Of a DNA stretch of 38,924 nt, positions 1 through 38,924 are shown piece by piece (the first letter of the stretch is position 1; each line of letters begins with the position of its first letter). The notes under the pieces are model-generated. The model was not told where the DNA came from and searched no databases. It saw only the letters and a program-made list of their open reading frames with translations. Both the position numbers and the translations under genes were made by a program. Location of the stretch: contig JAHDFX010000028.1 of assembly GCA_020627965.1 (NCBI GenBank), forward strand, positions 1 through 38,924. Reading direction: 5' to 3'. The DNA comes from Saprospiraceae bacterium (GTDB lineage Bacteria > Bacteroidota > Bacteroidia > Chitinophagales > Saprospiraceae).

Positions 1-52
1 GACCATCGACCATCGACCATCGACCATCGACCATCGACCATCGACCATCGAC
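1..52. repeat. Heptamer tandem repeat (GACCATC)n
   Basis: About 7.4 perfect head-to-tail copies of the 7-bp unit GACCATC occupy the left edge of the window and probably continue beyond it. A related heptamer (GACTATC/GACCATC) recurs in both orientations at 1651-1715, just past the next gene, so this belongs to a local family of intergenic repeats. No coding potential is evident. The 140 bases up to the first gene contain no promoter match I trust. Confidence 0.95.
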
Positions 53-191
53 CACAAAAAAACTAGATAACTTATAAGTAGACCGAGTGTTCCCCTCACT
101 TGGCAACGTTTTTGGAATATCATTATTAACATAATACCGGAAATACAGATTTCTGGTTATAAAGACTATTAAAAAACCAAAAGTAAAAGTC

Positions 192-1622
192 ATGAGAAAC
201 ATAATTCTTATTGCGGCTTTGTTCATCATAGGTGCCTGTACAGGTACGCAGAATGTAACTGTAGATGACAAAGACACAACAACTAAAGCACCTGAGGTAA
301 AATCTGAAATGGGTAAAGCAGGATGCGAGACCTTCGCCAACTATTCTAGTCCGCAGAAAGCTACTGAAATGCACGTTTTATATCGTGATATGGTGAAAGC
401 GAAAAAGTACGATGATGCACTTCCTCTATGGGAAAAAGCATATAATTCCGCACCTGCTGCCAATGGTAAAACAGCTATTGTATACAAAGATGGTGTAAAA
501 ATTTACAAGCACCTGTATAAAAATGCCAGCAGCGATGCAGATAAGTCAAAATATCAGGCTCAAATCCTGAAATTGTACGATCAGCACCTTAACTGCTATG
601 ATAAGGATGAAAATACAGTTTTGGCGCAGAAGATCCGTGATCTGTACTACGATTTTGATGACAAAAGCAACATTCTTACTTTAGGTAAGCGTGCATTGGA
701 TGTTGGTGGCAACGATGTAAGTCCTGCTATCTTTTATGCTTATGCTGATGTAGCTGCTCGTCAGTTTATGGATGAAAAACTAAGCAAAACTGAAGCTGTT
801 GACATCTACAATAAGCTGAATAAAATTGCCATGTTCAACATGCAAAATGGCGATGATGAAGACAAAAAAGAAAGATACCGTAAAGCCTGGGATGATGTTT
901 CTGGTCGTTATGAGATGATCGGTGCTTATGTTTTCGATTGCCAGCGTTATGTAGATATGTATCAGGCAGAATTTGATGCCAGCCCTACTCAGGATGCTGC
1001 AAAAGCTCTGATACCGAAGTTGAGTGTGAAAGGTTGCAACAAAACTAATGAGTTCTACGCTAAGGTATACCGTGTTGCATATCCTCCTATAGTTAAAACA
1101 ACACCTGTAAGACCTTCTGGTGGTGGAAGTACTGGTGGTGGTGGAACTGCTGGCATGTCTGACAGAGAAAAAGTAGCTTACTATGAAGGTAAACTGGAAG
1201 ATGGTTCTATCGACAATAGCAAGAAATTCAGATATGCTATGAATGCGGCTAACATTGCTTACAGTAAGTTAGGACAAAAATCGAAAGGTCGTTCATTGGC
1301 TAAGAAAGCAGCTAGTTACGATCCTTCTTCTGCCAAGCCTTGGTTAACCATCGGTAAAATTTATGCTGGTGCAGGTAAAGATTGTGGACCTGGTACAGGT
1401 TTCGACAGCCAGCGTGTTGTTTGGCCAGCTATTGATATGTGGAATAAAGCGATTAGTGTTGCACCTGGTTCTCCAGAAGCTGCTCAAGCTAAAGACCTGA
1501 TCAATAAGTACAACCAGTATCTGCCTTCTTGTGAAGATGTTTTCATGTCCGGTTTGAAGAAAGGTGATTCTTACACTGTTCCATGCTGGATCAATGCGAC
1601 GACGAAGGTACGTTGTAAATGA
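192..1622 (+). CDS. TPR-repeat lipoprotein
   Basis: The 476-residue product starts with a lipoprotein signal peptide: a short charged n-region, a hydrophobic stretch, then the lipobox IIGAC with Cys16 as the lipidated residue. It is therefore expected to be a membrane-anchored periplasmic or surface lipoprotein. Residues of about 50-300 are helical with TPR-like spacing. A Gly/Ser-rich linker (about 307-323) separates this from a C-terminal TPR-like helical domain containing several Cys residues (KDCGPGTGFDSQ, LPSCEDV, VPCW), perhaps paired in disulfides. The ATG at 192 is the only start that places the signal peptide correctly. It is convergent with another TPR lipoprotein gene, and a heptamer hairpin separates them. 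TPRs mediate protein-protein contacts; the partner is unknown. Confidence 0.85.
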   Translation: MRNIILIAALFIIGACTGTQNVTVDDKDTTTKAPEVKSEMGKAGCETFANYSSPQKATEMHVLYRDMVKAKKYDDALPLWEKAYNSAPAANGKTAIVYKDGVKIYKHLYKNASSDADKSKYQAQILKLYDQHLNCYDKDENTVLAQKIRDLYYDFDDKSNILTLGKRALDVGGNDVSPAIFYAYADVAARQFMDEKLSKTEAVDIYNKLNKIAMFNMQNGDDEDKKERYRKAWDDVSGRYEMIGAYVFDCQRYVDMYQAEFDASPTQDAAKALIPKLSVKGCNKTNEFYAKVYRVAYPPIVKTTPVRPSGGGSTGGGGTAGMSDREKVAYYEGKLEDGSIDNSKKFRYAMNAANIAYSKLGQKSKGRSLAKKAASYDPSSAKPWLTIGKIYAGAGKDCGPGTGFDSQRVVWPAIDMWNKAISVAPGSPEAAQAKDLINKYNQYLPSCEDVFMSGLKKGDSYTVPCWINATTKVRCK

Positions 1623-1650
1623 TTTAGTAGTTAATTCAGTATGAATATAT

Positions 1651-1715
1651 GTCGATAGTCGACAGTCCGTAGTCGATAGTAATATCATAAAAACCATGGA
1701 CTATCGACCATCGAC
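1651..1715. repeat. Inverted heptamer repeat forming a hairpin between convergent genes
   Basis: The left arm (1651-1668, GTCGATAGTCGACAGTCC) and right arm (1698-1715, GGACTATCGACCATCGAC) are complementary except at two positions, giving an 18-bp stem with a 29-nt loop. Both arms are built from the same 7-bp unit as the array at 1-52, in opposite orientations. Its place between the stops of two convergent genes suggests a bidirectional terminator, but there is no clear T tract. Confidence 0.8.
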
Positions 1716-1730
1716 CTTTTATTTTCTCTT

Positions 1731-1744
1731 AGAACTTAAGTTCT
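1731..1744. repeat. Perfect 14-bp palindrome AGAACTTAAGTTCT
   Basis: This perfect 14-bp palindrome lies two bases beyond the stop codon of the minus-strand TPR lipoprotein gene (stop 1747-1749). It could act in transcript termination or 3'-end stabilisation of that gene. No T run follows, so a factor-independent terminator is not demonstrated. Confidence 0.5.
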
Positions 1745-1746
1745 CT

Positions 1747-2931
1747 CTATCCTCCTAAACGTGTCAATGCCTCATTAGCCCTTGTCGGATTAGCCATTAA
1801 GCCAGCAGCTTGTCGATAATCACTGACCACCTGTTGAATATCCTTCTTTAATAATTCACCTGACATAGCTCTGTAAAAATAAGCTGCGCCATAACCTGCA
1901 TCCACGTTTATAGCAATATCAAATTTCTTATAAGCCGTTTCATTATCGCCCATTTCCAGGTGTAAAATACCATTATTTACATGCAGACGAGCATTGTAAG
2001 GGTGGTATTTAGCTGCTTTCTCATACCATTTTTTAGCCTCTTCAAATTTATTTCTTTTATGAAAAAACCAAGCCTTCCCGATCATGGCATCCATGTCTAT
2101 AGAATCAATTCGGAGGGCATTGTCATAATATTTTAAAGCAATCGGTTTGTCATAATGATCGAAATGAGTCCCTAATTTGCGATAAGCATCAATATGATCT
2201 ACATCTTCTTCTACGGTTGTTTGAAAAGCCTTTACAGCTCTCGCAGTATCTCCCATTTGCTCAAAATTCAGCCCGGCAATATAAAAAGCCTCAGGATGCA
2301 GGGGTTTTTGCTGCAATACCAAAGCTGTTGTGGCTAGAGAAGTCTCGTGTTGACGCAAGATCATCTGCATCTCTCCAAGTTTCAGTAAGGTATTAATTTG
2401 GGTAGAATCTCGATTAATTACTTTTTCCAGCGTTTCGATAGCCGTTTTTGACTGATTACTGTCAAAATAAGCATCTGAAAGTAAGTGATAATAGCCCAGA
2501 TTATTGGAATCAAGTTGAATGGCAGTTTGTAAATCTGCGATGGCGGCGGTGTATTCCTCACTACCATAAAACAATTCTCCCCGAGCTGCATAAAGCAGCG
2601 CATTATTAGGGTCTTCCTCTATCTTTTCTGATATTTTTGCTATTTCCGGTGTTCCCTGTACAACGACATCTTCTCCTTGCTGCTCTTTCTCTGTCGTACT
2701 ATTGGATGTACAGGCAGTCATAAGGACTACAAAAAACAGCAATAAATAGACTGTGAGAGATTTTTGGACTTGGCTATCTCGTGTCGGAAGAGCGGGAAAA
2801 CAATCAGGAGATTTTTTTTCCTTTTGTCCGCCTCCGACATACTCAGAGCATCGCCTCCCTGCAAAATAATTCGTCTGAAATCGAGACCTTATTTTTTTAG
2901 CTTTACTAAATGCTTTAATGTAACTTTTCAT
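1747..2931 (-). CDS. TPR-repeat lipoprotein with unusual N-terminal extension
   Basis: This is a TPR protein with about seven to eight 34-residue units (typical phrases: NNALLYAARGELFYGSEEY, PYNARLHVNNGILHLEMGD). A lipoprotein signal (LLLFFVVLMTAC) precedes them, with the lipidated Cys at residue 74 counted from the ATG at 2931. A TTG six bases upstream is also possible. The signal peptide should be near the N-terminus, but it is preceded by about 55 hydrophilic residues with no other in-frame ATG. The DNA for this extension contains an imperfect inverted repeat (2783-2838). Either the extension is real, or a repeat element has inserted over the original start. The gene follows rnhB on the same strand, with the ATG two bases past the rnhB stop, so they are probably co-transcribed. 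Confidence 0.8.
   Translation of the reverse strand: MKSYIKAFSKAKKIRSRFQTNYFAGRRCSEYVGGGQKEKKSPDCFPALPTRDSQVQKSLTVYLLLFFVVLMTACTSNSTTEKEQQGEDVVVQGTPEIAKISEKIEEDPNNALLYAARGELFYGSEEYTAAIADLQTAIQLDSNNLGYYHLLSDAYFDSNQSKTAIETLEKVINRDSTQINTLLKLGEMQMILRQHETSLATTALVLQQKPLHPEAFYIAGLNFEQMGDTARAVKAFQTTVEEDVDHIDAYRKLGTHFDHYDKPIALKYYDNALRIDSIDMDAMIGKAWFFHKRNKFEEAKKWYEKAAKYHPYNARLHVNNGILHLEMGDNETAYKKFDIAINVDAGYGAAYFYRAMSGELLKKDIQQVVSDYRQAAGLMANPTRANEALTRLGG
2783..2838. repeat. Imperfect inverted repeat inside the 5' end of the TPR lipoprotein gene
   Basis: The left arm GTCGGAAGAGCGGGAAAA (2783-2800) pairs with TTTTGTCCGCCTCCGAC (2822-2838), with few mismatches. The loop includes a run of eight Ts at 2812-2819. 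The segment is visibly more G+C-rich than its surroundings and encodes the odd residues just before the lipoprotein signal peptide. I suspect an inserted dispersed repeat; this needs copies elsewhere in the genome as proof. Confidence 0.5.
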
Positions 2932-2933
2932 AT

Positions 2934-3536
2934 TCAAAATAATTTTCCTTGTTCTGTCTCCGGCAATAAACGAAAGGATTTTCTATGATATTGTGTTGCG
3001 CCATGCTCCCGAATGGCTGCTCTGTGTGCCTTTGTAGGATAACCTTTATTACTATTCCAGACATACATCGGGAACTCCTCATGTATCTTTGCCATATAGT
3101 CATCTCTATATGTTTTTGCCAATACAGATGCAGCAGCAATAGACAGATATTTGCCATCACCTTTGACAATACAATGATGCGAAATATCGGGATAAGGTTT
3201 AAAACGATTTCCGTCAATAAGTAAAGCTTCTGGAGTAGTTTTCAATTTATCAATAGCCTTATGCATCGCCAAAAATGAAGCATTCAGGATATTGATCTTG
3301 TCAATTTCTTCAGGAAAAACAGCCGCAACAGCCCAGGCAATAGCCTCTTTTTCAATAATAGGTCTAAGCCTTTCACGTTGGGGTTCGGTCAGCAACTTGG
3401 AGTCATTGAGTAAAGGATGTTTAAAATCGGCTGGTAAAATGACTGCTGCTGCATGAACTGGCCCCGCCAGACAGCCACGCCCGGCTTCATCGCAACCAGC
3501 CTCCAGAATACCCTCTGTATGAAATGCTTTCAGCAA
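2934..3536 (-). CDS. rnhB: Ribonuclease HII
   Basis: RNase HII nicks the RNA strand of RNA-DNA hybrids and removes single ribonucleotides from DNA in the cytoplasm. The 200-residue product has the usual family length. It carries the signature [15 protein letters not shown] with catalytic Asp16 and Glu17, then NDSKLL (44-49), LIDGN with Asp108, and KGD with Asp127 followed by [17 protein letters not shown]. Those four acidic residues complete the metal site. The start at 3536 leaves 13 residues before the signature, as is normal. A TPR lipoprotein gene follows immediately, and a secreted TPR gene diverges from it. Confidence 0.97.
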
Positions 3537-3565
3537 ATTAATGTATTTTTAGTGAAAATTACAAT

Positions 3566-3581
3566 CCCGACAATTATCGGG
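3566..3581. promoter_or_regulatory. Small inverted repeat CCCGACAATTATCGGG in a divergent intergenic region
   Basis: A 5-bp GC-rich stem (CCCGA/TCGGG) encloses an AT loop, midway between the divergent rnhB and TPR genes (82-bp gap). It could be an operator or a 5'-UTR hairpin for either gene. Function is not established, and I found no convincing TAnnTTTG promoter in this gap. Confidence 0.35.
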
Positions 3582-3618
3582 AGAAAAATACAAATTTCAA
3601 ATAGAATTTGATTTAGCT

Positions 3619-4824
3619 ATGCAATTAAAAAATCGAAGTAAAGTATTTTTTTGTGTTATGATCTGTCATTTGGTACTCGTATCGGCACAAGCTCAGGATC
3701 AGGATAAATATGATTTTTATTTTTTTAAATCAGCGCTTAAGCATAAAGCCAAAAAAAGATACAAAGAGGCTATTGAAGATTTTACTACTTTTATTGACTA
3801 TTATTCTGACTATAAGAAAGCGTATTACTATCGGGGCTACACTTATTTGTATGTAAAAGACTATGAAAATGCAATAAAGGATTTTGAAAAGCTGGCTGAA
3901 TTGGAGCCTAACTCCAAAGATGCTATGTTTGCACTGGGCAAAACACATTATGAAGCAGGAAATTATGAGCAATCTGTAAACTATTATACCCAACATTTAC
4001 AAGTTGATAAGCTCAATGCACGTAGTTATAATGACAGGGGGATGGCTTATTGTATGCTGGATAATTTCGACCAGGCTTTAGAAAACTTTTATCTGGCAGT
4101 ACAATACGATTCTACCTTTGCGATGGCTTATTGTAATGCAGGAGCAGCCCGCTATTTCAATCAAGATCTGGAAAATCCAGTGGAAAGAGACTTAAAAATA
4201 GCCAGAGACTGGTTTGACCAGGCATTGGAACATAATCCAAAACTATTTCTGGCTTATTATAACAGAGCCGCAGTAGAGTATTTTTTAGGAAATTATGATA
4301 AATCCGTTAAAGATCTGACAAATGCCCTCAACCTAAACCCAGAACATGCCATGACTTACTTTTACATGGGCGTGGCCTACAAAGCAAAGGGCAATGCAAA
4401 AAGAGCCATCAGTGAATTTGAAAAAGCACTTATCTTTCGTCCTGAACTTCCATTCCCTATTGAGGAAATTGCCAATATAAAAAAAGAAGCAGGGAATTAT
4501 GCTGAAGCTATATTTTATTACAAAAAAGCCCGTAATACGAATTACGAAATAGGTAATAGTTATAAGGGCTTAATGGCTTATAATATCGCAGAAATTCATG
4601 CCTTAACAGGGGATGCTTCTGCTATGTACCAACAACTTAATCAGGCTAAAAAAGACGGTGTATTTACAGATCGAAAAGTATATAAAGATTTTCTCAAGAA
4701 TAGAGCTTTCTCTCCATATAGAAAAGAAAAGAAATTTCAAAAATTTACTAAAGCCATCACTAAAAGTAAAAAAGACAATAAATTTTTAGACACTTCTCTC
4801 CGTTGGTTCAGAATGCAAGGTTAG
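3619..4824 (+). CDS. Secreted TPR-repeat protein
   Basis: The 401-residue protein has a Sec signal peptide (MQLKNRSKVFFCVMICHLVL, then VSAQAQ; cleavage around residue 25) and no lipobox, so it should be exported to the periplasm or beyond. From about residue 30 to 330 it is built of some eight TPR units, with phrases such as AYYYRGYTYLYVKDYENAI, AYYNRAAVEYFLGNYDKSV and AMTYFYMGVAYKAKGNAKR. A basic, Lys-rich tail follows (about 355-395). No enzymatic motif is visible. It is the third TPR protein within 5 kb and is transcribed away from rnhB. A scaffold or assembly role is typical of the family, but the partner is unknown. Confidence 0.88.
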   Translation: MQLKNRSKVFFCVMICHLVLVSAQAQDQDKYDFYFFKSALKHKAKKRYKEAIEDFTTFIDYYSDYKKAYYYRGYTYLYVKDYENAIKDFEKLAELEPNSKDAMFALGKTHYEAGNYEQSVNYYTQHLQVDKLNARSYNDRGMAYCMLDNFDQALENFYLAVQYDSTFAMAYCNAGAARYFNQDLENPVERDLKIARDWFDQALEHNPKLFLAYYNRAAVEYFLGNYDKSVKDLTNALNLNPEHAMTYFYMGVAYKAKGNAKRAISEFEKALIFRPELPFPIEEIANIKKEAGNYAEAIFYYKKARNTNYEIGNSYKGLMAYNIAEIHALTGDASAMYQQLNQAKKDGVFTDRKVYKDFLKNRAFSPYRKEKKFQKFTKAITKSKKDNKFLDTSLRWFRMQG

Positions 4825-4896
4825 TGTTCGACTTAATACAATATGATTTTTTACTAAAGTTGGAGTGGTTAATTCCACTAGTAAAAATAAAGTGGA

Positions 4897-4930
4897 AAAC
4901 CCTTCCGATCAGGGGATCAGAAGGGATTTT
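4897..4930 (+). terminator. Probable terminator hairpin after the secreted TPR gene
   Basis: AAAACCCTTC and GAAGGGATTTT form a stem of about ten pairs with one bulged A, closing a loop that includes a GATC/GATC pair. It lies 70 bases downstream of the TPR stop. The A/T ends allow it to act on both strands, so it may also end the convergent repressor transcript. The U-tract is short, so strength is uncertain. Confidence 0.55.
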
Positions 4931-4965
4931 CCTAAAAACCCGCGTGTCAAAGGAGTTTTATATCT

Positions 4966-4980
4966 TTAGAACGTGTTTAA
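4966..4980. repeat. Copy of recurrent motif TTTAAACACGTTCTAA (minus orientation)
   Basis: The plus strand reads TTAGAACGTGTTTAA, the reverse complement of a motif also found at 8515-8530, 11616-11634 and 23920-23937. This copy lies six bases beyond the stop codon of the XRE-S24 gene, so it is not in a promoter position. It may mark the edge of a decayed repeat element. Confidence 0.7.
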
Positions 4981-4986
4981 GTAAAG

Positions 4987-5712
4987 CTAAACAAAACCAA
5001 GGCGACTTCCCATATCTGTTAAATAATGTACAACATGATAAATCTGTACATTCTGATTACTGGTATCCACATAAATAGGCGGATGCTCAACATGATTTTC
5101 AGATAATAATATCAACTCTGGTGTATTTCTATCACCTACATCAAGATACTTGATACGTACTTGCCCATCTGCATAAATTGCATATATCTGTCCATCACGA
5201 ATCTCTTTTGTACTTTCTATTCTTCGGCAAAAAACCATATCACCTTCGTGCAGAATAGGTTCCATACTATTTCCTTTCACATGGAAAGCAAATAAATTAC
5301 CTTGTAAACCAGGAATTCCGAATTGAACATCTTCTCTGGCTGTAGGTGCATAATCAGAGATGTGATCACCTGCGCTCGCATGAATAGCAGAGTATAAAAT
5401 ATTACGCCGTATATAAGTCGAAATGGGTTCAACAATATCCTCTACGAAGATACTCCCTTCTCCCATACGGATATACGATTCGTTAACATTGAAGAATTTA
5501 CAAAGATTTCGAATAATCTTTTCCGTCACTCCTCTTTCACCACTCAAAATGGCCGGGATTACACCGGAATGTGTTTCCAGTTTCTCTGCAAAAGAACGTT
5601 TATTGTATTCGCCGTCATCCAAACGATGTTTATGTTTTCTTACAATAATCCCTTTTTTTTGCAATTGTTCAAAAACATGTTTGAAATAAGCATTTTTGTT
5701 TTTTATAGCCAT
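4987..5712 (-). CDS. XRE-family repressor with S24 (LexA/CI-like) peptidase domain
   Basis: The 241-residue regulator has an N-terminal helix-turn-helix (about residues 10-80) and a C-terminal S24 peptidase fold. The S24 motif GNSMEPILHEGDMVF places the catalytic Ser at 149; the general-base Lys is at 188 in VRIKYL. A candidate Ala-Gly self-cleavage site lies at 114-115 (HASAGDH). The intervals (Gly to Ser 34, Ser to Lys 39) are close to those of E. coli LexA (34 and 37). It is therefore probably a DNA-binding repressor that is inactivated by self-cleavage after DNA damage or another signal. No phage genes are adjacent. It diverges from the desaturase gene, and palindromes in the gap may be operators. 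A consensus promoter lies at 5736-5766. Confidence 0.9.
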   Translation of the reverse strand: MAIKNKNAYFKHVFEQLQKKGIIVRKHKHRLDDGEYNKRSFAEKLETHSGVIPAILSGERGVTEKIIRNLCKFFNVNESYIRMGEGSIFVEDIVEPISTYIRRNILYSAIHASAGDHISDYAPTAREDVQFGIPGLQGNLFAFHVKGNSMEPILHEGDMVFCRRIESTKEIRDGQIYAIYADGQVRIKYLDVGDRNTPELILLSENHVEHPPIYVDTSNQNVQIYHVVHYLTDMGSRLGFV

Positions 5713-6026
5713 AACAATACATTTTTAATACAGTCCAAAGGTATATATTTTGCAAAAAAGAAACAAATTATTTCATAATAAAAAACAAAAAATTAAGTTA
5801 ATTAAAATGATTTTAAACAAGGCTGTTTCATAAAACACTTCGTATCAGGTGAAACATTTGACTTCATTTGAATATTAAAGGATTAACAGTTTTTCCGGCG
5901 AACCTTATTAAGGTTATAAATCTATGACAACTTATGAATATCGAATCACGTTATATACCTTTACATAAACTGTGTTCCATTATAAATTAAGAAAAGAATG
6001 CCCTACCAAGCTGAAAATCAAATATT
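5713..6026. promoter_or_regulatory. Divergent regulatory region between repressor and desaturase
   Basis: This 314-base gap has no gene. Besides the repressor promoter it holds two symmetric sites: TGTTTCA (5824-5830) paired with TGAAACA (5850-5856), separated by 19 bases, and the 7+1+7 palindrome AACCTTATTAAGGTT (5901-5915). A weak -7-like TACCTTTA for the desaturase lies at 5956-5963. The symmetric sites are good candidates for binding by the dimeric XRE-S24 repressor. Binding itself is inference. Confidence 0.5.
5736..5766 (-). promoter_or_regulatory. Bacteroidota-type promoter of the XRE-S24 gene
   Basis: On the minus strand, TTG (5764-5766), 20 bases, then TACCTTTG (5736-5743) exactly match the phylum consensus of TTG at -33 and TAnnTTTG at -7. 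Transcription would start near 5729, giving a leader of about 17 bases before the ATG at 5712. Confidence 0.7.
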
Positions 6027-7118
6027 ATGCAACCAACTGTCAGGTTTTCCAGAAAAGATCCGGAACAATTTTTTCAAACTATCAGGGAACGGGTAAATCG
6101 TTATTTTGAAGATAACAATATCCGAAAGACCGGAAATTTGAAAATGTACACCAAAACGGGGGCAATGCTCGCCATTTATTTCATTCCTTTTATAATTATA
6201 TTGTCTCAAGTACTTCCTAGTTGGGTGGGTTTGTTCCTGTACCTGATTATGGGATTGGGTTTGTCCGGGATTGGATTGAGCGTAATGCATGATGCCAATC
6301 ATGGTGCTTATTCTCGTTTCCCGATCATCAATAAGATTATGGGTTCTACTGTCAATATTATCGGGGGGAGTTCATTTACCTGGAAGGTTCAACACAATTT
6401 CCTGCACCACACTTACACCAACATCTATGAACTCGATGAGGATATTGATGATAAGCCGTTTTTGAGATTATCGCCTCATGGCAAATTCAAAAAGCATCAT
6501 CGCTTTCAACATATTTATGCGCCGTTCTTGTATAGTCTGGCGACGATCAGTTGGGTAACCGTTAAAGACTTTAAGCAACTTGTCATGTATCATAGAGATG
6601 GATTGACCAAACGTTGTGGTTTTAAGCCTATTCAGGAAACCATCAGGCTCATTATCAATAAAATCCTTTATTGGGCTTACACAATCGTTCTGCCTATTAT
6701 GTTGGGTGTTCCTGTGTGGTTGGTCATTCTTGGCTTCATACTTATGCATATGGTAGCAGGTTTACTCATTACAATGATCTTCCAATTGGCACATGTAGTG
6801 GAAGGGCCTGAGCATTTTGCTCCTGAAGAAACCGGGACTATGGAAAATACCTGGGCAATTCATCAATTAAAAACGACAGCTAATTTTTCTCGTAATAGTC
6901 GTCTAATTTCCTGGTTTGTCGGAGGGCTGAATTTCCAGATCGAACATCATTTATTCCCGCATATCTGTCATGTTCACTACAAGAAAATATCTGAAATAGT
7001 GAAGAAAACGGCAGAAGAATGTAATTTGAATTACTTTGAGTATCCAACCTTTTCCAAAGCTGTTGCATCACATATGCGGGTATTGAAAAAATTTGGGAAC
7101 AACCCTCAATTTGCCTAA
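6027..7118 (+). CDS. Membrane fatty-acid desaturase (acyl-lipid/acyl-CoA type)
   Basis: This di-iron membrane enzyme introduces a cis double bond into a fatty-acyl chain. The 363-residue protein has all three histidine boxes: HDANH (88-92), HNFLHH (123-128) and QIEHHLFPH (304-312). The Q at the start of the third box is the variant typical of front-end (delta-5/delta-6-like) desaturases. Hydrophobic segments lie at about 47-85 and 215-255, as expected for four membrane spans. Unlike many eukaryotic front-end desaturases, it has no fused cytochrome b5, so an external electron donor is needed. A GT2 glycosyltransferase starts 11 bases downstream. The regiospecificity cannot be read from the sequence. 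Confidence 0.93.
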   Translation: MQPTVRFSRKDPEQFFQTIRERVNRYFEDNNIRKTGNLKMYTKTGAMLAIYFIPFIIILSQVLPSWVGLFLYLIMGLGLSGIGLSVMHDANHGAYSRFPIINKIMGSTVNIIGGSSFTWKVQHNFLHHTYTNIYELDEDIDDKPFLRLSPHGKFKKHHRFQHIYAPFLYSLATISWVTVKDFKQLVMYHRDGLTKRCGFKPIQETIRLIINKILYWAYTIVLPIMLGVPVWLVILGFILMHMVAGLLITMIFQLAHVVEGPEHFAPEETGTMENTWAIHQLKTTANFSRNSRLISWFVGGLNFQIEHHLFPHICHVHYKKISEIVKKTAEECNLNYFEYPTFSKAVASHMRVLKKFGNNPQFA

Positions 7119-7129
7119 TGTTTTAGTCG

Positions 7130-8278
7130 TTGACGCTGTATATTTCCATAGCTACTTTACTGAGCCTTATTTATTTAGGCATTGTAATGCGTTATTGGGA
7201 AGGCTGGACTAGTCTGCCCGTTTATCAGGCAGACAAAAAGGAGCGCCAGACTGCTGTATCTGTGCTGATACCTGCCCGTAATGAGGAAGACAATATCGCT
7301 GCATGTCTTCAGGCTATATTGGCACAGCATTATCCTGCTGAATGTTTAGAAATTATAGTTATTGACGATCACTCAACAGACCAGACAGCTCTAGAGGTAC
7401 ATGCGTTTAATCAAGCTAATATCCATTTGATCTCACTGGCTGAACATATTGAGCCTGGCAGTACACAGTCATTTAAGAAAAAAGCTATTGAAATTGCTGT
7501 GCAAAAGGCAAAGGGCGAACTCATTATTACAACGGATGCTGATTGTAAGATGGGTAAAGACTGGCTCCATATACTTGTTTCTTATTATGAAGAATATCAG
7601 CCCGTTTTTATAGCTGCTCCCGTCATTTTTTATGATGAACAAAATGTTTTCCAGCGATTCCAGTCGCTCGATTTTATTTCAATGATGGGCGTTACTGGTG
7701 CCGGTATTTACCGAAATTTTCAGCATTTATGTAATGGAGCAAATTTAGCTTACGCAAAAACGGCTTTTCATCAGGTCAATGGTTTTGAAGGTATCGACCA
7801 ATTGGCATCTGGAGACGACCTAATGCTGATACAGAAAATGGCAAAACAATTTCCAGACCGTATAGGCTTCATTAAAAACCCGGCAGCAGCAACTTTTACA
7901 ACACCTAAAAGAACTATTCGTTCCTTTATGTCACAACGTATCCGCTGGGCAACCAAAACTACTCATTACCCCGATTTTCGAGTAACGCTGACCTGGGCAT
8001 TGATCTGGTTTTTCTGCATTAGTATTCCGTTTAGCTTTTTGCTTATTATATTCTGGGGAATGCCTTTATTGTGGCTTGCCATAGGGCAATTATTCTTCAA
8101 GATCCTTATCGACTATATTTTCCTGAGTAAAGTGGCTGGTGATCTAGACAGAAAAGACCTCGTTAGTATGGGCGTATATATTCCGTCCATTATATTGGAG
8201 TTATTGTATATCATTGTTATTGGCACTTTAGGAAATCTAGTAAAGAATTATGAGTGGAAGGGCAGGAAAGTGAAGTGA
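7130..8278 (+). CDS. Membrane-bound family 2 glycosyltransferase (TTG start)
   Basis: The 382-residue enzyme transfers a sugar from an activated nucleotide donor. It has an N-terminal membrane segment (about 3-20) and a GT-A catalytic domain: SVLIPARNEEDN (44-55), IDDHSTD with Asp79-Asp80, TTDADC with the DAD metal motif (136-138), GDD (228-230) and QRIRW (269-273). Two to three membrane helices occupy about 285-375. The QxxRW-like motif points to the processive or lipid-linked glycan branch of GT2. The start must be the TTG at 7130, because an in-frame TAG lies just upstream and the next ATG would remove the first helix. The gene is 11 bases from the desaturase, so the two are probably co-transcribed. 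Confidence 0.9.
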   Translation: MTLYISIATLLSLIYLGIVMRYWEGWTSLPVYQADKKERQTAVSVLIPARNEEDNIAACLQAILAQHYPAECLEIIVIDDHSTDQTALEVHAFNQANIHLISLAEHIEPGSTQSFKKKAIEIAVQKAKGELIITTDADCKMGKDWLHILVSYYEEYQPVFIAAPVIFYDEQNVFQRFQSLDFISMMGVTGAGIYRNFQHLCNGANLAYAKTAFHQVNGFEGIDQLASGDDLMLIQKMAKQFPDRIGFIKNPAAATFTTPKRTIRSFMSQRIRWATKTTHYPDFRVTLTWALIWFFCISIPFSFLLIIFWGMPLLWLAIGQLFFKILIDYIFLSKVAGDLDRKDLVSMGVYIPSIILELLYIIVIGTLGNLVKNYEWKGRKVK

Positions 8279-8283
8279 TGGTT

Positions 8284-8530
8284 TAGAGCTTGTCTAAAAT
8301 TTTACGGTTGAGCGAAAGTGAGCAAATTTTGTTCTGAACAAGGCATGAACGCAACGAACCCAGAGGGCGGAAATACAGTGTATCTTCGGTGTAGTGAATC
8401 ACGCTAGTGGGTGGGTAAGTCAATAAAAATGCCTTAGCATCAGCGTATCGAAAAGCTTTCGGTATTTCATGAAGTTCAAGAGTAAATTTACGATTTGCAG
8501 CCAATTGAGGGAAATTTAAACACGTTCTAA
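8284..8530. repeat. 247-bp non-coding element with terminal inverted repeats (MITE-like)
   Basis: The left end TTAGAGCTTGTCTAAAATTT (8284-8303) is an imperfect inverted copy of the right end, which reads TTTAAACACGTTCTAA at 8515-8530. Inside, GAGCGAAAGTGAGCAAA (8310-8326) recurs in degenerate form at 10239-10255. An open frame on the minus strand has no family resemblance and looks accidental. The element fills nearly the whole gap between the glycosyltransferase and the flippase. Its right end lies 15 bases before the flippase ATG, so it may affect that gene's expression. Confidence 0.65.
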
Positions 8531-8545
8531 GTATCTTGCACCCCG

Positions 8546-10087
8546 ATGTCATTACTCAAAAAACTAGCAGGAGAAACAGCTATCTATGGACTGGGAAATA
8601 TTGCGAGTCGGGTACTCAACTTTATTATCCTTACGCCTTACCTCTCTCGTCGTTTTCTAACTGGTGAGTTTGGGATTCATGCGACTTTATATTCTTATGC
8701 AGCTTTTTTAATTGTGCTGTTCAGTTACCGGATGGAGACGACTTTTTTCCGCTTTGCGAGTCTTGCTGCCCGAAAAAGAGCATCATCAGATCAACCTATT
8801 GATAGTAATTTGAGTGATAATGACCAGCCCGCCGAACATGTTTATCCTACTGCGCTGATCTCCATATTGTCTAGCACCTTGATATTGGTGTCTTTTATGA
8901 TTGCTTTTGCGAAGCCGATCGCTGCTTTTATTCAATTTCCCGATCAGGAGATTTATGTCATCTGGTTTGCTTTGATCTTGGGTTTTGATGCTTTATCTGC
9001 TATTCCATTGGCTAAGTTGAGGCTGGAAAGCAGACCTATTTATTTTGTTATTGCCAAATTGGGTGGCGTTCTTGTAAATGCTATTGCCATTATATTTTTT
9101 CTGGATGTTTGCCGAATATATGCAGAGCAGGGGCAAGGCTGGGCACAGGCTGTTTTTCAGGAAGAAAATAAAATAGGACTGGTATTCATTGCTAATTTAT
9201 TGGGAAGTGCCTTCACACTGCTGCTGCTTTCTCCGCTTTATTTTAAAGTTAAATTCAAGTTTAATGCTGATATATGGAGGGAAATGCTTCGTTATGCAAC
9301 TCCTTTGGTCGTTGTAGGACTAGCAGCGGCAGTCAATGAGGTAGCAGACCGTATATTTTTGCAACGCCTGTTGCCCGGAACAACAAAGGAAGTCGCTTCG
9401 CAAATCGGTATTTATAGCGGTTGTTATAAATTTGCGATATTAATGACCTTATTTACACAAGCTTTCAATTATGCTGCTGAACCTTTCTTTTTCAGAAATG
9501 CAAATCGTTCTGATGCCAAACAGATATACGGACAGGTAGCGCAGGCATTTGCTTTAATCGGATGTCTTGCTTTTTTGGGAATTTGGTTATATATTGACAT
9601 TATAAAAGTTCTAATAGATGAAAGCTATCATGAGGGCATCAAGGTCGTTCCCATCCTACTCCTGGCCAACCTCTGTCTCGGCTTGTATTATAATTTTGCT
9701 ATTTGGTACAAACTGACAGACAAAACCCATATTGGTGCCTATATAGCTTGCGCGGGAGCATTAATTACTTTCTCACTAAATTTTGCATTGATCCCAATTT
9801 TGGGCTACATGGGCTCTGCTTGGGCTACATTAGCCTGTTATGCTGGTATGTCTTTGATGTGCTATGTCACAGGCAAACGATATTATCCGATTGAGTATCC
9901 TATAGCCAGGATGCTAACTTATATTGGTTTTGCTGTTGTTTTATATCTTATAAGTTTGATCGTGAGAGATAAGTTTGGTGGTGGAAGCTGGGCGGTTTAT
10001 AGTATAAATACCATTATTATGCTGGTATACATTGCTGGTGTTTTTCTTTTGGAAAGAACCTTGATCTTAAAATTAATAAAGAGATAG
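8546..10087 (+). CDS. Polysaccharide/oligosaccharide flippase-like membrane protein (Wzx/MVF type)
   Basis: The 513-residue integral membrane protein has about 12-14 predicted helices. It opens with the typical flippase N-terminus LLKKLAGETAIYGLGNIASR. It probably moves a lipid-linked glycan from the inner to the outer leaflet of the cytoplasmic membrane. An unusual hydrophilic insert (about residues 74-104, rich in Ser, Asp and Gln) interrupts the region between the first helices. It follows the GT2 gene on the same strand, but a repeat element lies between them. Together with the GT2 enzyme it suggests surface glycan assembly; the substrate is unknown. A short AGAAAG-GAAA-CTTTCT hairpin overlaps the stop codon (10086-10101). 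Confidence 0.85.
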   Translation: MSLLKKLAGETAIYGLGNIASRVLNFIILTPYLSRRFLTGEFGIHATLYSYAAFLIVLFSYRMETTFFRFASLAARKRASSDQPIDSNLSDNDQPAEHVYPTALISILSSTLILVSFMIAFAKPIAAFIQFPDQEIYVIWFALILGFDALSAIPLAKLRLESRPIYFVIAKLGGVLVNAIAIIFFLDVCRIYAEQGQGWAQAVFQEENKIGLVFIANLLGSAFTLLLLSPLYFKVKFKFNADIWREMLRYATPLVVVGLAAAVNEVADRIFLQRLLPGTTKEVASQIGIYSGCYKFAILMTLFTQAFNYAAEPFFFRNANRSDAKQIYGQVAQAFALIGCLAFLGIWLYIDIIKVLIDESYHEGIKVVPILLLANLCLGLYYNFAIWYKLTDKTHIGAYIACAGALITFSLNFALIPILGYMGSAWATLACYAGMSLMCYVTGKRYYPIEYPIARMLTYIGFAVVLYLISLIVRDKFGGGSWAVYSINTIIMLVYIAGVFLLERTLILKLIKR

Positions 10088-10393
10088 AAAGGAAACTTTC
10101 TGGAAATACTACGTCACTATACTGTCTCCTTGCCGATACATGCCTGTATCAAAATCAATTATATTTGTAAGTACTGGTAATAGTATTGTAAATGATCTAG
10201 ACTTCATTAGAGTATATTTTAGTTTTTATGATTGTGCGAAAGTAAGCAAGTTGATAAAAACTTAAATATGCTCTTAAAAAGAAAATTTGATAATAATGCA
10301 ACATTATTGCTCAAAATCAGTACTATCTAATTGTGCATTGAATACACATTTTTTCATCCAAAATACAATACCCCTCTATACAAAAATCTAATC
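10088..10393. other. Gene-free spacer with a degraded repeat copy
   Basis: This stretch of 306 bases has no supported gene. Positions about 10211-10258 (TTAGAG...GTGCGAAAGTAAGCAAGTT) align with the left end of the 247-bp element at 8284-8326, so it looks like a degenerate copy. The rest is AT-rich leader for the next gene. I find no exact TAnnTTTG promoter here. Confidence 0.5.
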
Positions 10394-11533
10394 ATGACAA
10401 GATTTTATTTTTCTGCATTATTTGTGCTAGGGTTTTTCCTGCAAAGTTTTGCACAGAATGGTCAGTTTGACCTGAAGGCTGAAGTGAATAACATTGATTG
10501 TGAAAATATGAAGGTATATGTAGACCTTTCTATTAAAGCAAGTAATGATACCAATGTCTTCGAAGTTGCTGAACAAAACTATCGGATGTCTTTTACCCGA
10601 TCCGTTGAAAATCCGTTTATCCAGTCAGAATTGGAATTATCAGGACTTATTACGTATCCGGCAGGAGGTTTTAGCCTGTATAGCGACCATACTCTAACGG
10701 GGAGTATTGATACTGTTTTATCTTACAATATAGAATTGGCAGGAGGCGAAGGGTTTGGGCTGGCAGAAAATACCTGGACTAAAGTCGGGCGTGTGGGCTT
10801 TGACATTTTAAATAGTGCGCAATGTTTTACACTCGACTGGCATACTTATGGTCCAATGGATTTTCCGAATACCGTTATTTTAGAAAAATTTGATGGTGAA
10901 TTATATATAGCTAGCGAAGGCGACTATACAAACTTAGAGGTCTGTCTTTTCGATTTTTGCTCTATGGCACCAATCGCTTACGACGATTATTTTACAACAG
11001 AAGAAGGCATAGACATTACTGTCAATTTATTGGATAATGATGTAGATCCTAATAATGATTTGGCTCCGGCAACTTTCAATTTGCTTTCAACCCCTCCCTC
11101 TATGGAAATGACCGTAACACCGAGTACCAATCCGGGAACAGTCATTTGTACGCCAGCACCTGGTTTTATTGGAGCAGTTACGCCTTTTACTTATGAAGTT
11201 TGTGATGTTGATAATCAATGTGTTACTGCTACGGTTTATCCTACAGTAGAACCTTATGTCGGCATCTTGAATCCTGATGATGGTTATCTGATTAACTTGT
11301 ATCCAACAGTGGCTAATCATGAAATAGCTATAGAATATCGTGATATAAACCTATCTGAAGAAACACAAATAATTATTACTGATGTAAATGGGCGTACATT
11401 GCAAACGCATAATAAAAATATAGCTGGTAATGTTGTGCATCGTTTTGATGTAGAGCGTCTGCCACAAGGCGTATACTTCCTTAGTACATTGATAGAAAAT
11501 AAATGGATCGCTCGTAAATTTATTAAATTGTAA
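10394..11533 (+). CDS. Secreted protein with Ig/cadherin-like domain and T9SS type A sorting domain
   Basis: The protein has 379 residues from the ATG at 10394. An upstream non-ATG start at 10331 would put 21 unlikely residues before the signal peptide. The signal peptide is MTRFYFSALFVLGFFLQSFA, with cleavage before QNG. The middle (about residues 193-285) has the Ca-binding phrase LLDNDVDPNNDL, typical of tandem Ig/cadherin-like surface domains. The C-terminal 80 residues form a type A T9SS sorting domain: LYPTVANHEI, then ITDVNGRTL, LPQGVYFLS, and a basic end (KWIARKFIKL). It should be exported by Sec, moved across the outer membrane by T9SS, cleaved and anchored. The ligand is unknown. 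A strong terminator follows. Confidence 0.88.
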   Translation: MTRFYFSALFVLGFFLQSFAQNGQFDLKAEVNNIDCENMKVYVDLSIKASNDTNVFEVAEQNYRMSFTRSVENPFIQSELELSGLITYPAGGFSLYSDHTLTGSIDTVLSYNIELAGGEGFGLAENTWTKVGRVGFDILNSAQCFTLDWHTYGPMDFPNTVILEKFDGELYIASEGDYTNLEVCLFDFCSMAPIAYDDYFTTEEGIDITVNLLDNDVDPNNDLAPATFNLLSTPPSMEMTVTPSTNPGTVICTPAPGFIGAVTPFTYEVCDVDNQCVTATVYPTVEPYVGILNPDDGYLINLYPTVANHEIAIEYRDINLSEETQIIITDVNGRTLQTHNKNIAGNVVHRFDVERLPQGVYFLSTLIENKWIARKFIKL

Positions 11534-11576
11534 CAGGCGATTAAAATAAGACTCTTTCACAAAATACCTTAACTTA

Positions 11577-11605
11577 GCGCACGGCTTGTCCGTGCGCTTT
11601 TTTTT
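11577..11605 (+). terminator. Factor-independent terminator
   Basis: GCGCACGG and CCGTGCGC (11577-11597) form a perfect 8-bp GC-rich stem around the loop CTTGT, followed by eight Ts. It lies 43 bases downstream of the stop of the T9SS cargo gene. This is the clearest terminator in the window. Confidence 0.93.
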
Positions 11606-11615
11606 GCATCTGAGA

Positions 11616-11634
11616 CTTTAAACACGTTCTAAAG
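11616..11634. repeat. Copy of recurrent near-palindrome CTTTAAACACGTTCTAAAG
   Basis: This is the longest copy of the motif also seen at 4966, 8515 and 23920. CTTTA and TAAAG are inverted around a nine-base core. It lies between a terminator and the ATG at 11663, which suggests a promoter-proximal role here. No surrounding element with a second end is visible. Confidence 0.7.
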
Positions 11635-11662
11635 TAATTCATTTTCTCTGTAATTTTCAAAC

Positions 11663-14308
11663 ATGTTCACTTCCCAAAAACGTAGAAGACGCTGGTTATT
11701 TTTTGCTATTTTATTGTTGTTGCTCTTTGTGTTATTCAGTCGTTTGGGCTATTATCGTTTGCCCTTCAAGCAACCGGATATTATGGAAGCAGTGCCACAA
11801 AACAGTGCCATCATACTGGAAGTAGCTTCTTCAAATCAGTTATTAAATGATCTTAGTGCTGTCAAATACAGTTCAGACATTAGTAGCTGGAGTCCGGTCA
11901 GGAAAATTGCTACTGATCTTAATCTGTTACATCAGTCTTTAAAATTCTCCAGACATAAAGATTTATTATCAAAAAATTCTATGGCAGCCGCTGCGCAGGC
12001 AGGTAATTCCGGTGATTTTGATTTCTTGTATATATTTGAAAATACGAAAAATATCCCTGAATCAGACCTTGTAGAGGCAGGGGAAAACCTACAAACCTCC
12101 CGTTATAAAAACGTGGACATCTATACCATAAAATTGCCCGGAGGAGAGGTAGTTTTAGCTAGTTATAAAGGTTTATTACTAGCTGGCAGGCATGGTTTTT
12201 TGGTGGAATATGCCATTACTCAACTCAATCAGTTTTCGAATAATATTAAGCAGGATAAAACATTTAGAAGAGCGTATAATTCTGCATTGAAAAAAGAAAA
12301 TATTAGCTTATATATTAATTACAAAGACTGGCCTTTATTAGCGGCTACTTTTTTAGATGAAGGTCGGAGTAAAGAAACAAAAAACCTACAAAATTTTGCT
12401 TCATGGACGAGTCTGAATATTTCATTTGAGCAGGAAGGCATTCGAATGAAGGGCTATACACATCCTTCTACCGATAATTTATTACTCAAAGCATTAAGTG
12501 ATGAAAAACAGCCTGAGCGCACACGGATAGCACAGGTATTACCGAATCATACTGCTTTGATGACCAGTATTGGTGTCAGAGATTTTAAGCCATTTTATAA
12601 ACGTATAAAGCAGGCGAATGATAATGATTTTAAGGAATTTATATTGCCCTGGCTAGGTACAGAAATGGCTTATGTTATTACTGAGCCTCATGGAGATTCT
12701 TTTGATGCGGAGCAATTTGCAGTAATGCAGGTAAATAATAAGGAAAAAGCAGAACAATTACTTATTAGCTATGCCAAAAAGTGGCGAAAAACGGAAGAAG
12801 AAGTGTATTTGAATTTTAAACTTCGCAAACTTCCTGCTGAAGATTTACTGGAACCGGTTTTTGGAAAATCATTGAATCTTATCCGTTACCCGCACTATGT
12901 ATTGCTGAATGATTATGCCATTTTTGCTAATTCCCGTTCAGCTTTAAAGCTGTGGATTGATAAGTACATGGTTGGTAAAACACTGGATAAATCTGAGCAA
13001 TATTTGCAATTCAAAGAGCAAATGACCGAAACAGCAGGCTTGTATATTTATTTCAATAATGCAAGAATGCTTCAGTTATTGAAAAATTATTTTAATGATA
13101 AAACAGACAAAAGTCTGGAAAAGCAATTTACTTCATTTTCAAAATTCAGTCCGGGTGGTATTCAATTATTGGGTTTCAATCAGTCTTTTTTTACAAATGT
13201 ATTGATTCCCTATCAGGAAAAACAACTGGCATCAACCAGTATAGTCTGGAAAGCTGATCTGGATGCAGAGGCGATCATCCCGCCTAAAGTGGTTCGTAAT
13301 AAGATCAAAGATGAATATGAGATCATTGTTCAGGATGCCATGTACCGGCTATACCTGATCGGTAAAGATGGAAATATACGTTGGAAACGCCAGTTGGACA
13401 GCCCAATCTTATCTGATATACATGAGGTCGATATTTATGCTGATGATCGTTCTCAGCTGATGTTCAACACCGCAGATATGATGTATCTGATCGATCACAA
13501 TGGCACAGATGAAGAAAGAAAAGGCTATCCTCGCCGTTTGCGGGATGTAACGAATGGCATGGCGGTATTTGATTATTATAATAATAAAGATTACAGGCTG
13601 TTTATAGGTGATTTGCAAGGCAATATTTTTGCTTACGAGAAAGCGGGAGAACCAATTACAGGTTGGTCGCCAAAGGCAGATATAGGTATTCTGGAGGAAC
13701 CTGTTCAGCATTTTTTGGCAGCTAAAAAAGACTATCATGTAGCCCTGACTAACAAAGGGCAATTGCACTTGTTGGATGTTCGTGGCAAACACCATGTTCC
13801 ACCGACTAATTTGGAGGGCGTATTTCCATCAGGTTTTGCCTGTGATGTGGCAGAGAAGCCTTATCGAATTGTTGCTGTGGACGACACAGGGATTGTCAGG
13901 GTAGCGAATCTTAGTGGTAAATTTTTCAGAATGAGTTTTAAGGTTGGTGATAATACAGATGTTCGTTTTACTTATGCCGATGTGTTGGCTGATAAACGTA
14001 AGGATTATATTGTTTTGAGTGCTAATAATGTAGCGGTCTATGATCACAGCGAGAAAAAATTAGAATGTCAGCTCAATGATCGACAAGAAGATATTTTTAC
14101 GATTCAGTTATTGGGCAAAGAAAAAAGAAATATTGGTACAGTATCGCCTTCGAGCCGACTGATTTATTTGCTGGATGACAAGGGCAGACCGATGCCTGGT
14201 TTTCCTCTGGCAGGGACGACTCGTTTTGGAGTCAGCGATTTGTTTGATGAAGGCTTGGATGTATTGACTGTTGCTGATGGCGCTGTAGTCTATGCTTATC
14301 GCTTGTAA
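11663..14308 (+). CDS. Membrane-anchored protein, DUF3352-like N-terminus and beta-propeller C-terminus
   Basis: The 881-residue product has a basic start (QKRRRRW) and one membrane helix (about 11-28), with the rest predicted outside the cytoplasm. Residues of about 35-530 resemble the DUF3352-like proteins of Bacteroidota (PQNSAIILEVASSNQLL near the start). From about 530 it reads as a beta-propeller or PQQ/WD-like domain, with repeating phrases such as YRLYLIGKDGNIRWKRQL, MMYLIDHNG, LFIGDLQGNIFAYE and GQLHLLDVRG. No catalytic motif is visible. It is convergent with the SBBP gene, only nine bases from its stop. Function is unknown; a structural or sensing envelope role would fit. Confidence 0.75.
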   Translation: MFTSQKRRRRWLFFAILLLLLFVLFSRLGYYRLPFKQPDIMEAVPQNSAIILEVASSNQLLNDLSAVKYSSDISSWSPVRKIATDLNLLHQSLKFSRHKDLLSKNSMAAAAQAGNSGDFDFLYIFENTKNIPESDLVEAGENLQTSRYKNVDIYTIKLPGGEVVLASYKGLLLAGRHGFLVEYAITQLNQFSNNIKQDKTFRRAYNSALKKENISLYINYKDWPLLAATFLDEGRSKETKNLQNFASWTSLNISFEQEGIRMKGYTHPSTDNLLLKALSDEKQPERTRIAQVLPNHTALMTSIGVRDFKPFYKRIKQANDNDFKEFILPWLGTEMAYVITEPHGDSFDAEQFAVMQVNNKEKAEQLLISYAKKWRKTEEEVYLNFKLRKLPAEDLLEPVFGKSLNLIRYPHYVLLNDYAIFANSRSALKLWIDKYMVGKTLDKSEQYLQFKEQMTETAGLYIYFNNARMLQLLKNYFNDKTDKSLEKQFTSFSKFSPGGIQLLGFNQSFFTNVLIPYQEKQLASTSIVWKADLDAEAIIPPKVVRNKIKDEYEIIVQDAMYRLYLIGKDGNIRWKRQLDSPILSDIHEVDIYADDRSQLMFNTADMMYLIDHNGTDEERKGYPRRLRDVTNGMAVFDYYNNKDYRLFIGDLQGNIFAYEKAGEPITGWSPKADIGILEEPVQHFLAAKKDYHVALTNKGQLHLLDVRGKHHVPPTNLEGVFPSGFACDVAEKPYRIVAVDDTGIVRVANLSGKFFRMSFKVGDNTDVRFTYADVLADKRKDYIVLSANNVAVYDHSEKKLECQLNDRQEDIFTIQLLGKEKRNIGTVSPSSRLIYLLDDKGRPMPGFPLAGTTRFGVSDLFDEGLDVLTVADGAVVYAYRL

Positions 14309-14317
14309 AAAGTCAGA

Positions 14318-15904
14318 TTACTCACCATATTGCAAAATAAAAATATCCAGACTTCCAAGATTACCAATATTGATGTTTCCAAAACTGGCTGACCCAAAGT
14401 TGTTGCCAAGTACATAGATTAAACCTGACTTGTCAATGGCTATATCTTCTGCATAATCTGGGTTTATACCTCCTCCTTTTTCAATCCATAATAAGGTACC
14501 CAGACCATTATATTTTGCAGTGAATATATCACCTCCACCAAGCCCCGTAAGGCTAGTATTTTCAAAATTTGCCAATCCCTGGAAAGTACCGGTTAGATAA
14601 ATGTTTCCATCTGAATCAAGGGAGATACTTTTCCCTCTGTCATAGCCTGTTCCGCCTGCTCTGTTTAACCATTCTATTGAATTGTTGCTATTGTATTTTG
14701 CGATAAAAATATCTTCTGCACCTTCACTGACCAAGGAGTCACCGACATCAAAATAAGCGGTCTCTTCAAAGCGTCCGGTGATATAGAAATTGTCCTGATT
14801 ATCTATGATAATTTTACTGCTATAATCATTGCCTGCACCTCCTATAACCTTTGCGAATAAAAAGCTGCCATTATTATTACATTTTGCAATAAAAGCATCT
14901 TGAGCACCCAAAACATTATAACTGATATTTCCAAAACTTCCTGTACCTTCAACTAGACCTGTCATGAGAATGTTACCATCACTATCTACAGCTAATGAAT
15001 GACCATAATCATTACCTGTTCCTCCTGCTGTTTGTACCCATATAAGATTTCCGGTACTATTGTATTTTAAGACGAAAATATCTTCAGCTCCTGCACTTGT
15101 TACCGTTGTATTACTGAAATTCGCTGTGCCTGAAAATGAGCCAATAAGGTAAATATTGCCATTGGTATCTAGGCTAATCCCTTTGGCATATTCAGATAAA
15201 TTTCCTCCATCATGCTGCGCCCATAATAAATTGCCATTGATGTCATATTTTGCCAGAAAAATATCATGACCTCCATTGCTGGTCAGGCTTGTTCCTTCAA
15301 AGTTTATGCTATTATTAAAATGCCCTGAAAGGTATATATTTCCTGAAATATCGGTAATAATATCAAGTCCTTTTTCATATTCTAAACCACCAATGTTTTT
15401 TATCCATTGTAAATTACCTGAATTATATTTTGCCATAAAGGCGTTGGTATTACCTGTGGCAGTCATACTGTATCCTTCCAGCGTAATGGTTCCTTCATAA
15501 AAGCCTGTGATATATACGTTTCCGAAAGCATCTGCTGTAATGCTTGTTCCATAATCAGTCATTGATCCACCAATAGAATTGGCATTAATTGCTAAGCCCA
15601 TAGGTGCATCCTGACAGAGACATTCCCACTTATCGTCTTGGTAAATACGAAGGCAATGAAAGTCATTGTCGTAAGCCATAAGTCCTTCTACAGGATTGGG
15701 AATATTCCTTATTTGAGCATGGCTCATTCGGGGCATCAAGACCCCTTTACTTTGGCTTTGAATATCTAATATAGCACTATTGTGTGGCGGCGAGCCATCC
15801 TCATTGATAGAAGAAGGAAGTTGTGTATTATTATTTTGGGCATAACTGATAGTTGCTGTGCCAAGCAAGATAAGCAAACAGGTGAATATACAGGCTTTTG
15901 TCAT
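14318..15904 (-). CDS. Secreted SBBP-repeat seven-bladed beta-propeller protein
   Basis: The signal peptide (MTKACIFTCLLILLGTATIS, then YAQ) is cleaved near residue 23. Residues of about 40-98 form a module common in Bacteroidota surface proteins: HNSAILDIQSQSKGVLMPRM then PVEGLMAYDND, with Cys at 84, 95 and 97. Seven SBBP repeats of about 60 residues follow (109-528), each like GGxxxDYGxSIxxDxxGNIYxTGxF, then DIFxAKYNxxGxLLW. This is the number needed to close one propeller. The protein stops at the end of the seventh repeat with no T9SS sorting domain. It may therefore stay periplasmic, or be moved by another signal. Ligand unknown. Confidence 0.85.
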   Translation of the reverse strand: MTKACIFTCLLILLGTATISYAQNNNTQLPSSINEDGSPPHNSAILDIQSQSKGVLMPRMSHAQIRNIPNPVEGLMAYDNDFHCLRIYQDDKWECLCQDAPMGLAINANSIGGSMTDYGTSITADAFGNVYITGFYEGTITLEGYSMTATGNTNAFMAKYNSGNLQWIKNIGGLEYEKGLDIITDISGNIYLSGHFNNSINFEGTSLTSNGGHDIFLAKYDINGNLLWAQHDGGNLSEYAKGISLDTNGNIYLIGSFSGTANFSNTTVTSAGAEDIFVLKYNSTGNLIWVQTAGGTGNDYGHSLAVDSDGNILMTGLVEGTGSFGNISYNVLGAQDAFIAKCNNNGSFLFAKVIGGAGNDYSSKIIIDNQDNFYITGRFEETAYFDVGDSLVSEGAEDIFIAKYNSNNSIEWLNRAGGTGYDRGKSISLDSDGNIYLTGTFQGLANFENTSLTGLGGGDIFTAKYNGLGTLLWIEKGGGINPDYAEDIAIDKSGLIYVLGNNFGSASFGNINIGNLGSLDIFILQYGE

Positions 15905-15979
15905 GCTTCTTTATACGAAGTATTGTATTTGGTGTTACGTATAAAAAGCATCAAGTTTACTGCTTGAACTATAGAAAGC

Positions 15980-18490
15980 TTATGGCTTGATCTGGCTAAC
16001 AATAGTAGTGTCAGTTATCTTATCGTCTTCTGCTAATAAAAATGCCTTACTCAAAACCAAAGACAAACCCCTGTCGCCTTCAAAGGGTAAAAATAGTTTA
16101 TCAGTCGCTTTTGCCCCTCCACGATCTGGAACGATACATAAATATTGGTCATTGGGTTCCATCAGGATATTGGTACTGCCAATGTGAATTTTATATTCCC
16201 GTAATTTACCTTTTACCCTTAAAAATTTGCCGTCAATTCTTGCTATATCTCTGATTTTTAGCCTTGGAACGAGCTTCTCTAAGACTTGCTTACGAGTTTT
16301 GGCGACTTCAGTGAGATCACCGAAAGAATAGGATTCCCAATAATCTCTGAATTGTGTTAAGCCGCCGTTATCTCTCCAATTGGGATCATTGCCCACACTG
16401 GCTACGCCAACAAAGAGGTCGACATCTCGCATGACTTCAGAAAAAACGATTTTAGGAATATCAACTAACTCTACGGTTTGCTGCTGTTCATTAAGAAATT
16501 TTACCTGATCTGTAGAGACATAATTAAGAATGCCGGAATCTGTATGTTCTCCTTCGGCATATAATTCATTGATCCAATATTCTGCCGTAATTCCATAGGC
16601 TTTGAGTGGCAGGATGGCTATTTCGCAATCACGCCCATCGTCATAAACTCCAAGTAAAGAATATTTCCAGCCTCGCCCATTGGCCAATGCACTGAACTGG
16701 AGTTGTTTGAGCAGATGTGCTGCCATACGATTGCTATACATACGAGTATTGATCTCGGCATCTGTGAGTATGTATACTTCACGGTAAGCTTGTTTCATAG
16801 GTTGGCGTATTTGCAGGGTTTCCAAACGATTGCGCCAGACCAATACCTGCTCTGTTTCTTCATGTACAGGGTGCCAAAGACTGACTTTTGTATTTGTGTT
16901 TGCTTTGACTTCATTGCCGCTGGCATCCTGCCATATGTCACCTTGCCTGATTACACTGACTTTGTCTTTTCCATTATCGAAACACCAGATAAGCTTATTG
17001 GCTAAAAAGCCTATTAGTCCATGTTTTACATAATATTGTTCAAATTTATCATAATCCAGTTCACGATCAGCAACATATAAGCGGTCAATTCGATTTCTTT
17101 GAGCAGTCAGTTGTTTTTTGATGTTTTTAAATTCTTCTTTGGCTTTGTTGTATTTGTTTTTGTGTTTGGTTGTGTTTTTTACAAATGCAGGTACAGTTTT
17201 TTGAATTTTACCATCAGGTTTGATCCAGCGTTGGCTGGCTTTACCAATACCTAAAAGTTCAAATTCTAGTGCATAATCATCAAATTCCAGTATTTTTCTT
17301 CCATTCTCCAATCCATAATCAGCAACGGCTAATTCCTGAATTTCTTCTGGCTTAATATTGAGCCTTTCTGCTGCTGCGTTCAGGTACTTTTGAATGAGCT
17401 TTTTAGTATTGTTTTGTCGAATGACGGTACCAAGTTGAGATAAATGACTAATGCCTAATAAGCCTTTGGTATTGCCCAGTACATATAGGCAGGCGTTTCC
17501 AACTGCACCGGAGGCTGGACCTACGCCGGGTATTTTTTTGAAAGCACGTTCTGCTAGTTGGGCTAGTAAATTCAGTGTCTTGGTATCATGAAACTGGGCT
17601 AGCGACCAAACCAATCCTTTTGCTACAGTGGCATTACCTTCTTCAAGAAAGGTGTAGTACTCATAAGTATAATTATTGCTGTGAGAAATAGAGCGTTGAG
17701 TTTTTTGCATAGGAATAATAGCTTCCAACCATTTCAATACATGATTTTTATATTTTTGTATACCTATACTGTCTACGATTTCTTTTGCTTTGGTCTGGAA
17801 TTTTTTACTGGGTTTGCCTGCATTAGCTTTTTGGGTATGGTGCAACATTTGATACAGAGCAGACTTTAATGTTGCATCCTTTACGGCTGATAATTGTTTA
17901 TTGACAAAAATACCAAAGTCGTCCTCTTCACTCATCTGGTAAGGTGGTACGCCGTCTCCATGAATGATTTTGATAATCCTGCTTTCTAGTTTTTTCATGG
18001 GTTTTGCCCAGTAATCATGGGGTGTTTTGATTTCATCCCAGGCTGCCATATCACTTATGAAATTCCTCATGTTGTCAGAAAGTCCATGTTTTTTGACATG
18101 TTTCTCCAGGTGTGTAAAAGTGTGTGCCAGCGGCCAATCAACGAAGCGTATTTTTTCTTTCGCATATTCATGGTAAGCGGTAAACAGCCCGATGAGTTCT
18201 TCTTCTGTAAATTCTATTTTTTGCCGGACTAGATTGGTCATAACCAAATACTTGGGCGAATGAGGTCCTTTTGCAGATTCTTCCACGAGGTAAAAGAAGA
18301 GTTCTTTTTTGAAAGTATTGTCTTTTGCTTTTACTTCGGCGTAGGTTTTGAGGTCGCTGAGTTTGGCTTGTTCGTAGGGGGCGATCTCTTTTGATTTGTT
18401 GTGTAATTCGATGAGTAGTCTTTTGGTAATATCGGCGTAGACTGATTTTGTGGTGGGGCTAGCTAGTAAGTCTTTTAGTTTTTTGAACAT
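15980..18490 (-). CDS. DUF4132 (MolR/YehI-like) domain protein
   Basis: The 836-residue cytoplasmic protein has no signal peptide or membrane helix. Its N-terminal half is helical and repeat-like. The centre resembles DUF4132: LVWSLAQFHDTKTLNLL, then RAFKKIPGVGPASGAVGNAC, GKASQRWIKPDGK and RQPMKQAYREVYILTDAE. The end (about 720-836: MEPNDQYLCIVPDRG, then LFLPFEGDRGLSLVLSKAF) matches the conserved C-terminal domain that accompanies DUF4132. The molecular activity is unknown. In E. coli the DUF4132 protein YehI is encoded near YehL (a MoxR-type AAA+ ATPase) and YehP (VWA). Here it lies 66 bases after batA in a MoxR-VWA cluster, so a functional link with that machinery is likely. Confidence 0.78.
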   Translation of the reverse strand: MFKKLKDLLASPTTKSVYADITKRLLIELHNKSKEIAPYEQAKLSDLKTYAEVKAKDNTFKKELFFYLVEESAKGPHSPKYLVMTNLVRQKIEFTEEELIGLFTAYHEYAKEKIRFVDWPLAHTFTHLEKHVKKHGLSDNMRNFISDMAAWDEIKTPHDYWAKPMKKLESRIIKIIHGDGVPPYQMSEEDDFGIFVNKQLSAVKDATLKSALYQMLHHTQKANAGKPSKKFQTKAKEIVDSIGIQKYKNHVLKWLEAIIPMQKTQRSISHSNNYTYEYYTFLEEGNATVAKGLVWSLAQFHDTKTLNLLAQLAERAFKKIPGVGPASGAVGNACLYVLGNTKGLLGISHLSQLGTVIRQNNTKKLIQKYLNAAAERLNIKPEEIQELAVADYGLENGRKILEFDDYALEFELLGIGKASQRWIKPDGKIQKTVPAFVKNTTKHKNKYNKAKEEFKNIKKQLTAQRNRIDRLYVADRELDYDKFEQYYVKHGLIGFLANKLIWCFDNGKDKVSVIRQGDIWQDASGNEVKANTNTKVSLWHPVHEETEQVLVWRNRLETLQIRQPMKQAYREVYILTDAEINTRMYSNRMAAHLLKQLQFSALANGRGWKYSLLGVYDDGRDCEIAILPLKAYGITAEYWINELYAEGEHTDSGILNYVSTDQVKFLNEQQQTVELVDIPKIVFSEVMRDVDLFVGVASVGNDPNWRDNGGLTQFRDYWESYSFGDLTEVAKTRKQVLEKLVPRLKIRDIARIDGKFLRVKGKLREYKIHIGSTNILMEPNDQYLCIVPDRGGAKATDKLFLPFEGDRGLSLVLSKAFLLAEDDKITDTTIVSQIKP

Positions 18491-18556
18491 AATTTATCAG
18501 TATACAGGCTTTATAAATGAAGCTAAAAATAAACATTTCTGTCCAATTACTTATAC

Positions 18557-19588
18557 TTAAGGAAGTCCTCTAAATAAGGAATAGCGAAGTATGAACTCAA
18601 GGAGGAGCAATAGAATCGCCAATCCTGCCCAGGGATAGAATATTTCATCGTAACGTTTGATGGTGGTCACTTCGATTTTTGTTTTTTCCAGTTGGTCGAT
18701 GTAATTATAAATGCCTTCCAGAACGGCTTTATTGGTGGCACGAAAATATTGTCCACCTGTCATATCTGCAATTTGCATTAATAATTTTTCATCAATTTCT
18801 ACTTTAACAAAGCCAAACATATATCGACCATCTCCCCGCCTTCTGACTGGTGCGTAGGCATCACCGCTAGAGCCGATTCCTATGGTATAGACCTTTATGC
18901 CCAATTCGCTGGCAATTTCTGCGGCAGTCATTGGCTTTACATAGTCGCCTGAATTATTGACGCCATCTGTTAGCAAGATAACTACTTTGCTTTTGGATTT
19001 GCTGTCTTTGAGTCGATTAACGGCGGTAGCCAGCCCTAAGCCTATCGCTGTTCCGTCTTCCAAAATACCACAACGTAAACCTGCAAGCATTTCTTTAATA
19101 ACTTTATGGTCCGTTGTTATAGGGCTTTGTGTGAAGGCTTCACCAGCAAAAACGGATAAACCAATACGATCATATTTTCTTTTATCAACAAATTCAGCGG
19201 CTACTTCCTTACTGGCTTCAAGGCGGTCGGGTGGGAAATCTTTTGCAAGCATACTACTCGATACATCCATAACCATAAATATATCGACTCCTTCTGCTTC
19301 TACTTTTTCTTCTGTATTGGTCATTTGAGGTCGTGCTATGGCAACTACCAAAGCCCCAAAAGCCAGCATCCGCAATATGGGCAGCAAAATTCGCAAACGA
19401 CCACGTATAGAGCTTCCTCCTTCGAAGGCTGCTAAAGTAGACATTCTGACTGTGGCGTGTCTGCGCCTGTATTGCCAGAAATAATAAAATGCCATTAAAG
19501 GAATTAATATTAATAATAGCAATAATGGACGATGCTTGAAAGCTGCATTGCCCTGAAATGTGCTGAATATGTTGAATAAGTCAAACAA
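18557..19588 (-). CDS. batA: BatA-like VWA-domain membrane protein
   Basis: The 343-residue protein has membrane helices at about 20-38, 66-86 and 317-336, with a VWA domain between the last two exposed to the periplasm. The metal-ion-dependent adhesion site is intact: DVSSS (Asp108, Ser110, Ser112). The conserved sequence around it (EGVDIFMVMDVSSSMLAKDF) is diagnostic of BatA. Bat proteins, with MoxR and DUF58 partners, are linked to stress tolerance and envelope maintenance in Bacteroidota and spirochaetes. It lies 12 bases after the BatD-like gene. The next gene would often be batB, but here it is a DUF4132 gene. Confidence 0.92.
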   Translation of the reverse strand: MFDLFNIFSTFQGNAAFKHRPLLLLLILIPLMAFYYFWQYRRRHATVRMSTLAAFEGGSSIRGRLRILLPILRMLAFGALVVAIARPQMTNTEEKVEAEGVDIFMVMDVSSSMLAKDFPPDRLEASKEVAAEFVDKRKYDRIGLSVFAGEAFTQSPITTDHKVIKEMLAGLRCGILEDGTAIGLGLATAVNRLKDSKSKSKVVILLTDGVNNSGDYVKPMTAAEIASELGIKVYTIGIGSSGDAYAPVRRRGDGRYMFGFVKVEIDEKLLMQIADMTGGQYFRATNKAVLEGIYNYIDQLEKTKIEVTTIKRYDEIFYPWAGLAILLLLLEFILRYSLFRGLP

Positions 19589-19600
19589 GTTTTTCTGATA

Positions 19601-20611
19601 TTATCTGTTATGCTTTGCTAAATTCTGGACATCCTCCTCGCTTAAGTCGCATTTGGTGGCATGGATGAATTCGTATGCTGTTTCCAATGCTTCTTCATGA
19701 ACAGAAGGTCCTGGTTTTGATTTGGCGAATTTTACCAGATCAGATGCCTGTAAAGTAGCTTCTAGTTTACTGGTTAAAGTATCTGGGAAACGTTCTTTTT
19801 GGAACCAATCCAGAATTTCTTCGGTGGTAGATTCCAGTGCGTTTATCTTATAACGACCGCCCAAATATTCCCTAAAAACAAAAGTCAGGCGTGTATAGTA
19901 TTCTTTCGTTTTATCTTGTTGCCAAAGTTTTTCTTTTTCCAGTACCTGTAACTTTTCCAGGGCAACTATATGGGGAGGTGGTATATATACTTCTTCTTCT
20001 TCAACTGGCTCTGTTTTTCTTTTTCTTCTTAAGAATATATAGATCAGCAGACCAATTAAAGCAAGCCCTCCGAGCACCATGCCCAATATACGAAGGATTT
20101 CTCCCATTGTGATTGGCTCTCTCATGATTGGTTTGATCGGGGCAACAAAGGTACTGTCAATATTCATTGTATTGACCAAGAGACTTAAAGACTGACTATA
20201 GAGCGTTTGCGTAGAACCGCCTTGTATGTAGGTGAAGGGTAGAGGAGGAATTTCATACACACCGGAATCGAAAGCAGCAACAGTGATATTTTGTTGTATT
20301 ACCAAATCCGGACGGGTATTCAGTGTGTCTATTTTTCCTATGTTTACAATTTCCAGTTTGCCCAATTGCTCATTATTGAGTTCTGGGAATTGGACTTCTA
20401 CTGCTGCCGGACGATTTACTATAAGGTGAATATCTGTCTGATCGCCAATAAGCATTACGGTGCTGTCTACTGAAGCGGAGACAGTGATACGTTGGGCATA
20501 GGCAGAAGTGGCGATGAGAAGTAGTGCAAAGCCAAGACAAACTAAATGCTTAAAGCTGTTTATGAGCTTACCTTTTTTTATGTTCATATAATATTTTAGT
20601 ATGAATTTCAT
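19601..20611 (-). CDS. BatD-like membrane protein
   Basis: The 336-residue protein has an N-terminal signal or anchor (about 20-40, ending SAYAQ). A beta-rich domain begins VSASVDSTVMLIGDQTDIHL, as in BatD-type proteins. One membrane helix follows (about 171-194), then basic RRKRK, an acidic/proline stretch (EPVEEEEVYIPPP), and a helical cytoplasmic domain with LTFVFREYLGGRY and NALESTTEEIL. It is much shorter than typical BatD (usually over 500 residues), so it may be the smaller paralogue commonly found between DUF58 and BatA. An internal ATG at residue 9 is an alternative start. It begins five bases after the DUF58 gene. Confidence 0.8.
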   Translation of the reverse strand: MKFILKYYMNIKKGKLINSFKHLVCLGFALLLIATSAYAQRITVSASVDSTVMLIGDQTDIHLIVNRPAAVEVQFPELNNEQLGKLEIVNIGKIDTLNTRPDLVIQQNITVAAFDSGVYEIPPLPFTYIQGGSTQTLYSQSLSLLVNTMNIDSTFVAPIKPIMREPITMGEILRILGMVLGGLALIGLLIYIFLRRKRKTEPVEEEEVYIPPPHIVALEKLQVLEKEKLWQQDKTKEYYTRLTFVFREYLGGRYKINALESTTEEILDWFQKERFPDTLTSKLEATLQASDLVKFAKSKPGPSVHEEALETAYEFIHATKCDLSEEDVQNLAKHNR

Positions 20612-20616
20612 ACTGT

Positions 20617-21483
20617 CTATTGTCTTCTTTTAAAGTATTTTAATAAGGCATTGACATAGGATTCATTTGTTTGAATACTGACTACGCCGGAATTGGATTT
20701 CAGGAAAGTATTTTTGAAATAAGTATAATTTCCTTTGAACCAATCTTCATATTTTTTTCGGGTCGATTTGTCAGAGCTGTCTATCCAGAGTTGCTCACCT
20801 GTTTCGGGGTCGAGTGTATGTATTAGTCCGACAGGGGGCAATTCTTGTTCGGCAGGATCATACAGATGGATGCCGGTAATATCGTGACGGCGGGCGGCTA
20901 CCCGCAGGGCATCCTCATAATCGCGTGTCATGAAATCTGATAAAACAAAGGCTATACTTCGTTTTTTAAGGAAATTATTGAGGTAACGAAGGGCTTCTGC
21001 CAAATCAGTTCCTTTACCTGCTGGTTTGTAATCCAATAATTCGCGAATAATGCGGAGTACATGAGTTTTACCTTTTTTGGGCGGGATAAATTTTTCAATT
21101 TTATCCGAAAAGAAAATGACACCAACTTTATCATTATTGGTCATGGCTGAGAAAGCCAATACTGCACAAATTTCTGTGATGATCTCATTTTTCATCTGGT
21201 TTCGGGTACCAAAAAAAGACGATGGACTTACATCTACGAGTACCATCACTGTCAGCTCGCGTTCTTCTTCAAATACCTTAACATAAGGCTGATTATACCG
21301 AGCAGTAACATTCCAGTCGATATTACGAACATCATCACCATATTGATAATCACGAACTTCACTGAAAGACATACCTCGCCCCTTAAAGGCACTCTGATAC
21401 TCACCTGAAAAGATGTGTTTGCTGAGTCCTTTTACTTTGATCTCAATCTTTCGTACTTTTTTGAGCAGTTCGCTTGCTTCCAT
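20617..21483 (-). CDS. DUF58 domain protein (MoxR/Bat system component)
   Basis: The 288-residue soluble protein shows the DUF58 hallmark YQYGDDVRNIDWNVTAR (47-63) and then a VWA-like fold starting VMVLVDVSPSSFFG, whose Asp-x-Ser-x-Ser site is preserved. GKGTDLAEAL and IAFVLSDFM mark later VWA strands. DUF58 proteins are regularly encoded beside MoxR ATPases and probably act as adaptors or substrates. It lies two bases after the preceding gene and five before the next, which indicates a single transcript. Confidence 0.93.
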   Translation of the reverse strand: MEASELLKKVRKIEIKVKGLSKHIFSGEYQSAFKGRGMSFSEVRDYQYGDDVRNIDWNVTARYNQPYVKVFEEERELTVMVLVDVSPSSFFGTRNQMKNEIITEICAVLAFSAMTNNDKVGVIFFSDKIEKFIPPKKGKTHVLRIIRELLDYKPAGKGTDLAEALRYLNNFLKKRSIAFVLSDFMTRDYEDALRVAARRHDITGIHLYDPAEQELPPVGLIHTLDPETGEQLWIDSSDKSTRKKYEDWFKGNYTYFKNTFLKSNSGVVSIQTNESYVNALLKYFKRRQ

Positions 21484-21485
21484 AT

Positions 21486-22793
21486 TTATTGTTTCAAATA
21501 AGGCTCTAGTTTGTCAAAAGGAACAGTTACTGATTGTGTGCCAAAAAGAGTGTTGAATTTTGTGCTGAAATTTACTCCGTTTTCACGTAATGTAAAATAC
21601 CTAAAAGGATTTTTTTTCAACCATTCCTTAAACAAATCATCTTTATAAAAAGGGCGTTTTTTTAATTCTTCAGCAATATAAGCTCTTACGTATTCTTGAT
21701 AAGTAGTATTACTGAGCAAAATATCACTAAGTTGAATTTCTTTATCATTTTTCAGGTCATAATTTAGCGTATAAGTCTGATAATTATCCCATGTATTGGT
21801 AAAGGTAAAGCGCATACTGATCTTTTCATCATCAAAATGTTCTATATCATACCAGCCATAAGTCCTTAATACCGACCGATCGTCAGGGGAAACCAGCCCA
21901 ATTGAATCCCTGATTGTTCTGGCTGTTTTTCGTGCATCCCGCAGCCAGAGATTATATTGTTCAAAGATTAGCCCATTTAGTTTTTTTTCGCCTTCCAGTT
22001 GAGGATAAAACACACTGATTGTTCGACTGTAATCTGTATATTCCAGACAGTGTATTCCCGCTTTTCTTTGCAATTTCATGCTAAATGGATAAGCATTGAA
22101 ATCGGTATAATAGGTACAACTGATATTATCTGTGCCCATATTATTGCAGGTCAATATGCCAGGAGTTTTCAGGTTTTGATCTTCTAGTTTGAAATCGAGT
22201 GGTTCATTATCTATTTTACTTCGGGCAAATCCTGTAAAAGTCTGAGCTTCTTTTTCAGTATAAAAACTACACTCATATTGTTTCGGTTTTGGATGCTCAA
22301 CAATAAGTACTACTTTTTTTTCATAAAGTAAACCTTCGTATACTTTCACCCATTTCCCTTTATCGCAAGGCGTGAGTTCTGTATCCTGTGGTTCTGATCG
22401 CCTGAGCGACATTGTTCCGCCTATTTTATTGGTATGATTCTGCCAGTTTGCATCAATTTCACCCGGAGTGATTGTGCCTTTTATGACGCCTGAGACTTTT
22501 CCCAGTGTATCTACTTCGTATAATTTCAACTGACTGCCATCAGCATCTCCATATAATTCAAAACGGGTATTGCTACGTAGATAAGTCGCATAACCCTGAT
22601 AAGTTTTACCATCAGAACCCAGGATGATCGTCAGGTCATGCAGGTCATTCATCATCCCTTTATAATAACGTACCCACCACAAATTGACATCTTCATCAAA
22701 CAAAGCCTTAACTTCATCTGCTGTAGCAGGTTGTCCGTATGTATAGCCTGCGAAATACAGGACAAACAATACGGCAGGGATGATTCGTTTCAT
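21486..22793 (-). CDS. Secreted protein with DUF3298-like C-terminus, inserted in the moxR-DUF58 cluster
   Basis: The 435-residue product has a Sec signal peptide (MKRIIPAVLFVLYFAGYTYG). The middle shows beta-rich repeats about ligand or peptide properties that I cannot assign (KWVKVYEGLLYEKKVVLIV, FELYGDADGSQLKLYEVD). The C-terminal 110 residues resemble DUF3298/RsiV-like domains: NYDLKNDKEIQLSDILL, then NPFRYFTLRENGVNFSTKF, and the ending VTVPFDKLEPYLK. It is translated two bases before the DUF58 gene and 53 bases after moxR, so it belongs to the transcript. This slot normally holds no gene. A periplasmic sensor or client role is conceivable but unproven. Confidence 0.78.
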   Translation of the reverse strand: MKRIIPAVLFVLYFAGYTYGQPATADEVKALFDEDVNLWWVRYYKGMMNDLHDLTIILGSDGKTYQGYATYLRSNTRFELYGDADGSQLKLYEVDTLGKVSGVIKGTITPGEIDANWQNHTNKIGGTMSLRRSEPQDTELTPCDKGKWVKVYEGLLYEKKVVLIVEHPKPKQYECSFYTEKEAQTFTGFARSKIDNEPLDFKLEDQNLKTPGILTCNNMGTDNISCTYYTDFNAYPFSMKLQRKAGIHCLEYTDYSRTISVFYPQLEGEKKLNGLIFEQYNLWLRDARKTARTIRDSIGLVSPDDRSVLRTYGWYDIEHFDDEKISMRFTFTNTWDNYQTYTLNYDLKNDKEIQLSDILLSNTTYQEYVRAYIAEELKKRPFYKDDLFKEWLKKNPFRYFTLRENGVNFSTKFNTLFGTQSVTVPFDKLEPYLKQ

Positions 22794-22846
22794 GTGTGTT
22801 GTTTTACCATTACCTCATACTCCACATCAGGCAGAGCAAGGCTGGA

Positions 22847-23881
22847 TCAAGGAACTTCTACTGTATTCAATATATGTCCAATAATGTCTTCCTGTGTAAT
22901 ATTTTCTGCCTCTGCCTCATAAGTCAGACCAATACGATGGCGAAGCACGTCATGACAGATAGAACGAATATCTTCCGGTATAACATATCCTCTGCGCTTT
23001 ATAAAAGCATATGCTTTGGATGCCATCGCCAAATTGATACTGGCACGAGGCGAACCACCATAAGCGATCAGATTTTTTAGCTTGTTTAAGCCATGCTCTG
23101 CGGGTTGGCGACTAGCAAATACGATATCCAGAATATAGCGCTCTATTTTTTCATCCATATAAACGTCACGGACAGTTTTTCGGGCTTTCAGAACCGTTTG
23201 TGCGTCTACTACTGTATTCACTTTTTCAAATGCACCACCCAGTATATTCTGGCGCATGATCTGTTGTTCTTCATCTTTGGTCGGATAACCGATTTTTACT
23301 TTTAGCATAAAACGATCGACCTGTGCCTCTGGTAATGGATAGGTTCCTTCCTGTTCTATAGGATTTTGAGTTGCCAGTACCAGAAAAGGTTCTTTCAGTT
23401 TGAAGGTTTCTTTACCAATAGTGACCTGCCTTTCCTGCATAGCTTCCAATAAGGCTGCCTGTACTTTTGCCGGCGCTCGGTTGATCTCATCTGCCAGAAC
23501 GAAATTGGCAAATACAGGTCCTTTCCTTACGGTAAATTCATTTTTAGCAGGATTATAGATCATGGTACCAATGATATCGGCAGGCAGGAGGTCGGGCGTA
23601 AATTGAATTCGGCTGAATTGCCCGCCTATGGCAGTAGAAAGTGTTTTAATAGCCAATGTTTTTGCCAGGCCTGGTAAGCCTTCTAATAAAACATGCCCTG
23701 AAGAAAGCAAACCTATCAACAGGCGCTCGATCATTGTTTTTTGTCCGATGATGACTTTGGATGTTTCGGCAGTCAAAGTCTCTACAAAGCTACTTTCTAT
23801 TTTAATCCTTTCGTTGAGTGCTTGTATGTCTACTGAACCTTGCCCGCCAAGAGGGTTATTTACTTCATTTGATAAGTCCAT
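22847..23881 (-). CDS. moxR: MoxR-family AAA+ ATPase
   Basis: The 344-residue ATPase has Walker A EGLPGLAKT (67-75), Walker B FVLADEINRAP (127-137), sensor 1 Asn173 (LATQNPIEQEGTYPLPEAQVDRF region) and the AAA lid domain. The sequence after Walker A, IQFTPDLLPADIIGT, is characteristic of MoxR. MoxR ATPases act as chaperones that remodel or load cofactors on VWA-domain partners. It heads a minus-strand cluster with a DUF3298-like gene, DUF58, a BatD-like gene and batA. A copy of the TTTAAACACGTTCT motif lies about 40 bases upstream of the ATG. Confidence 0.97.
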   Translation of the reverse strand: MDLSNEVNNPLGGQGSVDIQALNERIKIESSFVETLTAETSKVIIGQKTMIERLLIGLLSSGHVLLEGLPGLAKTLAIKTLSTAIGGQFSRIQFTPDLLPADIIGTMIYNPAKNEFTVRKGPVFANFVLADEINRAPAKVQAALLEAMQERQVTIGKETFKLKEPFLVLATQNPIEQEGTYPLPEAQVDRFMLKVKIGYPTKDEEQQIMRQNILGGAFEKVNTVVDAQTVLKARKTVRDVYMDEKIERYILDIVFASRQPAEHGLNKLKNLIAYGGSPRASINLAMASKAYAFIKRRGYVIPEDIRSICHDVLRHRIGLTYEAEAENITQEDIIGHILNTVEVP

Positions 23882-23919
23882 ATATCTAGATGTTGAACGT
23901 ATGTTTAAATATATTCAGA

Positions 23920-23937
23920 TTAAGAACGTGTTTAAAG
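23920..23937. repeat. Copy of recurrent motif upstream of moxR
   Basis: On the minus strand this reads CTTTAAACACGTTCTTAA, one base different from the copies at 8515 and 11616. It lies about 39-56 bases upstream of the moxR start and in the same orientation relative to the gene as the copies before the flippase and the 881-residue protein. The rest of the 177-base gap before recR holds no gene. Confidence 0.7.
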
Positions 23938-24058
23938 TGGAACAAAATTAATAGATTGTTCAGTATTATGGAGCCTAGTTGGAAGAGTTTTTTCGATTTA
24001 GGATTTTTTTAACGTCTATTCATTGATTTGTGAGATAATAAAGGAATAAACCAATTAC

Positions 24059-24670
24059 TTAGGTGCCATCATCATAGATTCTGCGTGAAGCTATAGAACG
24101 CCCTAATGTTACTTCATCGGCATATTCGAGTTCTCCGCCGAAAGAAATGCCCCGTGCAAGTGTTGTTACTTTTACATCGAAAGGCTGGAGTTGTTTGGAC
24201 AAATAGAAAATAGTGGTATCGCCGTCGATAGTTGGGCTAATTGCCATGATAACCTCTTTTATAGTACCAGCTTTTACCCGTTCTATTAAAGCTTCAATAT
24301 TCAGATCGCCAGGGCCAACACCTTCTATTGGAGAGATCACGCCGCCTAGTACATGAAAAAGCCCACGGTATTGATTGGTGTTTTCAATTGCCATAATATC
24401 CCGAATACTTTCTACTACACAGACTGTAGAGCGCTCTCGGGCTGTATTTGTACATATAGAGCAGACAGTAGAATCAGAAATATTAAAACAAGTAGAACAA
24501 AACTGTATGTTTTTGCGCATTTTCATAACAGTGTCGCAAAATGCCTCGGAAGTTTCTGTTGGCATATTCAGCAAATGAAGGGTCAGTCGCAAGGCTGTTT
24601 TTTTGCCAATACCAGGTAAGGTCGCAAAGGCATTGACGGAGTCTTCTATCAATTTTGATGAAAAGTTCAT
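24059..24670 (-). CDS. recR: Recombination mediator protein RecR
   Basis: RecR works with RecF/RecO to load RecA at gaps in DNA. The 203-residue protein has the usual length and parts: helix-hairpin-helix LPGIGKKTALRL (18-29), a four-cysteine zinc site (Cys58, 61, 70, 73) and a Toprim domain beginning at VCVVES (about 83) with GLFHVLGGVISP. The C-terminal Walker B-like segment includes LARGISFGGELEYAD (171-185). All key residues are present. A TAnnTTTG match (TAAATTTG, 24678-24685, minus strand) lies very close to the ATG, so the mRNA may be nearly leaderless. Confidence 0.97.
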   Translation of the reverse strand: MNFSSKLIEDSVNAFATLPGIGKKTALRLTLHLLNMPTETSEAFCDTVMKMRKNIQFCSTCFNISDSTVCSICTNTARERSTVCVVESIRDIMAIENTNQYRGLFHVLGGVISPIEGVGPGDLNIEALIERVKAGTIKEVIMAISPTIDGDTTIFYLSKQLQPFDVKVTTLARGISFGGELEYADEVTLGRSIASRRIYDDGT

Positions 24671-24728
24671 ATGCTTGCAAATTTACAATACTTCGTGGTG
24701 GTTTTATAACTATTTTTTTTACTAAATT

Positions 24729-25649
24729 CTAAGACTCCTTAAAATTGATAAATACAGGTGAAACATTGAAAAAACGCTTTCCCAGGTATTTGCTCAACAC
24801 TTTATCTACTTTCCTGCCGAGATTGATCTGATTATTCAGACTGGAAAAATGCAGCCTGAAATCCTTGTTTTTAAAACTGTATTGCAGAGCTGCGCCGGCA
24901 TCTAACATTGTAGCCGTTTGAATACCATTTTCTTTGGCGATCAAGGCGGCTTCTTTGATATTAATAAGCCCACCATTGCCTGATACTATAAAGACTATTT
25001 GTCCATCTTTATCCATACCTGACAGGCTTCTGTAAGTTCTGCTTTTCAGATAGGCTGCTCCTCTATCCATATTGAGAATATAATGCCATATGGTTCCATT
25101 TTTCATGACGGAAGGATGTGCCTGACAAGAATAATCTACCTTCCCTGCTTTGTTTTCAAATAAGCTTTTGGGACCGACAAAGGCTTTTCCGCCAATGACT
25201 TTAAAATAACCTGAAGAACCTGAGGTTCTGCCATGCTTTTTACCTTTTACGGTTACCTCTCCCCGATAATTGAATTGCTTATCATAGAATGAACTATTGA
25301 TAGAAAAATTATACCCTTCACGAATTTGTTTTCTTGCTGTCGTGCCTGATTTTTGTAAGGAAACAGAAAAGTTTTGCTGATTTTTCAAGAAAGTGATTTT
25401 ATATAATTTTGGCCGAGACACTACATTGTATATTCGCTTGATAATGCCGGTATTTTTTCTTCTTAAATTGACCTGATGGATAAGTACAGCATCATTCTGA
25501 TATAATAGTTTCTGGTGTCTTGGGGCTGTATTGAAAGCTTCCCCATTATTATCCAATACAAAATGAATATGACTGGGAATTTTGAACAACCAAAGCCCCA
25601 GTAATAAAATTATAAACCATATAATACGGCGTTTTCTTTTTTTGCTCAT
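24729..25649 (-). CDS. Phosphodiester glycosidase (NAGPA/DUF2233)-like protein, membrane-anchored
   Basis: The 306-residue protein begins with a basic cluster (SKKRKRR) and one membrane helix (about 9-24), so the rest is probably periplasmic. The later part fits the NAGPA phosphodiester glycosidase fold: NFSINSSFYDK (about 115-125), SYRSLSGMDKDG-type strand (YRSLSGMDKDGQIVFIVSGN), then NIKEAALIAKENGIQTATML and DAGAALQ, which corresponds to the family's LDGG-S motif but with Ala in place of one Gly. Relatives cleave sugar-phosphodiester bonds or act in exopolysaccharide metabolism. Substrate unknown. A consensus promoter lies 26-55 bases upstream. Confidence 0.82.
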   Translation of the reverse strand: MSKKRKRRIIWFIILLLGLWLFKIPSHIHFVLDNNGEAFNTAPRHQKLLYQNDAVLIHQVNLRRKNTGIIKRIYNVVSRPKLYKITFLKNQQNFSVSLQKSGTTARKQIREGYNFSINSSFYDKQFNYRGEVTVKGKKHGRTSGSSGYFKVIGGKAFVGPKSLFENKAGKVDYSCQAHPSVMKNGTIWHYILNMDRGAAYLKSRTYRSLSGMDKDGQIVFIVSGNGGLINIKEAALIAKENGIQTATMLDAGAALQYSFKNKDFRLHFSSLNNQINLGRKVDKVLSKYLGKRFFNVSPVFINFKES

Positions 25650-25674
25650 ATAATAAAAACGACTTTATCCAAAA

Positions 25675-25704
25675 CAAAATTATATCAAACTTCGTAATAA
25701 ACAA
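25675..25704 (-). promoter_or_regulatory. Bacteroidota-type promoter of the NAGPA-like gene
   Basis: On the minus strand, TTG (25702-25704), 19 bases, then TAATTTTG (25675-25682) exactly match the TTG / TAnnTTTG consensus. Transcription would start near 25668, about 19 bases before the ATG at 25649. It lies in the divergent gap with the DUF4294 gene. Confidence 0.7.
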
Positions 25705-25782
25705 TGATTATAACAAACACTTTGGAACAGTATTTGGAATTACTAAAGCATATATTATTTTTCCACCCAAAAATACTTTATC

Positions 25783-26418
25783 ATGAGAAAAACCAGCATA
25801 TTATTTATCCTAGCAGTACTGCTATCTCTTCCTTTGTTTGCTCAGAAAGATAAGAAGAAGGGAAAAGAGGATCAGGAAGCGCAGATTGAAGAAATGACCA
25901 TTGACGGACAAATTGTCAGTATTTTAATCCAGGATGGTGATACTATTATCATTGCAGATTTAGACGATGTATCCTACAGTAGCCCTCGCAAATTTAAAGA
26001 CAAAGAGGAACAACGTTATTATTTGAAAATGAAATACCATGCGGCGAAAGTTTATCCATATGGAGTGGAAGCTATCAAAGTATTCCGGGAAGTAGAAGAA
26101 TGGTCGGAAGATAAAAAGAAGCGGGAACGCAAGAAGCATATTAAGCGATTGCAAAAAGACCTGAAAGAAAAATTTGAGGATCCACTTAAAAATCTGACAA
26201 AAACCCAAGGGCGGATTCTTGTAGAAATGGTAGAGCGGGAGACAGGTGCAACCACATTCCACATTATTAAATCACTGAAAGGTGGGGCTAAGGCTACCTG
26301 GTGGCATAATATTGGTAAATTGTGGGGGTATAACCTAAAGGAAGGATATATTCCTGAAAACGACCCTATACTTGAAACTATTTTAAGTAACTTTGACGTA
26401 TCTCACGACGTAAATTAA
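25783..26418 (+). CDS. DUF4294 family secreted protein
   Basis: The 211-residue product has a signal peptide (MRKTSILFILAVLLSLPLFA, cleaved before QKD) and a highly charged N-terminal linker. It then has the DUF4294 core: a beta segment (DGQIVSILIQDGDTIIIADL), a helical stretch YYLKMKYHAAKVYPYGVEA, a Lys/Arg-rich coiled region, and GRILVEMVERETGATTFHI with WWHNIGKLWGYNLKEGY near the end. The family is restricted largely to Bacteroidota and has no assigned function. The DUF2147 gene starts 19 bases downstream, so they are probably co-transcribed. Confidence 0.88.
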   Translation: MRKTSILFILAVLLSLPLFAQKDKKKGKEDQEAQIEEMTIDGQIVSILIQDGDTIIIADLDDVSYSSPRKFKDKEEQRYYLKMKYHAAKVYPYGVEAIKVFREVEEWSEDKKKRERKKHIKRLQKDLKEKFEDPLKNLTKTQGRILVEMVERETGATTFHIIKSLKGGAKATWWHNIGKLWGYNLKEGYIPENDPILETILSNFDVSHDVN

Positions 26419-26437
26419 ATCACTCAATCAACATATT

Positions 26438-26863
26438 ATGAAGAAAAAACTATTATTTTTTGCTGCTTTACTGATGTTCAGTACATACATGGTTGCTCAA
26501 TCACCGGTGGGTATCTGGAAAACGGTAGATGATGAAACTGGTAAAGAAAAATCATACGTCGAAATCTATGAAAAAGATGGTAAACTGTATGGTAAGATTG
26601 TTGAGCTATTACTGGAAGAAGACAAAGGTAAGGTATGCGAACTATGCCCAGGTAAGAAAAAAAACCAGCCTGTTGAAGGTATGGTGATCCTGATGAACAT
26701 GGAAAAAGAAAAAGATTATTGGAGTAGCGGCAAAATTCTTGATCCTAAGAATGGGAAAGAATACAAATGCTACATAGAGTTGGAAGGTGCAGATAAGCTG
26801 AAAGTACGTGGATATGTCGGTTTCTCTCTGTTGGGCAGAACACAATACTGGTATAGAAAGTAA
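26438..26863 (+). CDS. DUF2147 family secreted protein
   Basis: The small protein (141 residues) has a signal peptide (KKKLLFFAALLMFSTYMVAQ) and a DUF2147 beta-barrel-like domain: PVGIWKTVDDETGKEKSYVEI, then LYGKIVELL, GKILDPKNGKEYKCYIEL and VRGYVGFSLLGRTQYWYR. The pair Cys66/Cys69 (approximate; VCELCPG) could form a disulfide or metal site, as in many relatives. Function is unknown but the family is widespread in envelopes of Gram-negative bacteria. It follows the DUF4294 gene and is closed by a hairpin terminator. Confidence 0.92.
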   Translation: MKKKLLFFAALLMFSTYMVAQSPVGIWKTVDDETGKEKSYVEIYEKDGKLYGKIVELLLEEDKGKVCELCPGKKKNQPVEGMVILMNMEKEKDYWSSGKILDPKNGKEYKCYIELEGADKLKVRGYVGFSLLGRTQYWYRK

Positions 26864-26891
26864 AATTCCTAAACAGATTGGAATAAAAATT

Positions 26892-26922
26892 AAAAGTCCG
26901 GGCAATAAACGCCTGGACTTTT
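26892..26922 (+). terminator. Terminator after the DUF4294-DUF2147 pair
   Basis: AAAAGTCCGGGC and GCCTGGACTTTT form a 12-bp stem with one mismatch and a seven-base loop. It starts 29 bases after the DUF2147 stop and ends in a T-rich stretch. The A/T flanks make it potentially bidirectional. Confidence 0.85.
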
Positions 26923-26994
26923 CTGTTTTTAGGGTGATATTACATAAGATATTAAAGTTTAAAAACTTTTTCAAACACAAAGAAATATTCACCT

Positions 26995-27222
26995 ATGGTA
27001 AAAAAATCTACACAACATTTACTCCTACAAAACATCTACGGCGAAACCAGCAAGAATGAGCGCAACATCATCGAACAACTTATACAAGATGATTTCTTTG
27101 TAAAAGAAGAGCAGGCTATGTTGTTGGAAAGCTATCAGTCATTACCAAAAGTCAAACTTTTTCCTCCGAAGAAAGTTATCAGGAAAATTTTGGCACATAG
27201 CCAAAGTGAAGTCTGTGTTTAA
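26995..27222 (+). CDS. Small conserved Bacteroidota protein
   Basis: The 75-residue, mostly helical, soluble protein has the pattern of small hypothetical proteins in this phylum: HLLLQNIYGETSKNERNIIEQLI near the start, and a C-terminal PPKKVIRKILAHSQS. The N-terminal YGE-x5-E-x5-I arrangement resembles the beginning of anti-sigma factors, but no membrane segment follows. It begins 72 bases after a terminator, so it should have its own promoter. Function unknown. The coding start is the first ATG of the frame. Confidence 0.7.
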   Translation: MVKKSTQHLLLQNIYGETSKNERNIIEQLIQDDFFVKEEQAMLLESYQSLPKVKLFPPKKVIRKILAHSQSEVCV

Positions 27223-27249
27223 TTTTTGGTTTATCTAAAAAAGCATATT

Positions 27250-27452
27250 TTTACAATACTTATTAGGAATGAGGAGAAAATAAATTTACTTTCTTGGGCG
27301 AAGCTATTTTTTTCTTTTTCAAGGCGCGAAAACCGCACATAGCCTGAGCTACGTAAGGCTTTTTGCAACGCAGAAAAAGAAAAAAAGAGCGAGTCATAGT
27401 GTAAATTTATTTCCTCGTCATTCCTTACTGTTAGAAAGTAATAAGTATTTTT
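27250..27452. repeat. About 200-bp imperfect palindrome in an otherwise gene-free gap
   Basis: The gap 27223-27522 holds no gene. Its two halves are complementary over about 80 bases each: AGGAATGAGGAGAAAATAAA (27265-27284) pairs with TTTATTTCCTCGTCATTCCT (27405-27424), and TTTTTTTCTTTTTC (27307-27320) pairs with GAAAAAGAAAAAAA (27373-27386). The centre contains a small AGCCT/AGGCT stem around GAGCTACGTA. An extended hairpin or cruciform is possible. The sequence style (CAAGGCGCGAA) recalls the 247-bp element at 8284 (CAAGGCATGAA). It may also insulate the aldehyde dehydrogenase gene. Confidence 0.8.
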
Positions 27453-27522
27453 ATATTTAGCGCTTTGCATAAATCAGCAGCCAAACCCAAACAACTTCTA
27501 ACACTACAAACGACCACTCGCT

Positions 27523-28974
27523 ATGAAATTTGACCAGCAGATCCGTAATTATATTTACGGAGAATTAGAAGCTCCGATCTCAGGCACTTATATCGACAAT
27601 TATTCGCCTGCAACTGGTGAAGTGTATTCCAAAATTCCAGATTCAGACGAAAGGGATGTATTGCGGGCAGTCAAAGCTGCTGAACGTGCTTTCCCTGTCT
27701 GGTCGAATTGCGGTGTAAAAAAACGCTTTCGTGTAATGATGCGCATAGCAGATATTATCGAACAATATCTGGAAGATTTTGCACAGGCTGAGACAACTGA
27801 TACTGGAAAGCCTATAACGCTCTCCCGCACGATTGATATTCCTCGTTCGCATAGTAATTTACGCTTTTTTGCTACGGCTATTCTGCACTTTGCATCTGAG
27901 GCGCATCATATGGAAAGGCAAGCCATCAACTATACCATGCGCCGTCCAATAGGTGTGGTTGGCTGTATCTCTCCCTGGAATTTACCCTTATATCTCTTTA
28001 CCTGGAAAATTGCACCAGCACTAGCTGCCGGAAATTGTGTAGTGGCAAAGCCTTCTGAAATTACTCCAATGACTGCTTATTTGTTATCAAAAGCCTGCAT
28101 AGAAGCCGGACTTCCCGCCGGCGTACTCAATATTGTTCATGGATACGGACAAAAGGCAGGACAGGCAATAGTTGAACATCCTTTAGTCAAAGCTGTATCT
28201 TTTACAGGCGGAACAGCTACAGGAAAAAGAATTGCTACACTAACAGCACCGCATTTCAAAAAAGTTTCACTGGAACTAGGCGGGAAAAACCCAAATGTCA
28301 TTTTTGCTGATTGTGATTTTGAAAAAATGATGACGACTACAGTGCGTTCTTCATTTGCCAATCAGGGACAAATATGTCTTTGTGGTTCACGTATTTTTGT
28401 TGAAAAACATCTGTACGAACTATTCAGAGATGAATTTGTAAAACGAGTCAAAAAAATGGTCATTGGTAATCCTTATTCCGATAAGACTGACCTGGGAGCT
28501 GTGGTTTCTAAAGAGCATAAAGAGAAAATACTCAGCTATATTGAACTGGCAAAAGAAGAAGGAGGTGAAATATTATATGGTGGTGAAGTTGTTGAAGTTG
28601 CTGGGAAGTATGAAAATGGTTATTATCTACAGCCAACTATTATTGAAGGTTTGAATCATCAGTGCAAAACCAATCAGGAAGAAATTTTTGGACCAGTGGT
28701 AACAATCATGCCATTTGATACAGAAGAAGAGGTATTGGCTTACGCCAATAGCACGCAATATGGTTTGTCGGCTACTGTATGGACACAAAACATTTCTCGT
28801 GCTCAACGAATGGCAGAAAAACTGGAAGTAGGCATTGTATGGATCAACACCTGGCTTACCCGCGATTTGAGAACACCCTTTGGTGGAATGAAAAATTCAG
28901 GACTAGGGCGTGAAGGTGGTTGGGAGGCATTGCGCTTCTTTACTGAGCCTAAAAATGTCTGTATCCACGTCTAA
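27523..28974 (+). CDS. Aldehyde dehydrogenase, ALDH8/2-aminomuconic semialdehyde dehydrogenase-like
   Basis: This NAD(P)-dependent enzyme oxidises an aldehyde to a carboxylic acid. The 483-residue length is normal. Catalytic and cofactor residues are present: Asn153 in PWNLP, Lys176 in KPSE, the GGTATG nucleotide loop (229-234), Glu251 in ELGGKNP and Cys285 in NQGQICLCGSRIFV. The ICLC-SRIFV context is typical of ALDH8A1 and 2-hydroxy/2-aminomuconic semialdehyde dehydrogenases of tryptophan-kynurenine or catechol breakdown. No other kynurenine gene is adjacent, so the substrate assignment is tentative. It precedes a MerR-type regulator on the same strand. Confidence 0.92.
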   Translation: MKFDQQIRNYIYGELEAPISGTYIDNYSPATGEVYSKIPDSDERDVLRAVKAAERAFPVWSNCGVKKRFRVMMRIADIIEQYLEDFAQAETTDTGKPITLSRTIDIPRSHSNLRFFATAILHFASEAHHMERQAINYTMRRPIGVVGCISPWNLPLYLFTWKIAPALAAGNCVVAKPSEITPMTAYLLSKACIEAGLPAGVLNIVHGYGQKAGQAIVEHPLVKAVSFTGGTATGKRIATLTAPHFKKVSLELGGKNPNVIFADCDFEKMMTTTVRSSFANQGQICLCGSRIFVEKHLYELFRDEFVKRVKKMVIGNPYSDKTDLGAVVSKEHKEKILSYIELAKEEGGEILYGGEVVEVAGKYENGYYLQPTIIEGLNHQCKTNQEEIFGPVVTIMPFDTEEEVLAYANSTQYGLSATVWTQNISRAQRMAEKLEVGIVWINTWLTRDLRTPFGGMKNSGLGREGGWEALRFFTEPKNVCIHV

Positions 28975-29082
28975 ATGAAAAAAATGTAGAAATATTAAAA
29001 CCTTTTTGAACTTTCTATGTTCAACTTAGCTAAGAAGCTGAAGTAGGCTACTTTACATTCTAAAACATATAGAATTTACGAT

Positions 29083-29970
29083 TTGGCTATTTACTCCATA
29101 AGGGATTTGGAACAACTTTCCGGAATCAAAGCGCACACCATCAGGATGTGGGAAAAGCGCTATAAATTGATTAGTCCGAATCGTACTCAGACCAATATCC
29201 GTTATTATACTGACGATGACCTACGCTTTTTACTTAACGTGGGGCTACTGAACCGCAATGGCATAAAAATCTCTAAGATCGCCAAAATGACGGAGGAGGA
29301 AATATCAGAAAAAGTGGCGGCTATTTCCGAAGTTAACCCTGAACATGGCACACAGCTCGACGCCCTGACCATCTCCATGATAGAGATGGATCAATATAAG
29401 TTCAATCGCATTGTATCGACCAATATCAAGCAGCTCGGACTGGAAAAAACGATGATCGATGTCATCAATCCATTTTTGAGTAAGCTAACAGTGCTTTGGC
29501 TGACAGGCTCTATTAATCCTGTTCAGGTACATTTTATCACTTACCTTATACGACAAAAAATTATCGTAGCTATTGATAAAATACCCGTAAAACCGCTTAA
29601 TGACCGTAAGAAATTTTTATTGTATTTGCCAGAAGGTGAAATTCAGGAACTTATTCTGCTTTTTGCTCATTATTTGCTGCGAATGAGGGATAATATAGTT
29701 ATTTATCTGGGGCAAAATATTCCTCTGGAAGAACTAAATGCCCTCAAAAAAATTCATCAGCCTCATTATATTTACACCATTCTATCTCCTTCACTCAAAG
29801 AGCCTGTACAGGGGTATATCAATCGCCTTAGTGAAATTTTTCCAGATACCCATATTCTATTATCCGGTTATCAGGCAGCACAAGAAGATATTCAGCTTCC
29901 TGAACATGCCCGTCTATTGGAAACACTTTCCGAAACTATCGAATTTTTAGATCAGCTTGCCGCTGAGTAG
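29083..29970 (+). CDS. MerR-family regulator with degenerate B12-binding domain (TTG start)
   Basis: The 295-residue regulator starts with a MerR helix-turn-helix (YSIRDLEQLSGIKAHTIRMW, then RYYTDDDLRFL). A CarH/LitR-like helical domain follows (LWLTGSINPVQVHFITYLIR, about 138-157) and a Rossmann-like B12-binding domain. In light-sensing relatives the cobalt ligand is His in an E-x-H-x-L-G motif. Here the corresponding segment is EGEIQELILLF: Gln188 replaces His and Ile191 replaces Gly. It probably does not bind adenosylcobalamin by the normal mode. The frame has no upstream ATG, so TTG at 29083 is the likely start. It is convergent with the peroxidase gene. Confidence 0.85.
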   Translation: MAIYSIRDLEQLSGIKAHTIRMWEKRYKLISPNRTQTNIRYYTDDDLRFLLNVGLLNRNGIKISKIAKMTEEEISEKVAAISEVNPEHGTQLDALTISMIEMDQYKFNRIVSTNIKQLGLEKTMIDVINPFLSKLTVLWLTGSINPVQVHFITYLIRQKIIVAIDKIPVKPLNDRKKFLLYLPEGEIQELILLFAHYLLRMRDNIVIYLGQNIPLEELNALKKIHQPHYIYTILSPSLKEPVQGYINRLSEIFPDTHILLSGYQAAQEDIQLPEHARLLETLSETIEFLDQLAAE

Positions 29971-30003
29971 GAAATTACACCAGCCATTTGTAGTTTACAG
30001 CAA

Positions 30004-33000
30004 TTAATTTTCTTCATTATTACAGCTCTCTGTATCTATTGAAAATTCTGCACCGACTTCCACAGAAAAGCCTGGATTTAACATAATCATCTCTCCGGCC
30101 GAAAACTCTACAGAAGTTCCAGCATTAACAGCTCCGTCAGCATTGACACAAGTCTCTGCCTGATAGTTTCCATCAGGTATGTTGCCTGTAGGCATAATTA
30201 ATGTAGGACAGGGATTATTGTTGCAGGGAAGTGGATTCCCCGAAGCATCAAATAGTTCGATATATTGCCCTAATACCTGAACAGCAACAGATGCTTCCAG
30301 ATCATTGTTGTCTGTAACTGTCACTTCATATATGTCTGGTGTAAGTTCAGTGATAGAAGATGTTGTCTCCCCGGTATTCCATTTATAAGAATAAGGCGGA
30401 GTGCCACCTGAAACCTCCACTGATGCTAATCCTAATGTATTGCATTGGGCATGGATCGTTGTTGCATTAAGTTCAGGCCCTCCTCCTGATAATACAAACT
30501 CATTATACTCATCATACACTGTTGTACCTGCTCCCATACTATAATCATTATCAATCTCTATCCTACTGCCATCACCAACACTGATACTAAAATCACCATC
30601 AAAAGAATTATCTAAAACTATGGTAAATGTAGCAATAGCTCCATCACAGAATTGATTATTCCCATCTATACGGGTTAGTGCTACATATAATGTGTTATTG
30701 TCAGAATGATAAAGACTAAAAGCATGATGAGGAGCTAAAGAAGAGCCTGTGGTATCCATTGTGATGGATGTGATGGGCGTATTCTCAAGGTTGAAGACAC
30801 ACGAAACACCATGTGCATAAACCGGATTACCTTCAAAATCTCTGACATGAAGTCCATATTGATAAATATTGCCAACTTCGCTGATCAGTTCAAGTTGATA
30901 ATAGAATAAAGTACTCGCCAATACAAAACTTGATGGCATAGTGCTACTACATACTTCATTATAATTACTGAGCCACACATCCAGATCGTCAAAATCTACG
31001 ACTCCGTTGCCATCTCCATCCTGATGTTTACTATTGATTCCTTCAACATTCTGAGACCAGTCTGTTGCCATCTGTGGAATCCATTCAGATGTTGCGTTAA
31101 GGCGTGGAGAACCTGTATAAGTAACTGCTTCGCCCCAGAATATTTCATCTGTCTGATCTACAACACAGTCATTATTAAAATCTCCGGGATTAACCGCACC
31201 ACTACAATCACTGGCTCCATTGAGACAAAAAGATTCCCAGGTAGCATTAAATCCATTTCCTGCACTGATATTTGCGCTGGTATTAAAATTAGAACTAAGC
31301 TGGTTACATAGAACGCTAAGTCCTTCTTCATAACAGCCAGAAAGTAGGTTGTCATGTGTATATAATGCACCCAGATTAGCAGCATTGGTCAATTCTATGG
31401 GAAGACCACCAGTGAGGTTATTATTATTCAAATAGAGGACTGTTAGTCCAGGTAAATTCCCGAAACTCACAGATATTTCTCCGCTCAGCGAATTAGTACC
31501 TAAATTAATAATTCCGATGCTTGACAGACCGCCAATTTCATCAGGAATAACTCCGCTAAGGTTGTTCTCGCTTAAATCCAGAAAAGTCATGTATTCCAGA
31601 TCACCAATAGCGGCGGGCAATGTACCGCTTAGTCCACGATTGCGGAGATTCAACACCTTCACACAACCATTAGGATTCAGGCTTACGCCCTCCCAGGTAG
31701 TCATGGGCCAGAATAGCTCCCAGGGATCACTCCACTGTGCGCCATTGGTAGCATAATATAATTCCACTAATGCCAGAGAATCGCTTTGGCGACAATTACA
31801 GTTACCTGCGACAATATCACATACAGCCTCGAAGACATTTTCCTGAAGCGTAGTTAATCCCGTATTACGTTCTATGATATCTGAGAGACTTGTATTCTCT
31901 ATTTCCATAATATCACTCATCAGTACAGGATCATTGAGATAAAAATAATAATCTCCATCACGTAGTCTCCTGAATTGCTCTGCGAGCATATTATGCAGCG
32001 TAAGTCCTATCTGAGAACCGGGTAGTTTATCTTCCGACAATAAGCCTACCCATAGATCAATATCGTCCACATTTCCGTAAAGGGTTGCCAGATTTGCCTC
32101 TAAGGTGGCATCACTCGTAATATCTGCAAAACTAACTGCTGAACTACCTGTAAACGCATTGCGATAAGCATTATAATCTGCTAATCCGTGGTCACGTCCT
32201 CTCTGTATATTGAAACTTGCCAGATCGAAGCCGGTACCACCTACCGGGGCAAATAGAAAAGTACGCAGTTCTTCTACAATCTTAATATCAATTTCTTCCT
32301 GATATTGAACAGACAAACCTTTTAAAACCGGATCAATGCCATTGGCGGCAGTCAGTGAAGGATTGAAAAATGCCTGAATCAGAGACACTCTTCCTGAGGC
32401 TACAAGACTTCCATTATCATTTACCAATAGTAATTCCGGTGGCACCATCGTATGCCCAAGTCGGAAAGCTGCCGTAGAAAAACCATTAAATAAATCGGGC
32501 TGAACGGTATTGTCATAGCCAGTATAAGCAGTTAAGTTTACACCCAAAGCTGGTAGGAATTCATTATAAGTAATGCTTTGCAATAAGGCGACTACACGTT
32601 TTTTAGCAATGCGATAAATCGTTTCATCATCGAACATTGGATCATAATTATTCGCTGTAATAATCTCGTCACAGAGTCGGTTATGTTCTCGTACAAACAG
32701 AGTATGTAAGGCTGTGAGACTAGACTGTTCATTGGCACGTACATCGCCAGCCACAAAGACAGGAGTATCGGGATTCTCTCCTGCCATAAAAGGCGCATCC
32801 TCGTTTATAGGACTGTTGAGTTCACCATCGGTAGTATTATAAGGTAGCAGATTCCCTGCGGAGGTTTTGAGTCTTCCGCCATTGCCAGTTCGTAGCCAGG
32901 TTGCCCGAATCTGGTCGGCACCATAAACATTCGAGCCATCAATCCATGCGGTAATCAAATTTACCTGCTCACGTGGCGTATTTACACCACTTCCTTCCAC

Positions 33001-33525
33001 AACCTCAGAGCGATGAAAACTAAGCATATTGGTAATCAAATCACCCGGCGCACCCGTCTCGGAAATATAAGCAGACTCCATTTCATTTTCTGGTGTTATA
33101 CCAATGTCGTGATCGAGAAACTGTCCCCAGCTAAATACAAAGGAGCTCAGTGTGGCGGAAGGAGGTGTATTACCTTGCTGAACGATAAGATTACTAATGA
33201 CTCTCGGATTAGGGCGTGTCGTACCTCCGAGTGCATTGAGTGGATCGGTTGCTCCATACTCAGAAGACAGTTCACGAAGTAAAGGAATTTCTGTAGCTCC
33301 CCAGTTGGCATTTGCAAGATTATTGCATCGCCCGAAGGTGTTTCTGAAGAGCAGTTGTGTACCACAGGTAGACCGCAATTGACCTTCCTCTTGTTTATTT
33401 GTTTTCGGGTAGTTACTAATAGTACCGCTGAATATGTGATGGTATTCTGTCTGCCCAAAGACAGATGCACCGATAAGCCAGCAAAGTAATAATGACCAGG
33501 TTTTAAATTGTATTGTAGCTTTCAT
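30004..33525 (-). CDS. Secreted animal-type heme peroxidase with LRR, dockerin-like, cohesin-like and SprB modules
   Basis: The 1173-residue protein has a signal peptide (ending SVFGQ, residue 25). The peroxidase domain (about 50-560) has distal His139 in WGQFLDHDIG with Ca-binding Asp140, catalytic Arg279 in LFVREHNRL and proximal His358 in FRLGHTMVP. It should oxidise halides or phenolics with H2O2. Next come plant-type leucine-rich repeats (about 577-735), an EF-hand/dockerin-like module (PGDFNNDCVVDQTD and DGDGNGVVDFDDLD, about 780-858), a cohesin-like beta domain with ALTRIDGNNQFCDG (about 862-1008), a SprB-type repeat (GGTPPYSYKWNTGETTSS, about 1018-1081), and a terminal domain resembling the 3-coathanger stack (SAGEMIMLNPGFSVEVGAEF). 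The same C-terminal chassis is present on the protease upstream. Confidence 0.93.
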   Translation of the reverse strand: MKATIQFKTWSLLLCWLIGASVFGQTEYHHIFSGTISNYPKTNKQEEGQLRSTCGTQLLFRNTFGRCNNLANANWGATEIPLLRELSSEYGATDPLNALGGTTRPNPRVISNLIVQQGNTPPSATLSSFVFSWGQFLDHDIGITPENEMESAYISETGAPGDLITNMLSFHRSEVVEGSGVNTPREQVNLITAWIDGSNVYGADQIRATWLRTGNGGRLKTSAGNLLPYNTTDGELNSPINEDAPFMAGENPDTPVFVAGDVRANEQSSLTALHTLFVREHNRLCDEIITANNYDPMFDDETIYRIAKKRVVALLQSITYNEFLPALGVNLTAYTGYDNTVQPDLFNGFSTAAFRLGHTMVPPELLLVNDNGSLVASGRVSLIQAFFNPSLTAANGIDPVLKGLSVQYQEEIDIKIVEELRTFLFAPVGGTGFDLASFNIQRGRDHGLADYNAYRNAFTGSSAVSFADITSDATLEANLATLYGNVDDIDLWVGLLSEDKLPGSQIGLTLHNMLAEQFRRLRDGDYYFYLNDPVLMSDIMEIENTSLSDIIERNTGLTTLQENVFEAVCDIVAGNCNCRQSDSLALVELYYATNGAQWSDPWELFWPMTTWEGVSLNPNGCVKVLNLRNRGLSGTLPAAIGDLEYMTFLDLSENNLSGVIPDEIGGLSSIGIINLGTNSLSGEISVSFGNLPGLTVLYLNNNNLTGGLPIELTNAANLGALYTHDNLLSGCYEEGLSVLCNQLSSNFNTSANISAGNGFNATWESFCLNGASDCSGAVNPGDFNNDCVVDQTDEIFWGEAVTYTGSPRLNATSEWIPQMATDWSQNVEGINSKHQDGDGNGVVDFDDLDVWLSNYNEVCSSTMPSSFVLASTLFYYQLELISEVGNIYQYGLHVRDFEGNPVYAHGVSCVFNLENTPITSITMDTTGSSLAPHHAFSLYHSDNNTLYVALTRIDGNNQFCDGAIATFTIVLDNSFDGDFSISVGDGSRIEIDNDYSMGAGTTVYDEYNEFVLSGGGPELNATTIHAQCNTLGLASVEVSGGTPPYSYKWNTGETTSSITELTPDIYEVTVTDNNDLEASVAVQVLGQYIELFDASGNPLPCNNNPCPTLIMPTGNIPDGNYQAETCVNADGAVNAGTSVEFSAGEMIMLNPGFSVEVGAEFSIDTESCNNEEN

Positions 33526-33567
33526 AGTTACACTTTTTATACTTTAAAAATGTTGCTTTGTCTGCTA

Positions 33568-33575
33568 CAAATGTA
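33568..33575 (-). promoter_or_regulatory. -7 element of the peroxidase promoter
   Basis: The minus strand reads TACATTTG, an exact TAnnTTTG match, ending about 43 bases before the ATG at 33525. A clear TTG at the -33 distance is missing, so the assignment is moderate. Confidence 0.5.
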
Positions 33576-33711
33576 TGGGCTTCACATAGGTTTAAAAATG
33601 ATTTATTTTGATTTTAATAAATGTTTTTTAGGTTAAAAATTGTTTATTAATTTTGATTATCAGTAGGTTAGTGATGTTATTTAGGTTTTAAATAAATTTA
33701 ATAGGCTCTTA

Positions 33712-34151
33712 AAAACGGATTTGCACTTCCGAAGTACTAAGTGGTACTTCCAAACAATAAAATTGCTGCGCAAAAATACTAAATTACTCTTTCTGGTAGC
33801 AAAATTGCTGTGGGGAGCTATCAAGAGGTACTGTTCTGGAGTATAATTATTGTAAAGAAGTACTAAATGAAATGGTGTAGAATAAAATTACTATGTGGAG
33901 GTATCTTCTTGTACTTGTCAGGAGTAAATTTATTGAGAGGAAGTAGCACTTAGTACTCCCGAAGTGGAAAGTTGTTTCAGAGAAGTATTAAGTCGAGCTT
34001 ATGAAGTATCAAATTACATCGGGCAAGTGATTAGTCGACCCCTCAAAGTACTAAGTTGATGTAGTAAGCTACTGGTTTAATCTTCTGATGTATTAAATTA
34101 TTTCAAAGAAGTATTAAGCCGGGCTTCAGTACCGGGAAAATTTCGTACCGG
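33712..34151. repeat. Degenerate tandem array, 21 units of 21 bp
   Basis: Aligning on the core AGTAnTAAnTT gives 21 consecutive units. Eight start at 33712, 33733, 33754, 33775, 33796, 33817, 33838 and 33859. After a single one-base deletion, thirteen more run from 33879 to 34131 at exact 21-base steps. The clearest units are at 33733, 33984, 34005, 34047, 34089 and 34110. In the plus frame starting at 33733 most units read as heptads with Lys at the third position (STKWYFQ, TIKLLRK, NTKLLFL, VAKLLWG, AIKRYCS). Several units contain stops, so no intact protein is made. Confidence 0.85.
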
Positions 34152-34204
34152 CGCCTTTAATCACTGCTCGTATGTGTGTGTTCGGCGACTAAAGGCGCCG
34201 GTAC
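34145..34204. repeat. Perfect 15-bp inverted repeat, GC-rich
   Basis: GTACCGGCGCCTTTA (34145-34159) and TAAAGGCGCCGGTAC (34190-34204) are exactly complementary around a 30-base loop. It overlaps the end of the 21-bp array and abuts the terminator at 34206, which repeats the word GGCGC/GCGCC. The GC content is far above its surroundings. It could be a mobile repeat, a protein-binding site or a transcript-stabilising hairpin. Confidence 0.9.
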
Positions 34205-34205
34205 A

Positions 34206-34241
34206 TAAAAAAGCGCCTTTACCTTTCGATAAAGACGCTTT
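34206..34241 (-). terminator. Factor-independent terminator downstream of the protease gene
   Basis: On the minus strand, AAAGCGTCTTTA and TAAAGGCGCTTT form a 12-bp stem with one mismatch around an eight-base loop, followed by a run of Ts. It is about 210 bases past the protease stop (34448) and in the right orientation to end that transcript. Confidence 0.8.
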
Positions 34242-34301
34242 AAAATACCTCTGCATGGTACTATTATTTTGAATCATTTTGTCGTTCTCAGTTGCTCTTC
34301 T

Positions 34302-34411
34302 CACCCTTTTTATTCCCGAAACGGGAAAGCCCCACCCACTTCATAACAAAACTGACCAAAGGGGTTGGGTTTCCCTCCCGATTCCTATCGTGGAAGGGAA
34401 CAAAAAGGGTG
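34302..34411. repeat. Nested 110-bp inverted repeat at the protease 3' end
   Basis: The outer arms CACCCTTTTTATTCCC (34302-34317) and GGGAACAAAAAGGGTG (34396-34411) differ at one position. Inside, GGGAAAGCCCCACCC and GGGGTTGGGTTTCCC continue the pairing with a few mismatches. The result is a long hairpin just beyond the protease stop codon. It may protect the 3' end of the mRNA or be a dispersed palindromic element. Confidence 0.8.
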
Positions 34412-34447
34412 TGCAGAGGCAGACTAGTAACCTGGTTCCATCCATCA

Positions 34448-37400
34448 TTACTGACCACCGTCACACGGTTCGATTTCCCCAGAGAATTCCGCTCCCTGCT
34501 CGACAGAAAAGCCCGATTGTAATATGATACGCTCTTCGGCTTTGTATCCTACATTTACACCAGTGGGGAGCGTGCCGTTGGAATTGACGGTGGTTTTTGC
34601 CTGATATAAACTTCCTGAAACTGTACCGTTGGGCATCAGTAAAGTCGGGCACGGACTGTAATTACAATTGATTAGATTACCATTTTCATCATAATAAGGC
34701 AAATAATCACCTTTTACTTCTATTTCCAGTGTTTCAGTTAGCCCATAAACATCAGTAATGGTGACTTCGTAAAAATCAGCAGTTAAGTCAGTAATTTCGG
34801 GACCAGTATCACCTGTATTCCAGTAATAACTAATAGGAAAAGTACCTCCTACGACATTGACAGTGGCAGTGCCCGGTTGATTACAGTCCACATGAGTAAC
34901 ATTGGCCGTGACGAGCATATTGGTTGCCGAGGGTGAACCTTCCGTTCCTATACCATAGAAATCCAATCCAGAAATCCCATTGATTGAACCATCGGCGTTC
35001 ATACGTAATCCGCTCTGCACCCCAATCTTGGGTGGTTCGCCTGAGGGCAGATCTCCTTCTATTACGATAAAAGTAACTACCGGCCCTATACATTCTTTGT
35101 TGATGCCATCTGTACGGGTAAGGGCGGCATGGTACTGATTACGCAGGGTATCGAATACCGATATAGCCGCCATCGGTTCCAGTGAAGAACCTGTGGTATC
35201 CATACTAACCAAGGCAATAGGCACATCCTCAAAATCCAGTACGAGCGATACGCCGTGGGCTTCTGCCGGAGCGCCATTATCGTCTGTGATATATAGCTCG
35301 TATTGTGGTGTGCCTAAGACACGTACCAATTCATAGTTCACTGGAGAAGAAAGGGTGAATGGGGCATAATTATGTGTCTCCCCAAAATTATCAAGGATGA
35401 CATCTATATCGTCTGTATCGACTATTCCATTACCATCTGCATCTTGGTGTTTGCTGTTGACTCCCTGTACGTCCTGCATCCAGTCGGGGGCATCTTGTGG
35501 TATCCAGTCGGTAGTGGCATCGGGGCGAATGTCTCCTGTGTAACCTTCTGCCACGCCCCAGGTAAGGAGGTCTATTCCGTTGGCTATGCCGTCGTAGTTG
35601 AGGTCGCCAGGGTAGACTTTGGAGACGATTGGGCATATGCCTGCACGAGTGTTGCAGAAATCTTCCCAGGTGGCATCGAAGTTATTTCCGTTACTAATGG
35701 CAGAATTAGTATTCCACGTTGCCCCTAATTGAGTACAAAGAATAGCTAAAGTATCATTATAACAACCGTCTAAATTATTGTTTCTTAAATTCAGTGCCGA
35801 AACAGGAGTATTAATCAGATTTACCGGGATACTGCCAGAAATTTGATTGTCATACAAGTATAATGTACTCAAGCTAGATAGGTTTCCAAGCTCTGAGGGT
35901 ATATTACCACTAATCTGATTTTTTGCTAATGATAAGATTCTTAACTTTTCTAAGTTCCCTAATTCGGGAGGAATATTTCCATTTATTTGATTGGTGGTTA
36001 AGGATAAGACAATAAGACTATTTAAATCACCTAATTCAGGAGGAATTCCGCTTAATAAATTATTATTTAGGTTTAGTGTTGTCAAATTAGTAAGGTTTCC
36101 AATTTCGCAGGGAATAATACCGCTAAGTTGGTTGTTGTATAACCAGAAATCAATTATATTGGTTAGACTTCCGACAGTAGTAGGGATTTCTCCACTAATT
36201 TGATTGAATGAAAGCCATAGACGTTCTAAATTATTGAGGTTTCCTATATCTTGAGGAATAATTCCATTAAGTCCATTATTGGATAATCGAAGTTCTGTTA
36301 CGCAACCATTTTCATTTAGAGTTACCCCATACCAGTTATTTATTGTTAAACTCAGATCCCAGGTGTTTACCCAATTAGTGCCATCTGTAGAATTATACAA
36401 TGCAACTAGAGCAAGTGAATCATTCTGACGACATGGACTATACATGCTGCATATTCCTGTCCCCGTATTCAGAAAATCTTCCCAAGACACATCAAAATTA
36501 TTGCCATTGCTTACAGAAGAATTAGTACCAATAGAAAGGTTTAGTAAGCTAATATTGTAACAGCCACTAAGTTGGTTATTGTATAAAGAGAAAGTCTCTA
36601 AGCTATCTAAATTCCCTAAACCAGCAGGAATACTGCCACTAAGTTGATTATTGCTTAACCTCAAATCTATTAAACTACTTAGATTTTCCAATTCTGAAGG
36701 AATATAACCATATAATTGATTGTCTCGCAGAGATAAACCTGTAAGTTGATTTAAATTCCCTAGCTGAGGAGGTATATTTCCAGACAATTGATTTTCTGAT
36801 AAATACAGCTTATCTAACTTTACCAGACTTCCTAACTCAAAAGGAATTTCACCATTAAGTTGATTTCCATATAAAGACAAGTATCTTAATTCACTTAAAT
36901 TGCCTAGTTCAGGAGGAATATTACCACCTATAAATTGATTATTACCTAAATATAAATACCTTAAATCATTTAAATTGCCTAATTCAGGCGGAATATTTCC
37001 ACTCAGCTGATTATTATATAAATACAAATACTTTAAGTTAACCAAGTTTCCTAATTCTTTTGGAATACTGTCATTGAGTTCATTGTACCCCAAATTTAGA
37101 ATTATTAAATTATACAGCATCCCTAAACTGCTTGGAATATTACCAGTAATTTGAGTGTAGGATATTCGTAAATAAGTTAGACTTTCCATATTTCCTAACT
37201 CAGGGGGAATACTACCACCTAGTTGATAATTATTAGCCAAGTTTAAATACTCAACATTTTTCAAGTCACCTATTTCATATGGGATACTACCGATAAGATT
37301 ATTATAACTCAAATCTAAAAATGTCACTTCTTTTAAGTTATTGAGTATCGAAGGTATATTACCAGATAAGTTATTTCCGATAATATTAACATCATCATCG

Positions 37401-38924
37401 CAATCGAAATCACCATCCATATCAACACAGCTAACACATCCATTCTCATCTATTCCGATTCCATACCACGTTCCCATATCTATACTGTTCGAAAATGTAG
37501 GATTTGCATTGAAAAAAACAGCGTCAGGCCAACCACTATTATTAGTCCAATTATCACCATCTGTGCTTAAGTATAAAGCTCTTAAAGCGATATAATTAGA
37601 CTCTTCACAGCTAGGTTCAGAAGGTGCTACATAAGTGTCAAGTACTTCATGTAAATCCAATCGCCCATTGCTTACACATAATCCTGTCAATTCAGGAGTA
37701 ACAATAGCTGTGTTTAGAATGACTTCTTTGATATCTAAATAAGTTCTACTAGTATCTTGCTCCAATAAAAGGGCACAAGAGCCTGTAACATGTGGTGTAG
37801 CTTGCGAAGTCCCTTCTAGCGTACGATACAAGGATTGTGGAAAGTTAAAAGCACTTAAAATAGAAGTGCCTGGTGCAGCTACATCCACACTATCAGCTCC
37901 ATAATTAGAGCCTAGTCCATTTCCAAAAGTGGCCAGATTACCATTCTGATCTATAGCCGCTACCGAAATAATGTTATCTAAATCATAAGTGGCGGGGTAT
38001 TGTGCCAGATTGGGATTGTCATTATCATAAGCATCATTTCCAGCGGCAGCGACAAAAAGATGTCCTGCTGCCTGGGCATTCTCTATCGCATCATATACAA
38101 CCTGAGAGTAGCGAAAACTTCCCCAGCTATTGTTACTAATCGGCATATTCATCATTACGGCATAATTGATAGCTTCGGCAAGGCTGAAAGCGTCAGATTC
38201 ATTAATCTCAAAACATTTCAGAGCTGCCATCTGCACCTCCCAGGTGACACCAGATATACCTATGCTATTATTGCCTTCCGCACCAATAATACCTGCTACG
38301 TGTGTTCCGTGGAAATAACTGTCTGTCGGGTCATTATTGTTTTCAAAGAAGTCCCAGCCGATAAAGTCATCGGCATAGCCATTATTATCATTGTCTATAC
38401 CATCTATATCATCTTCATCAAATTGCCAGATGCCATTGACTAGTTCCAATACAACACCATCACCATCTGCATCTTCACCGAGGTTTTGCCAGATATTATT
38501 CACCAGATCAGGATGAAACCAGGAGATACCAGAATCAATGACCGCCACTTTTACAGAAGGGCTGCTACTTATGATGTCCCATGCTTCTGGTGCATTAATA
38601 TCTACGCCAGTTGTGGGATTATCAAGCGCCCATTGTTCATTGAATCGGGCATCATTGGGCAGCGTATTTTGTTGTAACGAAGTGGTCATTGGTGCTTCTG
38701 CCAATCGAAAAATGTAGTTCGGTTCTATGTACTCAATATCTGAATGGTAGCGGTATTGCCCAGCCAGTTGTCGAATATCTGTGAGGCTTTGTGCGTCTTC
38801 CACTTCCCATAATTCGACGGCAGTTTGCGGTATGGCTTTTCGGGCAGTAGCTCGCATTTGCGCTTTCAGGTTGTTTTTTTGTACAGCCGTTCTCCCAGGT
38901 TTTAGTTTTACGATGATTTGTCCG
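34448..38924 (-). CDS. Secreted subtilisin-like (S8) protease with LRR, dockerin-like, cohesin-like and SprB modules; 5' end outside window
   Basis: The frame stays open to the right edge: residues before the Met at 38857 (GQIIVKLKPG) belong to an I9-type propeptide, so the true start and signal peptide lie beyond 38924. Counting from that Met, the catalytic triad is Asp108 (VIDSG), His183 (HGTHVAG) and Ser351 (EGTSQATPHV), with oxyanion Asn274 (AAGND). An Asp/Asn-rich Ca-binding insert lies at about 128-180. Two blocks of plant-type LRRs follow (eleven units at about 491-765, seven at about 850-1030), then a dockerin-like module (about 1082-1158), a cohesin-like domain with ALTRTDG (about 1158-1310), a SprB-type repeat (about 1312-1379) and a terminal coathanger-like domain. 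The peroxidase gene downstream shares everything after the enzyme domain. Confidence 0.93.
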   Translation of the reverse strand, partial: GQIIVKLKPGRTAVQKNNLKAQMRATARKAIPQTAVELWEVEDAQSLTDIRQLAGQYRYHSDIEYIEPNYIFRLAEAPMTTSLQQNTLPNDARFNEQWALDNPTTGVDINAPEAWDIISSSPSVKVAVIDSGISWFHPDLVNNIWQNLGEDADGDGVVLELVNGIWQFDEDDIDGIDNDNNGYADDFIGWDFFENNNDPTDSYFHGTHVAGIIGAEGNNSIGISGVTWEVQMAALKCFEINESDAFSLAEAINYAVMMNMPISNNSWGSFRYSQVVYDAIENAQAAGHLFVAAAGNDAYDNDNPNLAQYPATYDLDNIISVAAIDQNGNLATFGNGLGSNYGADSVDVAAPGTSILSAFNFPQSLYRTLEGTSQATPHVTGSCALLLEQDTSRTYLDIKEVILNTAIVTPELTGLCVSNGRLDLHEVLDTYVAPSEPSCEESNYIALRALYLSTDGDNWTNNSGWPDAVFFNANPTFSNSIDMGTWYGIGIDENGCVSCVDMDGDFDCDDDVNIIGNNLSGNIPSILNNLKEVTFLDLSYNNLIGSIPYEIGDLKNVEYLNLANNYQLGGSIPPELGNMESLTYLRISYTQITGNIPSSLGMLYNLIILNLGYNELNDSIPKELGNLVNLKYLYLYNNQLSGNIPPELGNLNDLRYLYLGNNQFIGGNIPPELGNLSELRYLSLYGNQLNGEIPFELGSLVKLDKLYLSENQLSGNIPPQLGNLNQLTGLSLRDNQLYGYIPSELENLSSLIDLRLSNNQLSGSIPAGLGNLDSLETFSLYNNQLSGCYNISLLNLSIGTNSSVSNGNNFDVSWEDFLNTGTGICSMYSPCRQNDSLALVALYNSTDGTNWVNTWDLSLTINNWYGVTLNENGCVTELRLSNNGLNGIIPQDIGNLNNLERLWLSFNQISGEIPTTVGSLTNIIDFWLYNNQLSGIIPCEIGNLTNLTTLNLNNNLLSGIPPELGDLNSLIVLSLTTNQINGNIPPELGNLEKLRILSLAKNQISGNIPSELGNLSSLSTLYLYDNQISGSIPVNLINTPVSALNLRNNNLDGCYNDTLAILCTQLGATWNTNSAISNGNNFDATWEDFCNTRAGICPIVSKVYPGDLNYDGIANGIDLLTWGVAEGYTGDIRPDATTDWIPQDAPDWMQDVQGVNSKHQDADGNGIVDTDDIDVILDNFGETHNYAPFTLSSPVNYELVRVLGTPQYELYITDDNGAPAEAHGVSLVLDFEDVPIALVSMDTTGSSLEPMAAISVFDTLRNQYHAALTRTDGINKECIGPVVTFIVIEGDLPSGEPPKIGVQSGLRMNADGSINGISGLDFYGIGTEGSPSATNMLVTANVTHVDCNQPGTATVNVVGGTFPISYYWNTGDTGPEITDLTADFYEVTITDVYGLTETLEIEVKGDYLPYYDENGNLINCNYSPCPTLLMPNGTVSGSLYQAKTTVNSNGTLPTGVNVGYKAEERIILQSGFSVEQGAEFSGEIEPCDGGQ
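35770..37385. repeat. 72-bp tandem repeats encoding leucine-rich repeats
   Basis: Two blocks of 72-bp units (24 residues; consensus LSGNIPPELGNLxxLxxLxLxxN) repeat at the DNA level. The recurring words are of the type CCTAATTCAGGAGGAATATT, for example at about 35950, 36020, 36895 and 36970. The region is clearly more AT-rich than the protease and dockerin code on either side. Such repeats favour unit gain and loss by slippage or recombination. Confidence 0.85.

Follow-up and report, generated by a model that had tools for sequence, protein, structure and literature searches.

What is a 21-bp tandem array doing between two giant genes for secreted enzymes, and what could keep its units in step when their letters differ so widely? 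The question is raised by a 38,924-nt stretch of DNA from a Saprospiraceae bacterium (contig JAHDFX010000028.1), referred to here as the window. The array lies at 33712–34139 (no strand assigned), ~187 bp upstream of the start of a minus-strand gene (30004–33525) in which Pfam recognises an animal-haem-peroxidase domain, LRR and a SprB repeat, and ~309 bp past the end of a second minus-strand gene (34448–38857) with subtilase (S8), LRRs and a SprB repeat. A preliminary description made from the letters alone had proposed a phased protein-binding region, a decayed heptad-repeat gene or an unclassified repeat family.

The array is real. At lags of 21, 42, 63 and 84, the self-match of 33700–34170 amounts to 0.389, 0.464, 0.375 and 0.437, respectively, all of which exceed 0.369, the highest value found at any of 88 lags in 2000 Markov shuffles (at lag 21, the shuffles have a mean of 0.269 and an sd of 0.022). 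Likewise, a cyclic profile of period 21 on 33712–34139 scores 225 bits; periods of 19, 20, 22 and 23 score 51–65 bits, and eight mononucleotide shuffles no more than 70. The 42-bp order, which is stronger than the 21-bp one, had escaped the preliminary description. The profile consensus, cTnnngAAGTAtnAAnTTgnt, agrees with the core AGTAnTAAnTT read earlier, and 252 of the 428 bases agree with the array's own consensus. Self-match, profile and unit segmentation together give about 20 dyad units of 21 bp, and of the 19 complete ones (33731–34128), 18 have 21 nt and one, near 33876, has 20 nt. The initial count of 21 copies interrupted by a single one-base deletion is therefore sound as to copy number (~20–21) and that deletion, but a model with cheaper indels admits two deleted bases and one inserted base. 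Of the checks originally suggested, autocorrelation peaks above the shuffles, and a repeat finder does not pick up the array: it is absent from the list of Tandem Repeats Finder.

The unit is a dyad, i.e. a palindrome, a feature that had also been missed. On a larger scale, the units make up a long imperfect inverted repeat, likewise overlooked at first, the 67-nt left arm of which (33713–33779, plus strand) is 75% complementary to its 67-nt right arm (33911–33977, minus strand). In a joint profile of four arrays from the same genome, 68 of whose 71 units measure exactly 21 nt, the dyad symmetry correlation is 0.78, with a maximum of 0.66 in 300 column permutations. A second dyad half a period away is forced in any periodic palindrome and thus counts as no extra evidence.

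The range first given, 33712–34151, includes the array, but its end overlaps a separate dispersed hairpin repeat of ~60 bp (34145–34204, no strand assigned; stem GTACCGGCGCCTTTA / GTACCGGCGCCTTTAGTCGCCG), which is a neighbour and not part of the array. Blastn found nine further strong copies of this hairpin in the genome (L002–L010), some at contig ends; it was rejected as a companion of the array because eight of the nine have no array next to them, the exception being in C185. A terminator-like hairpin sits 3′ of the S8 protease gene (34210–34241, minus strand; one found, shuffles mean 0.7), and a GACCATC heptanucleotide microsatellite of 7.7 copies occupies window positions 1–54 at the start of the contig.

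Searching the host genome by blastn, with the sequence-only 84-column model R1 and through one shared flank yielded 14 additional arrays, making 15 loci with the window (contigs C244, C285 with two, C356, C236, C25, C180, C217, C153, C324, C159, C185, C13 and C371). The suggestion of an unclassified repeat family is borne out in that the window array belongs to a dispersed class. A pattern built on its core had no match in its own genome, and blastn had none among plasmids. The 21-bp period is built into R1, the source of most of these arrays. At a score of 0.47, no 21-bp array appeared in 233 kb of the same genome chosen regardless of arrays or in 323 kb of the relative G003, a threshold reached by 10 of the 15 known loci (C13, C153, C159, C185 and C217 fall below). 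Unit sequences vary between loci (GAAGTAnTAAnTTn, AGCAACGTTGCTGCTCGGAAG, TAGTTATTAACTATAATATTT and, in C13, ACGTATATnATATACGT) to the extent that a single genome holds unrelated units (ACGTATATnATATACGT versus AGCAACGTTGCT). The period varies as well: the C13 array, found via the flank, has 22 bp and not 21, the C159 and C185 arrays are by eye 43-bp dimers, and in C217 a 31-bp-period array (GTCCTGAAATAGGTTGTCATGCAAAAAGCAT; L073:5860–6042), corresponding to about three helical turns, comes directly after the 21-bp array.

Several contigs start or finish inside arrays. A 24-nt flank, AAAACTGACACAGAATTTTGAACA, has four copies in the genome, each with at most one mismatch in a search that allowed up to three (L032:14695–14718, L025:7963–7986, L076:196–219 and L074:7042–7065), and each adjoins an array or has one within ~120 bp, with units that differ between these arrays; that it is the leader of a system could not be established. 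That C217 and C236 have a flank in common may reflect a fork in the assembly graph. The arrays in this genome look intergenic, yet ORFs of 81–128 aa overlap 5 of 14 loci (C371 left out). By Pfam, the 27 flanking proteins fall into unrelated families or none and have no family in common (peroxidase, subtilase, type I restriction subunits, VasX-N-terminal protein, GcvT, dehydrogenase E1, PorP/SprF, O-antigen ligase and M36 peptidase, among others). The Por secretion tail and the PorP/SprF and SprB domains among them suggest that the host is one of the Bacteroidota and uses type IX secretion.

Relatives were searched at increasing distance. Among 37 genomes of the genus and family, R1 with sensitive filters retrieved the own genome plus one weak single match in G013; with stricter filters, 3 of 148 genomes including the own one were matched, and the foreign matches (G013 and G055) are no arrays by eye; finally, model R2 with stricter filters matched the own genome alone among 395 sampled from the phylum. 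Orthologous genes were compared in genomes of the same genus, on one side of each gene: by eye, there is no array upstream of the dehydrogenase E1 gene in G001, G002, G004, G009 and ~225 bp of G005, nor downstream of gcvT in G001, G002, G003 and G005 (the G004 contig ends there). The arrays look lineage-specific.

For distant genomes, a collection was searched with a pattern that places two AGYAAnnTTRCT palindromes at a distance of 21 bp and so itself imposes the 21-bp period. It returned 49 stretches, 12 of which, from 10 genomes in six phyla, were judged by inspection to be apparently noncoding arrays of at least five units; the remaining stretches have fewer units or are coding or chance in appearance. 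The 12 arrays come from Bacteroidetes bin-0845 (two), Verrucomicrobiaceae UBA2429, Prevotellaceae Gx481, Prevotellaceae Cc175, Bacteroidales Gx485, Hormoscilla (two), a Desulfobacteraceae MAG, two Zoogloea MAGs and Acidobacteria gp5 AA64. When R2 was run on 14 source genomes, it revealed more than one array in a genome: the matching contigs numbered 12 in the acidobacterium, 4 in Prevotellaceae Gx481 and 2 in each Zoogloea. A three-unit stretch inside a peptidase ORF (L158) was dropped as evidence, though it forms one row of R2. Four phage contigs (L173, L185, L187 and L192) carry apparently coding 21-bp repeats, by eye probably NSSNFAN-type tail-fibre heptads, that are unrelated to the arrays.

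How strictly is the spacing kept? With indel-aware profiles, the best period among 19–23 is 21 in 23 of 25 arrays and 22 in the other two (C13 and C159). Nine of the 25 can be fitted without any indel, and the total for the set is 42 indel bases over 6600 bp, with three and four inserted bases in the two Zoogloea arrays. In the acidobacterial MAG, ten paralogs of one ~500-bp array (L226–L233, L235 and L164) could be aligned, which share the same unit order and differ at their ends, as though the array moved as a whole; two of them, L226 and L164, are without exactly 63 bp, i.e. three units. Substitutions and indels were counted separately in the array and in the homologous right flank of these paralogs, a comparison within one genome, on one flank side and between pairs that are not independent. 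For the six pairs in which the homologous flank reaches 95 bp or more, substitutions and indels number 185 and 5 in the array and 70 and 21 in the flank (0.027 versus 0.30 indels per substitution), and all 15 pairs of six paralogs have 541 and 26 versus 72 and 25, so that indels per substitution in the array are ~1/10 (6 pairs) to ~1/7 (15 pairs) of those in the flank. The three disjoint pairings of four paralogs give substitutions/indels of 57/1 versus 24/6 (Fisher p = 0.006), 59/3 versus 24/6 (p = 0.054, not significant) and 69/1 versus 22/9 (p = 0.00008) for array and flank, respectively. The spacing of the array seems to be constrained, and this contrast, from one genome, is the main evidence for selection on its phase.

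Since 21 bp equal seven codons, a period divisible by three might also reflect a heptad-repeat gene, decayed or live, and some phage contigs matching the same pattern do look like coding heptads by eye. The window array, however, is noncoding, with 8–10 stops in each of the six frames, and stops in all six frames are found in 10 of 24 arrays, i.e. in nine others besides it. The other 14 keep at least one open frame, as is easily the case where units are alike, so that an individual array among them may be coding. Codon-level conservation, which had been named as a way of deciding the matter, yields no codon-position signal in the ten acidobacterial paralogs: their mean pairwise divergence is 0.176, with 0.187, 0.164 and 0.176 for the three codon phases, and the dN/dS-like ratios of the six frames are 0.72–1.07. 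Both the stops and the paralogs speak against the decayed gene of the preliminary description, and we consider a heptad gene of either kind barely credible.

Dyad units might instead act as hairpins, either in a transcribed chain of RNA hairpins or in single-stranded DNA or cruciforms, with each unit folding. RNA folds of 33712–34210, a range that includes the separate 60-bp hairpin, are indeed stabler than those of 100 shuffles, with z values of −5.4 and −7.1 for the two strands. Covariation between the arms of units, calculated at a fixed 21-bp phase, likewise gave z = 7.1, but this figure is misleading because several arrays shift register (the window and Zoogloea arrays, as well as C13 with its 22 bp). 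In an indel-aware register, z drops to 2.9 for 25 arrays (null mean 1.3, sd 0.95, max 3.5 of 200) and, once C285a and Acido164 are removed, to 0.4 (null mean 1.2); arm covariation was therefore withdrawn as evidence, being largely a register artefact. Compensatory changes between paralogs number nine at the best dyad, which is inside the range of control phases (median 5, maximum 11). When the phase is held fixed, 5 of 24 arrays have a bias between G-U and A-C mismatches at p < 0.05 (three to G-U, two to A-C); in the corrected register 3 of 25 do (one to G-U, two to A-C), which is a point for hairpins. The window array has 23 to 16 (p = 0.34). There is thus no consistent RNA signature of this kind across the arrays, and Rfam 15 has no match in the window at gathering score. 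With the mismatch bias inconsistent and the covariation largely artefactual, the dyad appears to be a property of the unit consensus, as in protein sites. The loss of covariation in the corrected register led us to grade the hairpin chain lower, as improbable, and to grade higher the possibility of a satellite.

Such a satellite, selfish or neutral and palindromic, is the main rival explanation. It would arise through slippage and hairpin-templated copying, spread as a passenger, keep its phase mainly because whole 21-bp units are exchanged or lost, and have no function for the cell. We regard it as a serious, if somewhat doubtful, possibility, which owes its strength to the sporadic occurrence of the arrays: a single genome in 395 of the phylum under stricter filters, and two orthologous genes that in relatives have no array beside them. 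The unrelated neighbours, the duplication of whole arrays with variable ends in the acidobacterium and the contigs that begin or end in arrays fit it as well. Neutral drift to 59% consensus identity, however, should bring many indels, but the window array shows 1–3 bases, and the paralogs have the low ratio of indels to substitutions described above. Moreover, a period of 21–22 bp recurs in spite of differing unit sequences, though the searches favoured that period.

Of the readings first offered, the phased protein-binding region is the best supported, owing to few indels in noncoding DNA, dyads and two-turn spacing, but no binding protein was found. It is the one we lean towards, without calling it probable, in the form of a DNA-level, helically phased multi-site platform for a dimeric protein. 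Two features expected of such a platform, a period near a whole number of turns and dyad units, are present in the array. Its ~20 dyad sites, one per two B-DNA turns, would all lie on one side of the helix; a dimeric DNA-binding protein would load onto them cooperatively, one dimer per 21-bp unit; and as regular spacing and twofold symmetry would outweigh the letters, weak units could be filled through neighbour contacts. Cooperatively filled dimer sites on one DNA face would be the simplest mechanism by which phase is kept better than sequence. The period, the dyads, the dispersal, the noncoding nature of the window array and, in one set of paralogs, the low number of indels per substitution are observed; selection on the spacing, a bound protein, its cooperativity and any effect on the chromosome or neighbouring genes are inferred. 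Two-unit sites upstream of AAA_14-DUF4143 ORFs, described below, resemble paired operator sites and fit the platform. Against it stand the lack of an identified protein and of a family common to the 27 neighbouring proteins scanned, and the unrelated units in one genome, which a single sequence-specific protein would hardly explain. The period of 21 was built into the searches, and C13 (22), C159 and C185 (43-bp dimers) and C217 (with its 31-bp array) depart from it; DNA of the same genus is without arrays at orthologous genes, and the Zoogloea arrays have 3–4 inserted bases each. Finally, the indel contrast comes from one genome, few paralogs and a one-sided flank, with one pairing at p = 0.054.

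The platform might even stand for a more general, unnamed class of sporadic bacterial DNA elements, in which selection would hold the two-turn period and twofold symmetry and leave the letters largely free. Such an element would be a noncoding scaffold on which a nucleoprotein filament tolerant of sequence forms, a kind of bacterial array for positioning or akin to a centromere, which different phyla would have re-invented or exchanged. We think this rather unlikely. Noncoding DNA whose spacing is better preserved than its letters evades similarity searches as well as the tandem-repeat finder employed here. Should the phase truly be under selection, it would imply a new protein able to read the geometry of DNA and to line up along it, and multi-copy docking sites in some bacteria.

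A limited search of the open-licence literature returned no description of, or name for, such arrays, which share features with several known systems. Like minisatellites and VNTRs, they consist of head-to-tail repeats and change copy number by whole units; unlike them, they have dyads and few indels, and the units of the window array have diverged so far that Tandem Repeats Finder misses them. The window array is not a CRISPR array, judging from a repeat layout in which units are diverged throughout their length, without partition into spacers. Iteron origins and plasmid centromere arrays such as sopC have repeats near two or four helical turns, and their units are near-identical and adjoin a rep or par gene. 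The arrays are similarly spaced near two helical turns, and none of the 27 flanking proteins scanned with Pfam has a Rep domain, so that the window array does not qualify as an iteron origin.

The geometry proposed for the platform exists elsewhere, as BvgA (PMC7250471) and p6 of phi29 (PMC10899789) illustrate. At Bordetella promoters, BvgA dimers bind head-to-head every 22 bp (two turns) on one face, using weak degenerate sites with help from neighbours (PMC7250471). Two-turn spacing, a single face and weak degenerate dimer sites are also what we propose here from sequence; BvgA sites, in contrast, number three or six in the cited cases, at promoters, whereas each array has ~20, there are many arrays, no protein is known and they are not tied to one gene class. 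p6 of phi29 binds as dimers every 24 bp and recognises bendability rather than a specific sequence (PMC10899789), comparable to the fixed dimer period, with letters secondary, proposed for the arrays. Unlike in the arrays, p6 is a phage genome protein with a period of 24, and tandem palindromes do not figure in the cited passages. The LIMP elements of Lobosphaera mitochondria are, like the arrays, dispersed and both palindromic and internally repetitive, but they consist of pentanucleotide repeats that form one long stem with a fixed loop (PMC4524435).

REP/BIME elements are dispersed extragenic palindromes, sometimes in tandem, with a GTAG or CGTC tag and, for GTAG, a RAYT (PMC3733652). The arrays are equally dispersed, palindromic and tandem, which would fit palindromes of the REP type that owe their spread to a RAYT (Y1 tyrosine) transposase. 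Yet we hold this origin to be very improbable: units read by eye have no constant GTAG or CGTC tag, unit sequence is not conserved, and PF01797 (E ≤ 1e-5) has no match in five array genomes (the window's own, G000, and G150, G152, G153 and G155), several genomes being incomplete MAGs. A match at the same threshold is present in G148, G149, G151, G154 and G156.

The distant search also brought up a smaller type of site. In four genomes, two AGTAAAnTTACT-type palindromes lie 21 bp apart and 15–34 bp upstream of AAA_14-DUF4143 ORFs (L142:1626–1658 and L165:963–995, both Geobacter; L169:3461–3493, Geobacteraceae; L128:2336–2368, Omnitrophota), accounting for at least 4 of the 49 pattern stretches. 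A link between the arrays and AAA_14-DUF4143 proteins was considered; just two-unit sites were seen beside such genes. The two-unit site is a candidate operator for this uncharacterised ATPase family.
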